Part shown: one piece after another, positions 1-54,022 of the stretch
How positions within the stretch are numbered: position 1 is the stretch's first letter
Layout of the letters: each line of letters opens with the position of its first letter
Assembly (NCBI GenBank): GCA_944387385.1
Contig: CALXES010000010.1
Span: forward strand, 1-54,022
Origin: an uncultured Clostridia bacterium
GTDB taxonomy: Bacteria; Bacillota; Clostridia; TANB77; CAG-465
DNA length: 54,022 nucleotides
Reading direction: 5' to 3'
The notes under the pieces: model-generated
What the model was told of the DNA's origin: nothing
What the model saw: only the letters and a program-made list of their open reading frames with translations
The model's database searches: none
Made by a program: the position numbers and the translations under genes

Positions 1-155
1 ATATTAGCCTTTGTTAGCCTTCCTCAACTACTTATGTGCAACTGCTTACAAACTGCTTGACAAGTATTTTTGAATATAGCTTGTTTCTAAGGATAGAGGC
101 TACACCAAAGCGTCCGCCTCGACCAATTCTAGAGGTTCTTAACCTCTTTTTTTCT
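1..155 (+). ncRNA. 3' part of an unidentified structured RNA, cut by the window edge
   Basis: There is no ORF here. The stretch contains a 5-bp stem ACAAG/CTTGT (60-64 with 80-84), a 5-bp GC-rich stem GAGGC/GCCTC (96-100 with 116-120), and then an intrinsic terminator. This layout suggests the 3' end of a non-coding RNA or a long 3' untranslated region that starts left of the window. I could not match it to tmRNA (no T-loop or tag codons), RNase P or SRP RNA. A 6S-type RNA or a tracrRNA-like tail cannot be excluded, but nothing here proves either. Confidence 0.35.
131..155 (+). terminator. intrinsic terminator
   Basis: A 7-bp hairpin AGAGGTT/AACCTCT with a CTT loop is followed by a run of seven T. 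It ends the RNA that enters from the left edge. Confidence 0.85.
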
Positions 156-206
156 TTTATTGACAATTAATATTTAATAATATATACTCTAAATGGGAGT
201 GATATT

Positions 207-674
207 ATGAAATCAAAACTGATTCCAATTAGTCTAATAATTTTAATTATAATCATTGCTTTAGTATTAGCTATAATTTTTATATTTGGTACTAATAACT
301 ATGATAAATTAATTAAAAATGAGAATGTTCAAATAGCTGTTTTAAGTGACATATATAAAGATGTATTGACTACAATAAATACTAATGACGGGAATATATC
401 TTTAGATACATCAGCTTTAAAAAATATTATAACAAATGAAGAATTTTCTGAATCAAATTCTTTAAAATTAAAAAATATTGAAAAAATAAATGAAGATAAG
501 GAAATTACATATACTATATATACGAAGTATTTAGAGGAAACTCATACTATATCAATAGAAATTATTCAAGATGATATAGGTTATATGAAACATACTCAAG
601 AATATAAATTATATTTTGAAGATGGAAAAATTAATTTTGAGCGTAATGGAGAAGGAATAACTTTATTAGAATAA
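207..674 (+). CDS. small membrane-anchored hypothetical protein
   Basis: This 155-residue protein has a single strongly hydrophobic segment at about residues 4-28, then a polar, acidic domain with no motif I recognise. It looks like an N-terminally anchored protein with an extracytoplasmic domain of about 125 residues. There is no lipobox cysteine. The start is supported by GGGAG seven bases upstream. It stands alone between two terminators, so it is probably transcribed by itself, although I could not place a convincing promoter in the short gap after the first terminator. Function is unknown. Confidence 0.7.
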   Translation: MKSKLIPISLIILIIIIALVLAIIFIFGTNNYDKLIKNENVQIAVLSDIYKDVLTTINTNDGNISLDTSALKNIITNEEFSESNSLKLKNIEKINEDKEITYTIYTKYLEETHTISIEIIQDDIGYMKHTQEYKLYFEDGKINFERNGEGITLLE

Positions 675-686
675 AATGTAAAATTG

Positions 687-719
687 AACCATTTTGAAGT
701 TAAATTCAAAATGGTTTTT
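687..719 (+). terminator. intrinsic terminator of the preceding gene
   Basis: A 12-bp stem AACCATTTTGAA/TTCAAAATGGTT with a six-base loop is followed by TTTTTC. Confidence 0.9.
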
Positions 720-830
720 CTATATACATGTATCTATATTTATCTTACTGTATAATTAAATTAAGTTAAGTTAAAATAGACATTACACTTGATTTTTATA
801 GTCTTATTAGTTCAATTTAAAATAACTAAA

Positions 831-854
831 AAGAAGAGGATATTCTCTTCTTTT
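831..854 (-). terminator. terminator of the minus-strand gene ending at 875
   Basis: The stem AAGAAGAG/CTCTTCTT has a GATATT loop. Read on the minus strand it is followed by five T; on the plus strand by four, so it may work in both directions. Confidence 0.75.
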
Positions 855-874
855 AATTAAGTTATATTAAAAAA

Positions 875-1249
875 TCAAATAAATTCATTATAATTATTTA
901 TCATGTAAGTATATATGCTCTCTATAATTGAAGATAAGTATTTAATATCATTTAATGAACATTTATTGAGATTAATTGTATTATTTTTATTGTTTAGTGT
1001 TATCATATATTCAAATAAAGCTTTATCTTTATCTGAATATATTTTTGCGGCATTAAAAGGTGAGGCAATATCTAATTTTATGTTGTAATTTTTATATATA
1101 AATTTTTGGTTTATATATTCTATTAGATTATTAATTTCCACATATGCTTGTGAATAATTTTTTTCACTGATTAGTTTTTCTATTTTATCTATCATTGGTT
1201 TTAAAGTTGTATTTTTTAATATATTATTTAATCTCAATTCCATTTTCAT
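875..1249 (-). CDS. hypothetical cytoplasmic protein, 124 residues
   Basis: This is a soluble, helix-rich, lysine- and asparagine-rich protein without a membrane segment. The middle ('SQAYVEINNLIEYINQKF') looks like the helical hairpins of HEPN/DUF4145-type proteins, but the similarity is only suggestive and I do not assign a function. AAGGAG lies 13 bases before the first ATG and somewhat further from a second one (MELRL), so the exact start is open. It is flanked by its own terminator at 831-854 and lies head-to-tail behind ilvN with a 75-base gap. Confidence 0.6.
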   Translation of the reverse strand: MKMELRLNNILKNTTLKPMIDKIEKLISEKNYSQAYVEINNLIEYINQKFIYKNYNIKLDIASPFNAAKIYSDKDKALFEYMITLNNKNNTINLNKCSLNDIKYLSSIIESIYTYMINNYNEFI

Positions 1250-1324
1250 TTATATTTTATTACTCCTTTATTATAACCTATATTATAGCATAAGTTAAGT
1301 AGATATAAAAGTTATTTTAAATTA

Positions 1325-1825
1325 TTACTTATTTGCTATCCCTATAGATTCAATAGCAACACTTCCTCCACGAACAACCTCTATTCTATTTAGAAATAAT
1401 GCACTAAATAATTTAATTAGTTCATTTATATTAGATTCTATTGCAACCCATTCAATTATAATTGATTTTTGATTGTAATCTATTATTTTAAATTTGTATA
1501 CATCTGAAAGTCTAAATATATCAATTCTGTCTTTTTCAGAGCAATTATTAATCTTAATATATAGTAGTTCTTTATTGTGAATTGGTACGTTAGTATAGTC
1601 TACAACTTTTATTACTTCTACACTTCTATTTAATTGTTTTTTTATTTGTTCAAAAGTCTTATCATCTGAAATCATAGAAATTGTCATACGTGATATTGTT
1701 GGATCTTCAGTTGTACCTACAGTTAAACTTTCAATATTATATGATTTTGAGGAAAATAATCCTGATATTCTAGCAAGTACACCTATTTCATTTTCTACAA
1801 ATAATCCTATCCATCTTTTTTTCAT
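1325..1825 (-). CDS. ilvN: acetolactate synthase small (regulatory) subunit
   Basis: This 166-residue protein has the usual length of IlvN. The N-terminal ACT domain is clear: 'VENEIGVLARISGLFSSKSYNIESLTVG' reads from about residue 10 (longer than quoted elsewhere as GVLARISGLF), followed by a second alpha/beta half. It binds valine in the family and confers feedback inhibition on IlvB, the first common enzyme of valine, leucine and isoleucine synthesis. The ribosome site GGAGG lies inside the end of ilvB, and only one base separates ilvB's stop from this ATG, so the two are translationally coupled. Confidence 0.93.
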   Translation of the reverse strand: MKKRWIGLFVENEIGVLARISGLFSSKSYNIESLTVGTTEDPTISRMTISMISDDKTFEQIKKQLNRSVEVIKVVDYTNVPIHNKELLYIKINNCSEKDRIDIFRLSDVYKFKIIDYNQKSIIIEWVAIESNINELIKLFSALFLNRIEVVRGGSVAIESIGIANK

Positions 1826-1826
1826 A

Positions 1827-3563
1827 TTAATTTTCCTCCTTATCTAATATCATATCTTCAAGTGGGTTGCCTGGTGGAACCATAGGTAAAACATTTAAAG
1901 AGTCGTCAATAATAAACTCTATTATTGTTGGTGACTTTTTATTTTTCTTTGCAATTTTAAAAGCTTTTTCTACCTCAGACTTTTCATAAACACGTATAGC
2001 TTGACAGCCATAACTTTCAGCGAGCTTTATAAAATTAGGTGTATATTCAGGACAACATTTATCTTTATTTTTGCAATTTTTATCGCAAGATTTTCTGTGT
2101 TTTAAACAAGTAGAAGAGTAACGTTTGTTATAAAACATTTCTTGCCATTGTCTAACATTTCCTAAAAATCCATTATTTAATATACATACGACAATAGGTA
2201 ATTCTTGACATACTGCTGTTGCAAGTTCTTGAATATTCATTTGAATTCCACCATCTCCAGAGATAGATATCACATCTTTATTTGGACATGCAATTTTTGC
2301 ACCTATTGCTGCAGGAAGTCCATAGCCCATAGTTCCAAGTCCACCTGAAGTAAGAAGTCTTTTGTTATTATCTATATCAATAAACTGCGTTGTCCAAAGC
2401 TGGTTTTGACCAACATCAGTAGTAATAATAGCATTTTTATACATTTTATTTATTGTTTTTATTATATATTCAGGAGTAAGTATATTAGACTCATATGACA
2501 TTTTTATTGGATAGTTTTCTTTCCATGATTTTATTTCTTTTTGCCAATCTTCTATATTTAATTTTTTAGCTTTTTTTATTATAGCTTCTATTGCAATTTT
2601 TGCATCTGCTACAATAGGAATATCAACAGAAATATTTTTTGAAATTGCAGCAGGATCTATATCTACATGAATTATTGTTGCATTTTTTGCAAATTCTTCG
2701 ATTTTTCCAGTAATTCTATCATTAAATCTAGTACCAATTGAGAATAGTACATCACAGTTGGATATAGCAGTATTTGCCGCATAGCTACCATGTATTCCAA
2801 TATTTCCAATATATAGTTCATGTGTGGTTGGAATTGCACCTTTTCCCATTATTGTTGTAATAACTGGTATTCCTGTTATTTCAGCAAGTCTAGTTATCTC
2901 TTCATTAGCATGTGCAATATTTACACCTCCACCTATTAAAAATACAGGCTTTTTAGATTTAGATAAGATTTCCATTGCTTTATTTACTTGACCAATGTGA
3001 ACTGAAGTATTAGGATTATATCCTCTAATATGTATATCTTTTGGATAATCATCGCTACCAAGAGCTAGTTGTATATCTTTAGGAATGTCTACTACAACAA
3101 CTCCTGGTTTTCCACTTTTGGCAATATAGAAGGCATTGTGTATTATTCTTGCTAAGTCTTCTCTTTTTCTTACTGTTACAGCATATTTGCATATACTACG
3201 CATAATTCCTATAGTGTCTACTTCCTGAAATGCATCATTCCCAATAAGGTATGTTGGAACTTGACCAGTAAAACATACAAGTGGTACAGAGTCATAGTTT
3301 GCTGTTGCAACACCAGTAACAAGATTTGTTGCACCAGGTCCACTTGTAACTAAGCATACGCCCACCTTTCCTGTAGCTCTTGCATAGCCATCAGCTTCAT
3401 GAACTAGCGCTTGTTCATGTCTTGGTAATATTACATTTATATCTTTTTGTCCATATAATGCATCAAATAAGTCTATTGCTTGACCTCCAGGATATGCAAA
3501 TAATGTATCTACATTTTCTTCTTTTAAAGCTTTTACAAATAATTCAGCTCCTGTTATCCACAT
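1827..3563 (-). CDS. ilvB: acetolactate synthase large (catalytic) subunit
   Basis: This ThDP-dependent enzyme condenses two pyruvate, or pyruvate and 2-oxobutyrate, into acetohydroxy acids. The catalytic glutamate lies in 'RHEQALVHEADGYARATG' near residue 50, and the ThDP/Mg2+ motif begins with 'SGDGGIQMN' near residue 440. The start is ATG at 3563 (MWITGAEL), because GGAGGTG sits seven bases upstream; an upstream in-frame ATG overlaps that ribosome site. The protein has 578 residues. An unusual insertion around residues 490-510 carries six cysteines (CLKHRKSC, then C, CC) where family members usually continue directly to the PDFVKLAE segment. Expression is controlled by the leader at 3605-3772. 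Confidence 0.95.
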   Translation of the reverse strand: MWITGAELFVKALKEENVDTLFAYPGGQAIDLFDALYGQKDINVILPRHEQALVHEADGYARATGKVGVCLVTSGPGATNLVTGVATANYDSVPLVCFTGQVPTYLIGNDAFQEVDTIGIMRSICKYAVTVRKREDLARIIHNAFYIAKSGKPGVVVVDIPKDIQLALGSDDYPKDIHIRGYNPNTSVHIGQVNKAMEILSKSKKPVFLIGGGVNIAHANEEITRLAEITGIPVITTIMGKGAIPTTHELYIGNIGIHGSYAANTAISNCDVLFSIGTRFNDRITGKIEEFAKNATIIHVDIDPAAISKNISVDIPIVADAKIAIEAIIKKAKKLNIEDWQKEIKSWKENYPIKMSYESNILTPEYIIKTINKMYKNAIITTDVGQNQLWTTQFIDIDNNKRLLTSGGLGTMGYGLPAAIGAKIACPNKDVISISGDGGIQMNIQELATAVCQELPIVVCILNNGFLGNVRQWQEMFYNKRYSSTCLKHRKSCDKNCKNKDKCCPEYTPNFIKLAESYGCQAIRVYEKSEVEKAFKIAKKNKKSPTIIEFIIDDSLNVLPMVPPGNPLEDMILDKEEN

Positions 3564-3604
3564 TTTAAACACCTCCATATTTATATATAAATTAAAATTT
3601 AGTA

Positions 3605-3640
3605 TAAAAAAGACTATGTAGTTTTACCTACATAGTCTTA
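3605..3640 (-). terminator. attenuator terminator of the ilvBN leader
   Basis: On the minus strand a 12-bp stem AAGACTATGTAG/CTACATAGTCTT is followed by six T. The upstream segment TACCTACAGTAGTCTTA (minus strand) is nearly a full complement of the terminator's first arm, so it can act as antiterminator. That same segment can also be captured by CTACTGTAGATAC-type sequence just upstream. These mutually exclusive pairings are typical of amino-acid attenuation. Confidence 0.85.
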
Positions 3641-3721
3641 GATACTTTTATATTATAATATAACTTTAAGACTACTGTAGGTACGACCAAATGCACTCGT
3701 ATCTACAGTAGATACCAGTGC
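3641..3721 (-). promoter_or_regulatory. ilvBN attenuator: pause and antiterminator segments
   Basis: Between leader peptide and terminator the minus strand holds GCACT/AGTGC flanking a perfect GTATCTA/TAGATAC hairpin, and a 13-base segment that can pair with its own second copy (CTACTGTAGGTAC with GTATCTACAGTAG, one G-T). Three alternative helices compete here. This is the expected wiring for switching between the terminator and an antiterminator in response to ribosome position. Confidence 0.75.
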
Positions 3722-3772
3722 TTAAATAAGTAGTAGTCCGACTAGTTTTAAAGTTACATTAATATTTTTCAT
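3722..3772 (-). CDS. branched-chain amino acid leader peptide for ilvBN
   Basis: This 16-residue ORF, MKNINVTLKLVGLLLI, has an AAGGAAG ribosome site. Nine of its 16 residues are Ile, Val or Leu, ending in LLLI next to the stop. It lies directly before alternative hairpins and a terminator, and upstream of ilvB. The family mechanism (known from ilv and leu operons) is ribosome stalling at scarce Ile, Val or Leu codons, which favours the antiterminator. That role is inferred from composition and position. Confidence 0.85.
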   Translation of the reverse strand: MKNINVTLKLVGLLLI

Positions 3773-3805
3773 TTAAATTACTTCCTTTCAATTTATAATG
3801 ACTAT

Positions 3806-3834
3806 ATAATACTATAATTTTTTTGTATTGTCAA
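3806..3834 (-). promoter_or_regulatory. sigma-A promoter of the ilvBN operon
   Basis: The minus strand reads TTGACA, 17 bases, TATTAT. The predicted start, near 3799, is about 25 bases before the leader peptide ATG. Confidence 0.85.
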
Positions 3835-3888
3835 TTAGAAATTATCTAAGTTCATTAATTTTATATATTTCCTTTAATGAAATATTAT

Positions 3889-4389
3889 TTATTGTGGAAT
3901 ATCAGGTACATAATTATATATGTTATAAATCGAATCGTAACCTCCGCTAACAAAATCAGTATATAAACTTGGTATCTTATATACAAAATCATTTATATAT
4001 TCATATATTACTATTTCTGTATCTGTTAAAAAACCACCAGTATGAACAATGTATCTTTTCTCATTTAATGTATATTCTTCTTCATTAGGAACTCTGGCAG
4101 AATATAGTAATAGTAGACCTTTCCAATTAAATATTAAGTATATTGTAAGTAGTGCGAGGATTATATTTGCATTGTATTTTACTTCATTATTTGATTCCTT
4201 ATAGAACCTGATGAAGCTTATTATATATCCTATAACAATTATTATGATCATTGTAATTAGAATATAAATTCTAAATGCTAAATTATTCATTTCAAGTATT
4301 TTTATAATTACAATGAAAATTAATAGTAATATTGTAGTATATATCCATAGATATTTATATAAATGCTTTAATATTTTCATAAATTTCAC
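3889..4389 (-). CDS. membrane protein of unknown function
   Basis: This 166-residue protein has three hydrophobic segments, at about residues 13-31, 36-60 and 73-98, and then a polar C-terminal part of about 65 residues with several Tyr and Gly-Gly pairs. It starts with a Lys/His-rich stretch that should remain in the cytoplasm. An internal ATG (MKIL) three codons in is an alternative start. I do not recognise a family. It is convergent with nothing and divergent from acpS; its 3' end lies close to the ilv promoter region. Confidence 0.65.
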   Translation of the reverse strand: MKFMKILKHLYKYLWIYTTILLLIFIVIIKILEMNNLAFRIYILITMIIIIVIGYIISFIRFYKESNNEVKYNANIILALLTIYLIFNWKGLLLLYSARVPNEEEYTLNEKRYIVHTGGFLTDTEIVIYEYINDFVYKIPSLYTDFVSGGYDSIYNIYNYVPDIPQ

Positions 4390-4517
4390 CCTAAAAATTT
4401 AATAATATTATACCATAAAAATAAAGCTTTGCTTGATTGTATAATTTTTTATAGATAAAAATTATACATATCTTTGTAAACTTTAGCAATAGTTTTTCTT
4501 TAATTTGCTTGAAATTA

Positions 4518-4546
4518 TTGACTTTATTGGCTAAAAAGTATAAGAT
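4518..4546 (+). promoter_or_regulatory. promoter of the acpS-metG-lepB-holB operon
   Basis: TTGACT, 17 bases, TAAGAT lies about 50 bases before the acpS start. Confidence 0.7.
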
Positions 4547-4597
4547 ATATTGTGTAAATATATGATTACATTTTAATTGTTTTGAAAGGATGTATTT

Positions 4598-5005
4598 ATG
4601 AAAGTATACTGTGGAACAGATATTATTGAAGTAGATAGAATAAAAAAAGCAATGGCAAATAACGAGAGATTTAAAACTAATATTTTTTCTATAAGAGAAA
4701 TTGAGGACATAGAAAAAAGTGAAAATAATGATGTTAAATTTCAAAGATATGCTGGTAGATTTGCTTCTAAAGAAGCTATATATAAAGCGATATCTAAGTT
4801 TACAGTAGAATCAGATTATACACCAAAATTTTTAGATGTTGAGATTATTAATGATGAAGCTTTTAAGAGAAGACCTAAAGTAAATGTCATAAATAAATCT
4901 TTAGAAGATGTATTTATTAAATATAAAATAAAAATAGATTTAAGTATTTCTCATGTAAGAGATAATGCTATAGCGATGGCTGTAGTTAGTATAGATAAGG
5001 AGTGA
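4598..5005 (+). CDS. acpS: holo-[acyl-carrier-protein] synthase
   Basis: AcpS transfers 4'-phosphopantetheine from CoA to the serine of apo-ACP and so activates fatty acid synthesis. The 135-residue length suits the family. The N-terminal 'GTDIIEVDRI' carries the metal-binding Asp, 'RFASKEAIYKAI' carries the second acidic ligand, and the C-terminal 'LSISHVRDNAIAMAV' is the conserved SISH block. It uses TGA as stop, which shows the standard bacterial code. The stop lies just 5 bases before the metG ATG, and metG's ribosome site AAGGAG is inside the acpS end, so the two are coupled. Confidence 0.93.
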   Translation: MKVYCGTDIIEVDRIKKAMANNERFKTNIFSIREIEDIEKSENNDVKFQRYAGRFASKEAIYKAISKFTVESDYTPKFLDVEIINDEAFKRRPKVNVINKSLEDVFIKYKIKIDLSISHVRDNAIAMAVVSIDKE

Positions 5006-5010
5006 AATTA

Positions 5011-6945
5011 ATGGAAGAAAATAAGAAATACTACATAACAACACCTATATATTATCCAAGCGGAGATTTTCATGTGGGAACATGTTATTGTACTTTAATG
5101 GCAGATACACTTGCAAGATATAAAAGATTAAGAGGTTATGATGTATTTTTTATGACAGGCACAGATGAGCATGGACAAAAAATTCAGGAGAAGGCAAAAG
5201 CACAAGGGATTACTCCTAAAAAATATGTTGATGACTTTACAGTTAAAGCAAAAGAGTTATGGAAAATACTAGATATATCGTATGATAAATATATGAGAAC
5301 AACAGATGAATATCATGTAAAAGCTGTTCAAAAAATATTTGAAAAACTACTAGAAAAAGGTGATATATATAAAGGAGAATATAAGGGACTTTATTGTACG
5401 CCATGTGAGTCATTTTGGACAGAAACACAACTTGTAGATGGAAAATGTCCAGATTGTGGAAGAGAAGTAAAAGAAGTAAAAGAAGAAAGCTATTTCTTTA
5501 GGTTATCAAAGTATGCAGATAGATTACTAAAATACTATGAAGAGCATCCAGAGTTTTTAGAACCAGAAAAAAGAAAAAATGAAATGATTAAAAACTTTTT
5601 TGATAAAGGATTAGAAGATTTGTGTGTAACTAGAACAACTATAGATTGGGGAATTAGAGTTTTGTCTGACCCTAAACATACTGTATATGTTTGGCTTGAT
5701 GCTTTAACAAATTATATAACTGCTCTTGGATATACAACAAATAATGATGAAATGATGAAGAAGTATTGGCCTGCTGATTTACATTTGGTTGGAAAAGAAA
5801 TATTTAGATTTCATTCAATTATATGGCCAGCAATATTAATGGCATTAGATTTACCATTGCCTAAAAAAATATTTGGTCATGGCTGGCTTGTTGTAAATGG
5901 TAATAAAATAAGTAAATCTTTTGGTAATTATAAAGATCCAAGAATTTATATAAGAGATACTAGCGTTGATGCTTTAAGGTATTATTTAATAAAAGAGGTA
6001 ACATTTGGAGAAGATGGAAATTTTTCAGAAGATTTATTTGTAGAAAAAGTAAATTCAGATTTATCTAACGATTTAGGAAATTTAGTAAGTAGAGTAACTG
6101 CAATGGTTGAAAAATATAATGATGGTATTATAGTAAAAAACGATAATCTTGCGGATGAAGATATAGATAAAGATTTAATTGATACTGCAAAAGAAACTAT
6201 TATTAATTTTGAAAATTATATGGATGATTTAAAAACTAATGCAGCAATATCTGAGATTTGGAAGCTAATCTCTAAGGCAAATAAGTATATAGATTTAAGC
6301 ATGCCTTGGATTCTTGCAAAAGAGGAAAATAAAGATAGATTAAATCAAGTACTATATAATTTAATAGAAACAATTAGAATTATAGCTATTCCACTACAAT
6401 GCTTCTTTGTAGACACACCAAAGAAAATATTTAATCAAATTGGTGTAAAGAGCAATGAAATATCTTGGGATACTTCAAAAGAGTTTGGGGTAATAAAAGA
6501 TGGAACAAAAGTTTCAAAAGGAGAAATTTTATTCCCAAGAATTGAAAAGACAGAAGAATTGTTTAAAGTAGAAGATGAAAAAGAGGAAGAAATACAAGAA
6601 GAAAGAAAAGGAATAATTAGTATTGATGAATTAGATAAAGTTGAACTTAAAGTAGGACAAATAAAGAAAGTAGAAAGAGTAGAGAAATCTAAAAAGCTAT
6701 ATAAGTTACAAGTAGATGTTGGAGAAAAAGAATTAAGAACAATTGTATCAGGACTTGTACCATATTATAAAGAGGAAGAATTAGAAAACAAGCAAGTAGT
6801 TGTTGTTACTAATTTAAAACCTGCTAAACTTTGTGGAACAGAATCTAATGGAATGCTACTTGCAGCAGGAGATGATGATGTGGTAAAATTATTAGTACTA
6901 GATAATATTAATGGTACTTTAGAAAATGGTGCTAACATACACTAA
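5011..6945 (+). CDS. metG: methionyl-tRNA synthetase with C-terminal tRNA-binding domain
   Basis: This is a class I aminoacyl-tRNA synthetase that charges tRNA-Met. The HIGH-type motif is HVGT near residue 21, and the KMSKS-type motif is KISKS near residue 297. A zinc knuckle, CTPC...CPDC, lies around residues 130-150. The last 105 residues form an EMAPII/Trbp111-like tRNA-binding domain ('VELKVGQIKKVERV'). The length of 644 matches the Bacillus-type enzyme. I chose the ATG at 5011 because AAGGAG lies eight bases upstream; an in-frame GTG at 5002 is too close. No T-box precedes it. Confidence 0.96.
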   Translation: MEENKKYYITTPIYYPSGDFHVGTCYCTLMADTLARYKRLRGYDVFFMTGTDEHGQKIQEKAKAQGITPKKYVDDFTVKAKELWKILDISYDKYMRTTDEYHVKAVQKIFEKLLEKGDIYKGEYKGLYCTPCESFWTETQLVDGKCPDCGREVKEVKEESYFFRLSKYADRLLKYYEEHPEFLEPEKRKNEMIKNFFDKGLEDLCVTRTTIDWGIRVLSDPKHTVYVWLDALTNYITALGYTTNNDEMMKKYWPADLHLVGKEIFRFHSIIWPAILMALDLPLPKKIFGHGWLVVNGNKISKSFGNYKDPRIYIRDTSVDALRYYLIKEVTFGEDGNFSEDLFVEKVNSDLSNDLGNLVSRVTAMVEKYNDGIIVKNDNLADEDIDKDLIDTAKETIINFENYMDDLKTNAAISEIWKLISKANKYIDLSMPWILAKEENKDRLNQVLYNLIETIRIIAIPLQCFFVDTPKKIFNQIGVKSNEISWDTSKEFGVIKDGTKVSKGEILFPRIEKTEELFKVEDEKEEEIQEERKGIISIDELDKVELKVGQIKKVERVEKSKKLYKLQVDVGEKELRTIVSGLVPYYKEEELENKQVVVVTNLKPAKLCGTESNGMLLAAGDDDVVKLLVLDNINGTLENGANIH

Positions 6946-6989
6946 ATAGATGTATGTTAATAATAAGTTATAGGAGGTAAACAAAAGAT

Positions 6990-7805
6990 ATGGATAATGA
7001 AAACAAGGAAGAATTAGAGAAAAAAGAAGATACTAATAAAGTATCACAAGAAGATGTAACAGCAAAAGTAGAGATGCCTAAAGAAGAAGTAAAAAAAGAG
7101 GAAGTTGAAGTAGATAGCGAACAATACTATGATGATATTGATTATCAGCAAAAAGAGGAAACAGAGAAAGTTAAAGCTAAAACTAGAAGTGTTTTAAGAG
7201 AAGTTTTAGATTGGGTTATTTGTTTTGCAGTAGCTTTTGTTGCATATTTACTAATTAATTATTTCTTAATATGTGCACCAACAGTAAAACAGGCATCTAT
7301 GTATCCAACTATTGAAGATGGTGAAAAAGTATTAACAATAAGACCATGGCTTAAAGGTAATAAATTTGAATATGGTGATATTATTACTTTTGAAGCACCA
7401 ATAGATAATAAATTGTATTTAAATACAGATGAAACACTTTATACAGCACAATATGAAAACTATACTGGTTTAACTTTATTCTTATATGAATTTTTAGATG
7501 TAAATAAAGTAAGTTATATAAAAAGAGTAATTGGTTTACCAGGGGATCATATTGAAATAAAAGATGGAAGTGTTTATAGAAATGGTGAGAAGCTAGAAGA
7601 GGACTATTTAAGAGAAGTTAAAACTGAAACTCAAGAAGATGAATATTCAGATGTTATAGTACCAGAAAACACATTATATGTAATGGGAGATAATAGAGAG
7701 CAGAGTAAAGATTCAAGAAGTTTTGGATGTATACCATATGATAGAGTAAATGGATATATTGTATGTAGAATATGGCCATTTTCTAGATTTGGATCAATAG
7801 ATTAA
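6990..7805 (+). CDS. lepB: signal peptidase I with long acidic N-terminal extension
   Basis: This membrane serine protease removes signal peptides from secreted proteins. The catalytic serine is in 'ASMYPTIEDGE' near residue 102, and the catalytic lysine in 'YIKRVIGLPGD'. The C-terminal box 'MGDNREQSKDSRSFG' is conserved. One membrane helix lies at about residues 72-93. Before it is an unusual tail of about 65 residues, mostly Glu and Lys, which should face the cytoplasm and is not part of the catalytic fold. GGAGGT lies 11 bases before ATG. The gene lies 44 bases after metG and 18 before holB. Confidence 0.93.
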   Translation: MDNENKEELEKKEDTNKVSQEDVTAKVEMPKEEVKKEEVEVDSEQYYDDIDYQQKEETEKVKAKTRSVLREVLDWVICFAVAFVAYLLINYFLICAPTVKQASMYPTIEDGEKVLTIRPWLKGNKFEYGDIITFEAPIDNKLYLNTDETLYTAQYENYTGLTLFLYEFLDVNKVSYIKRVIGLPGDHIEIKDGSVYRNGEKLEEDYLREVKTETQEDEYSDVIVPENTLYVMGDNREQSKDSRSFGCIPYDRVNGYIVCRIWPFSRFGSID

Positions 7806-7823
7806 TAATAAAGGAGAATAGAT

Positions 7824-8666
7824 ATGTTTGAAAATATTGTTGGACATGAAAAACAAAAAGATATTTTAAGCAAAATAATTGAAACTGGCAATATTTCACA
7901 TTCATATCTATTTTTTGGTAATAGTGGTATAGGTAAATTAAAATTTGCATGTGAATTTGCTAAGAAAATACTTAATACAGATAATTTGAATAATAACCCA
8001 GATTTTAAGATTATATCTAAAATGGAAGATAAAAAAGATATATTAGTTGAACAAATTAGAAAAGAATTGATAGATGATTTATATATAGTTCCAGTTGCAG
8101 GAGATAGGAAAGTATATATAATAGATAATGCTGAATTATTAAATGTAGCTGCTCAAAATACACTCCTTAAAACACTGGAAGAACCACCAAGATATATAAC
8201 TATAATTCTAGTTTCTTCTAATATAAGTTCATTTTTAACAACTATACTATCAAGAGTAACTCAAATTCCATTTGAAGGTATAGCATTAGAAGAATTAAAG
8301 AGTTATATTTATAATAAATATAATATTGTATTTAATTATAATATTCTTGAATATCTTAATGGATCAATTGGGAAGGCTGAGAACATTATTAATAATAAAT
8401 TGCTTGAAAAATTTGAAATGGTGGACGAGCTATATCGCCTTTTAAAAGAGCTTGAAACTATTAAGGTATTAATGTATTCTGTTAATATAAATTTCTCAAA
8501 TAATGACCTTTTAGACTATCTAGAGTATATATTGTTTAGAGATAATAAATATAAGTGTGTGAAAATAGTAGAAAATGCAAAAAATAGATTAAAATTTAAT
8601 GGAAATTATGATATAATAATAGACAGTATGTTACTAAGATTAATAGATAGCATTAAGGAGGAATAA
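7824..8666 (+). CDS. holB: DNA polymerase III delta' subunit
   Basis: Delta' is the stator of the clamp loader that places the beta clamp on DNA. The N-terminal AAA+ fold is recognisable: 'HSYLFFGNSGIGK' is the P-loop region near residues 27-40, and 'NAELLNVAAQNTLLKTLEEPP' is the region with the arginine-finger neighbourhood near residues 100-120. The zinc-binding cysteines found in many delta' proteins are absent. At 280 residues it is a bit shorter than usual. The order holB then ricT/yaaT agrees with Bacillus and supports the call. Confidence 0.9.
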   Translation: MFENIVGHEKQKDILSKIIETGNISHSYLFFGNSGIGKLKFACEFAKKILNTDNLNNNPDFKIISKMEDKKDILVEQIRKELIDDLYIVPVAGDRKVYIIDNAELLNVAAQNTLLKTLEEPPRYITIILVSSNISSFLTTILSRVTQIPFEGIALEELKSYIYNKYNIVFNYNILEYLNGSIGKAENIINNKLLEKFEMVDELYRLLKELETIKVLMYSVNINFSNNDLLDYLEYILFRDNKYKCVKIVENAKNRLKFNGNYDIIIDSMLLRLIDSIKEE

Positions 8667-9545
8667 ATGAAGAAAGTAGGAATAAGATTTAAAAGGACAG
8701 GAAAACTTTCTTTTTATATAACAGATATTGACGATATAAAATTATCAGATAGTGTTGTGGCAGACACAGAAAAAGGTGAGGAAATAGGTATTGTATCTAA
8801 AGTTTTAGATATAGAAGAAGGAGAAGATTTACCTAATATAAAAAGAATTGCTACAGAGGATGACTTTAAAACTCAAAAAGAAATGGATGATAAAGCTAAA
8901 GAGGCTTTGGAATTTTGTAAGAATCAGGCTAAAGAACTTAATTTAGACATGAAAGTTTTAACAGCAGAATATACGCTTGATGGAACAAAACTAACAATAT
9001 ATTTTGTTTCAGAAGAAAGAGTAGATTTTAGAGAGCTTGTAAAGATTATTGCATCAAAGTATAGAGCAAGAATAGAGCTTAGACAAATAGGACCAAGAGA
9101 TGAAGTAAGAGAGTATCCAACACTTGGAATGTGTGGAAAAGAGGTCTGCTGTAGAACACATTTACAAAATTTTGAGCCTGTTACAATAAAGATGGCAAAA
9201 GAGCAAGGACTTCAGATTAATATGTCAAAGCTATCTGGAGCTTGTGGTAAGCTAATGTGTTGCTTAAGGTATGAAGAAGAGTTATATAAAGAGAATTTAA
9301 AGAAACTTCCTAAAGTTGGCGAAATAGTTAAGGTAAAAGGTGAGAAAGAGAAGGGAAAAGTTACATCTGTAGACATTTTGAATTTAACAGTTAAAATTAG
9401 GTTTGGTATTGATGATGAAGATGAAGAAAGATATGAGACTTATCCAGTAGAAAAAATTAAAATGTCACCAAAGCATAATAAAAAGGAAGAGAAAGTTGAA
9501 GATAATGAAACAGACGAAAATATTGTTGAAGATATAATTGAGTAA
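8667..9545 (+). CDS. ricT: PSP1-domain protein of the RicT/YaaT family
   Basis: The 292-residue protein has the PSP1 domain, with the cysteine-rich segments 'MCGKEVCCRTHL' and 'GACGKLMCCLRYEEE' around residues 150-205. In Bacillus RicT works with RicA and RicF in an Fe-S-containing complex that affects RNase Y maturation cleavage and development. The last 35 residues are acidic and probably disordered. The ATG directly abuts the holB stop, with AAGGAGG in the holB end. The holB-yaaT neighbourhood is conserved in Firmicutes. Confidence 0.88.
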   Translation: MKKVGIRFKRTGKLSFYITDIDDIKLSDSVVADTEKGEEIGIVSKVLDIEEGEDLPNIKRIATEDDFKTQKEMDDKAKEALEFCKNQAKELNLDMKVLTAEYTLDGTKLTIYFVSEERVDFRELVKIIASKYRARIELRQIGPRDEVREYPTLGMCGKEVCCRTHLQNFEPVTIKMAKEQGLQINMSKLSGACGKLMCCLRYEEELYKENLKKLPKVGEIVKVKGEKEKGKVTSVDILNLTVKIRFGIDDEDEERYETYPVEKIKMSPKHNKKEEKVEDNETDENIVEDIIE

Positions 9546-9568
9546 GAGATTATTAGGAGGTGAAAATA

Positions 9569-9745
9569 ATGAAATATAGAATAAACGATGATTGTATATC
9601 ATGTGGAGCATGTGAAATGAATTGCCCACAAGGAGCTATATCTATGGGAGATGGAAAATATGAAATTGATCCAGAAAAATGTATAGCTTGTGGAACATGT
9701 GCATCTGTTTGTCCAATGGGAGCTCCTGTTCCAGTAGAAGAGTAG
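9569..9745 (+). CDS. 2[4Fe-4S] ferredoxin
   Basis: This 58-residue protein carries two classical CxxCxxCxxxCP clusters: 'CISCGACEMNCP' and 'CIACGTCASVCP'. It is a low-potential electron carrier typical of anaerobes. The start is ATG at 9569 because GGAGGTG lies just upstream; the in-frame GTG at 9560 is part of that ribosome site. It is the last gene of the acpS operon, 23 bases after ricT. Linkage to RicT is notable because the Ric complex needs Fe-S clusters, but a functional link is only a guess. Confidence 0.93.
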   Translation: MKYRINDDCISCGACEMNCPQGAISMGDGKYEIDPEKCIACGTCASVCPMGAPVPVEE

Positions 9746-9760
9746 TATAATAATTGAAGT

Positions 9761-9796
9761 AGGATTACTGCAATAAATGTAGTAATCCTTTTTTTG
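9761..9796 (+). terminator. terminator of the acpS-ferredoxin operon
   Basis: The 9-bp stem AGGATTACT/AGTAATCCT is followed by seven T. Confidence 0.92.
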
Positions 9797-9884
9797 GCAT
9801 CGCGAAAACTTACAAATAAAACAGTGCATTTTTATTACCCTGTTTATATTAATCTATGTTATATATATAGCGGGGTGAGTAATT

Positions 9885-10907
9885 ATGAATGAAAATATAG
9901 AAGAGTATAGAAAAGATGGAATTATAGATTTAGATAAATATTTACTAAGTAATCCATCTGAGAAAGCATATCCATATTTTATTGATGGATACGAAGAAAA
10001 CAATTTTTGGTTAAAGGTAAAAAGGGGAGGAGAGGAAAAATACATATATGTTAAGCCTGCTAAGAATGAATATTTAGATAATAATTATAATGTTTATTCG
10101 GGATTATTATATGAGGAGCTTATGAAACAAGTAGGAATAAAAACTGTTGATTCATATATTGCTAAATATGATAATAAGCTAGCTACAATTTCAGATAATA
10201 TAATAAGTAATTATTCATATAATCAATTTATTATTAATGGTAATGAGCTTTTAGAGTGCAAAAGATATATGACTTCGGATGAAGAATATAATATTGAAGA
10301 TGTATTTGATGCTATTCATGAATATTGTAGATCTGAAGGTATAGATAAAAACATAGAAAAAAAGTGCATAAAGGACATAGAAAAAGTATGTATTGCAGAC
10401 ATTTTTACTCTTTCAACAGATAGAAAAGCAAATGATTTAGATTTTGTGGTTGGAAATGATGAAAATGAAGATCAAAGTATTGAACTTGCACCTTTAAGCC
10501 ACAATACATATTCTTTAGGTTCAAATTTTAATACTGATGAAATATATGATATGTTAGATGATGACGATATGTTGGCAGATAGAATGAACTTATGTTATTT
10601 TGATGCAGGAGTACCAGATTATAAAAGAGAATACGAGTATCCATATTGGGAGGATACTTTATACTATTTGATAGATAAAGATGAAGAAAATCTAAATTTT
10701 GCAAGACAATGTGCAGCTAATATGAATATTGATGAAGCAATAAAAAATGTTGAGAAAAAGATAGATGGAAAAATACCATTTGAATATAAAGAGTTTGTTC
10801 GCGTGATTTGGGATAATAGATTACAAAATATATGTGAATGTTTAGGAATAGACTATTTAAAATTAATGGATAATAAATATTATGAAAAAGAAATGGAGGA
10901 AGTATAA
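9885..10907 (+). CDS. HipA/CtkA-like kinase-fold protein
   Basis: The 340-residue protein shows the HipA/CtkA kinase layout. An ATP-binding lysine lies in 'IYVKPAKNE' near residue 57, followed by a glutamate helix ('LLYEELMKQVGI'). The catalytic loop is 'TDRKAND' near residue 183, where HipA has DRHxxN. The later 'LAPLSHNTYSLGS' corresponds to HipA's LaPlYDngsSL, but the metal-binding Asp of that motif is replaced (SH for YD). It may therefore be a weak kinase or a pseudokinase. GGGGTGAG precedes the ATG. It is followed without a gap by a small gene. No HipB-like DNA-binding protein is adjacent, so a toxin role is not shown. Confidence 0.6.
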   Translation: MNENIEEYRKDGIIDLDKYLLSNPSEKAYPYFIDGYEENNFWLKVKRGGEEKYIYVKPAKNEYLDNNYNVYSGLLYEELMKQVGIKTVDSYIAKYDNKLATISDNIISNYSYNQFIINGNELLECKRYMTSDEEYNIEDVFDAIHEYCRSEGIDKNIEKKCIKDIEKVCIADIFTLSTDRKANDLDFVVGNDENEDQSIELAPLSHNTYSLGSNFNTDEIYDMLDDDDMLADRMNLCYFDAGVPDYKREYEYPYWEDTLYYLIDKDEENLNFARQCAANMNIDEAIKNVEKKIDGKIPFEYKEFVRVIWDNRLQNICECLGIDYLKLMDNKYYEKEMEEV

Positions 10908-11231
10908 ATGTCAATAGAAGTTTTGTGGGATGAACTTAATATTTTAACAATTGAAAAAAAAGATAACTTATTTGTATCTTCTGTAAATGTAGAAAATTTA
11001 CTTAATGCTAAAAATAATGGATTTCCTGTTTTTCTTTTAAAGCAAATAAGTACTGTTTCAGATGAATTGCCATTTATTGTAAAAAATAGAATTGGATGTA
11101 TCAAAAATAAATTAAGATTTAAAGACAATATATCTGAAGATGAATTAGAAGAGAATATATATGACTATATAAATTTAACAGGTTGTAGAAGACCAATAGA
11201 TAAATTTAGTATAAATATACAAGTAAACTAA
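10908..11231 (+). CDS. small partner gene of the HipA-like protein
   Basis: This 107-residue soluble protein is encoded immediately after the kinase-like gene: the stop ends at 10907 and this ATG starts at 10908, with GGAGG inside the kinase end. That indicates obligatory co-expression. In the middle, 'FPVFLLKQISTVSDELPF' is loosely like the N-terminal subdomain of HipA, which in HipBST systems exists as the separate protein HipS. That resemblance is weak and the gene order differs from HipBST. I do not assign a function. Confidence 0.6.
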   Translation: MSIEVLWDELNILTIEKKDNLFVSSVNVENLLNAKNNGFPVFLLKQISTVSDELPFIVKNRIGCIKNKLRFKDNISEDELEENIYDYINLTGCRRPIDKFSINIQVN

Positions 11232-11237
11232 AAATTA

Positions 11238-11269
11238 AACACTAAGTTTTTAAACTTAGTGTTATTTTG
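11238..11269 (+). terminator. terminator of the HipA-like gene pair
   Basis: The 12-bp stem AACACTAAGTTT/AAACTTAGTGTT is followed by ATTTT. It overlaps the end of the convergent 57-residue ORF. Confidence 0.85.
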
Positions 11270-11435
11270 CCTCTATATATGTAGTCTCAGGTCCTATAAC
11301 TTTAACAATAGGTTCTGCATTAACAAAGTAATATGTTGGTTCTATAGGAAGACTTACTATATGAGTGTAAATAGAATAAAGTACAATTGCTAAGAATACA
11401 AATATAGCAACAAAAACTAGAATAGCTCTAGACAT
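11262..11435 (-). CDS. 57-residue single-pass membrane peptide
   Basis: This short ORF starts MSRAILVFVAIFVFLAIVLY, one strong membrane helix at about residues 4-22, and ends in a polar tail of about 35 residues. A ribosome site GGTGGTGA lies six bases upstream, and a consensus promoter sits 58 bases upstream. These make it a real gene in spite of its size. The polar tail (with PIEP and GPE) would lie outside the cell if the N-terminus stays inside. Function unknown. Confidence 0.75.
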   Translation of the reverse strand: MSRAILVFVAIFVFLAIVLYSIYTHIVSLPIEPTYYFVNAEPIVKVIGPETTYIEAK

Positions 11436-11492
11436 GTTATCACCACCTAAAAATAATTATATTTTGATACATAAAATATATCTTATGTAAAC

Positions 11493-11521
11493 ATTATAAC
11501 AAAATACTATTAATTTGTCAA
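11493..11521 (-). promoter_or_regulatory. consensus promoter of the 57-residue membrane peptide
   Basis: The minus strand reads TTGACA, 17 bases, TATAAT: a perfect sigma-A match. Confidence 0.92.
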
Positions 11522-11525
11522 TAAT

Positions 11526-11562
11526 AAAAAAATATGCTGAATATTATCAGCATATTTTTTAT
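11526..11562 (-). terminator. terminator of the secreted repeat-protein gene
   Basis: The 11-bp stem AAATATGCTGA/TCAGCATATTT is flanked by A and T runs, so it can work in both directions. It overlaps the stop codon at 11559 and lies just upstream of the next promoter. Confidence 0.88.
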
Positions 11563-12482
11563 CTACCAGTATTTGGATTTTCAATCCAGTCGTCTGGTTT
11601 GTTTTTTGTATCTTTATCTATGACTTTAAACATAGATGTTGTTCCTGTTTCATTCACTTCGTTACCAGCTTTATCTTTAGCTGTTTTCTTAGCTATTTTT
11701 ACATATTTTAAACCACCCAAATTTCCTTGTATATTAGATAGTGTAACTGTTCTAGAAGTCCCTTCACCAGATATTTGAATATCTGCCGTAAATCCATATA
11801 ATGTAATATCTTTACTTTCTAGTGTTACATCTCCCATTTCTGTTTCGTCTTTATATGCTACGTCAAAAGAAATTGTATCTCCAATTTCTACTTCTGTCTC
11901 AGATAAATTACCTATTTCCATTGTAGGTGGAGTTTTGTCATCATTTTCTTCTTCTGGTTCTTCATTTTGTGCAGGCTCTTCATTGTTTGAAGGTGGAAGA
12001 GTGGTATTGTTATTGTAATTATTATTATAATTGTTATCGTTTCCACCAGATGGTTCAGAAGGTGCTGGATCATTATTTACTGTAGCAACAATTGTAAATG
12101 AAGTAGAAGTAACATTCATTTCTCTAGAACCACCAGCTGAATTGCTAGCAACTCCACCAGCTATATATGAAATATAGCCAACGCTACCAACACTTCCTTG
12201 AATATTACTTAGAACAATAGTACGTTGTGAATTTCCAGAGCCTTCTACACTAATATTTGCTGTTACACCACTTATTCTAATATCGCTACCTTTTAAGGTT
12301 ACATTTGTTGCATTATTATATATATTAACAGTATATCTTATTGTGCCACCAACTTCTACAGTACCAGAACTTGGACCACTAATAGCAAGTCTTGGAATAG
12401 AAACAGCTACAACAAAATTTGAGCAACTACATACTACTACCAAAACAAAAATCATACACATATATATTAATTTTTTATTCAT
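11559..12482 (-). CDS. secreted protein with two similar beta-sandwich domains
   Basis: A signal peptide (residues 1-27, hydrophobic core followed by VVA-VS) leads into domain one at about 30-135, an Asn/Pro/Glu-rich linker at about 137-185, and domain two at about 187-285. The domains are repeats of each other: 'GFTADIQISGEGTSRTVTLS' in the second matches 'GVTANISVEGSGNSQRTIVL' in the first, each followed by a NIQG.(L/V)G segment. They look like Ig-like or cadherin-like adhesion modules. There is no LPXTG or C-terminal anchor, so the protein is probably released. AAGGAG precedes the ATG. Ligand unknown. Confidence 0.72.
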   Translation of the reverse strand: MNKKLIYMCMIFVLVVVCSCSNFVVAVSIPRLAISGPSSGTVEVGGTIRYTVNIYNNATNVTLKGSDIRISGVTANISVEGSGNSQRTIVLSNIQGSVGSVGYISYIAGGVASNSAGGSREMNVTSTSFTIVATVNNDPAPSEPSGGNDNNYNNNYNNNTTLPPSNNEEPAQNEEPEEENDDKTPPTMEIGNLSETEVEIGDTISFDVAYKDETEMGDVTLESKDITLYGFTADIQISGEGTSRTVTLSNIQGNLGGLKYVKIAKKTAKDKAGNEVNETGTTSMFKVIDKDTKNKPDDWIENPNTGR

Positions 12483-12508
12483 AATTGTTTCTCCTTAGTA
12501 TAACTAAA

Positions 12509-12537
12509 ATTATATCATAATAAAAATGGGTAGTCAA
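12509..12537 (-). promoter_or_regulatory. promoter of the secreted repeat-protein gene
   Basis: The minus strand reads TTGACT, 17 bases, TATAAT, ending about 25 bases before the ATG. Confidence 0.88.
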
Positions 12538-12546
12538 TGTAAGTAT

Positions 12547-12582
12547 AAAAAAGATGGTAGCATTTTTTCTACCATCTTTTTA
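12547..12582 (-). terminator. terminator of the valS operon
   Basis: The 10-bp stem AAGATGGTAG/CTACCATCTT, read on the minus strand, is followed by a T-rich tract. Confidence 0.88.
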
Positions 12583-12590
12583 GTTAAAGC

Positions 12591-15206
12591 TTAGTTGTTG
12601 TTTAGTTCTTTTAATCTACTTTCGATTTTATCTAATAAATCTGTATATTTTTGAACCTTTTCTTTTTCAGCTTCAATTAATTTTTCTGGTGCTTTACTAA
12701 TAAATTTTTCATTTGATAACATTCCTTGAGCTCTTTTTAATTCAGATAAAGCAGTTTTCTTTTCTTTTTCTAATTTTTCGATTTCTGCACTTATATCTAT
12801 TGCATCAGACATATTTAAAAATACATTAATTTTTTCATCGTGGTGAGCAGAATATTTAGGATTTGCTTCTTCAACATTAGCTATAAACTCAATATTCTCA
12901 ATATATGCTAACTTTTTGAAATATTCTACTGAGTCATCAAATATATTTTTAAATGAATTGTCAGTTATATTTATTTGAGCCGAAGTTTTTTTAGATCCTG
13001 TTATATCCATAGTTGCTCTAGTATTACGTATTTGTCTTATCATATTGTTCATACAATCTATTACTTTTTCTTCTTCTTCATAGTTGTATATTGGTTCTGG
13101 TAGTAATTCAAGCATAATTGACTCTTTTTCGTGCTTTAAGTTTAGATATACTTCTTCTGTAATAAAAGGCATATATGGATGAAGTAGTTTTGTTGCAGAA
13201 ATAAGCACATAATTTAAAGTCCAAATAGCTGTTTCATAAGATTTATTATCTGGATTATATAGTCTAGGTTTTATCATTTCAATGTACCAATCACATATAT
13301 CATTCCAAATAAAATCATATATTATTTGTACAGCAACACCAATTTCAAATTTATCTATGTTACTTTCTACATCCTTTATAGTTTTAGAAAGCTTTGTTAA
13401 AATCCATTTATCTTCAGGCATTAAATTTTCTGGTTTATCTATAGATAGATCTTTTAGATAGTTGTTGGCAAATCTTGCAGCATTCCATAATTTATTTGCA
13501 AAGTTTCTTGAAGCTTCAACCTTTTCTGGAATGTATCTTACATCATTACCAGGTGTTATGTTTTGAATTAAAGATAATCGTAAAGCATCTGTTCCATAAT
13601 CTCTAATAACATCTAATGGATCTACACCATTTCCTAGAGACTTTGACATTTTTCTTCCTTTAGCATCTCTAACAAGTCCATTTATAAATACATGTCTGAA
13701 TGGAACTTCTCCCATGTACTCAATTCCAGAGAATATCATTTTTGATACCCAGAATGTAATAATATCATATCCAGTAACAAGCATTGAGTTAGGATAGAAG
13801 TATTCTAGCTCTTTAGTTTTTTGTGGCCAGCCTAGTATAGAAAATGGCCATAGTGCAGATGAAAACCAAGTATCAAGAGTATCTTCATCTTGTGTTAAAT
13901 GTCCTCCACATTCACATGTTGTAACTGGTGTTTTTGAAACTGTGATTTTATCGCATTTATCACAATAATATGCAGGAATTCTATGTCCCCACCATAATTG
14001 TCTTGAAATACACCAATCTTCAATATTTTCCATCCAATTAAAATACATTTTTTCAAATCTTTTTGGAACAAAAATTGTTTCATCATTTTTGACAGCTTCA
14101 ATTGCTGGTTTAACTAAATCTTTCATATGAACAAACCATTGATTAGAAATATAAGGCTCGATTGTTGTATGACATCTATAGCAACTACCAACATTGTGAG
14201 TGTATGGCTCAATTTTTATTAAATAACCTTCTTTATCTAACCTGTCAACTATTTTTTCTCTTGCTTGTAGAGTAGTTAGTCCTTGATATTCACCAGCATT
14301 TTCATTTAAAGTTGCATCGTCATTTAAGATATTAATTATTTCTAAATTGTGTCTTTCTCCAACCTTATAGTCATTTGGATCATGTGCAGGAGTCATTTTA
14401 ACAACACCAGTTCCAAATTCTTTTTCAACATATCTATCAGCAATAATAGGAATATATTTTCCTACTATTGGTAAGTAAACTCTTTTACCAACGTATTTTG
14501 TATATCTTTCATCATCTGGTGCTACAGCAACAGCAGTATCCCCAAGCATTGTTTCTGGTCTAGTTGTAGCAACTGTTAGATATTCATCACTATTTTCAAT
14601 AGGGTATTTAATATACCAAAGTGAAGAAGGAACTTCTTCATAATCTACTTCTATATCAGATATAGGAGTTTTACAGTTAGGACACCAGTTAACAATTCTT
14701 TTTCCTTTGTATATTAATCCCTTATTGTACATTCTTTCAAACACTTCTAAAACTGCATCTGAACAACCTTGATCCATTGTAAATCTTTCTTTAGACCAGT
14801 CACAAGAGCAACCTAATTTTCTTAATTGTTTTGTTATTTCTCCACCATATTTTTCTTTCCATTCCCAAGCTTCTTTTAAAAATCCTTCTCTTCCAAGCTC
14901 TTGTTTTGTTTTACCTTCTTTTTTTATTTTTTCAACAACTTTTACCTCTGTTGCTATACTTGCATGGTCTGTACCAGGAATCCAAAGTGTAGGTTCTCCT
15001 TTTAGTCTGTGATAACGAATAAAAATATCTTGAATTGTATTTACTAATGCGTGACCAATATGAAGTTTAGCAGTTACATTTGGTGGAGGCATTGATATAG
15101 TAAAAGGTTTTTCACCTTCTTTTATTTCACATTTAAAATAGCCTTTTTCTTCCCAATTTTTATATATTTCTTCTTCTCTTTTTTGATAATTAAAATTATT
15201 TTCCAT
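12591..15206 (-). CDS. valS: valyl-tRNA synthetase
   Basis: This class I synthetase charges tRNA-Val and edits Thr. The HIGH motif is in 'PPPNVTAKLHIGHA' near residue 50, and the KMSKS motif is 'GRKMSKSLGNG' near residue 525. The editing domain lies between them. The last 65 residues form the ValS coiled coil ('IEKLEKEKKTALSELKRAQG'). Zinc-type cysteines occur (CPNC near residue 175 and further pairs at about 420). The length, 871, is normal. Transcription is under the Val T-box upstream, with a small membrane-protein gene between. Confidence 0.96.
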   Translation of the reverse strand: MENNFNYQKREEEIYKNWEEKGYFKCEIKEGEKPFTISMPPPNVTAKLHIGHALVNTIQDIFIRYHRLKGEPTLWIPGTDHASIATEVKVVEKIKKEGKTKQELGREGFLKEAWEWKEKYGGEITKQLRKLGCSCDWSKERFTMDQGCSDAVLEVFERMYNKGLIYKGKRIVNWCPNCKTPISDIEVDYEEVPSSLWYIKYPIENSDEYLTVATTRPETMLGDTAVAVAPDDERYTKYVGKRVYLPIVGKYIPIIADRYVEKEFGTGVVKMTPAHDPNDYKVGERHNLEIINILNDDATLNENAGEYQGLTTLQAREKIVDRLDKEGYLIKIEPYTHNVGSCYRCHTTIEPYISNQWFVHMKDLVKPAIEAVKNDETIFVPKRFEKMYFNWMENIEDWCISRQLWWGHRIPAYYCDKCDKITVSKTPVTTCECGGHLTQDEDTLDTWFSSALWPFSILGWPQKTKELEYFYPNSMLVTGYDIITFWVSKMIFSGIEYMGEVPFRHVFINGLVRDAKGRKMSKSLGNGVDPLDVIRDYGTDALRLSLIQNITPGNDVRYIPEKVEASRNFANKLWNAARFANNYLKDLSIDKPENLMPEDKWILTKLSKTIKDVESNIDKFEIGVAVQIIYDFIWNDICDWYIEMIKPRLYNPDNKSYETAIWTLNYVLISATKLLHPYMPFITEEVYLNLKHEKESIMLELLPEPIYNYEEEEKVIDCMNNMIRQIRNTRATMDITGSKKTSAQINITDNSFKNIFDDSVEYFKKLAYIENIEFIANVEEANPKYSAHHDEKINVFLNMSDAIDISAEIEKLEKEKKTALSELKRAQGMLSNEKFISKAPEKLIEAEKEKVQKYTDLLDKIESRLKELNNN

Positions 15207-15222
15207 TTTTCATCTCTCCCTT

Positions 15223-15420
15223 TTATCTAATTAAAATGGCTACTATATATAAAGATATTATGCTCACAAATGTTGCGACTATCTTTATTTTTCCTACCAT
15301 TTTATTTTCTAAATCTTTACTATTATCTATACAATGAATAATCCATCTAGCATTTAATATTACAATTACAGCAATTAAAAGACAGACGAGTGCTATAAAT
15401 ATTCCAAAATCTCTAAGCAT
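15223..15420 (-). CDS. two-helix membrane protein between the T-box and valS
   Basis: The 65-residue protein has hydrophobic segments at about residues 4-25 and 44-64, joined by a charged loop (NSKDLENKMVGK). AAAGGAG lies eight bases before the ATG. It is the first gene after the Val T-box, 16 bases ahead of valS, so it should be expressed when uncharged tRNA-Val accumulates. I do not recognise a family. Whether it has a role in valine uptake or is just carried along is unknown. Confidence 0.7.
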   Translation of the reverse strand: MLRDFGIFIALVCLLIAVIVILNARWIIHCIDNSKDLENKMVGKIKIVATFVSIISLYIVAILIR

Positions 15421-15439
15421 AATATGTTTCTCCTTTCAT

Positions 15440-15685
15440 AAAAAAACAGTCATTAATCCTTAATATTTTAAGGACGAATGACTGTGATTCGCGGTACCAC
15501 CTTAATTCATACAAACTATTTGTATGCACTTAATTAACAGATTTACCGACTGCAACGGAGTATACTTACACATACTTAAACTTCAGTATACCAGCTCCCA
15601 AGCTACCTTCAGATATGTTTGTTTAAAAGATCTTTCAGCCTATGAATCTTTCTCTCTAAAAACAACCTCTATCTTACTCCTCTTG
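15440..15685 (-). promoter_or_regulatory. T-box leader, valine-specific
   Basis: The minus strand holds the T-box sequence AAGGTGGTACCGCG (15490-15504 region) and then a long terminator stem, ACAGTCATT paired with AATGACTGT and an inner CCTTAA/TTAAGG, followed by seven T. Stem I closes with GGAGTA/TACTCC. In its specifier loop a GTA codon (15567-15569, read on the minus strand) matches Val, which agrees with valS downstream. Uncharged tRNA-Val should stabilise the antiterminator. Confidence 0.93.
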
Positions 15686-15714
15686 TTCTTTGCTTTTAAT
15701 TTAATTATGTTCTA

Positions 15715-15743
15715 AGTATAACATAATGTTTTTTAGATTTCAA
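15715..15743 (-). promoter_or_regulatory. promoter of the T-box/valS transcript
   Basis: The minus strand reads TTGAAA, 17 bases, TATACT, just upstream of Stem I. Confidence 0.85.
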
Positions 15744-15872
15744 TACAAAAAATTAAATTTTATGTTAATAATTAAAAAAATGTTGAAAAATTTTTAAAAT
15801 ATAGTGTACAATTAGTGTATAGTATATACAGATTATAATTATGCAAAATACAAACAATTGAGTTTACATAAC

Positions 15873-15901
15873 TTGACAAAAGTGCTAAGAAGTGATATAA
15901 T
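15873..15901 (+). promoter_or_regulatory. consensus promoter of the coiled-coil gene pair
   Basis: TTGACA, 17 bases, TATAAT: a perfect match, 40 bases before the first ATG. Confidence 0.92.
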
Positions 15902-15941
15902 TATAATGTATTAAATAATCGAGTTTTTGAGGAGGAATATT

Positions 15942-16184
15942 ATGAAAGATATGAAGAAAATTAAAGAATTAAAAGAGAAATTTGATAGAGGTGAGATTTC
16001 ACAAGAAGAAATCGATATTGAAACTCAAAGAAAAATAGCAAATTTATATCGTGAAGAAATTGAGGAAATAAGAAAAGATATAGAGGCAATTAGAGAAGAA
16101 GAAAGATTTTACGATGAGAGTATAGCAAATTTAGAAGAAATGATTAAAGAAAAAATGGAAGAAAATAATAAAAAAAATAAGTAG
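15942..16184 (+). CDS. small charged coiled-coil protein
   Basis: The 80-residue protein consists almost wholly of Lys, Glu, Arg and Ile in heptad-like spacing, so it is probably one or two long helices forming a coiled coil. The start is the ATG at 15942, because GAGGAGG lies five bases upstream; in-frame codons before that belong to the ribosome site. It is followed after 18 bases by a membrane protein with an acidic tail and is likely co-transcribed with it. Function unknown. Confidence 0.72.
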   Translation: MKDMKKIKELKEKFDRGEISQEEIDIETQRKIANLYREEIEEIRKDIEAIREEERFYDESIANLEEMIKEKMEENNKKNK

Positions 16185-16202
16185 TAATAGGAGGAATTAA
16201 TT

Positions 16203-16967
16203 ATGAATAATAAAAATGTTGAAAAAAATGATGGTGGTTTTGATTTAAAATCAATAAAAAGTTTGAAAAATGGATTTTTAAATTTAAAGAAAAGTGAAAG
16301 AAATAGAGTAGATAAGAAAATTAATACATTTTCAGACCGTATGAAAACAGCACTTAAGATAGGAATACCTTTTGTTTTAGTATTAGGTGGTTTATATTTA
16401 GGTGCAATGAAATCTGCTCCAGAAATTCCGGGATTTGAACCAGGAAATAATGCTGAAAATAAAAATACAAATAAAGATACTGAAAAAGGTGTTAATGAGG
16501 TTTTAGAAGAAAAAGGATATAAATCAGATACTAAATCTAAAACTGGTGGTAGTACAAAGACAACTCCAGATATTTCTGATGATGTTACTAGTACTAGGAA
16601 AGATAAAGATGAACAAATACAAATGGATACTGATACTCCGCAACATTTTCAAAATGAAAATAATAAAGCATATGAAAATGAAATTAACAAAAGAGTTGAA
16701 GAGTCAAAAGGAAATGGAGCTAAAACTGATTCAATAGATGTCGAAGGAAAGGATGTTACAGGGGTAATTGAAACAAAACCTCAACCAGAGCCAGAAAGAA
16801 CAGAAGAAAAAGTAGATATAGATAAAGAAAATTCAAAAAATGCTCAAGCTAATAAAGATGATAAAGCTCCGGAGCAAAAAGATGAATACCATGATGTAGT
16901 ACAAGCCGATGATAATAGCTTAGAAGCAATGTTAAAAAGTATAGATGATGATGAGCCTACTAGATAG
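16203..16967 (+). CDS. single-pass membrane protein with acidic tail, paralogue of the 17440 gene
   Basis: This 254-residue protein has a basic N-terminus of 50 residues, one membrane helix at about 53-74 ('IGIPFVLVLGGLYLGAM'), and a long polar, probably disordered tail. Residues about 140-235 share a module with the protein encoded at 17440: 'TDTPQHFQNENNKAYENEI' matches 'TDEPAHFEGENNEAYKAEI', and 'SIDVEGKDVTGVIETKPQ' matches 'SIDVEGTDVTTVVETKPQ'. Both then read PERTEEKVD. The family is unknown to me. It shares a transcript with the coiled-coil gene just upstream. Confidence 0.7.
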   Translation: MNNKNVEKNDGGFDLKSIKSLKNGFLNLKKSERNRVDKKINTFSDRMKTALKIGIPFVLVLGGLYLGAMKSAPEIPGFEPGNNAENKNTNKDTEKGVNEVLEEKGYKSDTKSKTGGSTKTTPDISDDVTSTRKDKDEQIQMDTDTPQHFQNENNKAYENEINKRVEESKGNGAKTDSIDVEGKDVTGVIETKPQPEPERTEEKVDIDKENSKNAQANKDDKAPEQKDEYHDVVQADDNSLEAMLKSIDDDEPTR

Positions 16968-16983
16968 GAAAAACGAAAATTAA

Positions 16984-17017
16984 TAGGTACCATAAATAGA
17001 TATGGTACCTATTTTTA
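16984..17017 (+). terminator. terminator of the 15942-16967 gene pair
   Basis: The 10-bp stem AGGTACCATA/TATGGTACCT is followed by ATTTTT. Confidence 0.9.
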
Positions 17018-17067
17018 CATCTGTATTACAATTTTTACATAAAATTAATAATATTATTTACATAAAA

Positions 17068-17096
17068 TTGAAAAAACTATAAAAAAATGATATAAT
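17068..17096 (+). promoter_or_regulatory. upstream promoter
   Basis: TTGAAA, 17 bases, TATAAT. Confidence 0.75.
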
Positions 17097-17183
17097 ATAA
17101 GTACCAATATTTATATTATCTACTTTTATGTAAGGATAATTGAGAATCATTGAAAAATCACTATTTAGTAAAGATTACTCAAT

Positions 17184-17212
17184 TTGAAATTTACATAAAA
17201 ATGTGGTATAAT
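17184..17212 (+). promoter_or_regulatory. main promoter of the 17440 gene
   Basis: TTGAAA, 17 bases, TATAAT. The 21 bases from 17198 to 17218 recur exactly at 23094-23114, in the promoter of another gene with a long leader. Confidence 0.82.
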
Positions 17213-17439
17213 ATAAGTATCAAAAGATTGTTGTATTTAAAACTAATGTTTTAAATGTTAAATTAAGAAATATAATGATTTTCTGGTATTATTACTAGAA
17301 ATTTTGTTACGTTTTGCAATTGGCATTTAGAGTTTTTATATACTGCGATTTTTGGTAGGTTATGCACACCTTAAGTGTAAATATTTAATAATTCAATACA
17401 TTAGTTTTTCCAGCTGTGTATTGGAAAGGAGAAGAAATT

Positions 17440-18669
17440 ATGGAAAAAATTAAAGAGAAAAAGGACGCCATGAAAGTGGCAACAGGATTTATTGCAGGTA
17501 TTACTGCAGTAAAATTGGCAACAATGAGTTGCTTAGTTTTCACCGTTTGTGTGATAATCTCAATTTTATTAGTTGCATTTATTGCAATTAGTAAAATCAA
17601 TGGTGACAAATTCAGCAAACAAGGAATAGTTACATTAGTTGTAGCAATAATAACACTTGTATGTGTAGGTTGTTACCACAGATATTTTTGTCACAACGTG
17701 GTGGAAACACCAGAAGTTGTAGCAGAAACAACAACAGAGGAGGATACAACAGATGATCCTGAACAAACAGCAGAAGAGACTACAGTAGAGGAATCTGAAG
17801 AAACAAATTCATATAAGGCAAGACCAGAAATGGGATATTGTCCAGAGAATGAAAGAGTTTCATCAGAAACTACAAACACAAGAAAGAATGCCGAAGAGCA
17901 AGTTCAAAAGGAAACTGATGAACCAGCTCATTTTGAAGGTGAAAACAATGAAGCTTATAAAGCTGAAATTGATGAAGCTGTAGAAGAAGCAAAAGAAAAC
18001 AATGCTAATATTGGTTCAATTGATGTTGAAGGAACAGATGTAACAACAGTAGTTGAAACAAAACCTCAAGAAGAACCAGAAAGAACTGAAGAGAAAGTTG
18101 ATTTAGACAAAGATGAAGCTGTAGAAATTGAAAATGAAGGTGAAGAACCTTCAACTAACGTTGAATCTGAAGAAAAAGTTGAAGATGTTGAAGCATCAGA
18201 TGATAAAACTTTAGATGATATGTTAGAAGAATCAACAACTGAAATTACAGAAGATACAACAAGTGAAACTACAGAAGAAACAACTGAAGTTGTTACAAAT
18301 CCAGCTAATGGTAATGTTTCAATAGAGGAAGTTACTGAAGTAGAAAATAACAACAGTGTAATTGATGTTGAAGAAATTGAAGAACCAGTTGTAGAATTAC
18401 CTGAAGTTGAAGAGCCAGTTGTTGATGAAGTTGCAAAAATTGAAGTAAATGCAGTTGATGGTTACGAAGGCTATATAAACTCAACAATGCAATTTTCAAT
18501 TGAAGGTGATGATGTTGTATTAGAAGGTTTAGAAGGAATTGATTATTCATTTTCAAATGGAATTCTAAGTATTAACACAGGAGATTGTGCAACAGTATTA
18601 ACAATAACAGCTAGCAACAGTGTAAGCAGCCAAACATTTGACGTAAATATCAACGGCATTGTTGATTAA
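17440..18669 (+). CDS. membrane protein with long Glu/Thr-rich tail and C-terminal Ig-like domain
   Basis: The 409-residue protein starts at the ATG after GAAAGGAG. Two membrane helices lie at about residues 12-46 and 55-77. The region from about 85 to 330 is very rich in Glu and Thr and probably disordered; residues about 140-245 hold the module shared with the 16203 protein. The last 75 residues look like a compact beta domain ('FSNGILSINTGDCATVLTIT'). Its codons are less extremely AT-rich than those of its neighbours, which hints at high expression. Transcription ends only at 19090. It is likely exposed on the cell surface; role unknown. Confidence 0.7.
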   Translation: MEKIKEKKDAMKVATGFIAGITAVKLATMSCLVFTVCVIISILLVAFIAISKINGDKFSKQGIVTLVVAIITLVCVGCYHRYFCHNVVETPEVVAETTTEEDTTDDPEQTAEETTVEESEETNSYKARPEMGYCPENERVSSETTNTRKNAEEQVQKETDEPAHFEGENNEAYKAEIDEAVEEAKENNANIGSIDVEGTDVTTVVETKPQEEPERTEEKVDLDKDEAVEIENEGEEPSTNVESEEKVEDVEASDDKTLDDMLEESTTEITEDTTSETTEETTEVVTNPANGNVSIEEVTEVENNNSVIDVEEIEEPVVELPEVEEPVVDEVAKIEVNAVDGYEGYINSTMQFSIEGDDVVLEGLEGIDYSFSNGILSINTGDCATVLTITASNSVSSQTFDVNINGIVD

Positions 18670-19090
18670 TTGCATTTTAAGTAAGTTGTTTATAGTAGTT
18701 TCTTTATAGGTAAATGTAAGGGATGCATTTGATCGCTAATGTCTTTGTATATGGATTTAAACGAAGGTTTAATCTAATAAAGATTTAACGAGAAGAATGT
18801 ATTGAAATTGTAAAACGTATTAAAAAAGTGGTTTGAATTTGTTATTATATTATCTATTAACTTTTAGTTGATATGATGTATTTTAGCAAGTTATATGATA
18901 CGTTGTATGATTGTTTGAGCTTGGCATTGAATATTTAAACCGGTAAAGTGTTCAAGCAAGAAGTGCATTTCATCGAAAACATCTAGTGGTGCAAACTTAG
19001 TAAGATGAAATATATTTGGATTTTAGTCCAGATGTATCCCACTTTATTTATTAAAGAAACATTGAGAACTTTCAATGTTCTTTTTTTTTG
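18670..19090 (+). ncRNA. candidate structured RNA or long structured 3' untranslated region
   Basis: These 390 bases before the terminator have no supported ORF. Paired segments include ATTTCATC/GATGAAAT (18967-18974 with 19004-19011), TAAAGTG/CACTTTA (18944-18950 with 19040-19046), GCTTG/CAAGC (18919-18923 with 18953-18957) and TGGA/TCCA. The GCTTG and TAAAGTG helices cross, as in a pseudoknot. A similar 12-mer, TGCATTTGATCG and TGCATTTCATCG, occurs twice. A possible promoter (TTGAAT, 16 bases, TATTAA) lies at 18833-18860. It could be an independent RNA of about 220 nt or the tail of the 17440 transcript. Confidence 0.4.
19057..19090 (+). terminator. terminator after the structured stretch
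   Basis: The stem ACATTGA/TCAATGT is followed by C and nine T. Confidence 0.9.
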
Positions 19091-19102
19091 TCTTTTTTAA
19101 TA

Positions 19103-19133
19103 TAAAAAGGCTACCCCCGAAGGGATAGCTTGA
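19103..19133 (-). terminator. terminator of the tRNA-like transcript
   Basis: On the minus strand GCTATCCC, TTCG loop, GGGGTAGC (one G-T pair) is followed by C and five T. It is very GC-rich for this genome. Confidence 0.9.
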
Positions 19134-19134
19134 A

Positions 19135-19242
19135 AAAAAATTATTAAAAAGGATTACCCCAATCACAAGGATTGAAGCAAGTAGATCAGATTCGAACTGA
19201 CACACCGTCTATGACGAGCTCTTCCGTGTTTGAGCTTACTAC
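19135..19242 (-). ncRNA. tRNA-like small RNA without a normal anticodon arm
   Basis: The predicted transcript starts at 19242 and opens with GTAG, which pairs with CTAC at its T-arm base. A D-arm GCTC/GAGC with a GG-containing loop follows, and a T-arm of five pairs (GTCAG/CTGAT) holds the exact T-loop TTCGAAT. Where a tRNA has a 17-base anticodon arm there is only CGTC-ATA-GACG plus GTGT. The acceptor has just four pairs and no CCA. It has its own promoter and a GC-rich terminator, so it is expressed rather than a dead fragment. A decayed tRNA gene is the main alternative. Confidence 0.5.
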
Positions 19243-19248
19243 AATTAT

Positions 19249-19277
19249 ATTATATCATTTAGATTTTAAAAATTCAA
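19249..19277 (-). promoter_or_regulatory. promoter of the tRNA-like RNA
   Basis: The minus strand reads TTGAAT, 17 bases, TATAAT, and puts the start at or next to the first base of the GTAG acceptor strand. Confidence 0.8.
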
Positions 19278-19318
19278 GTGGTATTGTATAATATGATATA
19301 ATAAATTAGGTGTTAATT

Positions 19319-20212
19319 ATGTCAGAATATGTAAATTGTAAGATGTGTCCACGTGAATGTGGAGTAGATAGAAGATATAAACTTGGTGTGTGTAAAGCAT
19401 CAGATAAAATAAAAGTTGCTCTTGCCTCAATACATAATTTTGAGGAGCCATGTATTAGTGGTAAAAATGGATCTGGTACAGTATTTTTTTCAAATTGTAA
19501 TTTAAGATGTGTATATTGTCAAAATTTTAAGATTTCACGAGATGGTTTTGGTAAAGAAATAAGTGTGCAAAGACTGGCAGACATTTTTTTAGAGCAACAG
19601 GCAAGAGGTGTAAATAATATTAATTTAGTTACCCCTACTATGTATGTAGAAAGTATAATAAAAGCAATTAAAATTGCTAAAGAAAATGGTTTAAATATAC
19701 CAATTGTATATAATTCAAGTGGTTATGAAAAAGTTGAAATAATAAAAAAACTAGAAGGATATATAGATATATATTTGCCAGATTTTAAATATGCTACTAA
19801 TAGACTTTCTACTAAATATTCTGGTGTGAATAATTATGTAGAATCGGCATTGGCTAGTATAGAAGAGATGATAAAGCAAGTAGGAAAACCAGTTTTTGAT
19901 AATAATGGTATTATGAAAAAAGGAGTAATTATTAGACATATGATACTTCCTAATAATGTATTAAATTCTAAAATGGTATTAAAGAAAATTGCAGAAAAAT
20001 TTAAAAATAATGTATTAGTAAGTGTAATGGCACAATATTTTCCTTCTGGAGATGCAATTAAATATCCAGAGATTAATAGAAAAATAAGTAAGGAAGAGTT
20101 AAAAGAAATAGAAGATTATTTAATTGATTTAAATATAGAGAATGGATATATTCAAGAGCTTGGTGAACATGAAGAAGAATATGTACCGTTATTTGATTTG
20201 TCTAATATATAA
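19319..20212 (+). CDS. PflX-type radical SAM protein
   Basis: The 297-residue protein belongs to the PflX group (COG1313), relatives of pyruvate formate-lyase activating enzymes. The N-terminus has an extra cysteine set ('CKMCPRECGVD' then VC), and the radical SAM cluster is 'CNLRCVYCQN' near residue 65. The N-terminal set may hold a second cluster. The target is unknown; no glycyl radical enzyme lies nearby. I use the ATG at 19319, after AGGTG; an in-frame GTG at 19310 is the alternative. It ends in the hairpin that carries the dapF ribosome site. Confidence 0.87.
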   Translation: MSEYVNCKMCPRECGVDRRYKLGVCKASDKIKVALASIHNFEEPCISGKNGSGTVFFSNCNLRCVYCQNFKISRDGFGKEISVQRLADIFLEQQARGVNNINLVTPTMYVESIIKAIKIAKENGLNIPIVYNSSGYEKVEIIKKLEGYIDIYLPDFKYATNRLSTKYSGVNNYVESALASIEEMIKQVGKPVFDNNGIMKKGVIIRHMILPNNVLNSKMVLKKIAEKFKNNVLVSVMAQYFPSGDAIKYPEINRKISKEELKEIEDYLIDLNIENGYIQELGEHEEEYVPLFDLSNI

Positions 20213-20224
20213 ACATAAATTGTG

Positions 20225-20262
20225 AAATCATCTCATATACTTTAGCATGAGGTGATTTTTTT
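20225..20262 (+). terminator. terminator hairpin that contains the dapF ribosome site
   Basis: The 12-base arms AAATCATCTCAT and ATGAGGTGATTT pair with one U-G wobble that fits only the plus-strand RNA, and seven T follow. The ribosome site GAGGTG of dapF is inside the second arm, and the TTG start is at the end of the T run. The element can thus end the radical SAM transcript and also hide dapF's ribosome site on read-through RNA. Confidence 0.82.
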
Positions 20263-21100
20263 GGTACGTTTTACTAAGATGCAAGGTTGTGGAAATGATT
20301 ATGTATATATTAATAATGATGAGGAAAAAATAGATAATATGTCTTTTTTTACTAAGAAAGTTTCAAATAGAAATTTTGGAATTGGTTCAGATGGATGTAT
20401 ATTTATATATAAAGATGATAATAATGATGCAGACATTAATTTTAGGATTTTTAATCCTGATGGTAGTGAAGCTAATATGTGTGGAAATGGGATAAGATGT
20501 GTTGCTAAATATGTATATGAAAAGAACATAGTTAGAAAAAAGAGCATGAGAATTGGAACAAAGTCTGGAATTAAAGATGTTGAAGTATATGTTGAAGGTG
20601 ATACTGTAAAAAATATAAAAGTAAACATGGGAGTACCTAAATTTAATACAGATATACTTGAAATAAATTATCCTAAAGATGTAATAATAAATGAGAGATT
20701 TGATATATTAGATAAAGAAATATATATTACATGTCTTTCTGTTGGAAATATTCACAGTGTTGTTTTTGTAGATAATGTGGATACTATTGATATAGAAAAA
20801 TATGGAAAAGAGATTGAAAATTTAGATATTTTTAAAGATAGGACTAATGTTGAGTTTGTACAAATAATTGATAGAGAAAATATAAAAGTTCGAGTTTGGG
20901 AAAGAGGAGTTGGAGAGACTCTAGCTTGTGGAACAGGAGCTACTGCATCTGTTATAGCTGGATATTTAAATGGAGTTACTGAAAACATATGTAATGTAAA
21001 TTTAAAAGGCGGAGTTTTAGAGATTGTATATAATGAGATTACAAGTGAGCTTAGTATGATAGGGACTGCTGAGACTGTTTACGAAGGCGTTTTATTTTGA
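20261..21100 (+). CDS. dapF: diaminopimelate epimerase
   Basis: DapF interconverts L,L- and meso-diaminopimelate, the last step before lysine and the cell-wall cross-link residue. Both catalytic cysteines are present, in 'NMCGNGIRC' near residue 72 and 'LACGTGATAS' near residue 225. I place the start at TTG 20261 (protein VRFTKMQGCGNDYV), which gives the family's usual N-terminus and a six-base gap after GAGGTG; an in-frame GTG at 20252 lies inside the ribosome site. The length is 279. No other lysine gene is near. Confidence 0.93.
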   Translation: MVRFTKMQGCGNDYVYINNDEEKIDNMSFFTKKVSNRNFGIGSDGCIFIYKDDNNDADINFRIFNPDGSEANMCGNGIRCVAKYVYEKNIVRKKSMRIGTKSGIKDVEVYVEGDTVKNIKVNMGVPKFNTDILEINYPKDVIINERFDILDKEIYITCLSVGNIHSVVFVDNVDTIDIEKYGKEIENLDIFKDRTNVEFVQIIDRENIKVRVWERGVGETLACGTGATASVIAGYLNGVTENICNVNLKGGVLEIVYNEITSELSMIGTAETVYEGVLF

Positions 21101-21106
21101 TTTATA

Positions 21107-21135
21107 TTGAGTTTTTTTTCTAAATGGAATATAAT
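21107..21135 (+). promoter_or_regulatory. promoter of the NUDIX gene
   Basis: TTGAGT, 17 bases, TATAAT, about 25 bases before the ATG. Confidence 0.82.
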
Positions 21136-21160
21136 TAAAGATATAATTTAGGAGAGAAAT

Positions 21161-21724
21161 ATGAGTATAAAAGAAGAGATAATAAATTATATTCCATTTA
21201 ATGAACAAGAAGAAAAGGATAAAGAGTTTATTTTAGAATGTATTAATAAATTTGATGATATTTTTTTTAGAGAAAATGAGCTGGTACACTTTACATCTTC
21301 TGGCTTTGTAGTAAATAAAAATAGGGACAAAGTATTAATGATATATCATAACATATATAATTCATGGGGATGGACTGGTGGACATGCAGATGGAGAAGAA
21401 AATTTATTAAATGTTGCTATAAGAGAAGTAAAAGAAGAAACTTCTGTTAATAATATAAAGGTATTAAATAATGGTAACATTATATCAATTGATACATTAC
21501 CAGTTGCAGGACATTTTAAAAGAGGAAAATATGTAAATGCACATATACATCTTTCAGTAGCCTATATTTTTGAGGCAAATGAGAATGAAGAGGTGAAAAT
21601 TAAACCAGATGAAAATAGTAATATAGCTTGGCAAGATATTAATAAGGTTGTTGAGCTTTCAACAGAACCACATATGAAAATGGTTTATAAAAAAATAATT
21701 GAGAAAGTAAATCAAAACAGGTAA
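21161..21724 (+). CDS. NUDIX hydrolase
   Basis: The 187-residue protein contains a full Nudix box, starting 'GGHADGEENLLNVAIREVKE' near residue 77 and ending ETSV, with the Gly, Arg and Glu pair in place to bind the metal and hydrolyse a nucleoside diphosphate linked to another group. The N-terminal 40 residues form a helical extension. The substrate cannot be read from sequence; the WGWTGGH segment occurs in several uncharacterised clostridial Nudix proteins. It stands alone between its own promoter and the next one. Confidence 0.9.
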   Translation: MSIKEEIINYIPFNEQEEKDKEFILECINKFDDIFFRENELVHFTSSGFVVNKNRDKVLMIYHNIYNSWGWTGGHADGEENLLNVAIREVKEETSVNNIKVLNNGNIISIDTLPVAGHFKRGKYVNAHIHLSVAYIFEANENEEVKIKPDENSNIAWQDINKVVELSTEPHMKMVYKKIIEKVNQNR

Positions 21725-21740
21725 TAATTTACAAAAGTTA

Positions 21741-21769
21741 TTGTTTTTTATATTAAAAAATTATATAAT
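21741..21769 (+). promoter_or_regulatory. promoter of the 21803 gene
   Basis: TTGTTT, 17 bases, TATAAT. Confidence 0.72.
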
Positions 21770-21802
21770 AAAATATGATAGGTTAATACTGGAGGGGAGT
21801 AT

Positions 21803-22483
21803 ATGGAAATAAGAGAAATCTTTGATACGATTGAAAGTGACCCTAACATGGACAAGGAGCTTCAAAAAGACATTTTAGAGAAGATATCGAATATAGCAAA
21901 AGCAGATCAACTAGTGGATGGTCTAGAAGAGAAAATTGAAGAGCATAAAGACGAGCTTTCAGAAAAAGAATTAAAATATATAATAAATAAATGTATTTCA
22001 TACAAAAGTGTGTTTTATAGATTTAGAAATGGTGGAATAGTGGATTATGACCAATTAAACGATATAACAAGAAGAATTTTTGAACTAGAAGAAAGTATTA
22101 GAAAAAATGATTTTAGTGTTTGGAAAGAAGAGCTTCTTGCATATAAAGGTTCAAAGCAAGATAAAGAAGAAGATAAAATGCTAAAAAATATGTTGATGGT
22201 TGTACCAGAAGAAACAAATGTAGTAGATAAAATAACACGTATGTTTAAAAGAGCAATTTGGAAAATGCAACAAAAATCTAAACAAAAAGTAAATACAGAT
22301 AGAGTAATAGAATTACCACAAAATACTAATATTGATATACAGTTACATGAAGATGAATATAATAAATTAGAAAAGAATACTAAAGAGGAAAATAATGAGG
22401 TTTCAGAAGAAGAACTAGAAGATAAATTTGGAGAGGAATTTGTAGAAGATAAAAAACGAGATGATAAAAAAGAAGAAAAATAG
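21803..22483 (+). CDS. hypothetical helical protein with acidic tail
   Basis: This soluble protein of 226 residues is predicted to be mostly helical ('LVDGLEEKIEEHKDELSEKE' near residues 37-56). After a basic patch at about 145-162 (RMFKRAIWKMQQKSKQK) it ends in a Glu/Lys-rich tail of about 50 residues. GGAGGGG lies five bases before ATG. It is a single-gene unit with a strong terminator. No family recognised. Confidence 0.68.
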   Translation: MEIREIFDTIESDPNMDKELQKDILEKISNIAKADQLVDGLEEKIEEHKDELSEKELKYIINKCISYKSVFYRFRNGGIVDYDQLNDITRRIFELEESIRKNDFSVWKEELLAYKGSKQDKEEDKMLKNMLMVVPEETNVVDKITRMFKRAIWKMQQKSKQKVNTDRVIELPQNTNIDIQLHEDEYNKLEKNTKEENNEVSEEELEDKFGEEFVEDKKRDDKKEEK

Positions 22484-22484
22484 T

Positions 22485-22513
22485 AAAAGGCAGTGAGCAG
22501 ACACTGCCTTTTT
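22485..22513 (+). terminator. terminator of the 21803 gene
   Basis: The 10-bp stem AAAGGCAGTG/CACTGCCTTT is followed by T. Confidence 0.9.
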
Positions 22514-22523
22514 ACATTAAAAG

Positions 22524-22552
22524 TTGACATAAATTTAAAAATGTGATATAAT
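22524..22552 (+). promoter_or_regulatory. consensus promoter of the 22655 gene
   Basis: TTGACA, 17 bases, TATAAT, followed by a leader of about 95 bases. Confidence 0.9.
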
Positions 22553-22654
22553 TATAGCGCATTTAGAATATTAAAGATCAGATATAATTATACATGATAA
22601 ATTAATTCTTTATATAAAATGCAAAATTTTTAATATAATGGAGGAGAAGATATT

Positions 22655-23041
22655 ATGAAAAAAAGTACTTTAAGCAAATTAGAAAGGAAGTCTAAAAAAA
22701 GACAAAATATTGAAGCTGTTAATGCAGCTACTAAGTATGAGGATCATTTTTACTATGAGTATGATAAACCATTAGTAATTAATGAAAAATGTAAAATATT
22801 AGAAATTTTTGTAATGGATAATGAAGATGAAGAATACTCATCATTTAATGATGAGAAAACAGTAAGAATCGTTTTTAAAGATAAAGATGAAGATGAAAAA
22901 ATGAAAAGAGATTATATAATGAGAGATAGAGTACCATATACAATGGATATCAGAACTAACTTGTCTTTATTTAATTTTGAAGATGAATTAATTAAATGTG
23001 AATCTGAAGAGGATATTGAAGATTTGCAACAAGATTACTAG
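22655..23041 (+). CDS. small acidic hypothetical protein
   Basis: The 128-residue protein has a basic start (KKSTLSKLERKSKKRQ) and an acidic rest with several Glu/Asp clusters. The central part, 'VRIVFKDKDEDEKMKRDYIM', looks like a small beta domain and resembles the pattern of the protein at 23686, where 'ICIKFVFEKTVKECTTSIK' has a similar position. GGAGGAG lies upstream. It is a one-gene transcript with its own promoter and terminator. Function unknown. Confidence 0.68.
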   Translation: MKKSTLSKLERKSKKRQNIEAVNAATKYEDHFYYEYDKPLVINEKCKILEIFVMDNEDEEYSSFNDEKTVRIVFKDKDEDEKMKRDYIMRDRVPYTMDIRTNLSLFNFEDELIKCESEEDIEDLQQDY

Positions 23042-23067
23042 AGCTAAAGCTCTAGTAATTTTTTTAT
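23034..23067 (+). terminator. terminator overlapping the stop codon of the 22655 gene
   Basis: ATTACTAGAGCT/AGCTCTAGTAAT pairs over 12 bases with a short loop and is followed by seven T. The TAG stop is inside the first arm. Confidence 0.9.
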
Positions 23068-23079
23068 GTATTCTTAAAT

Positions 23080-23108
23080 TTGAAAAATAGCCTAAAATGT
23101 GGTATAAT
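23080..23108 (+). promoter_or_regulatory. promoter of the 23261 gene
   Basis: TTGAAA, 17 bases, TATAAT. Bases 23094-23114 are identical to the promoter at 17198-17218. Confidence 0.85.
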
Positions 23109-23114
23109 ATAAGT

Positions 23115-23260
23115 GTATATATATTATTTTAAAAGAGTGAAATTATACTCTAGTTATGCAAAGAAATTTTGGAGCATTTGTATGCTGCACATTCTGTATT
23201 TCTAGTGTCGTTCTTTTATTTTAACGTATATAACATTACAAAGGAAAGAGGTTGGTTTTT
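23115..23260 (+). promoter_or_regulatory. structured 5' leader of the 23261 gene
   Basis: The leader of about 145 bases holds AGAGT/ACTCT, then AGAAAT/ATTTCT enclosing GCAT/ATGC. No known riboswitch is recognised. Confidence 0.4.
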
Positions 23261-23503
23261 ATGAAACTAAAGAATTTATTAAAAAAAGAGGATACTTTTA
23301 ATGTCTTGAAGGAAGGAAATTACGGAAACTATACTTTTAGAAAGGCTGTCCAAAAGGCGTATATGTCTGATCAGTTTACTGTATATATAGTAAAAGACAT
23401 GGTAGTCTTTGAACAAGGGGCTAAAAGAATTGTAAAAGTTCCAGTCGATATAGTAGAGGATATTATTGGAACTGAACTCCAAATTTCAAGACGTGCAGCA
23501 TAG
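23261..23503 (+). CDS. small hypothetical protein, 80 residues
   Basis: The protein is soluble and mixed alpha/beta, with a basic N-terminus (MKLKNLLKKED) and 'VPVDIVEDIIGTELQISRRA' at the end. The start is the ATG at 23261, preceded by GAAAGAGG; an in-frame TTG nine bases upstream is less likely. The same GGTTTTTATG context precedes the gene at 23686. Single-gene unit; no family recognised. Confidence 0.65.
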   Translation: MKLKNLLKKEDTFNVLKEGNYGNYTFRKAVQKAYMSDQFTVYIVKDMVVFEQGAKRIVKVPVDIVEDIIGTELQISRRAA

Positions 23504-23507
23504 ATAT

Positions 23508-23540
23508 AGGGGAGATAGTTATACTATCTTCTCTTTTTTG
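23508..23540 (+). terminator. terminator of the 23261 gene
   Basis: GGAGATAGT/ACTATCTTC pairs with a short loop and is followed by CTCTTTTTT. Confidence 0.85.
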
Positions 23541-23592
23541 AATAAAAATATAAAAAAATAGTATAATTTACTGTATATAACAGCACATAACC

Positions 23593-23622
23593 TTGACATA
23601 ATAATATAAAAAATGTTATAAT
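23593..23622 (+). promoter_or_regulatory. promoter of the 23686 gene
   Basis: TTGACA, 18 bases, TATAAT. Confidence 0.82.
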
Positions 23623-23685
23623 TATTTATGTAAACAAAAATATTTGCTTCAAAGAAAAAAATAATTTTAGGAAGGAGTGGTTTTT

Positions 23686-24078
23686 ATGTGTAATAATATA
23701 CGTATGAATCAATTAAAAAAAGAAGAAAAGGAGAGGGTCGTAAGAGACCAAATTAGCGATTGGCTTGAAGATAGAAATGGACTTGAAAAAAATAAAAGTG
23801 CAATTGAAAAAGAGGAAAGTAGTGAAAATGAAATCGTATATGTTTCTGGTCATCCTTTGAAACTAAATAATGGAACTAGAGTCCATAAAATTACTTCTGA
23901 GGATATAGACGATAAATATAAAACTATTTGTATAAAATTTGTTTTTGAAAAAACTGTTAAAGAATGTACAACGTCTATAAAAAGATTTAAAAATGATAGT
24001 TTAAAAGACGTTGAGAATTTTCTGGCAAATAGTCAGTCTATTTTTCAGCTAAGAAATATTGACTTAAATTATGATTAA
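23686..24078 (+). CDS. small hypothetical protein, 130 residues
   Basis: The first 50 residues are highly charged and probably helical; then follows a beta-rich part with 'EIVYVSGHPLKLNNGTRV' and 'ICIKFVFEKTVKECTTSIK'. The start is ATG at 23686 with GGAAGGAG upstream. Like its two upstream neighbours it is a small single-gene unit flanked by a strong promoter and terminator. No family recognised. Confidence 0.65.
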   Translation: MCNNIRMNQLKKEEKERVVRDQISDWLEDRNGLEKNKSAIEKEESSENEIVYVSGHPLKLNNGTRVHKITSEDIDDKYKTICIKFVFEKTVKECTTSIKRFKNDSLKDVENFLANSQSIFQLRNIDLNYD

Positions 24079-24112
24079 AAGTGGAATTTATTTTCCACTT
24101 TTTCTTTTTATT
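24075..24112 (+). terminator. terminator of the 23686 gene
   Basis: AAAAGTGGAA/TTCCACTTTT pairs around a short loop and is followed by T-rich sequence. Confidence 0.88.
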
Positions 24113-24286
24113 TGTAAAATAAACGACTTTAATTATAAAATAGTGTAAAATATTTAAGTTGGTAAAAAAAGGCAAAAATAGTACCATTTTACTAAATTTA
24201 AATATATATATGTATTACTTTCATGTAACTTTTTGAAATAAATTAATGAAAAATGTAGATTTTATTAAAAAAAGTTAAATAAAAAC

Positions 24287-24315
24287 TTGTAAATATAATT
24301 AAAGTATGATATAAT
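24287..24315 (+). promoter_or_regulatory. promoter of the mutarotase-like gene
   Basis: TTGTAA, 17 bases, TATAAT, 28 bases before the GTG start. Confidence 0.8.
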
Positions 24316-24342
24316 AATTTCCTTTTTGATAGGAGGATTAAG

Positions 24343-25206
24343 GTGAATTTAGAGATTATAACTACACCTAGTGGAGCAGAACTGACTAGTATAAAATATA
24401 ACGGTAAAGAATACTTGCATCAAGGAGATAAGGTCTTAGATAAAGATGGAAAAGTATACTGGAAAAGAAGAGCCCCAATCCTTTTTCCTATAGTTGGAAG
24501 CTTAAAAAATAACACTACAATAATTGATGGAAAAAAATATAATATGTCACAACATGGGTTTGCGCGCGACATGAAGTTTGACATTGTATCAATATCAGAA
24601 AGGGAACATACATATGTATTAAAATATAACGAAGAAACATTGAAGATGTATCCATATAAATTTGAACTATATGTAACATATTTAGTTGATAAAAATAAGC
24701 TTACTGTAAAATATAGAATAAAGAATTTAGACGATAAAACAATGTTTTTTGGATTAGGCGGTCATCCTGCGTTTGTGATAGATTTAAAAAATAATAAATA
24801 CAGGCTTGAGTTTGAGAAAGTGGAGGAAAATATAAGGTTTTATCAGTTAGATAATGGATTAATATCATATAAGAATAATTATATAAATAGTAATCTTTTA
24901 TCTAATAATAAGTATCTTGATATAAAAAGGGATACATTTACGCATGATGCGATCATAATGAGTAATTTAAACTCAGAAAAAATTAGGTTGATAGAAAATG
25001 AAAATATAAGGTTGGAATTGTGTTTTTCGAGTTTTAAATATTTAGCTATTTGGGCTAAAAAGGAAGCACCGTTTGTATGTATTGAACCATGGCTTACTAC
25101 AGCGGATTATGTTGATTCCAATCAACAATTTAAAGAGAAAAAAGACAATATTAAGTTAGATTCTCTTAAAGAGTATGAATGTGAATACTCAGTTATATTT
25201 AAATAG
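24343..25206 (+). CDS. aldose 1-epimerase (mutarotase) family protein, LacX-like
   Basis: The 287-residue protein has the galactose-mutarotase fold: 'PILFPIVGSLKNN' near 45-58, 'MSQHGFARDM' near 68 and 'FGLGGHPAFVID' near 142, which supply the conserved histidines, and a late 'CIEPWLTTADY'. LacX-like members lack defined substrates but convert alpha and beta sugar anomers or bind sugar phosphates. The start is GTG at 24343, after AGGAGG; no ATG fits. It has its own promoter and terminator. Confidence 0.87.
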   Translation: MNLEIITTPSGAELTSIKYNGKEYLHQGDKVLDKDGKVYWKRRAPILFPIVGSLKNNTTIIDGKKYNMSQHGFARDMKFDIVSISEREHTYVLKYNEETLKMYPYKFELYVTYLVDKNKLTVKYRIKNLDDKTMFFGLGGHPAFVIDLKNNKYRLEFEKVEENIRFYQLDNGLISYKNNYINSNLLSNNKYLDIKRDTFTHDAIIMSNLNSEKIRLIENENIRLELCFSSFKYLAIWAKKEAPFVCIEPWLTTADYVDSNQQFKEKKDNIKLDSLKEYECEYSVIFK

Positions 25207-25226
25207 ATTAAAAAATGAAATTTGGT

Positions 25227-25262
25227 TAAGGTATATTGGTACTAATATACCTTATTTTTTTA
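25227..25262 (+). terminator. terminator of the mutarotase-like gene
   Basis: TAAGGTATATT/AATATACCTTA pairs over 11 bases and is followed by seven T. Confidence 0.9.
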
Positions 25263-25263
25263 C

Positions 25264-25290
25264 CAAAAAAAGGAAGTGCTTTACTTCCTT
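25264..25290 (-). terminator. terminator of metK
   Basis: On the minus strand AAAGGAAGT/ACTTCCTTT is followed by T. It touches the metK stop codon. Confidence 0.88.
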
Positions 25291-26447
25291 TATATTAGTT
25301 TTAGTATTTTATCAACTTTATCTGTTTTTTCAAAAGATACATTTAGATCTTCCCTTCCAATATTACCATAGTGAGATAAATCAGAATAAATAGGCATGCG
25401 TAAATTTAATGTATTTATAATTCCCTCTGGTGTAAAATCAAATAATTTATTTATTATATCAAGAATTTTATCTTCTGGTATTGTATTTGTATTAAATGTG
25501 TTTATATATATTGATACTGGTCTTGATACTCCAATAGCATAAGATAATTGAATCTCACACTTTTTAGCAAGTTTTGCTTTTACAATATTTTTAGCAACAT
25601 ATCTTGCCATATATGCAGCGCTTCTATCTACTTTTGTTGGATCTTTTCCACTGAAAGCTCCACCTCCATGACGAGCATATCCACCATAAGTATCAACAAT
25701 GATTTTTCTACCTGTTAAACCACTATCACTTTCAGGTCCACCAATAACAAATCTTCCAGTTGGGTTTATAAAAATTTTAGTTTTATCATCAAGCATATTA
25801 TTTGGCACTGTTGGTAAAATTATATTTTCATATACATCTTTTCTTAGTTTTTCTATAGATACGGTATCTTTATGTTGAGTAGAAACAACGACTGTATCTA
25901 TCCTTTTTGGAATATCGTTTTGATATTCTATAGTAACTTGAGTTTTACCATCTGGCATTAAATAATCTAATATTTTTTTGTTTCTTGTCTCTTCTAACCT
26001 CTTGGCTAATTTGTGTGCAAGTGATATTGGTAGTGGCATTAGTTCTTCTGTTTCATCACATGCATACCCAAACATTATTCCTTGATCGCCTGCTCCTAGA
26101 GTTTTACTGTTATCATACGAAGAATTTACACCTTGAGCAATATCACTAGATTGTTCTTGTATACCTATAATAACTTTGCAATTATCTACATCAAAGCCAC
26201 TTCCTTTTGTTGTATACCCTATTTTTCTAAGAGTATCTTTAGCTATTTTTTCATAGTCTAAATTTGCTTTTGTGGAAATTTCTCCAAATATAAATATTGT
26301 ATCTTTTGAAATAGATGTTTCACATGCAACTCTTGAATTTTTATCTTCTTTAAGTGCTGCATCAAGTATTGAATCAGAAATATAATCACATACTTTGTCT
26401 GGGTGACCACTTGTAACTGATTCTGAAGTAAATAAGTAATTTGTCAT
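25290..26447 (-). CDS. metK: S-adenosylmethionine synthetase
   Basis: MetK makes SAM from ATP and methionine. Signature segments are present: '[19 protein letters not shown]' at the start, '[15 protein letters not shown]' near 118, and '[20 protein letters not shown]' near 265, which is the P-loop-like GGGAFSGKD. Length 385 is normal. I place the start at MTNYLF because GGGGGA lies six bases upstream; an ATG 18 bases earlier precedes that site. Expression should be repressed by SAM through the riboswitch at 26488-26618. Confidence 0.96.
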
Positions 26448-26487
26448 AAATATTCCCCCTAACATAGTATTAAAATATCGGCATGTA

Positions 26488-26618
26488 TAAAAAAAGACTA
26501 GCTACGGCAAGCTAGTCAAGAAAACTTATCTTTCGGTTATGCCGCAGGAATTAGCACCTTACTTTTGCAGGTTGCTGGACTTCATAGGGCCTGTCCCTCA
26601 GTCACTCTGGATAAGATA
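26488..26618 (-). promoter_or_regulatory. SAM-I (S-box) riboswitch with terminator
   Basis: On the minus strand the aptamer begins CTTATCCAGAGTGACTGAGG and contains the conserved CAGCAACC and AAGGTGCTAA segments, closing with GATAAG. The expression platform is the stem GACTAGCTTG/CGTAGCTAGTC followed by seven T. It precedes metK, the classical target: high SAM stabilises the aptamer and lets the terminator form. Confidence 0.97.
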
Positions 26619-26635
26619 TATTTTAATGTGACATT

Positions 26636-26664
26636 ATTTTAGCACTGTAGTATATTTTAGTCAA
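26636..26664 (-). promoter_or_regulatory. promoter of the SAM-I/metK transcript
   Basis: The minus strand reads TTGACT, 17 bases, TAAAAT. Confidence 0.85.
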
Positions 26665-26692
26665 TACTAAAAAGTAAAATATATGCTTTTAT

Positions 26693-26721
26693 TTGCAAAT
26701 TTAGGTTGTATAATGTATAAT
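26693..26721 (+). promoter_or_regulatory. promoter of the exonuclease-grpB pair
   Basis: TTGCAA, 17 bases, TATAAT, 26 bases before the ATG. Confidence 0.8.
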
Positions 26722-26747
26722 ATTGCACAAAGAAGCGAGGAATAATT

Positions 26748-27275
26748 ATGTTTGAAGATAGTTTTGTAATAGTTGATTTAGAGACAACAGGGCTAAGTCC
26801 GAAAAATAGTGAGATTATTGAGATAGGTGCTATAAAAGTTGTAAATAACCAAATAGTAGATACGATGGATGTATTTGTTAGGCCTTCTAGACCTTTATCT
26901 TGGTTTACAACAAATCTTACTGGAATTACTAATGAAATGGTAGATGAGGGATTAAATATTAAAGAAGCATTAAAAGTATTTGATGAGTTCTCATTTGGAA
27001 TGAGGCTTATGGCGCATAATGCCAAATTTGATATGAGTTTTCTTGATACTTATATGAAAAAGGAATTAGGTAAAAATGTAAGAGAAGATTCTATGGATAC
27101 ATTACTTTTATCTAGAGCTATTGTAAAGGATGTACCTAATTATAAATTGGAGACACTTGCAAATAGATTTAATATAGATTACAGTGGGGCACATAGATCT
27201 TTAAGAGATTGTGAAATAACACTAGATGTATATAATAATATTAGAAAGATTTATAATGGTGAACAATGTGGATAA
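26748..27275 (+). CDS. DnaQ/PolC-type DEDDh 3'-5' exonuclease
   Basis: This 175-residue stand-alone exonuclease has all three Exo motifs: 'VDLETTGLSP' near residue 8, 'HNAKFDMSFLD' near 91, and 'HRSLRDCE' near 147. The pattern resembles the proofreading domain of PolC and the epsilon subunit, but length and context do not allow a choice between a replication role and a general DNA or RNA trimming role. It overlaps the next gene by 20 bases. Confidence 0.9.
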   Translation: MFEDSFVIVDLETTGLSPKNSEIIEIGAIKVVNNQIVDTMDVFVRPSRPLSWFTTNLTGITNEMVDEGLNIKEALKVFDEFSFGMRLMAHNAKFDMSFLDTYMKKELGKNVREDSMDTLLLSRAIVKDVPNYKLETLANRFNIDYSGAHRSLRDCEITLDVYNNIRKIYNGEQCG

Positions 27276-27807
27276 TCAAGGTTTAAAAAGGGGAACTTTA
27301 AAATTATTAGATTATAATGATAAGTATAAAAAAATATTTGAAAATGAAAAATCTGAACTTGAAAAGATATTAGATGGATTTTATATTGAAATTGAACATG
27401 TTGGAAGTACAGCAATTAAAGGTATAAAATCAAAACCAATTATAGATATTCTAGTTACATGTAGTAATTTAGAAAAGTTTATTGAGTTTGCTAAAAAAAA
27501 TGTAGCAAATGGGACTTATACAATAAAAGAGGAACCAACTAGAGGTGGAGATTTTTTAATTAGAAAAGAAGAAAATGGAAAAGTAAAAGCTTTTATTCAT
27601 GTGTTACCCAAAGAAAGTGATATTGCTAAAAATTATATATTATTTAGAGATTATCTAAATAATAACAAAGAAGAAGCTAAAAAATATGAAAAACTTAAAC
27701 TTGAATTATATAATAAATATAAAAATGATAGACAAAACTATACACTAGGAAAAGATAAATATATAAATAGTATTATACAGAAAGCTAAAAAAGAAGAATA
27801 TAGATAA
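27256..27807 (+). CDS. GrpB/UPF0157 family nucleotidyltransferase-fold protein
   Basis: This protein of 183 residues carries the GrpB pattern 'IEHVGSTAIKGIKSKPIIDI' near residue 45, the nucleotidyltransferase-like core. The family's substrate is not established. The start is uncertain: ATG at 27256 overlaps the exonuclease end and has only AGAAAG upstream, while an earlier in-frame ATG at 27226 is even deeper inside it. Translational coupling with the exonuclease is likely. Confidence 0.82.
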   Translation: MVNNVDNQGLKRGTLKLLDYNDKYKKIFENEKSELEKILDGFYIEIEHVGSTAIKGIKSKPIIDILVTCSNLEKFIEFAKKNVANGTYTIKEEPTRGGDFLIRKEENGKVKAFIHVLPKESDIAKNYILFRDYLNNNKEEAKKYEKLKLELYNKYKNDRQNYTLGKDKYINSIIQKAKKEEYR

Positions 27808-27824
27808 ATTCTATATTCTTTTTT
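27794..27824 (+). terminator. terminator of the exonuclease-grpB pair
   Basis: AGAATATAGA/TTCTATATTCT pairs around a short loop and is followed by six T. It overlaps the grpB stop. Confidence 0.85.
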
Positions 27825-27948
27825 AACATCCACAAAAACAAAATAAAAGTATCAGTAATAGTAAAATTAGTATAAAGTTACCATTACAAAATAAATCTGT
27901 TATGCAGTTTCCAGAATTGTTTTGTGAATTATTACAACAATTATTCAT
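27823..27948 (-). CDS. 41-residue Cys/Asn-rich hydrophobic mini-protein (YjcZ-like type)
   Basis: The ORF begins MNNCCNNSQNNSGNC and ends in a hydrophobic helix of about 14 residues followed by CFCGC. Seven of 41 residues are cysteine. AAGGAG lies eight bases before the ATG. Composition and size recall the tiny Gly/Asn/Cys proteins of spore-formers (YjcZ type), but the match is only to type, not to exact sequence. It is 25 bases downstream of the peroxiredoxin gene on the same strand and is probably co-transcribed. Confidence 0.68.
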   Translation of the reverse strand: MNNCCNNSQNNSGNCITDLFCNGNFILILLLLILLFCFCGC

Positions 27949-27973
27949 ATTACCATCTCCTTGTGTTGTTATT

Positions 27974-28618
27974 TTATTTATTAAAACATAAATACCAGTC
28001 TAAACAGTTATTAGGATTATTTACCTTCATTTTTTCCATCATTTCTAAATAATTTTGCGGTGATGGTGCTACAGTAGAACTACCAGGCACCCAATTTGCT
28101 GGAGTTAAAACATTTTCATTATCAGTCATTTGTAGAGCATCCACCATCCTTAAAATTTCAGTTATATTTCTTCCATTTTGAGCAGGATAAATAAGAATGC
28201 ATCTTATTATTTGATTTGGGTCTATTATGTATACATTTCTTACTGTTTGACTATCATCGTTTATATTTGTTAGCATTCCATATTTGTTAGCAATGTCTTT
28301 ATTGTTATCAGATATTATAGGAAATGGAATAGCCGTTCCTGTATTTTTTTCTATGTCTTTTATCCATGCTATATGTGAAGGATTGCTATCTACACTTAAT
28401 CCTAGTAGACCACAATTTCTTCTACTAAATTCGTCGTTAAGTTTTGCAAAAGAAATTATTTCAGTGGTACAAATAGGAGTAAAATCTGAAGGATGGCAAA
28501 ATAATACTAGCCATTTTCCTATGTAATCTGTAAGCTTTAATGGACCAAAAGTAGAATTTGCGTTAAATCTTGGAGCTTTGCTACCAAGCATAGGCATTTT
28601 AATTTTGTTTTCTTCCAT
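27974..28618 (-). CDS. peroxiredoxin of the Prx6 (1-Cys) type
   Basis: This 214-residue thiol peroxidase has the active-site block 'HPSDFTPICTTE' with the peroxidatic Cys near residue 50, the 'DSNPSHIAWIKDIE' segment and the long C-terminal domain of the Prx6 group ('TPANWVPGSSTVAP'). Two further cysteines near the C-terminus (NNCLDWYLCF) could act as resolving residues. AGGAGG lies eight bases before the ATG at 28618; an in-frame TTG six bases upstream is too close to that site. A PerR-like box lies about 110 bases upstream. Confidence 0.92.
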   Translation of the reverse strand: MEENKIKMPMLGSKAPRFNANSTFGPLKLTDYIGKWLVLFCHPSDFTPICTTEIISFAKLNDEFSRRNCGLLGLSVDSNPSHIAWIKDIEKNTGTAIPFPIISDNNKDIANKYGMLTNINDDSQTVRNVYIIDPNQIIRCILIYPAQNGRNITEILRMVDALQMTDNENVLTPANWVPGSSTVAPSPQNYLEMMEKMKVNNPNNCLDWYLCFNK

Positions 28619-28624
28619 TGTCAA

Positions 28625-28910
28625 TTCCTCCTTGGTATATGGTATGAATAAGATATTTTTTTGTGATTACTATTTTTCTAAAACGACAAATTAATAGCAA
28701 AAAAGCTCGAATAAAATCAAAAATATATACAATTATTATAAAAGTTGTATAATAGCTTTGTACATAAAGAGAACTACTATACGAAAAAAAGATATGAAAA
28801 CTAAAAAGTCTATCCTATAAAGCAAAGAGTAGTATTTTAGTTCTTCGAAATAAAATTAAACTGTAATAAAAAGGAGGGAGTAAATTAGAAGATATAATTA
28901 TATAATAAGA
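28625..28910. other. gene-free stretch with orphan signals
   Basis: I see no ORF. The stretch contains a PerR-like palindrome (28727-28741), a TATAAT (28749-28754) without a good -35, a 7-bp stem AGAACTA/TAGTTCT spaced by about 60 bases (28770-28776 with 28838-28844), and an AAGGAGGGAG ribosome-like site near 28871 without a start codon after it. It may hold a small RNA or a decayed gene. Confidence 0.35.
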
Positions 28911-28945
28911 CAAAAAAAAGAATATAGTCATACTATATTCAAAAG
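28911..28945 (-). terminator. terminator of the CmpB-type gene
   Basis: GAATATAGT/ACTATATTC with a 3-base loop is followed by eight T on the minus strand. Confidence 0.88.
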
Positions 28946-28965
28946 ATAATTTTGCAAAAATTTAA

Positions 28966-29637
28966 TTAATCTATTACTGTTATGTTGTGATAGAAAAATT
29001 TTAAGACATCATCTGAAAAATGAATGTCATAGAATGTATCAATACTATTTTGAGGAGGAATTTTATTCCTTCTTTCTTTTTGTCTAAGTAGTGCTCCACT
29101 TGAAAAAATCACATCAATAGATAATATAGTAACTAAGACAAATGTTAGTATTTTTGTGAATTTATTAGAAAATGTATCTACTAATTTAGATAAAATTGGA
29201 TAAATAAATCTAATCCAAATTATACCTAAAAATCCCCAAAAGAAACAGTAAATTAAACTTGTTCTATTTCCAAGTATACCTAGGTTACTTGGTTTATACA
29301 TCCAAGATACAGTTCCAAAAAGTATCTCTTGAAATATGCTACACGCAGTCTCAAAAAGTCCACCTATTATAAAGGAAGCTATATACAAAATAAAATTATT
29401 ATATTTTCTTAAATTAAATAGTAATAGTGATATTAAAATTGCTCCTATTCCATATACTGGATTTAAGGGCTCTAATATTAAAGCTGTTCTATATTCAAAG
29501 TATCCATTGGTCAAAATACACCATATAGTCTCAATTATAACTCCAGCAATACCACCTATATAAAATATCCAAAATAATTTATATAAATTAAATTCATCTT
29601 TAAATTTTTTCTTATCATAATCAATTATATTATTCAT
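28966..29637 (-). CDS. putative ABC-transporter type IV (CmpB-like) membrane protein
   Basis: The 223-residue protein has about five membrane helices. The family pattern of PF06541 is visible: 'IGGIAGVIIETIWC' near 27-40, 'LEPLNPVYGIGAI' near 55, and 'GGLFETACSIFQEILFGTVS' near 91 with later GNRTSLIYCFFWG. Such proteins are called putative ABC-transporter type IV but their transport role is not proven, and there is no ATPase gene nearby. The last 35 residues are polar. It stands alone. Confidence 0.82.
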   Translation of the reverse strand: MNNIIDYDKKKFKDEFNLYKLFWIFYIGGIAGVIIETIWCILTNGYFEYRTALILEPLNPVYGIGAILISLLLFNLRKYNNFILYIASFIIGGLFETACSIFQEILFGTVSWMYKPSNLGILGNRTSLIYCFFWGFLGIIWIRFIYPILSKLVDTFSNKFTKILTFVLVTILSIDVIFSSGALLRQKERRNKIPPQNSIDTFYDIHFSDDVLKFFYHNITVID

Positions 29638-29777
29638 ATATTCACCTATAAATATATTGTATTGGTTTTTATAAAAATAATCAATATATAAATACTTTAT
29701 ATTATATCTTAAAAAAACATGTACGTAAATACTTTTTTTAATATAAAAAAATAAATTGTTGAATTAAAACATTACGC

Positions 29778-29806
29778 TTGATAAACCAATTTCTTCGTGC
29801 TAAAAT
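29778..29806 (+). promoter_or_regulatory. promoter of adhE
   Basis: TTGATA, 17 bases, TAAAAT, with AGGAGG about 30 bases further on. Confidence 0.68.
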
Positions 29807-29838
29807 CATATTAGGTTTTTTAAAATAGGAGGACACTT

Positions 29839-32430
29839 ATGGAAGAAGTAAATGTAACAGATATGATTAATGATCTTGTTAAAAAAGCTAAAGAAGCAGA
29901 ACAAGAGTATATGAAACTAGATCAAGCTAAAATTGATGAAATAGTTAAACAAATGTCAATAGCTGCAAATGCCAAGCATATGGAACTTGCTCGTCTTGCA
30001 GTTGAGGAAACAAAAAGAGGAGTAGTAGACGATAAAGTTACTAAGAATATATTTGCATCTGAATATATTTATCATAATATAAAATATAATAAAACAGTTG
30101 GAGTTATTGAAGAAAATGAACTTGAAGATTATGAACTAGTTGCAGAACCAGTTGGAATAATTGCTGGAGTAACTCCAGTTACTAATCCAACATCTACTAC
30201 AGTATTTAAATCTTTAATAGCTGTAAAGACTAGAAATCCTATCATATTTGGATTTCATCCTTCTGCACAACAATGTAGTATTGCAGCAGCTAAAACAGTA
30301 CTAGATGCTGCAGTTAAGGCAGGAGCACCAAAAAATTGCATTCAATGGATTGAAAAACCATCAATAGATGCAACAAACGCTTTGATGAATCATAAAGATG
30401 TTAAGATAATTCTTGCAACAGGTGGATCTGGAATGGTTAAATCTGCATATTCTTGTGGAAAACCAGCACTTGGAGTTGGACCTGGGAATGTTCCTTGCTA
30501 TATTCATAAGAGTGCAAAACTTAGAACTTCAGTTACAGATTTAATAATGTCAAAGACTTTTGATAACGGAATGATTTGTGCATCAGAGCAATCTGTAATA
30601 GTAGATAAAGAGATAAAAAATGAATTTGAAAAACTAATGAAAGAGTATGGATGTTATTTCTTAAACGAAAAAGAGAGAGAAAAGCTTCAAAAATACGTTA
30701 TTGTAGAAAAGAATGGTGCTTTAAATGTTAATTCTGCAATAGTTGGTCAATCAGCTTATACAATTGCTAAAAATGCTGGTATAAATGTTGATGAAAAAAC
30801 AAAAATACTAATTGCCAAACTAGATGGTGTAGGAGATGATTATCCATTATCTAGAGAAAAGTTAAGTCCAATTCTTGCATATTATGTTGTAAAAGACGAA
30901 AATGAAGCATTGGATATTGCAAGTAAGTTATTAAGTTATGGAGGACTTGGGCATTCAGCAGTTATTCATGCAGAAGAAAAAGATATAATAGAAAGATTTG
31001 GTAATACTATGAAAGCTGGAAGAATTATTGTAAATTCACCATCAACTCATGGGGCAATTGGTGACATATATAATTCAAACTTACCATCTTTAACACTTGG
31101 CTGTGGTACTTTTGGAGGAAATTCAACTACATCAAATGTTTCAGCTGTTAATTTAATAAACATTAAAAGAATGGCAAAAAGGAGGGTTAATATGCAGTGG
31201 TTTAAAGTTCCAAATAAGATCTTTTTTGAGCCAGGATCAATTCAATATTTACAAGTTATGAGAGATATTTCCAGAGTATTTATTGTAACAGATAAGGCAA
31301 TGGTAAAACTTGGATATGTAGATAAAATACTTTATTACTTAAGAAATAGAAAAAATAAAGTTCATTCATATATATTTGATCAAGTTGAACCAGATCCATC
31401 TTTTGATACAATTAATAAAGGCGTGGATATAATGAACAAATTTGAACCGGATTGTATTTTAGCTTTAGGTGGAGGAAGTGCAATAGATGCAGCAAAGGGA
31501 ATGTGGCTTTTATATGAGCAACCAGAAGTAGACTTAGATGCTATGAAAAATAAGTTCATGGATATAAGAAAAAGAGTATATAAGATTGAAGATTTGGGCA
31601 AAAAAGCTAAGATGGTTGCAATACCAACAACAAGTGGTACTGGATCTGAGACAACTTCTTTTGCAGTTATTTCAGATAAAGTCAATAATATGAAGTATCC
31701 ACTTGCAGATTATGCTTTAGTTCCAACGGTAGCTATTGTTGATCCAGAACTTGTATATTCTCTACCATCAAAAAGCGTTGCAGATACAGGAATGGATGTG
31801 TTAACTCATGCACTTGAGGCATATGTATCAAATATGGCAACTGACTATACAGATGGTTTAGCAGAAAAAGCTGTTGAACTAGTATTTAAGTATTTAGTAA
31901 GATCATATAATTCTTCAGAAGATAAAGAGGCAAGAGAAAAAATGCATAACGCAAGTACTATTGCTGGTATGGCGTTTTCAAATGCATTTTTAGGAATAAA
32001 CCATTCACTTGCGCATAAAATTGGTGCAGAATATCATGTACCGCATGGAAGAGCAAATGCAATATTACTTCCATATGTAATAAAATATAATTCAATTATG
32101 CCAGATAAATTTGTGTCTTTTCCAAAATACGAGTATTTTATTGCAGACAAAAGATATGCAGATATTGCTAAAAGACAAGGATTTCCAGCTAAGAGTACAC
32201 AAGAAGGAGTGGATTCTTTAATTAATGCTATAAGAGAATTAATGAAGAGTATGAACATGTCTATGTCATTTAAAGATGAAGGAATTGATGAAGAGGAGTA
32301 TATGCAAAAAGTTGAAGAGCTTGCATATAAAGCTTTTGAAGATCAATGTACAACAGCAAATCCAAAACTGCCACTAGTTGAAGATTTAAAACAAATTTTA
32401 ATAGATGCATATTATGGAGAAGAAAAATAA
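29839..32430 (+). CDS. adhE: bifunctional acetaldehyde-CoA / alcohol dehydrogenase
   Basis: AdhE reduces acetyl-CoA to acetaldehyde and then ethanol, and reoxidises NADH in fermentation. The N-terminal half is the CoA-acylating aldehyde dehydrogenase, with the catalytic Cys in '[13 protein letters not shown]' near residue 250. The C-terminal half is an iron alcohol dehydrogenase with '[13 protein letters not shown]' near 550 and the histidines in 'HALEAY' and '[19 protein letters not shown]'. The linker holds [11 protein letters not shown]. The length, 863, is normal. Members form filaments called spirosomes. Confidence 0.96.
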
Positions 32431-32438
32431 TATATAAA

Positions 32439-32477
32439 TAAATAGCACTTAAGAAATAAATCTTAAGTGCTATTTTA
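32439..32477 (+). terminator. bidirectional terminator between adhE and the 2H phosphoesterase gene
   Basis: AATAGCACTTAAGA/TCTTAAGTGCTATT pairs over 14 bases. Both genes end at or near it (32430 and 32470). Confidence 0.88.
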
Positions 32478-32997
32478 AATTAAATATTTTAATTTTTCGC
32501 ATTGGAAAGAATTCATATATACCAATTTTTGTAATCTGTGCTTCAATATTAATATTTAGAGATTGCATAATCTTATCTGCTCTATTAATTTTTAGTGGAT
32601 TACAATCTTTTAATAAAGTCATATGGGGTGTAAATTTGTTTGACTCAATAGAGTAGTTGTATCCTACATTTCCATGAAATTCATCATACTTTTGATGAAA
32701 CTTAAAATGTAAGTCTTTTATATTTTTATCATTACTTGTTGTAAGATATATAACTTTATTTGAGAATTTTCCTAATTTATCTAATTTTATATTTACTTTG
32801 TTATTATTTAAGCAAAAATTTTCTGTATGTTTAATTAAATCATTTTCACTTATATTAACATATGCACCTAGTGTTATATGAGGTGGATACATATCATAGC
32901 TCAAATCATTTTCTTTTAGTATTTTTCTAATCTCAATTAGCTTATTATTTGTTTCATCATCAAAAAGAGCCATTACACATAAATATTTATCTTCCAT
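32470..32997 (-). CDS. 2H phosphoesterase, LigT/2'-5' RNA ligase-like
   Basis: The 175-residue protein has both HxTx motifs of the 2H superfamily: 'PPHITLG' near residue 38 and 'FTPHMTLL' near 123. These histidines form the phosphodiesterase active site that acts on cyclic phosphates of RNA or nucleotides. The exact substrate is not known. GGAG-type ribosome site lies before ATG. It converges on adhE and seems to be a single gene; the gene upstream at 33080 is on the same strand, with its own terminator between. Confidence 0.87.
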   Translation of the reverse strand: MEDKYLCVMALFDDETNNKLIEIRKILKENDLSYDMYPPHITLGAYVNISENDLIKHTENFCLNNNKVNIKLDKLGKFSNKVIYLTTSNDKNIKDLHFKFHQKYDEFHGNVGYNYSIESNKFTPHMTLLKDCNPLKINRADKIMQSLNINIEAQITKIGIYEFFPMRKIKIFNLK

Positions 32998-33043
32998 AAT
33001 TTTTCTCCTTTATATATTTAATTATATCAATAAAGATGAAATA

Positions 33044-33076
33044 ATAAAAGACTCACATGAATTATACATGTGAGAG
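33044..33076 (-). terminator. terminator of the 33080 gene
   Basis: CTCACATG/CATGTGAG pairs over eight bases around seven, followed on the minus strand by TCTTTTATT. Confidence 0.8.
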
Positions 33077-33079
33077 TTG

Positions 33080-33466
33080 TTATGAATTAAAAATAGTTTC
33101 TATTTTTCCATCATAACCGTCACGTACGGTGACTTTATTTTTTTCTACCCAAACGATAGTTTTCCAAGGAAAAACTTTTGAATCTATTTCAGCTTTTTGA
33201 GCAGCATATAAAAGAATATCGTCTGGATTATAATCTACTTTTATTATAACGGTTGAAGTCTCTTTTAATTCATCTTTTATTCTTTTTGCTAAAACTTTTT
33301 CAAATTTATTTAGTTTTTCTTCGTTTGGTATTGCATTCAAAGCATTTTGAGTAGCTAATAATGAAGCTAAAAAATTTGTAGTATCATTTTCTCCATTATT
33401 AAATTTCTTTCCATTTTTAATTCTTGTTGCCCACCAATTTGCGGCAATTTCATATGATTTTTCCAT
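33080..33466 (-). CDS. conserved-looking hypothetical protein, 128 residues
   Basis: This soluble protein begins 'SYEIAANWWATRIKNGKKFN', with a WW pair, then a helical middle (FEKVLAKRIKDEL) and a beta part, 'YNPDDILLYAAQKAEI', ending with a Trp/Val-rich strand (KTIVWVEKNKVTVRDG). I do not recognise the family. GGGAGG lies 8-9 bases before the ATG. The start and end are clear and it has its own terminator. Function unknown. Confidence 0.65.
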   Translation of the reverse strand: MEKSYEIAANWWATRIKNGKKFNNGENDTTNFLASLLATQNALNAIPNEEKLNKFEKVLAKRIKDELKETSTVIIKVDYNPDDILLYAAQKAEIDSKVFPWKTIVWVEKNKVTVRDGYDGKIETIFNS

Positions 33467-33562
33467 ATGATCATCCTCCCTTAATATTAATTTGACGGAT
33501 TAAAATATATCCATTAATTAGTATTATATCACAGTTAACATAAAAATGCAATATGTGTTATG

Positions 33563-33591
33563 TTGACAATTATTTAAAAATATGTTAATAT
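33563..33591 (+). promoter_or_regulatory. promoter of the Arg T-box/argGH transcript
   Basis: TTGACA, 17 bases, TAATAT. Confidence 0.88.
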
Positions 33592-33599
33592 ATCTATAC

Positions 33600-33852
33600 A
33601 AGTTAATATTAAAGCGTTGATTGAGAGAGTAGCATATTATTAAGCTAAAGCGAGTTAGTGATGGTGTGAGACTAATAGTGAATGATATTGTGAAGAGAGC
33701 TCATGAGTGACTATCAGAACTGAAAATATATAGTAAAAGTATGATAGTACGTATAACCTACGTTACAGGTAATTGAGTGGTCTATAATTTATAGGCAACT
33801 AGAGTGGTACCGTGCGTAAAGCACCTCTAGAATAACTAGAGGTGCTTTTTTG
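33600..33852 (+). promoter_or_regulatory. T-box leader, arginine-specific
   Basis: The T-box sequence GAGTGGTACCGTGCG lies at 33802-33816 and the terminator GCACCTCTAG/CTAGAGGTGC plus six T at 33821-33851. Stem I contains ATATTATT/AATGATAT (one wobble) and a GA-rich specifier loop in which AGA (33694-33696) is the Arg codon. Together with argG downstream this fits control by uncharged tRNA-Arg. Confidence 0.92.
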
Positions 33853-33891
33853 TACCCTAGTTGAATATAAAATTCGAAAGGAGAAATCATT

Positions 33892-33957
33892 ATGAAAGAA
33901 AATGCAAGTTACAAAAAGTTCTTTTATAGTGGATGGCCTAAACGAAGACGTAGATAA
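33892..33957 (+). CDS. 21-residue leader peptide ending in four arginines
   Basis: The ORF MKENASYKKFFYSGWPKRRRR starts seven bases after a strong AAAGGAG. Its last four codons before TAA are CGA AGA CGT AGA, all Arg and three different codons. It lies after the T-box terminator and 45 bases before argG. This suggests a second layer of arginine sensing by ribosome slowing. No terminator follows it before argG, so any action must be on translation, mRNA stability or coupling. Role inferred. Confidence 0.7.
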   Translation: MKENASYKKFFYSGWPKRRRR

Positions 33958-34002
33958 TACTAATTTTTTAATTAATACTAAAAAAGGAAGGGGAGAATTT
34001 TA

Positions 34003-35220
34003 ATGAAACATAAAAAAATAGTATTATCATATTCAGGAGGACTAGATACCTCTGTAATGATCACATGGCTAAAAGAAAATTATAAGGGAGCTGAAATAAT
34101 AACAGTAACAGGAGATGTAGGACAAGGAGAGTCAGAGTTAGTAGGTCTTGAAGAAAAAGCAATAAAAAGTGGTGCATCAAAAGCGTATATATTAGATTTA
34201 AAAGATGAATTAGTAAATGAATATATAGTTCCGACAATAAAGGCCGGAGCAAAGTACGAAGATTCATATTTACTTGGTACTACTTTTTCAAGACCTCTTA
34301 TTGCAAAGAAACTAGTTGAGATAGCAAATAAAGAAGGTGCAACAGCAATATGTCATGGAGCAACAGGAAAGGGAAATGACCAGGTTAGATTTGAGCTTGG
34401 AATAAGAAATTTTGCTCCAGACATTGACGTAATCGTGCCATGGAGAACATGGGAATTAAAAACAAGAGAAAAAGAAATAGAATATGCAGAAAAACATAAT
34501 ATACCTCTTATTATAAATAGAGAAACTAATTATTCAAAAGATAAGAATTTATGGCATTTATCACATGAAGGATTGGATTTAGAAGATATTCAAAATGAGC
34601 CTAAATATGAAGAAATTCTTGAAATGGGAGTAAGTCCAAAACAAGCACCAGATAAAGAAGAAGAGATAACTATTGGATTTGAAAATGGAGTTCCAATATC
34701 TTTAAATGGAAATAAAATGAAAGTTATAGATATTATATTAAAACTTAATGAAATTGGAGGAAGAAATGGAATAGGAATTGTAGATATGGTAGAAAATAGA
34801 CTTGTTGGTATGAAATCAAGAGGAGTATATGAAACACCAGGCGGAACAATTATATATGAAGCACATAAACTTTTAGAAACAGTATGTTTAGATAAGGACA
34901 CTATGCATTATAAACAAAGAGTATCTGAAAAATTTGGTGAGTTATTGTATAATGCTTGTTGGTTTACACCATTAAGAGAAGCTATATCTGCATTTATAGA
35001 TAAGACACAAGAAAATGTTACTGGTGAAGTTAAATTAAAATTATATAAGGGAAATATAATTAATGCTGGAATCACTAGTCCATATTCTTTATATTCAAAA
35101 AAAATTGCTTCTTTTGATGAAGAAGATGAATATAATCATGAAGACTCACTTGGGTTTATTAATTTATATGGTTTACCAACTAAAGTTAGAGCTAAAAAAA
35201 TGTTAGAAGTTAAGGAATAG
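34003..35220 (+). CDS. argG: argininosuccinate synthase
   Basis: ArgG joins citrulline and aspartate with ATP. The PP-loop '[15 protein letters not shown]' lies at residues 8-22, and '[15 protein letters not shown]' near 115 holds the citrulline-binding residues. 405 residues is the usual length. GGGGAG lies seven to eight bases before the ATG. It is followed by argH after 11 bases, forming the last two steps of arginine synthesis. No argJBCDF gene is in this window. Confidence 0.96.
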
Positions 35221-35231
35221 GAGGTATTATC

Positions 35232-36599
35232 ATGCCATTATGGGAAGGAAGATTTAAAAAGAACATAGATACGAAAACTAATGATTTTAATTCTTCAATT
35301 AGTTTTGATTCTAGAATGTATAAGCAAGATATACAGGGAAGTATTGCACATGCCAAAATGTTAGCAAAGCAAGGAATAATAGAGAAAATTGAAGCAGACA
35401 AAATTATAAATGAATTAAATAAAATAATGAATGAAATAAATGATGGAATATTAGAAATAGATCAAGAAGCAGAAGATATTCATATGTTTATTGAAGCAGA
35501 GCTTACTAAAAGATTAGGAGATACTGGAAAAAGATTACATACTGCAAGAAGTAGAAATGATCAAGTAGCATTAGATTTAAGAATGAATTTAAAAGAAGAA
35601 ACAACAACATTAATAGAGCTACTTAAAGAGTTAATAAAAGAATTATTACAAAAAGCAGAAGAAAACGTAGAAGCTGTTATGCCTGGTTATACACATTTGC
35701 AAAGAGCTCAACCAATAACTTTTGCACATCATTTATTAGCATATGTGGAAATGTTTATAAGAGATATTAATAGATTAAAAGATACATATGAAAGAATTAA
35801 TATAATGCCTTTAGGCAGTTGTGCTTTAGCTGGAACTACATATAATTTAGATAGAGAATTTGTAAAAGAAGAACTTGGTTTTTATGATGTTACTCAGAAC
35901 AGCTTAGATGGTGTATCTGATAGAGATTTTGTTATAGAACTAGCATCTAACATTTCTATAATAATGATGCATTTGTCTAGAATTAGTGAGGAGATTATAA
36001 TGTGGTGTTCTTGGGAGTTTAAATTTATAGAGCTAGATGATGCCTTTTCAACTGGATCTTCAATTATGCCACAAAAGAAAAATCCAGATATTGCAGAGCT
36101 TATAAGGGGAAAAACAGGAAGAGTTTATGGAAATTTAATTACACTTTTAACAGTGATGAAAGGAATTCCTCTTGCATATAATAAGGATATGCAAGAAGAT
36201 AAAGAAGCAATTTTTGATAGTGTAGATACCGTAAAGATATGTATTGAAACTCTAATTCCTTTATTAAAGACTATGAAAGTAATTAAACAAAATATGAGAA
36301 ATGCAGCTTCAAAAGGATTTATTAATGCAACAGATTGTGCTGATTATCTAGTAAAAAAGGGAATACCATTTAGAAAAGCATATAAGATAGTTGGACAAAT
36401 TGTATCATTTTGCATTGAAAATAATATTACATTAGAAGAAATGTCAATTGAAGATTATAAAAATTTTGATATGAATTTTGATAATGATATATATGATGAA
36501 ATCAATTTAGAAAAATGTGTAACTAATAGAAATGTTGTGGGAGGACCTTCACCTGTACAAGTAATAAAAAGAATAGAAAAATTAAAAGAAGCCTACTAA
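35232..36599 (+). CDS. argH: argininosuccinate lyase
   Basis: ArgH splits argininosuccinate into arginine and fumarate. The superfamily signature 'GSSIMPQKKNPD' lies near residue 278, with 'TARSRNDQVALDLR' near 110 and the catalytic His in 'PGYTHLQRAQPI' near 158. 455 residues is normal. The ribosome site AGGAGG follows the argG stop, so the two genes form one operon under the Arg T-box. Confidence 0.96.
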   Translation: MPLWEGRFKKNIDTKTNDFNSSISFDSRMYKQDIQGSIAHAKMLAKQGIIEKIEADKIINELNKIMNEINDGILEIDQEAEDIHMFIEAELTKRLGDTGKRLHTARSRNDQVALDLRMNLKEETTTLIELLKELIKELLQKAEENVEAVMPGYTHLQRAQPITFAHHLLAYVEMFIRDINRLKDTYERINIMPLGSCALAGTTYNLDREFVKEELGFYDVTQNSLDGVSDRDFVIELASNISIIMMHLSRISEEIIMWCSWEFKFIELDDAFSTGSSIMPQKKNPDIAELIRGKTGRVYGNLITLLTVMKGIPLAYNKDMQEDKEAIFDSVDTVKICIETLIPLLKTMKVIKQNMRNAASKGFINATDCADYLVKKGIPFRKAYKIVGQIVSFCIENNITLEEMSIEDYKNFDMNFDNDIYDEINLEKCVTNRNVVGGPSPVQVIKRIEKLKEAY

Positions 36600-36603
36600 G
36601 TAT

Positions 36604-36638
36604 AAAAAAGCGAATGAAATAAATCATTCGCTTTTTAT
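36604..36638 (+). terminator. terminator of argGH
   Basis: AAAGCGAATGA/TCATTCGCTTT pairs around a short loop and is followed by TTATT. Confidence 0.88.
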
Positions 36639-36661
36639 TATTTGCTTTTAGCAAAATATTT

Positions 36662-36750
36662 TGGTGGGAATGACCGGAATCGAACCGGTACGAGGTTTAA
36701 CCCTCGCAGGATTTTAAGTCCTGTGCGTCTGCCAGTTCCGCCACACTCCC
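36662..36750 (-). tRNA. tRNA-Leu (anticodon TAA), copy 1
   Basis: The 89-base minus-strand gene has the acceptor GGGAGTG/CATTCCC, a long variable arm (class II), T-loop TTCGAAT and encoded CCA. The anticodon stem CAGGA/TCCTG holds loop CTTAAAA, anticodon TAA. It is identical to copy 2 at 40055. Confidence 0.97.
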
Positions 36751-36760
36751 GCTGATTGAT

Positions 36761-36789
36761 ATTCTATCACTTATTTTGTTTAGTGTCAA
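36761..36789 (-). promoter_or_regulatory. promoter of tRNA-Leu copy 1
   Basis: The minus strand reads TTGACA, 17 bases, TAGAAT, 10 bases before the tRNA. Confidence 0.87.
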
Positions 36790-36867
36790 TAAAAAATATT
36801 TAAAAATAGTAATGAAATTTAAAATTATATAGGATATAATAAGTATATATAATTTACGGAGGTATTT

Positions 36868-37728
36868 ATGATAGAGTATATTGGTATAGATATAGGAGGA
36901 ACAAATATTAGAGTTGGAGCTGTAGACAAAAACTATAATATAATTTATATAAATAAGGAAGGTACTTTAGAAAATGTTACTTCTTCTGAAGAATTATATA
37001 TAAAAATAAAAGAAATGATAATGAATGTTCCAAATTATAAAGAGGCAAAGGCAATCGGTATAGGTGTTCCTGGAGCAGTAAAAAGTAATAGAATAATGAC
37101 AGCAAGAAATTTAATGTATTTAAAGGATTTTCCATTAGCTGAAAGATTAAAGTATGATTTTGATAAAGAGGTTTATATAGAAAATGATGCAAAAGTTGCA
37201 GCTCTAGCACAAGCTTTAAAAGGAATTGGAAAAGATTTTAATAAAGTTTGTTATATTACTCTTAGTACTGGAGTTGGTGGAGGAGTAGTGATAGATAAAA
37301 ATATATATCAAGGAGCAAATAATATTGCTGGTTATTTTTCTAGAATGATTTTAGATGGTAAAAATATTGCAGAAAATCTAATTAGTGGAACAGCATTAGT
37401 AAATAAAGCAAAACAGAATAGATTAGAAAATATAAAAAATAGTTATAATTTATTTAAATATAGTGAAGAAAATGAGATAGCTAGTAAAATTGTAGATGAA
37501 TTTATTCATGATTTAGTTGTTTTGCTTTTAAACATAGCTATAACATTAAATCCAGATATTATTATTTTGGGTGGAGGAGTTATGAACTCAAGTGATTATT
37601 TTTTAGAAAAAACAAGAAGTCAATTTAATAATTTAGCTCATAACTTTGCTAAAAATACAAAAATAGAAAAAGCAGATTTAAAAGAGCCTGGTGTTATAGG
37701 TGCAGCAATGTTATGTATAAAAAAATAA
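36868..37728 (+). CDS. ROK-family sugar kinase-like protein lacking the zinc motif
   Basis: The 286-residue protein has the ROK phosphate-binding N-terminus 'IGIDIGGTNIRVGAVD', 'GIGVPGAV' near 68, 'ENDAKVAALAQA' near 105 with the catalytic Asp, 'LSTGVGGGVVIDK' near 135 and 'PDIIILGGGVMNSSDYF' near 232. The usual zinc-binding segment (GHxxx...CxCGxxGC) is missing: after GAN it reads NIAGYFSRMILDG. Family members are glucokinases or regulators. Substrate and even catalytic competence are uncertain. AT-rich TATAAT lies about 30 bases upstream. Confidence 0.82.
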   Translation: MIEYIGIDIGGTNIRVGAVDKNYNIIYINKEGTLENVTSSEELYIKIKEMIMNVPNYKEAKAIGIGVPGAVKSNRIMTARNLMYLKDFPLAERLKYDFDKEVYIENDAKVAALAQALKGIGKDFNKVCYITLSTGVGGGVVIDKNIYQGANNIAGYFSRMILDGKNIAENLISGTALVNKAKQNRLENIKNSYNLFKYSEENEIASKIVDEFIHDLVVLLLNIAITLNPDIIILGGGVMNSSDYFLEKTRSQFNNLAHNFAKNTKIEKADLKEPGVIGAAMLCIKK

Positions 37729-37752
37729 GTGCAGTAAATCTGCACTTATATT
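37724..37752 (+). terminator. weak terminator of the ROK gene
   Basis: AAGTGCAG/CTGCACTT pairs, followed by an ATATTATTT tail that is only moderately T-rich. Confidence 0.6.
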
Positions 37753-38019
37753 ATTTCTGTTCCAATTTATTGATAATAAAGTATTTATTTGTAACTGAAG
37801 CGTTGAATTCTAAACTGGATAAGATATTATATCCTTTTTTAATAAGTAGGAATGAATAAGTTTATTGAAATAATTTTAATTTTTTTTTTGAATATAAATA
37901 TATTATTTGTTTATACTTCTGTTTAGATTAATAATAGATAGACTTTATTAACTATTGTTTTGATTGAAAAATTACTAAAAAAAAAAGTAATTATAATGAG
38001 AATTATTAATAGTATAATA
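37753..38019. other. AT-rich gene-free stretch
   Basis: No ORF or promoter is convincing. The plus strand has GGATA/TATCC followed by six T (about 37817-37840), a possible backup terminator. Near 37974-37993 ATTACT/AGTAAT encloses a poly-A loop and may end the minus-strand HD gene. Confidence 0.4.
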
Positions 38020-38658
38020 TTAAAATAAATTAATTTTTTTGGCAATTTTTTCTTCTTCTTGTATAAATAGTTCTTTGTTATTTAGAAGTACATTTATTTT
38101 TTCAATATAATCTAAATATTTTTTATCTTTATAGTACATTTTTGCATATCCATTTGTTTTGCTATATTTACTAGATAACTTTTTAAATGAATATTCAATA
38201 ACATCATTTAAGGTAGGATTTTCAGATTTATGTTTGTCTTTTTGGTATCTTAGAGAACGAATCAACATGTTTTCTACAGATATTTCTCTATCTGCTGATG
38301 ATACGATTTTTCCATATATATTTCTTGCTTCGTATTCTAGACTAGCTCTGTGATCTATAATTGCTTCATACATAATTTTTCTTTGTTCTTCAGTAAAATA
38401 TTTTTTAATCTCACTGTCTTGCATAAATATATCAGCTGATACTTTTTCATGTTCATCTGGGTTTACAGAGTAGCCTATATCATGAAAGATAGCTATTGTA
38501 TAAACCATATCTTTATTTACATCTAGACTAAATTCATTTATTATCTCATAACTTCTATTTACTACATATTGTATATGTTCTACATCGTGACCACCTATGT
38601 TGTTTTCATATTTAGGTAAAATTACATTATTCAAATAATTATATAAATCTATATTCAT
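38020..38658 (-). CDS. HD-domain phosphohydrolase
   Basis: The 212-residue protein has the HD metal-binding set: 'GGHDVEHIQYV' near residue 23, 'AIFHDIGY' near 55, 'IDHRASLEYE' near 105 and 'SSADREISVENM' near 122. This resembles the YedJ-type HD hydrolases acting on nucleotides. The start is the ATG at 38658 (MNIDLY); GGTGATTAAA precedes it, the same weak context as the gene ending at 41912. Substrate unknown. Confidence 0.85.
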   Translation of the reverse strand: MNIDLYNYLNNVILPKYENNIGGHDVEHIQYVVNRSYEIINEFSLDVNKDMVYTIAIFHDIGYSVNPDEHEKVSADIFMQDSEIKKYFTEEQRKIMYEAIIDHRASLEYEARNIYGKIVSSADREISVENMLIRSLRYQKDKHKSENPTLNDVIEYSFKKLSSKYSKTNGYAKMYYKDKKYLDYIEKINVLLNNKELFIQEEEKIAKKINLF

Positions 38659-38782
38659 TTTAATCACCAAAAATATTATACATTAATTATTTTTGAAATT
38701 AAATAAAAAACTATAAAATCACAATAAATAGTATATTTCATAAAATGTAATAGGTAGTTTTGCTATCTTAAGGAGGATAAAA

Positions 38783-40009
38783 TTGAAAAAAGTAAAATTT
38801 AGTATTGTATTAATATTGATTTGTTTATTACAAATGATTTTTAGCTTTGTATTTGCTATATCTCCTTCAAGTGACATTATATATAATGGTATTGATGTAA
38901 GTGAATATCAAGGATATATTAATTATAATTTGGTGAAAAATTCAGGAATAGATATAGTTTATATAAGAACAAGTGAAGGTACAAATTTTATAGATCCATA
39001 TTTTAAAGAAAACTATAACAATGCAAAAGCAGCGGGATTAAAGGTTGGATTTTATCACTATGTTACTTCAAGAAGTACAGAAGAAGCAATAGTAGAAGCT
39101 GACTATTTTGCCTCAGTAATTAATGGAACATCACCAGATTGCTTACTTGCAATGGACTTTGAGTATTTTGGCGGATTATCAAACTCAGAAGTAAATGCTA
39201 TATCTCAAACTTTTATGCAAAGGATAGAAGAGGTTACAGGTAAAAAAGCTATAGTATATAGTGATGCATATAATGCCGGAAATGTATTTGACTCTAGTTT
39301 GTCTTCATATCCATTGTGGATAGCTGAATATGGAGTAGAAGAACCAGAACTTTATAGAAATTGGAGTTTTTGGACTGGATTTCAGTATTCAGATACAGGA
39401 AGTATTTCAGGTATAAGTGGAAATGTAGATTTAGATAGATTTACTGAGGACATATTTTTAGATGATACAGATGAGATTGCAAGTTCTGGAAATAATGTTG
39501 TTCCTCAAAATAATGGTGTAGATGTAACAATAACAGTTCAAGCTGGAGATACACTAGCTGAAATTGCATATAAATATGGAACAACTGTTGATAGCATTGT
39601 AAGACTTAATAATATACAAAACCCAAATTTAATTTACGTTGGTCAAAGACTAATAATTAGAACAACAGAAAATTCACAAGGAAATGAAGAAAGTAGTACC
39701 GTATATTATACTGTAAAAAGTGGAGATACATTATCAAATATTGCAAGGCAATATAATGTGACTGTTCAGAGTATAGCTAGTGAGAACAACATATCAAATC
39801 CAAATTTGATTTATGTTGGTCAAACACTTGTTATTGAAACTGTAAGATATGATGTGCACGCTACTGGAAAGACAATTTATCTTGTAAGATTTGGTGATAC
39901 ACTATCTGAGATTGCTCAAAAATATGGTACTACAGTAAATGAACTTGTAAGATTAAATAATATACAAAATCCAAATTTAATATATGTTGGAGAAAAGATT
40001 ATAATATAA
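38783..40009 (+). CDS. secreted GH25 lysozyme with three LysM domains
   Basis: The 408-residue protein has a signal peptide (1-25, cleavage after VFA), a GH25 muramidase domain at about 33-225, and three LysM repeats at about 248-292, 308-352 and 363-408, each ending near 'NPNLIYVGQ' or GE. Acidic catalytic residues lie in 'GIDVSEYQG' and '[10 protein letters not shown]'. It cleaves the glycan chains of peptidoglycan and should stay bound to the cell wall through LysM. The start codon is TTG, at the right distance from AAGGAGG. Confidence 0.94.
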
Positions 40010-40011
40010 AA

Positions 40012-40045
40012 AAAGAAACGCATTTATTTGCGTTTCTTTTCTTAC
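40012..40045 (+). terminator. terminator of the lysozyme gene
   Basis: AGAAACGCA/TGCGTTTCT with a short loop is followed by TTTCTT. Confidence 0.88.
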
Positions 40046-40054
40046 CAAATAAAT

Positions 40055-40143
40055 TGGTGGGAATGACCGGAATCGAACCGGTACGAGGTTTAACCCTCGC
40101 AGGATTTTAAGTCCTGTGCGTCTGCCAGTTCCGCCACACTCCC
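40055..40143 (-). tRNA. tRNA-Leu (anticodon TAA), copy 2
   Basis: The 89 bases are identical to copy 1 at 36662, with CCA encoded. The flanks and promoter differ from those of copy 1. Confidence 0.97.
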
Positions 40144-40158
40144 GTGTGAACAGTTTTT

Positions 40159-40187
40159 ATTTTAACATCTTTGTAAATAAATGTCAA
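40159..40187 (-). promoter_or_regulatory. promoter of tRNA-Leu copy 2
   Basis: The minus strand reads TTGACA, 17 bases, TAAAAT. Confidence 0.87.
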
Positions 40188-40191
40188 TACA

Positions 40192-40737
40192 TTACTCGGA
40201 ATAATTTTTATTAGACTGTATTTTTTTCTTTTTTAATTTATTTATTAAAGGTTCAAATGTTTCTCTGGTTGAGCAATATTTATCTACAGACGTTACAATA
40301 ATACTTTCTTTATATTTAGGAATATGTCTAAATGTAAGTGGCCACATATGCTTTTCTATAATATCTTTCTCGATATCGTTCAAATTAAAATATTTGCACG
40401 CATTTTCTAAAGCTTTTTTTGGATGTGTAAAACCATGTTTTTTAAATAATGGTTTTTTATCAATAACTTTATGCCAATCATATAAGAATAAATCATGTAA
40501 TAGTCCAGCTCGTGCTGTAGATTTTGCATCAAGATTTAACTTTTTAGCTATTTTATAACTTACGTATGATACTTTTAAGCAGTGATCAAAAGTTGTAGTT
40601 GTTCCATGCTGAATAAATCCTTTCATTGAATTAACAGCATCGTTTTGTAGTAAATCAGATATGTATAATATATATTCATTATCTAATTGTACTTCATCAA
40701 GTTTAGATAATATTTCTTCAATATCAATTTTTATCAT
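40192..40737 (-). CDS. HD-domain hydrolase, second type
   Basis: The 181-residue protein has 'TTTTFDHCLKVSYVSYKIA' near residue 46 (first His), 'AGLLHDLFLYDW' near 77 (HD), 'HGFTHPKKALENA' near 96 and 'SVDKYCSTRETFEP' near 150. It is smaller and different from the HD protein at 38020. It probably hydrolyses a small phosphorylated compound. The stop lies five bases from the tRNA-Leu promoter, so transcription of this gene runs into the tRNA gene unless it stops there. Confidence 0.85.
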   Translation of the reverse strand: MIKIDIEEILSKLDEVQLDNEYILYISDLLQNDAVNSMKGFIQHGTTTTFDHCLKVSYVSYKIAKKLNLDAKSTARAGLLHDLFLYDWHKVIDKKPLFKKHGFTHPKKALENACKYFNLNDIEKDIIEKHMWPLTFRHIPKYKESIIVTSVDKYCSTRETFEPLINKLKKKKIQSNKNYSE

Positions 40738-40833
40738 AAAAAAACCTCACATTAAAATTATATCATATAATATATATTATGTTCAATTATTTATATAAAT
40801 TTATCTATTTTTACAATATAATTACTTAAAATA

Positions 40834-40862
40834 TTGTGTGTAATAAAAAAAAGTGATATAAT
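40834..40862 (+). promoter_or_regulatory. promoter of ldhA
   Basis: TTGTGT, 17 bases, TATAAT, with AGGAGG 18 bases further. Confidence 0.78.
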
Positions 40863-40892
40863 ATTACGTGCTAAAAAACAGGAGGAATAATT

Positions 40893-41885
40893 ATGGTAAA
40901 AATTTTATTTTATGATACAAAGCCTTATGATAAGAAACTTTTTGAAGATTATAACAAAGATTATGGCTTTGAAATTAGATATCTAGAGACAAAGTTAAAT
41001 AGCGAAACTGCTCCACTTGCTGCAGGATATGATGCAGTATGTATATTTGTAAATGATATAGCAGATAAAGAGACTTTAGAAATATTAAAAAATTGTGGAG
41101 TAAAATTACTAGTATTACGTTGTGCGGGATTTAATAACGTAGATATTCAAAATCTTCCAGAAGGATTAAAAGTTGTTAGAGTTCCAAGATATTCACCATA
41201 TGCAGTAGCAGAACATGCTGTAGCTCTTTTATTAAGTGTTGATAGAAAGATATATAAATCATATCAAAGAACAAAAAAATATAACTTTACTTTAAATGGA
41301 CTTTTAGGTTTTGATATTCATGGTAAAACAGTTGGCGTAATTGGAACAGGAAAAATAGGTAAAGTTTTTATCCAAATAATGAAAGGTTTTGGTACAGAAG
41401 TATTAGCTTATGATGTATATAAAGATGAAGAAGCTGCAAAAGAATTAGGATTTAAATATGTAGATTTAGATGAATTATATGAAAAATCAGATATTATTTC
41501 TTTACATTGTCCATTAACTAAGGAAAATGAGAATATGATTAATAAAGAAGCAATGGACAAAATGAAAGATGGAGTAGTAATTATTAATACAAGTAGAGGA
41601 AAACTAATTAATAGTGATGATTTAATTAAAGCTTTAAGTAGTGAAAAGATTGGTGGAGTAGGACTAGATGTTTTTGACGATGAAGGAGATTTCTTCTTAA
41701 ATGACATGTCTAACTCATATTATAGAAGTCCAGAATTATCTATACTTTTATCTATGCCTAACGTAGTAATAACATCTCATCAAGCTTTCTTTACTAAAGA
41801 GGCATTAAATAAAATAGGTCAAGTAACAATGGATAATATTAAAAGTTATTTTGAAACTGGAGAATGTGAAAATTTTGTACAATAA
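40893..41885 (+). CDS. ldhA: D-lactate dehydrogenase (D-2-hydroxyacid dehydrogenase)
   Basis: This NAD-dependent enzyme reduces pyruvate to D-lactate. The Rossmann motif is 'VGVIGTGKIGKVFIQIM' near residue 150. The catalytic Arg is in 'INTSRGKLINSDD' near 232, Glu in 'DVFDDEGDFF' near 262, and His in 'VITSHQAFFTKEAL' near 296. The N-terminus and the YYRSPEL segment fit LdhA-type D-LDH rather than serine-pathway enzymes. 330 residues is the usual length. It is a single gene with its own promoter and terminator, a second NADH sink besides AdhE. Confidence 0.92.
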   Translation: MVKILFYDTKPYDKKLFEDYNKDYGFEIRYLETKLNSETAPLAAGYDAVCIFVNDIADKETLEILKNCGVKLLVLRCAGFNNVDIQNLPEGLKVVRVPRYSPYAVAEHAVALLLSVDRKIYKSYQRTKKYNFTLNGLLGFDIHGKTVGVIGTGKIGKVFIQIMKGFGTEVLAYDVYKDEEAAKELGFKYVDLDELYEKSDIISLHCPLTKENENMINKEAMDKMKDGVVIINTSRGKLINSDDLIKALSSEKIGGVGLDVFDDEGDFFLNDMSNSYYRSPELSILLSMPNVVITSHQAFFTKEALNKIGQVTMDNIKSYFETGECENFVQ

Positions 41886-41888
41886 AAT

Positions 41889-41930
41889 AGGAAGAAGAGA
41901 AAATCTTCTTCCTAATTTTTTTTTATTATT
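41889..41930 (+). terminator. terminator of ldhA
   Basis: AGGAAGAAGA/TCTTCTTCCT with GAAAA loop is followed by AATTTTTTTTT. Confidence 0.9.
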
Positions 41931-42166
41931 GAATTTAAGGATAAACTTCCTAAAATTATTCCGTCCATAATGAGCATTACAGGAGTATCTGAAAGTTTTG
42001 AAAAATTATCTTGTACATAATTTCGTATTTTATCTGCAGTATATGATGCATTGTTTTGTATTATTTTATCATCTGATGCAAATTCATAATCAAGTGGTGT
42101 ATAGATATAAATAACTATTTGAGCAACTCCATTACGCATTTCAAATCTATGTGTCATTTGAACCAT
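41912..42166 (-). CDS. small conserved-looking hypothetical protein
   Basis: The 84-residue protein starts MVQMTHRFEMRNGV and contains strand-like 'AQIVIYIYTPLDYEFA', then two helices and the hydrophobic end 'PVMLIMDGIILGSLSLN'. I take the ATG after AGGTGATTAAA (42166). An in-frame GTG is nine bases upstream. Its 3' end overlaps the ldhA terminator. No family recognised; the size and clear ribosome site argue for a real gene. Confidence 0.65.
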   Translation of the reverse strand: MVQMTHRFEMRNGVAQIVIYIYTPLDYEFASDDKIIQNNASYTADKIRNYVQDNFSKLSDTPVMLIMDGIILGSLSLNSIIKKN

Positions 42167-42254
42167 TTTAATCACCTAGAAGTATTTTGTGAAAAAATGA
42201 GATAAAATATTCAATTATCTTTTAAAACATATACTGTTGTGTTAAAATAATTCT

Positions 42255-43484
42255 ATGAAACAGAAGATTTTTTTAATATATATAATACTTACTATTATTT
42301 TCAATAGTTATATTTTTGCTACTATTAATTTTGATGATATATATTCTCCAAATGTAGGAGTATATAATCTAGAGAATATGGAAATGATTTATGGCAAAAA
42401 TGAAAATGAAATAATTTCTTTTGCAAGTATTACTAAGGTAATGACAGCTATAGTAGCAATTGAAAATATAGAAAATATTAATGACACAGTTATTGTTGAT
42501 TATAGTAAAATAGATGGAAAAGTAGATATTGAATTAGTTACTGCGGGAATATATGACGGACAGAGTTTAACATATTATGATTTACTTGCAACTATGTTAG
42601 TTCCATCAGGAGCAGATAGTGCAGAATATCTAGCTAATATTATTTTTGATAGTGAAGAGATATTTATACAAAAAATGAATGATAAGGCAGAAGAAATTGG
42701 TATGAACAATACTAGTTTTAGTAATGTTACAGGGCTAGATGATGAAGAAAATTATTCGACTATAAATGATTTAGCTAAGATGATGAAATATGCACTAGAT
42801 AATGAATATTTAAAAGAGATAATGAGTTTAAGATCTTATACAACAACGGACAATAGTATAACAGTAAGTAGTAGTATTAGTAATGCAACAACTAGATATG
42901 GGATAAATATAGAATATATTATTGGAGGAAAGACAGGAACAACGGGAGATGCAGGTCTTTGTCTTGCTAGTTTTTCTGAAGATGACGGAGTAGAATTGCT
43001 GGCAATTGTGACTGGTACTTCCATGTATTCTAATACTATGTATAGTGTAATAGATTCTGAAAATATATATGAAAAGGTAATTAATAGCTATTCAAATCAA
43101 AATATAGTATCAGTTGGGGAAGAATTATATCAAGTTCCATGTATTTGCACAAAGCAGGAGAGTATTAAAATTTTATCAAAAGAAGATATAGCTATATATA
43201 CTGACGTTATAGATAAAGATGCTATAAAAATAGAGTATGATGGAATGGACACACTTGATTATACAGTAAAGCAAGGAGAAAATATAGGAAAGGTAAAAGT
43301 ATATTATAAAGATAAGCTAATAAGAGAGTTAGATATAATATTAGATGAAAAATTAGAATTTAGTTTAATAAAATGGATAGATATAAATATTGAAAATATA
43401 ATAATATTTATTGGAATGATAGTTATATTTATATCAACTATCACATTAATTTATAAAAAGAAAAATATAAAAAATAGGAGCTAA
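42255..43484 (+). CDS. D-alanyl-D-alanine carboxypeptidase (PBP, S11 family)
   Basis: The protein trims the last D-Ala from peptidoglycan stems. After a signal peptide (1-22), the active-site SxxK is 'ASITKVM' near residue 57 and KTG is in 'GGKTGTTGDAG' near 225. The second motif, normally SxN, reads 'VPSGADSAEYLA' near 115, with Ala for Asn. A C-terminal domain and a membrane anchor at about 377-398 with a basic tail follow. No clear ribosome site precedes the ATG; a TAAAAT lies six bases upstream. Confidence 0.9.
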   Translation: MKQKIFLIYIILTIIFNSYIFATINFDDIYSPNVGVYNLENMEMIYGKNENEIISFASITKVMTAIVAIENIENINDTVIVDYSKIDGKVDIELVTAGIYDGQSLTYYDLLATMLVPSGADSAEYLANIIFDSEEIFIQKMNDKAEEIGMNNTSFSNVTGLDDEENYSTINDLAKMMKYALDNEYLKEIMSLRSYTTTDNSITVSSSISNATTRYGINIEYIIGGKTGTTGDAGLCLASFSEDDGVELLAIVTGTSMYSNTMYSVIDSENIYEKVINSYSNQNIVSVGEELYQVPCICTKQESIKILSKEDIAIYTDVIDKDAIKIEYDGMDTLDYTVKQGENIGKVKVYYKDKLIRELDIILDEKLEFSLIKWIDINIENIIIFIGMIVIFISTITLIYKKKNIKNRS

Positions 43485-43502
43485 GCTCCTATTTGATTTT
43501 TA
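43472..43502. terminator. shared terminator of the carboxypeptidase and thioesterase genes
   Basis: AAATAGGAGC/GCTCCTATTT with a TAA loop; both convergent genes stop within it (43484 and 43489). Confidence 0.85.
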
Positions 43503-44193
43503 TTATACCATTTAGTATATTTTTTTCTTTATTATACAAGTATACAGTATCATTTTGATAACAACAAGTTACCGTATCTTTGTAAGCTATTTCTTTTTTA
43601 TATACTACAGCAATTTCTGTGGCATTTAGTAGCAAACTTTCTGGTAACATTTCGTTTGCAATGTCTAAGTATGCTATATTATTTACATGATGATTTACAT
43701 CTAAGTCTCTTTTCATTGTTTTATATGACAAATCTTCTGTTAAATTATCTGGTAATTTAAACTTGTCTTTAAATTCATCTTCGAATACTCTATCTTCAAC
43801 TTGACCGTATGTTTGTATTATTTTATCTGGTATTTTTAAAATAGAATGTGTATTTGCATCAACAAAAACCCATTTTGAATCTGCAAATGCAATTAGTTCA
43901 TCTTCTAAATACACTTCAAAACTTCTTATTGAATAAATCTTTTTAGTAAAATTTGCCCATGTTTTTATAGTTAATTCATCATTATACTTAGCTCTTTTTA
44001 GTATTTTAATTCTCCAATATAGTAAAACCCATGTGGTTTTATTTTTTTCAATATCAGCTATACCATGACCGACATCAGTACTTGCTCTATTTGCAGCCTC
44101 TTGTAGTATTCTTAAAAAACTTCTATTATTCATTTCAAAGTCTTTACCAATATCTTCTACAATTACTCTTTCTTTTGTAATATAAACTCCCAT
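43489..44193 (-). CDS. acyl-[acyl-carrier-protein] thioesterase
   Basis: The 234-residue protein belongs to the FatA-like double-hotdog thioesterases, which release free fatty acids from acyl-ACP. 'NRSFLRILQEAANRASTDVG' near residue 20 and 'TTWVLLYWRIKILKRAKYND' near 50 fit the first hotdog; 'DLDVNHHVNNIAYLDIANE' near 160 holds the Asn-His pair of the second. The likely start is MGVYIT at 44193; two in-frame ATGs 6-21 bases upstream are possible. The terminator of tRNA-Glu lies directly before it. Confidence 0.88.
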   Translation of the reverse strand: MGVYITKERVIVEDIGKDFEMNNRSFLRILQEAANRASTDVGHGIADIEKNKTTWVLLYWRIKILKRAKYNDELTIKTWANFTKKIYSIRSFEVYLEDELIAFADSKWVFVDANTHSILKIPDKIIQTYGQVEDRVFEDEFKDKFKLPDNLTEDLSYKTMKRDLDVNHHVNNIAYLDIANEMLPESLLLNATEIAVVYKKEIAYKDTVTCCYQNDTVYLYNKEKNILNGIIKIK

Positions 44194-44215
44194 ATACATT
44201 ACCTGCACTTTCATA

Positions 44216-44248
44216 AAAATAAAAAGTGCTGAGAACTCAACACTTTGT
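44216..44248 (-). terminator. terminator of tRNA-Glu, just before the thioesterase start
   Basis: On the minus strand AAAGTG.TGAG/CTCA.CACTTT is followed by TTATTTTT, which runs directly into the first possible thioesterase ATG. Confidence 0.82.
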
Positions 44249-44262
44249 AGAGAAGTTAGAAA

Positions 44263-44337
44263 TGGTGACCCCTACGGGAATCGAACCCATGATTCGACCT
44301 TGAGAGGGTCGCGTCTTAACCGCTTGACCAAGGGGCC
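44263..44337 (-). tRNA. tRNA-Glu (anticodon CTC)
   Basis: The 75-base gene has acceptor GGCCCCT/AGGGGTC, T-loop TTCGATT and encoded CCA. The anticodon stem CGACC/GGTCG encloses CTCTCAA, so the anticodon is CTC, reading GAG. In so AT-rich a genome this is a minor isoacceptor; the TTC species must be elsewhere. Confidence 0.95.
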
Positions 44338-44349
44338 ACTATAGTTGAT

Positions 44350-44378
44350 ATTATACCATAAATATTTTTAAGAGTAAA
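44350..44378 (-). promoter_or_regulatory. promoter of tRNA-Glu
   Basis: The minus strand reads TTTACT, 17 bases, TATAAT. Confidence 0.82.
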
Positions 44379-44403
44379 GTTTTTATATAAAAAAATGTAA
44401 AAA

Positions 44404-44427
44404 AATAACCTAAAATTTTAGGTTATT
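44404..44427 (-). terminator. terminator of tyrS-hemolysin III
   Basis: The 12-bp palindrome AATAACCTAAAA/TTTTAGGTTATT is followed by T on the minus strand, next to the stop at 44426. Confidence 0.8.
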
Positions 44428-45094
44428 AAATTACATATAGTATTACAGAGAAAAATTGCAGAATTGATCCTAGTAATACAAATAAATGCCAAATTGAATG
44501 TGAGTACTTAAATTTTTTTTGTAAAACATAAAATATTATTCCCAATGTATAGGCAATACCTCCAAATGCTAATAAATATAATCCAGGCATTGCATTATTT
44601 ATTTTAAAAAATTCTATAATCTCTGGTAAAGCAATAATTACAACCCAGCCCATTATAACATAAGATACAATGTTTAATATTTTAAATTTATTTTTAAATA
44701 TTGCATAAGTAATTGTCCCTATTATTGCTATTGCCCATACAATACCAAACACGGTCCAAGCTTTAGCCGGATTTATACTTCTTAGTGCAACAAGTGTAAA
44801 GGGTGTATAAGTTCCAGCAATTAACCAGTAAATTGATACATGATCAAAGATTTTAAATATCTTTTTTGCCTTTTCATTTGAAATAGCATGGTAAAGCGTA
44901 GACATAGTGTAAAGAATAATTAGTGATGAACCAAATATTGCTGATGTTACTACACCAATAGCATTTTTGTGAGAAGCTGCCACTATCACCATTAGTACAA
45001 GAGCTGCAATAGATAATAAAGAACCAATTCCATGTGTTATGGAATTGGAAATTTCCTCACCTAGAGTATAAATTTTTTTATTTGAATTAAGCAT
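44426..45094 (-). CDS. hemolysin III/YqfA family (PAQR-like) membrane protein
   Basis: The 222-residue protein has seven membrane helices. The family's histidine motifs are visible: 'NSITHGIGSLLSIAAL' at the start, 'STLYHAISNEKAKKIFKIFD' near 67 with HVSIYWLIAGTYTPF after it, and 'SHSIWHLFVLLGS' near 198. Members are related to PAQR receptors and may be metal-dependent membrane hydrolases; hemolysis is not their proven role. The ATG overlaps the tyrS stop by eight bases, so it is translationally coupled to tyrS. Confidence 0.9.
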   Translation of the reverse strand: MLNSNKKIYTLGEEISNSITHGIGSLLSIAALVLMVIVAASHKNAIGVVTSAIFGSSLIILYTMSTLYHAISNEKAKKIFKIFDHVSIYWLIAGTYTPFTLVALRSINPAKAWTVFGIVWAIAIIGTITYAIFKNKFKILNIVSYVIMGWVVIIALPEIIEFFKINNAMPGLYLLAFGGIAYTLGIIFYVLQKKFKYSHSIWHLFVLLGSILQFFSVILYVI

Positions 45095-46331
45095 TTACAA
45101 ATTCTCCTAGAAAATATTTCTTTTTACCTTTACGTATTACTACGTATTTGTTATCTAAAGCAATTTGTCTTGTAACCATTGCTTCTAGGTCTGTAACTTT
45201 ATTACCATTAAGAGTTATGCTTCCTGCATTTAAAAATTCTCTTGCTTCTCTTTTACTAGAACATATTTTATTATTAGCTAAAAAGTCTACAATATTTTGT
45301 TCGTCTTCAATATCTATATGATCTACTTTTGCAAAAATTTTTCCAATCTGATTAGAAGGAATTTTCTTTATATCACCACTAAATAGAGCTCTACTAATTT
45401 CAACAGCTTTGTTGTATTCATCTTCACCATGAATGTCTCTTATTACTTCATGAGCTAATGCTTCTTGAGCAATTCTTTTTTCTGGTGTCTCATTGTGTTT
45501 TTTCATTATATCTTCAATTTCTGACTTAGATAGAAAAGTAAATCTTTTTAAATAAGCTTCCATCATTGAATCTTCTAAGTTTATTAAATATTGATATAAT
45601 TCATATGCTGATGTTTTATTTATATCAAGCCACACAGCATTTCCTTCAGATTTACCCATTTTTTTACCTTGTGAATCAGTCGCAAGAGGTATTGAAAATG
45701 CGTAAACTTCTTCACCAGTTAATTTACGTATTATTTCAATACCAGTAGTTAAGTTACCCCATTGATCAGATCCACCAATTTGTAGAGTAACACCATAGTT
45801 ATCATGTAGATGTTTAAAATCTACGCCTTGAATTAACATGTATGAAAATTCGGCATAAGATATTCCTATATCTAGTTGTCTTTTAACTAGGTCTTTATTA
45901 ATCATATAATTTACATTAATATATTTTCCATAATCTCTTAGAAAATCTATATAGTTAACATTCTTAAACCAATCATAGTTATTTACACATTTTATTCCAA
46001 ATAGTCTTTCAACTTGAGCTTTTAACTTAGTAAAATTATCTTCGATTACTTTAGCGTCAGCTTTTTCTCTTTCTCCAGTTCCTCTAGGGTCTCCAACAAG
46101 TCCAGTAGCTCCTCCAACAAGAAGTATAGGATTGTGACCAGCCTTTTGAAGTCTTTTGGCAACAAGGAATGTAGAATAGTGACCAATATGTAGACTATCT
46201 GCTGTTGGATCTGTGCCTAAATAGAATGTAAGCTTCTCATTATTAAGTTTGTCAATTAAGTCTTCGCTACTTAAGTCTTTGATTAGACCTCTCCATTTAA
46301 GGTCTTCATAAACAGTCATTTCTTTTTCCAT
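45087..46331 (-). CDS. tyrS: tyrosyl-tRNA synthetase
   Basis: TyrS charges tRNA-Tyr. The HIGH motif is in 'DPTADSLHIGHYSTFL' near residue 40, KMSKS-type 'KKMGKSEGNAV' near 227, and an S4 RNA-binding domain ends the protein ('SKREAREFLNAGSITLNG'). The start is MEKEMTVYE at 46331, with AAAGGTGGG upstream; the open frame before it is AT-rich non-coding sequence. 414 residues is typical. Unlike many clostridial tyrS genes, I see no T-box in the upstream region. Confidence 0.95.
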   Translation of the reverse strand: MEKEMTVYEDLKWRGLIKDLSSEDLIDKLNNEKLTFYLGTDPTADSLHIGHYSTFLVAKRLQKAGHNPILLVGGATGLVGDPRGTGEREKADAKVIEDNFTKLKAQVERLFGIKCVNNYDWFKNVNYIDFLRDYGKYINVNYMINKDLVKRQLDIGISYAEFSYMLIQGVDFKHLHDNYGVTLQIGGSDQWGNLTTGIEIIRKLTGEEVYAFSIPLATDSQGKKMGKSEGNAVWLDINKTSAYELYQYLINLEDSMMEAYLKRFTFLSKSEIEDIMKKHNETPEKRIAQEALAHEVIRDIHGEDEYNKAVEISRALFSGDIKKIPSNQIGKIFAKVDHIDIEDEQNIVDFLANNKICSSKREAREFLNAGSITLNGNKVTDLEAMVTRQIALDNKYVVIRKGKKKYFLGEFVNA

Positions 46332-46526
46332 ATTTATCCCACCTTTATTATTAAATACGATAACTAGTATATCATATTTGAATTTAAATTTAAAGTGGTT
46401 TTTAAATTTTGCCGTGTATTTATGTTCTTTAATTTGTCTAAAAAAAGTATTTTTATTGCAAAAAAAGTATAAATATAGTAAGATATTAGTATAATTTATT
46501 AGGTGTAGCACAAAAGAGGAGATAAC

Positions 46527-47084
46527 ATGACTAATACTAAAGAAACAAAAAGAAAATCAATTTTAAAAAATTTTTATCCTGATTATATATTTGAAAAAGT
46601 TGAAGATATTCCATATGATTTGATTTCTAGAGAAGGAATAAGACTTATACTTATGGATATGGATAACACATTAATAGATTTTAAAGGTAAGTCGTCTAAA
46701 AATTTAAAAAAATGGATTAAAATGTTAAAGTCTAAAGATGTAAAATTATATATTATTAGTAATTCATTTTCAGAAGAAAAAGTTAAGAGAGTTTCAAAAG
46801 AACTTGGAGTTAAGTATTTTTTTAAAGCAAAAAAACCATTATCTAGAGGTTTTAAAATGGTTTGTGACTTTTTTCCAGATATAAGCAAAAAAGAAATAAT
46901 GATGGTTGGAGATCAACTCTTTACAGATATTTATGGTGGAAATAAATTTAATATAAAAACAGTTCTTGTAAAGAGGATAAACAAAAGAGAAAATTTTGTT
47001 AGTAAATTTAAAAGACCTGCTGAAAAAGTAATTTTAAATCATTATTATAATAAGGAAGAAAATTCAGAAAAATGCAGAGTATAA
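46527..47084 (+). CDS. YqeG-family HAD phosphatase
   Basis: The 185-residue protein has HAD motif I 'LILMDMDNTLIDF' near residue 37, motif II 'LYIISNSFS' near 72, a lysine in 'KAKKPLSRGFKMV' near 103, and motif III 'MMVGDQLFTDIYGGN' near 125. This is the YqeG (HAD IIIA) group. In Bacillus yqeG belongs to a cluster with yqeH and aroE, absent here. GAGGAG precedes the ATG. It overlaps the prepilin peptidase gene by 13 bases. Confidence 0.88.
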   Translation: MTNTKETKRKSILKNFYPDYIFEKVEDIPYDLISREGIRLILMDMDNTLIDFKGKSSKNLKKWIKMLKSKDVKLYIISNSFSEEKVKRVSKELGVKYFFKAKKPLSRGFKMVCDFFPDISKKEIMMVGDQLFTDIYGGNKFNIKTVLVKRINKRENFVSKFKRPAEKVILNHYYNKEENSEKCRV

Positions 47085-47788
47085 TTATTTTTTTCGTATT
47101 ATCAATATTATCTAGCTTAATAGTAACTAATTTTATTAACTTAACTATAAAAAAGAATGCTAAAGATTTTTCAATTAGAGAATATATACAAAATTTTAAA
47201 GTTAGAAATATTGATTTTAAATTAGTGATAATATTTTTTATATTATTTAAGATTATTATAAATGATGTTAGTTTGATATCAATTATAACTATTGTACCAT
47301 GTATTATATCATTAATTTTAGCTTTTATATTGGACATAAGATTTATGATTATTCCAGATACATCAAGTGTACTTATTATTATATCAGCATTTTTTAATAT
47401 AATAATAAATTATAACAAGACGCTATTAATAGATTCGATAGTAGGATTTTTAATAGGTGGAATAACATTATTTATTATTGATTATATTTTTAAGAAGATT
47501 ACTAAAAATGATGGATTCGGATATGGAGACATGAAGATTCTTGCTTCTATTGGACTTTATGTAGGATATAAAAGCATAATCGTTATAATGATTTTAAGTA
47601 TTGTTATTTCTGCTATATTCAGTGTTATATATTTAGTAAGCAAAAAAACAAGAGAATTAAAGAATGCATATATTCCATTTGGACCTTTTATTGTGGTTAG
47701 TACTTTTATTATTTTAGTTATACCAGCAACCCAGATAATTAATTTTTATTTTTATTTGATGGAAATGTTAGTAAATAGATTTATATGA
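47072..47788 (+). CDS. type IV prepilin peptidase-like protein (A24 family, short form)
   Basis: The 238-residue protein has about seven membrane helices. The two catalytic Asp regions are 'FILDIRFMIIPDTSS' near residue 88 and 'DGFGYGDMKILASIG' near 147 (GxGD type). The N-terminal methylase domain of full prepilin peptidases is lacking; that region is another pair of helices. The target could be pilin-like or Tad-type subunits, but none is encoded here. It overlaps yqeG-like by 13 bases. Confidence 0.85.
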   Translation: MQSIIIFFVLSILSSLIVTNFINLTIKKNAKDFSIREYIQNFKVRNIDFKLVIIFFILFKIIINDVSLISIITIVPCIISLILAFILDIRFMIIPDTSSVLIIISAFFNIIINYNKTLLIDSIVGFLIGGITLFIIDYIFKKITKNDGFGYGDMKILASIGLYVGYKSIIVIMILSIVISAIFSVIYLVSKKTRELKNAYIPFGPFIVVSTFIILVIPATQIINFYFYLMEMLVNRFI

Positions 47789-47826
47789 GCAGTAATTTAT
47801 AAAATATAGATAAATTACTGCTTTTT
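47788..47826 (+). terminator. terminator of the yqeG-like/prepilin peptidase pair
   Basis: AGCAGTAATTTAT/ATAAATTACTGCT pairs over 13 bases and is followed by TTTT. Confidence 0.9.
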
Positions 47827-47851
47827 ACTATTTTTAATAACATAATATATC

Positions 47852-47880
47852 TTTACATTTTTAGACAACTATTGTATAAT
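47852..47880 (+). promoter_or_regulatory. promoter of the U32 peptidase gene
   Basis: TTTACA, 17 bases, TATAAT. Confidence 0.82.
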
Positions 47881-47913
47881 TAGTATGTATTTATTTAAAT
47901 GAAAGGAAGAAAT

Positions 47914-49161
47914 ATGAAAAAAACAGAATTATTAGCTCCAGCTGGGAGTTTAGAAAAAGCTAAAATTGCGTTTATGTATGGAGCAGATGCAGTATATGCT
48001 GGCACATCAAAATTATCTTTAAGATCAAGAGCAGAGTTAAATGATGATTCTTTAGAGGAGACTATAAAATATGCACATAGTCTTAAAAAAAAGGTATATG
48101 TAGCTTTAAATATATATGCAAATGATAGTGATTATGAAGAAATAGAAAATCAAATAAAAATATTAAAAAAGGTAAAAGCAGATGCAATTATTGTAAGTGA
48201 TCCAGGTATAATAATGATGATAAAAGAACTTGCTCCTGAAATTGATATTCATATTAGTACTCAAGCAAATACTGTAAGTTTGCATTCTGCCGAATTTTGG
48301 AGAAAATTTGGAGCAAAAAGAGTAATACTTGCTCGTGAATTAAGTAAAGATAGAATTAAATATATTATGGAAAACAAACCAGAAGATTTAGAAGTTGAAA
48401 TGTTTATTCATGGAGCGATTTGCTATGCTTATTCTGGAAGATGTTATTTAAGTAAATATCTTGCAAATAGGTGTGCAAATCAGGGGGATTGTGCTCAACC
48501 ATGTAGATGGCAATATAAAATAACAGCTGAAGAAGTAAATAATCCAGGAAGTAAGATAAACATTGATTATGATGAAAAAGGTACTTATTTATTTTCTTCA
48601 AAGGATATGTGTTTAATACGTCAAATTCCAACTATTATTGATATGGGAGTAGATAGTTTAAAAATAGAGGGAAGATTAAAAACAGATTATTATTTAGCAA
48701 CTGTTGTTAGAGCATATAGAAATGCTATTGATGATTATGAAAAATTGAAAGCAGAAGGAAGAGAAAATGAATATAATGCAGATAAATACTTAAAAGAGCT
48801 AGAAAAAGTTAAGACTAGAGGTTTATCAGAATTTTACTTTACAGATGATCAAAATCAAGACATTCATGATTTTGATGGAAAAAGTGAAAATTTGGAGTAT
48901 GAATATGGAGCAAGAATAATTAGTAGAGAAGAAAATAATATTTATGTTGCTGAAATAAAAAATAAGCTATCAATAGGAGATAGACTTGAAATATTATTAC
49001 CAAATTCTATAGAAGAATGTGCATTCAATATAGAAGAATTATATGATATAAAAAATAATAAGCCAATAGATACAATAAATCCTGGAGTAAAGGGTCAGCA
49101 GGTAAAAATTAAGATACCGTATGATTTGGTATCAGGAACAATTATTAGAAGAAAGAGATAA
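47914..49161 (+). CDS. U32-family peptidase (TrhP/YrrO-like)
   Basis: The 415-residue protein starts 'KTELLAPAGSLEKAKIAF', the U32 signature, and has the cysteine set 'CYAYSGRCYLS' plus 'CANQGDCAQPCRW' near residues 168-198, which binds an Fe-S cluster in family members. U32 proteins of this type are linked to prephenate-dependent hydroxylation of tRNA uridine rather than proteolysis. The start is ATG at 47914, with GAAAGGAAG upstream. It is a single-gene unit here. Confidence 0.9.
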   Translation: MKKTELLAPAGSLEKAKIAFMYGADAVYAGTSKLSLRSRAELNDDSLEETIKYAHSLKKKVYVALNIYANDSDYEEIENQIKILKKVKADAIIVSDPGIIMMIKELAPEIDIHISTQANTVSLHSAEFWRKFGAKRVILARELSKDRIKYIMENKPEDLEVEMFIHGAICYAYSGRCYLSKYLANRCANQGDCAQPCRWQYKITAEEVNNPGSKINIDYDEKGTYLFSSKDMCLIRQIPTIIDMGVDSLKIEGRLKTDYYLATVVRAYRNAIDDYEKLKAEGRENEYNADKYLKELEKVKTRGLSEFYFTDDQNQDIHDFDGKSENLEYEYGARIISREENNIYVAEIKNKLSIGDRLEILLPNSIEECAFNIEELYDIKNNKPIDTINPGVKGQQVKIKIPYDLVSGTIIRRKR

Positions 49162-49194
49162 TAAAAAGCAAACTAAAAAGTTTGCTTTTTATTT
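49161..49194. terminator. bidirectional terminator between the U32 and CNNM-type genes
   Basis: AAAAAGCAAACT/AGTTTGCTTTTT pairs over 12 bases with flanking A and T runs; both genes end beside it. Confidence 0.88.
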
Positions 49195-50214
49195 GCTATA
49201 TTCATCATTTAAGTTTCCCACAATTTCTTCAACAGCATCGTCAAATGTTATTATTCCTACCATCCTATTATCTTCTTTTACTATTGCCATAGGACATTTT
49301 TCTTCTTGCATTTTTCTAAATACATCATCTATTTTATCATCAGCATTTACAAATAAAGGTTTATGCATTATTGAATTAAAATCTAATTTTGATTCTGTTG
49401 AATATTGAATTAATAGCTCCTTTACAAGGATAATACCTACTATATTATCCATTTTATCTTTATATACAGGAATTCTAGAATATCTACAATTTTTAATAAT
49501 ATTAAGTAGAGCTTTTTGACTTGTGTAAGTATCAACAGCTACTACTTTTTCTCTTATTGTCATTACTTTTCTTGCAGTAGTATCATCAAACTTAAATACT
49601 CTCAAAAGTAATTCTTCTTCATTTAGGTCAATAATTCCTTCCTTTCTACCTTTGGAAATAATAGCAATTATTTCATTTTCAGTAAGTTTATCTTCACTAT
49701 CAGGTCTTATTCGTAAAATTTTGCAAACTAAATTTGTTGAAGCACTTAATAGTCTAACTATAGGATAAAATAATACTTTTAATATAGATATTATATTTAT
49801 AGTTGAATATGCTGTTTTTTTAGGATTGGAAAGTGCAATCTTTTTTGGAACCAACTCACCAAGTACTAGAGTAAAGTATGATAGTATAAGTGTAACTAAA
49901 ACTATTATTAAAGGCTCTAGTATATCAACAGATATAGTAACAAATGGAGCAATAGTTTCCACAATATATTCTGCAAAAGTTTCAGCTGCAAATGCACTTG
50001 AAAGGAAACCAACCACAGTTATACAAATCTGTATAACTGCTAGGACATCTCCAGAGTTTTCCATCATTTTATGTATTTTAATTGCTTTTTTATTTTTCTT
50101 TTGTATGTCTTCTAATAAATCTGATTTGTTTAGTGATACAAGTGCCATTTCAGAAGCAGAAAAAAGTCCATTAATTAAAATTAATATAAAAAGTAATAAA
50201 ATTTTAAAAATCAT
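49189..50214 (-). CDS. CNNM/CorB-type (MpfA-like) membrane protein with CBS pair
   Basis: The 341-residue protein has a DUF21 membrane domain at 1-150, with 'NGLFSASEMALVSLNKS' near 15 and 'LVLGELVPKKIALSNP' near 115. Two CBS domains follow at about 205-335 ('TIREKVVAVDTYTSQKALL', ending GIITFDDAVEEIVG). The C-terminal CorC/HlyC domain of longer members is missing. The family is tied to Mg2+ export and tolerance (MpfA in staphylococci and Bacillus). It is close to the OapA-like gene, whose family also affects Mg2+ tolerance. Confidence 0.9.
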   Translation of the reverse strand: MIFKILLLFILILINGLFSASEMALVSLNKSDLLEDIQKKNKKAIKIHKMMENSGDVLAVIQICITVVGFLSSAFAAETFAEYIVETIAPFVTISVDILEPLIIVLVTLILSYFTLVLGELVPKKIALSNPKKTAYSTINIISILKVLFYPIVRLLSASTNLVCKILRIRPDSEDKLTENEIIAIISKGRKEGIIDLNEEELLLRVFKFDDTTARKVMTIREKVVAVDTYTSQKALLNIIKNCRYSRIPVYKDKMDNIVGIILVKELLIQYSTESKLDFNSIMHKPLFVNADDKIDDVFRKMQEEKCPMAIVKEDNRMVGIITFDDAVEEIVGNLNDEYSK

Positions 50215-50344
50215 ATTTTCAACATCCTTTTTTTTAGAATATCACAAATAATAAAAAAGTACAATTAGCACTTACAAAAAATAAACTATTATAGCATATT
50301 ATTTAATAATTTTTAAATATATTTTTGAAAAAAATGCAAATTCC

Positions 50345-50373
50345 TTGCTTTTTACTGTTTTATGTAGTATAAT
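50345..50373 (+). promoter_or_regulatory. plus-strand promoter without a gene
   Basis: TTGCTT, 17 bases, TATAAT. It fires towards the terminator at 50424-50460 and no ORF lies between. Confidence 0.72.
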
Positions 50374-50379
50374 ACTAGT

Positions 50380-50458
50380 AGTTGAAAGAACGACATAAAT
50401 TTTTTTATAAACAACCTCTACGAAAAAGGATGTACTGTATAGTACATCCTTTTTGTTA
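50380..50458 (+). ncRNA. candidate small RNA of about 80 nt
   Basis: Between the promoter and a strong bidirectional terminator there are about 45 bases without an ORF. They contain GTTG/CAAC ends around an AT-rich loop. The RNA would run towards the convergent M23 gene and end inside its 3' end. No homologue recognised. Confidence 0.42.
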
Positions 50459-50460
50459 GT
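50424..50460. terminator. bidirectional terminator at the M23 gene end
   Basis: AAAAAGGATGTACT/AGTACATCCTTTTT pairs over 14 bases with a four-base loop. Confidence 0.92.
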
Positions 50461-51211
50461 CTATAAATATAATTGGATTAAGTCCACTACTTGCACTTTC
50501 ACTTTTTCTTACTTCAAAGTGAAGGTGATGACCTTCAGTATCCATTATTCCAGCTCTTTTCTGAGGATCTCCTCCTTCTAAAGCTATTACTTGATTTTGA
50601 TATACGTATTGTCCGTTTGTAACATTTATTACAGATAAATTAGCATAGTATGTGTAAATAGTCATACCATTTATTTGATGCTCTATTAAAATTTCATTTC
50701 CATATTTATCACTATATCCAATATGTTTTACATATCCATTTGCTGCAGCATAAATGTTTCCAGGATATTCATCACAGGCAATGTCAATTCCTTTATGTGC
50801 AAGATCATAGTGGCAAGTAATTAATCCGTCTGCTGGAGTTACCATGGTGTTGCTACAATTTTTGTAGTACTTTGCACCTATTGCATATGTTAAAGAATCT
50901 AAAAGATTAATTTCTTCTATAGAATTATTATTTAGTTGCTCATAATAATCTCTTTTTTCATCTAATTTTGCTCTTAAAAAAGATATAGGTTTTATTATGT
51001 ATAATAAAAGTATAATAAGTAAAATAGATAATATTTTTTTATTAAATATGGTTGTTTTAGTGCTAGAAATGAACTTTTTTAACTTCTTATTATGTTTGTT
51101 TGTTTTAAAATTACTTCTTTTACTACTTTGATTTTTATTTTCGTTTGTTTTTACTTCTTCTGCATCTTCAAAAGATCCAATATAAGTTACTTCATCATCC
51201 ATACTATTCAT
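50456..51211 (-). CDS. membrane-anchored M23 (LytM-type) peptidase
   Basis: The 251-residue protein has a basic N-terminal region of about 50 residues, one membrane helix at about 52-72, and an M23 domain at about 125-250. Zinc ligands are in 'HKGIDIACDEYPG' (H and D) and 'GHHLHFEVRKS' (HxH), so it should be an active peptidoglycan endopeptidase. The layout is that of SpoIIQ-type proteins, but a spore role is not shown. The ATG overlaps the stop of the pentapeptide gene upstream, so both are coupled; a second ATG three codons later is possible. Confidence 0.9.
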   Translation of the reverse strand: MNSMDDEVTYIGSFEDAEEVKTNENKNQSSKRSNFKTNKHNKKLKKFISSTKTTIFNKKILSILLIILLLYIIKPISFLRAKLDEKRDYYEQLNNNSIEEINLLDSLTYAIGAKYYKNCSNTMVTPADGLITCHYDLAHKGIDIACDEYPGNIYAAANGYVKHIGYSDKYGNEILIEHQINGMTIYTYYANLSVINVTNGQYVYQNQVIALEGGDPQKRAGIMDTEGHHLHFEVRKSESASSGLNPIIFID

Positions 51212-51839
51212 CAATAATTGTTATTCCTAAAAGGTGAATAAAAGAGAGACTTTGTTCACTAGTTAGAATAACACCCCTTATATCTTTAGCATATGTTATT
51301 ATTCCTGATATATTACAAGTTCTTAAATCTAAACCATTCATACTTGTATTACTAAAGTTAGCAGAAGACAAGTCACAATTAGTAAATTCAAGATTTCTAA
51401 ATGTAATGTTTGAAAATAAAGAATTTTTTAAAGAGCAATTTTTAAACTCTGTGTTTGAAAAACGTCCATCATCAAATACTATATCATTTTGAATACAATC
51501 CATAAAACTTACATTATCTATATAAGAACTATTTAATATTGTATTATTCATTTTACAATTTATAAATGTAATTCTTTTAAGAGTAGACTTTTCAAGATTA
51601 ACTCCAGTAAAATCACAGTTTTCAAATATTATATCACTAAAGTCAGCTTTACTAAGGATTGAACCAATAAAAGAAACATTTTTTATCTTACAGTTAGTCA
51701 TTACTAATTCATCAATAGACACATCACTTAAAGTGTCATCTTGAACAATACAGTTTTTTACTGTATCATTTAATTCAAGATATTCTTTTAATTCATATAA
51801 TATATCTAATGAATCGGATATTCTTGGTGCAGAAATCAT
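51204..51839 (-). CDS. pentapeptide-repeat protein
   Basis: Residues about 30-185 of this 211-residue protein are tandem five-residue repeats of the A(D/N)LxX type, for example 'LSKADFSDIIFENCDFTGVN' and 'SLFSNITFRNLEFTNCDLSS', forming a right-handed beta-helix. Short non-repeat ends cap it. Several repeats carry Cys. Qnr and MfpA proteins of this fold mimic DNA and bind gyrase, but that cannot be claimed here. AAGGAGG precedes the ATG. Coupling to the M23 peptidase hints at a cell-surface or division-related pairing. Confidence 0.88.
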   Translation of the reverse strand: MISAPRISDSLDILYELKEYLELNDTVKNCIVQDDTLSDVSIDELVMTNCKIKNVSFIGSILSKADFSDIIFENCDFTGVNLEKSTLKRITFINCKMNNTILNSSYIDNVSFMDCIQNDIVFDDGRFSNTEFKNCSLKNSLFSNITFRNLEFTNCDLSSANFSNTSMNGLDLRTCNISGIITYAKDIRGVILTSEQSLSFIHLLGITIIDE

Positions 51840-51984
51840 AATAATTCCTCCTTTATTTATATAAGTATATAGATTTTTTGCCCGTTTGTCAAATTATATA
51901 AATTTATTTTGAAAAAAGTAGAATTAATTTTTATTTTATAGTATAATCATTAAAAGAAGTAATCTATATTTTAGGGGGAAAAAT

Positions 51985-52866
51985 ATGGAACTTAATAGGA
52001 AGGTTGAGAAGACTTTAACTAGAGAACAAAAGGTAAAGTTTCAAAGAGATAATGGTAAATTTAAGCTATTAAATAACATAGTAATATTACCAGTAATAAC
52101 TGTTTTACTTGGAATATATTTAGAGTCTATTATTATTGTTAGCATTAGTATTGTTTGTATAATCGCCTTTTTAATATGCAAAATATTTTCATTTAGTAGA
52201 AAAAATATAATTTTTGAAGAGGTTATTATTCCAACTGTTTTAAAAGAGAAATTTGAGAATGTTTCATATATAGATGATAGCATATCTGTAGATGAAGATT
52301 TTAAAAAATCTAAAATTATTCCAACATATGATAAGATAGATGTTAATAAGTCATATGTAATTCGTAAAGAAAAATATATAATAAATTTGTCTACTATTAT
52401 TGTAAATAAATTAAATATAGAAGAAAGCGATGGGGTAGTAGACAAGGAATTAGAAGAAAAATTTAATGGGATTTTTATTTCAGTTAAATTACCTGTGAAG
52501 TCAACTACTAATTTTATTGTTTTAGATAAAAACTTAAAAATAGATGATTCAAGTAAAGTAAAAATAACAAATTATGAATTTGATAAAGTATATAATGTAT
52601 ATTCGGATAAACAAGTTGAGGTAAGAGGAATACTATCTGCTGGAATAATGGCAAGAATACTTGAATTTAACAGTAAGGCCAATAATATTATTAGTTTTTC
52701 AATATGTGAAGATATGCTATATATAGCTGTTCAAGATAGTGACTTTTTAAAATTTAATGGTAAGGGTAGATTATATGTTGATGAGGAGAAAGCTAAAAGG
52801 GATTTAGAACTACTTGAAATATTAGATATGTTTGTTACTTACTTTATTAATATGTTTGAAAAATAA
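51985..52866 (+). CDS. membrane protein with large polar domain, DUF3137-like
   Basis: The 293-residue protein has two adjacent membrane helices at about 29-46 and 49-68 and then a polar domain to the C-terminus. 'IFEEVIIPTVLKEKFENVSY' near 75 and 'VYNVYSDKQVEVRGILSAGI' near 200 resemble the DUF3137 pattern. Function unknown. GGGGGA lies eight bases before the ATG. Convergent with the OapA-like gene, with a shared terminator. Confidence 0.68.
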   Translation: MELNRKVEKTLTREQKVKFQRDNGKFKLLNNIVILPVITVLLGIYLESIIIVSISIVCIIAFLICKIFSFSRKNIIFEEVIIPTVLKEKFENVSYIDDSISVDEDFKKSKIIPTYDKIDVNKSYVIRKEKYIINLSTIIVNKLNIEESDGVVDKELEEKFNGIFISVKLPVKSTTNFIVLDKNLKIDDSSKVKITNYEFDKVYNVYSDKQVEVRGILSAGIMARILEFNSKANNIISFSICEDMLYIAVQDSDFLKFNGKGRLYVDEEKAKRDLELLEILDMFVTYFINMFEK

Positions 52867-52906
52867 AAAAGCTATTAGGATTAAAAATCTAATAGCTTTT
52901 ATTTTT
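52862..52906. terminator. shared terminator of the DUF3137-like and OapA-like genes
   Basis: AAAAGCTATTAG/CTAATAGCTTTT pairs over 12 bases and has A and T runs on both sides. Confidence 0.9.
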
Positions 52907-53456
52907 GCTTTTTTCCTTTAAAATTAAAAATGTTAACAATTTTAGTAAATTTATCAACTATTTGTGCACTGTGTTCTTGGGCTACTAATTTAAATTTAGC
53001 TTTACCACCTATTGTTAGTGCTGCAACTATTGCACTTATTATTACTTGAAAATCAAAATTCATATTATAATGCTCAGTTATTTTCATTGATATAATTGCG
53101 CCAATACCACCACTGAGTATACCACATACATCTCCAATCACGTCATTACATACGCTTGATACTTTAGGTGCATTTCGTATTAGCTTAATTGATGTTTTAG
53201 CTCCGTTTATTTTTTTACTTGCTTTTGCATGGAAATTCTTTTCTTCAGCAATTGTAACAGCCATACCTACCATATCAAAAATTATACCTACTGCAATTAC
53301 CAAAAGTAGAATTAGAATAGCTATAGGTATTGGTAAATAATTTAACGTTGATGTAGTTAAAAAAGAAAATATTATTGAAAGAGAAAAAGAAAGTATTGAA
53401 ACAGTTATGACCCATTTCTTCGACGAGTCTTTTTCTTTATCTTCTTTTGATTTCAT
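52899..53456 (-). CDS. OapA-like (OLE-associated) membrane protein
   Basis: The 185-residue protein is small with four likely membrane helices (about 14-36, 43-64, 103-122, 127-146). Between helices 2 and 3 is 'IIFDMVGMAVTIAEEKNFHA', which resembles the core of DUF21/CNNM proteins and the pattern I know for OapA; 'KVSSVCNDVIGDVCGILSGG' follows. Basic residues at both ends could touch RNA. OapA binds OLE RNA at the membrane. Here the gene lies directly downstream of a 560-base structured non-coding region on the same strand, as in known ole-oapA loci. AAGGAG is 13 bases from ATG. Confidence 0.75.
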   Translation of the reverse strand: MKSKEDKEKDSSKKWVITVSILSFSLSIIFSFLTTSTLNYLPIPIAILILLLVIAVGIIFDMVGMAVTIAEEKNFHAKASKKINGAKTSIKLIRNAPKVSSVCNDVIGDVCGILSGGIGAIISMKITEHYNMNFDFQVIISAIVAALTIGGKAKFKLVAQEHSAQIVDKFTKIVNIFNFKGKKQK

Positions 53457-53464
53457 ATTGAGTT

Positions 53465-54022
53465 ATATCTCTCCTTAAAATATAAATTTAGATGGTAATT
53501 TTTTAAGTAAATACTATGGTTTAGGTCCAGTAGAATTTCTCTATTTCTTACTAAACATTACTATTTAGCTGTTTACATTTAAAAGAAATACTTTTTAGTC
53601 ACCTTAAAAAGAACTGGATCACCACTTAAGTCCATACTTTAATCCTTAAAAAATCTTATTCTTTTTAGAATAAACATTCTAGAAGTTTTCCTTTGGTGTG
53701 CACTTGTACAATTATTAGTCTCTTTTGCAGAAATAATTTCATTATCAGATAAAAAATATATATGGCCATACACATTTTTTGTCTTTTAATTGATAAATCC
53801 CGATATTACCACTCAAGACAGGCTACGCTACATATTGTGTCTTGGCACTTTATGTAGGTTATACTAGATAAAGCTATCATCATATTTAGAATCATCTAGC
53901 CTCAGCGAAAATAGGAGAAGTACTATATGCCGTTATAATATTTCCTATATTCTTTACTCCCTGAACACACGCAAAACTGGGCGTTTCGCGCATAAACAAG
54001 AAACTTCATCGGTATGCCTTTT
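53465..54022 (-). ncRNA. ole: probable OLE RNA, 5' end beyond the window
   Basis: The stretch has no ORF and lies immediately upstream of the OapA-like gene on the minus strand. It is dense in helices: a 15-bp hairpin at 53751-53780 with two G-U pairs, CGCGAAAC/GTTTTGCG (53970-53990, one G-U), CTAGAT/ATCTAG (53864-53899), ATAGGA/TCCTAT (53911-53948) and two crossing 7-bp helices at 53814-53857. All wobbles pair only in the minus-strand RNA. OLE RNAs are about 600 nt, so the 5' end is probably just right of the window. The call rests on position, size, partner gene and structure; I did not align it to the known consensus. Confidence 0.7.

Follow-up and report, generated by a model that had tools for sequence, protein, structure and literature searches.

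The window, a stretch of 54,022 nucleotides from an uncultured Clostridia bacterium, contains a complete small-RNA gene on its minus strand (19277-19105). The predicted RNA of about 138 nt (19105-19242, minus strand) consists, from 5' to 3', of a 62-nt tRNA-like domain, a second hairpin (hairpin 2), a single-stranded U-rich tail and a terminator hairpin. The element is found in 12 species of one genus, the genome of the window included (114 related genomes searched). There is good support for its existence as a gene, for its fold and conservation, and for its non-translational nature. The role that we favor, at somewhat less than an even chance, is that of a free-standing, dedicated non-coding RNA that mimics the tRNA elbow outside translation, with the elbow docking a tRNA-binding protein and the tail serving as a second contact.

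Promoter, start and terminator of the RNA gene

A -35 hexamer TTGAAT (19272-19277) and an extended -10 element TGA-TATAAT (19249-19257, the hexamer TATAAT itself at 19254-19249) lie on the minus strand with a 17-nt spacer. All 12 carriers have TTGAA[A/T] and TGN-TATA[A/C]T at the same spacing. The distance from the -10 hexamer to the first base of the fold is 6-7 nt in 12 of 12 carriers, and in the genome of the window this base is G19242, 7 nt past the -10. From the promoter and terminator positions we infer that the tRNA-like RNA gene is transcribed from 19242, in agreement with an earlier note on this DNA, which had placed the RNA start from a consensus promoter at the first base of the fold. 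The intrinsic terminator (19105-19129, minus strand) comprises a hairpin with a UUCG loop (19129-19110) and a U-run reaching about 19105. Its sequence differs among carriers and the hairpin is kept. The end of the RNA at about 140 nt given in the earlier note is close to the length predicted here. Two terminator-like sites were found against 0.3 expected, and the folding energy of the 140-nt transcript gave z = -2.9 relative to shuffles. A covariance model, R1, built from 11 of the 12 carriers, matches 19134-19242 at 117 bits.

A cloverleaf with an elbow and without an anticodon

The tRNA-like domain (19181-19242, minus strand) is formed by the acceptor GUAG/CUAC, a U8 A9 linker, a D-arm, an arm with a triloop, the variable loop GUGU and a T-arm. 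RNAalifold independently returned the same cloverleaf from 11 aligned sequences without being given it. In this alignment 100% of cells are paired in the acceptor and the T-arm, 98% in the D-arm and 95% in the anticodon-like arm. The D-arm AGCUC/GAGCU (19217-19236, minus strand; alignment A5) has 5 bp and an invariant GG, the equivalents of G18-G19. The T-arm (19185-19201, minus strand) also has 5 bp, and its loop UUCGAAU keeps the equivalents of T54, T55, C56, G57, A58 and T60 invariant. Between them lies the shrunken anticodon-like arm CGUC-AUA-GACG (19206-19216, minus strand; alignment A5). Its triloop drifts among carriers (AUA, AAU, UUA, UAU and UUU), and in two of them (G014 and G020) the last pair of the arm is broken, leaving 3 bp and a 5-nt loop. 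The architecture is as the earlier note had described it: a D-arm, a T-loop TTCGAAT, an anticodon arm of 4 bp with a triloop (AUA in this sequence), an acceptor of four pairs with no CCA after it, and a second hairpin, CAATC/GATTG, which we place at 19180-19154.

The D-loop GG and the T-loop UUCGA make the elbow contacts of tRNA. These determinants (GG and UUCRA) are present and invariant in all aligned sequences, and decoding features are absent across the carriers, which have a 4-bp acceptor, a drifting 3-nt loop and no CCA. An invariant GG/UUCGA together with a drifting triloop is the pattern that would be expected of an elbow kept without an anticodon.

The compensatory changes in relatives that the earlier note had proposed to look for are found in the acceptor, the anticodon-like arm, the T-stem and hairpin 2. 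Three species have CG in place of UA in the acceptor. In the anticodon-like arm UA is replaced by GC (CGUC/GACG to CGGC/GCCG), in the T-stem GC is replaced by AU, and four pairs of hairpin 2 vary on both sides; these counts are of sequences rather than of events, which number about one each in the acceptor, the arm and the T-stem and several in hairpin 2. Of the alignment cells, 92% are paired, versus at most 47% when the partner strand is slid by 1-3 columns. Random decay across strains, the outcome that would have spoken against a maintained RNA, came out negative, as the fold, the promoter spacing and the tail are kept in 12 species.

The acceptor is predicted to be only marginally stable. 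In most species the thermodynamic minimum leaves it open, with a GUG/UAC pairing that extends the T-arm, and the energies of the two forms differ by no more than about 1 kcal/mol. For pair 1-63 the predicted probability falls between 0.03 and 0.46 in most species and reaches 0.73 in one.

Hairpin 2 and an invariant 21-nt tail

Hairpin 2 (19154-19180, minus strand) directly follows the 3' strand of the acceptor; it covaries and is variable in length. It is followed by a 21-nt tail, AUCCUUUUUAAUAAUUUUUUU (19134-19154, minus strand), which lies between the two 3' hairpins, is single-stranded except for its first base and is identical in 12 of 12 species. The earlier note overlooked this tail, the most conserved part of the element. 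Variable sites number 0 of 20 in the tail versus 46 of 51 fourfold-degenerate sites in the adjacent gene, for which the mean pairwise nucleotide identity among carriers is 78%. The intergenic DNA beside the element cannot be aligned between species. By these comparisons the tail carries the strongest constraint in the element.

Distribution

The carriers make up 12 of the 28 genomes of the genus, and all of them have the element at one locus. They are uncultured gut Clostridia, and several of their names point to animal guts (rabbit, sheep and water deer). A search of 287 genomes of the order with R1 found the same 12 carriers at 101-123 bits. Across these and 391 genomes of the class no relative was found outside the clade, and those of the weak matches that were checked were ordinary tRNAs, with the single exception of G002 (described below). 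A degenerate pattern of the triloop architecture, run against 84,980 species genomes, returned beyond the carriers only matches that the model rejects, except for one partial match of 34 bits in an archaeon, which we take as chance. There was no match to the RNA in phage and plasmid records and no exact match to the tail in viral contigs.

A tree of the adjacent radical SAM protein groups the carriers in a single clade with a support of 100/100. On the RimP tree the carrier clade also holds G011 and G025, both without the RNA and without a close radical SAM orthologue. Both may be missing from these two genomes either through loss or through assembly gaps. In one carrier (G004, L012 305-1315) a 336-aa ORF that resembles a HipA-type kinase, a name given by reading the sequence, lies between the RNA and the radical SAM gene.

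Relation to known RNA families

The RNA could be assigned to none of the families tested. An Rfam scan, at gathering thresholds and at E values up to 5, gave no meaningful match, including none to tRNA (RF00005) or YrlA, and ARAGORN called no tRNA or tmRNA in the element. A tRNA identity was rejected because of the lack of a 7-bp acceptor, a 7-nt anticodon loop and a 3' CCA, and a tmRNA identity because the element has neither a tag reading frame nor a chargeable CCA acceptor and is not called as a tmRNA. Elsewhere the genome has a normal tmRNA gene of its own, and there are 33 tRNA matches. By eye there is no clear parent tRNA, and the arms resemble those of generic elongator tRNAs. Neither the TROVE (Ro60/Rsr) protein nor Hfq was found in any of the 28 genomes of the genus, with positive results in the control genomes (Deinobacterium for TROVE, five genomes for Hfq).

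A second tRNA-like RNA upstream of rimP

The exceptional weak match of R1 is a different RNA in G002, a genome outside the carrier clade, upstream of rimP (L230 1570-1740); a counterpart lies at the same locus in G024 (L231 1630-1390, minus strand), a sister species likewise outside that clade. We named the gene rimP on the basis of its sequence and its neighbors. The G002 RNA has its own TTGACA...TATAAT promoter, a 7-bp acceptor GCUCUAU/AUAGAGC and D- and T-arms, and its anticodon arm is replaced by an arm of 7 bp that GAAA closes; it continues into a long hairpin and then a terminator, without a CCA. In the G024 RNA the corresponding arm has 8 bp and a 6-nt loop. The Rfam tRNA model accepts the G024 RNA at 45.5 bits, although this arm is not of the type of a decoding tRNA. 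The fold of the second RNA rests on the comparison of the two species, because the lowest-energy fold of the whole G002 transcript does not show the full cloverleaf.

The second RNA resembles the first in having its own promoter, a tRNA-like fold with a non-decoding arm, no CCA and a hairpin followed by a terminator. It differs in its 7-bp acceptor, a leader of about 60 nt, a longer arm, the lack of an invariant tail and its locus. No tRNA-like RNA was found upstream of rimP in the 10 of the 12 carriers of the first RNA that are readable there. The occurrence of two non-decoding tRNA-like RNAs in one genus makes chance decay still less likely, and it may mean that the genus makes such RNAs repeatedly. 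At the same locus, a hairpin GTGAGAGGG...CCTCTCAC in the rimP leader itself is conserved across nearly all 28 genomes. Long intergenic stretches 420 bases upstream of rimP in two genomes (L246 in G023 and L248 in G021) look structured and are of another kind than the tRNA-like ones.

Discussion

The kept elbow, the conserved promoter and the invariant tail bear on several other explanations of this locus. The earlier note had offered a decayed tRNA as one option, and the related possibility of a scar left by a tRNA fragment of a mobile element can be treated with it. Either would account for the missing CCA, the short acceptor, the lack of a 7-nt anticodon loop and the resemblance of the D- and T-arm sequences to the elongator tRNAs of the genome. 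Decay is effectively excluded, because the elbow is kept and the tail is invariant although most fourfold sites of the adjacent gene vary and the intergenic DNA is unalignable; conservation in 12 species with compensatory changes, a fixed promoter spacing and a terminator also argue against it, and the divergence of the adjacent gene speaks against near-clonal carriers. The searches of phage and plasmid records and viral contigs count against a scar. A divergent YrlA-type Y RNA acting with a Ro60-like ring protein would fit a tRNA-like domain with D- and T-arms and no CCA, and a size inside the 90-150 nt of YrlA (PMC8394870). We nevertheless regard it as very improbable, in view of the absence of a TROVE protein from 28 of 28 genomes, the lack of a YrlA match in Rfam at E values up to 5, and the unpaired 5' and 3' ends in tRNA order, whereas YrlA superposes on tRNA only via circular permutation (PMC11472068). 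There is hardly more to be said for conservation at the level of DNA, in which the block would be a site of regulation or attachment in the interval that separates the convergent gene from the divergent radical SAM gene. In favor of it, the tail has a convergent gene on one side and a divergent one on the other, and proteins can bind to AT-rich tracts. However, the helices covary as RNA, the spacing from promoter to fold is fixed, and conservation of the RNA persists in G004, where another ORF and a distance of about 2 kb separate it from the radical SAM gene.

Two further explanations accept an RNA and assign it another mode of action. The invariance of the tail could be due to an RNA target; the RNA would then be a trans-acting antisense sRNA whose tail (UCCUUUUU...) pairs with A/G-rich ribosome-binding sites, the tRNA-like fold only capping and stabilizing the 5' end. 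The tail, exposed between hairpins, includes UCCUUU, the complement of the Shine-Dalgarno-like AAAGGA, and start regions of the same genome pair with it at -7.7 kcal/mol, compared with -5.0 kcal/mol for coding controls (764 predicted genes, with starts assigned by a simple rule, in about 0.85 Mb of the 1.5-Mb genome). However, the preference for start regions is nearly as marked with shuffled tails of matched composition (13 of 40 equal or exceed the real tail), and it is even more marked with the reversed tail, so that this test gives no specific support for pairing with ribosome-binding sites. Matches elsewhere to 17-mers of the tail with up to one mismatch are few and mostly unshared between species, and no long conserved target was found among them. 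An invariance of 21 nt is moreover longer than the usual seed, and Hfq was not found among the 28 genomes. We judge the antisense explanation, the main rival, to be rather unlikely. A bistable RNA is less probable by far. In it, CUAC (CUGC in three species) would pair either with the 5' GUAG in a closed form or with the conserved variable-loop GUG in an open form, and a ligand or protein would shift the balance. Both pairings are possible in all species, and in most the two forms are nearly equal in energy, as described above. Against this, two-sided changes are seen only in the acceptor pairing (UA to CG in three species, probably a single event); in the alternative, U-A to U-G is the only change. 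Ordinary tRNAs also often have GGU in their variable loops, and the elbow contacts, which the energy model ignores, would favor the closed form.

In the elbow-mimic reading, which we prefer, the elbow formed by the D-loop and T-loop would offer a surface on which a protein or ribonucleoprotein specific for tRNA elbows could dock. The best candidates would be PNPase or an enzyme of tRNA maturation or modification. Since hairpin 2 comes directly after the 4-bp acceptor, a single long helix can form by stacking of the T-arm, the acceptor and hairpin 2. Such end-to-end stacking of the short acceptor on hairpin 2, as judged from the secondary structure, would bury the 5'-triphosphate end and should protect the RNA from decay from the 5' side. 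The invariant U-rich strand between two hairpins would make a second specific contact, and the RNA would therefore act as a tether or scaffold. The elbow tertiary contacts, the docking and the tether role are what we infer from the anatomy of the RNA. The earlier note had spoken of a "tRNA mimic with a regulatory role"; the mimic half stands, as a maintained, non-decoding tRNA-like RNA, and the support covers that half only. An RNA that keeps the elbow and drops both working ends, in bacteria without detectable Hfq or Ro60, is therefore a natural probe of recruitment through the elbow alone. It is also small, well bounded and conserved enough for pull-down and mutation tests.

To our knowledge, tRNA mimicry outside translation has been described for only a few bacterial RNAs (tmRNA, YrlA and tRNAOther). 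The tRNA-like domain of tmRNA is likewise tRNA mimicry inside a larger RNA, but the RNA described here has no CCA and no tag reading frame. YrlA, for which we drew on a review and a structure-comparison paper, is a small non-coding RNA with a non-decoding tRNA-like domain that keeps the D- and T-arms, and it works via protein binding: its two ends pair to hold Rsr, and the tRNA-like domain binds PNPase (PMC8394870). This precedent is what makes PNPase a candidate partner here, by analogy; it counts against a PNPase tether that in YrlA the enzyme works with Rsr, which was not found in this genus. YrlA is permuted relative to tRNA (PMC11472068), whereas the present RNA follows the tRNA order with unpaired ends. 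Its 5' end forms the acceptor and its 3' end is a separate terminator hairpin, so there is no end stem like that of YrlA. The genus also lacks a TROVE gene through which a YrlA-like RNA would act, and an invariant U-rich tail is added. tRNAOther of Bacillus cereus is, like this RNA, a tRNA-like RNA of a Firmicute; it is expressed and has a role outside translation (PMC3399842), expression being predicted from the promoter and terminator in our case. In contrast to tRNAOther, with its Trp anticodon and poor charging in vitro, the RNA here has no anticodon loop and no CCA, and it continues through a second hairpin and a tail to a terminator of its own. A bolder proposal, against which we lean somewhat, is that it represents a Ro60-independent class of tRNA-mimic scaffolds, in which an unpermuted cloverleaf that does not decode occupies the exact 5' end and is followed by an invariant U-rich strand that binds protein or RNA, possibly with a switch between a closed and an open acceptor.

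Other RNAs and genes in the window

A non-coding stretch of 420 bases (18670-19090, plus strand) follows a 417-aa gene and ends in a terminator at 19059-19090. It matches the Bacillus sRNA ncr1015 weakly, at 32 bits and below the cut-off, and is strongly variable between species. Two T-box leaders (15467-15699, minus strand, and 33608-33831, plus strand) and one SAM riboswitch (26523-26617, minus strand) are also present. Two tRNA-Leu(taa) genes with equal scores in the tRNA model (36662-36750 and 40055-40143) enclose about 3.3 kb, which holds a ROK-family gene, an HD-domain gene and a GH25 lysozyme with LysM repeats. An OLE RNA scoring 306 bits occupies 53476-54022 on the minus strand, with its 5' end cut by the end of the window.
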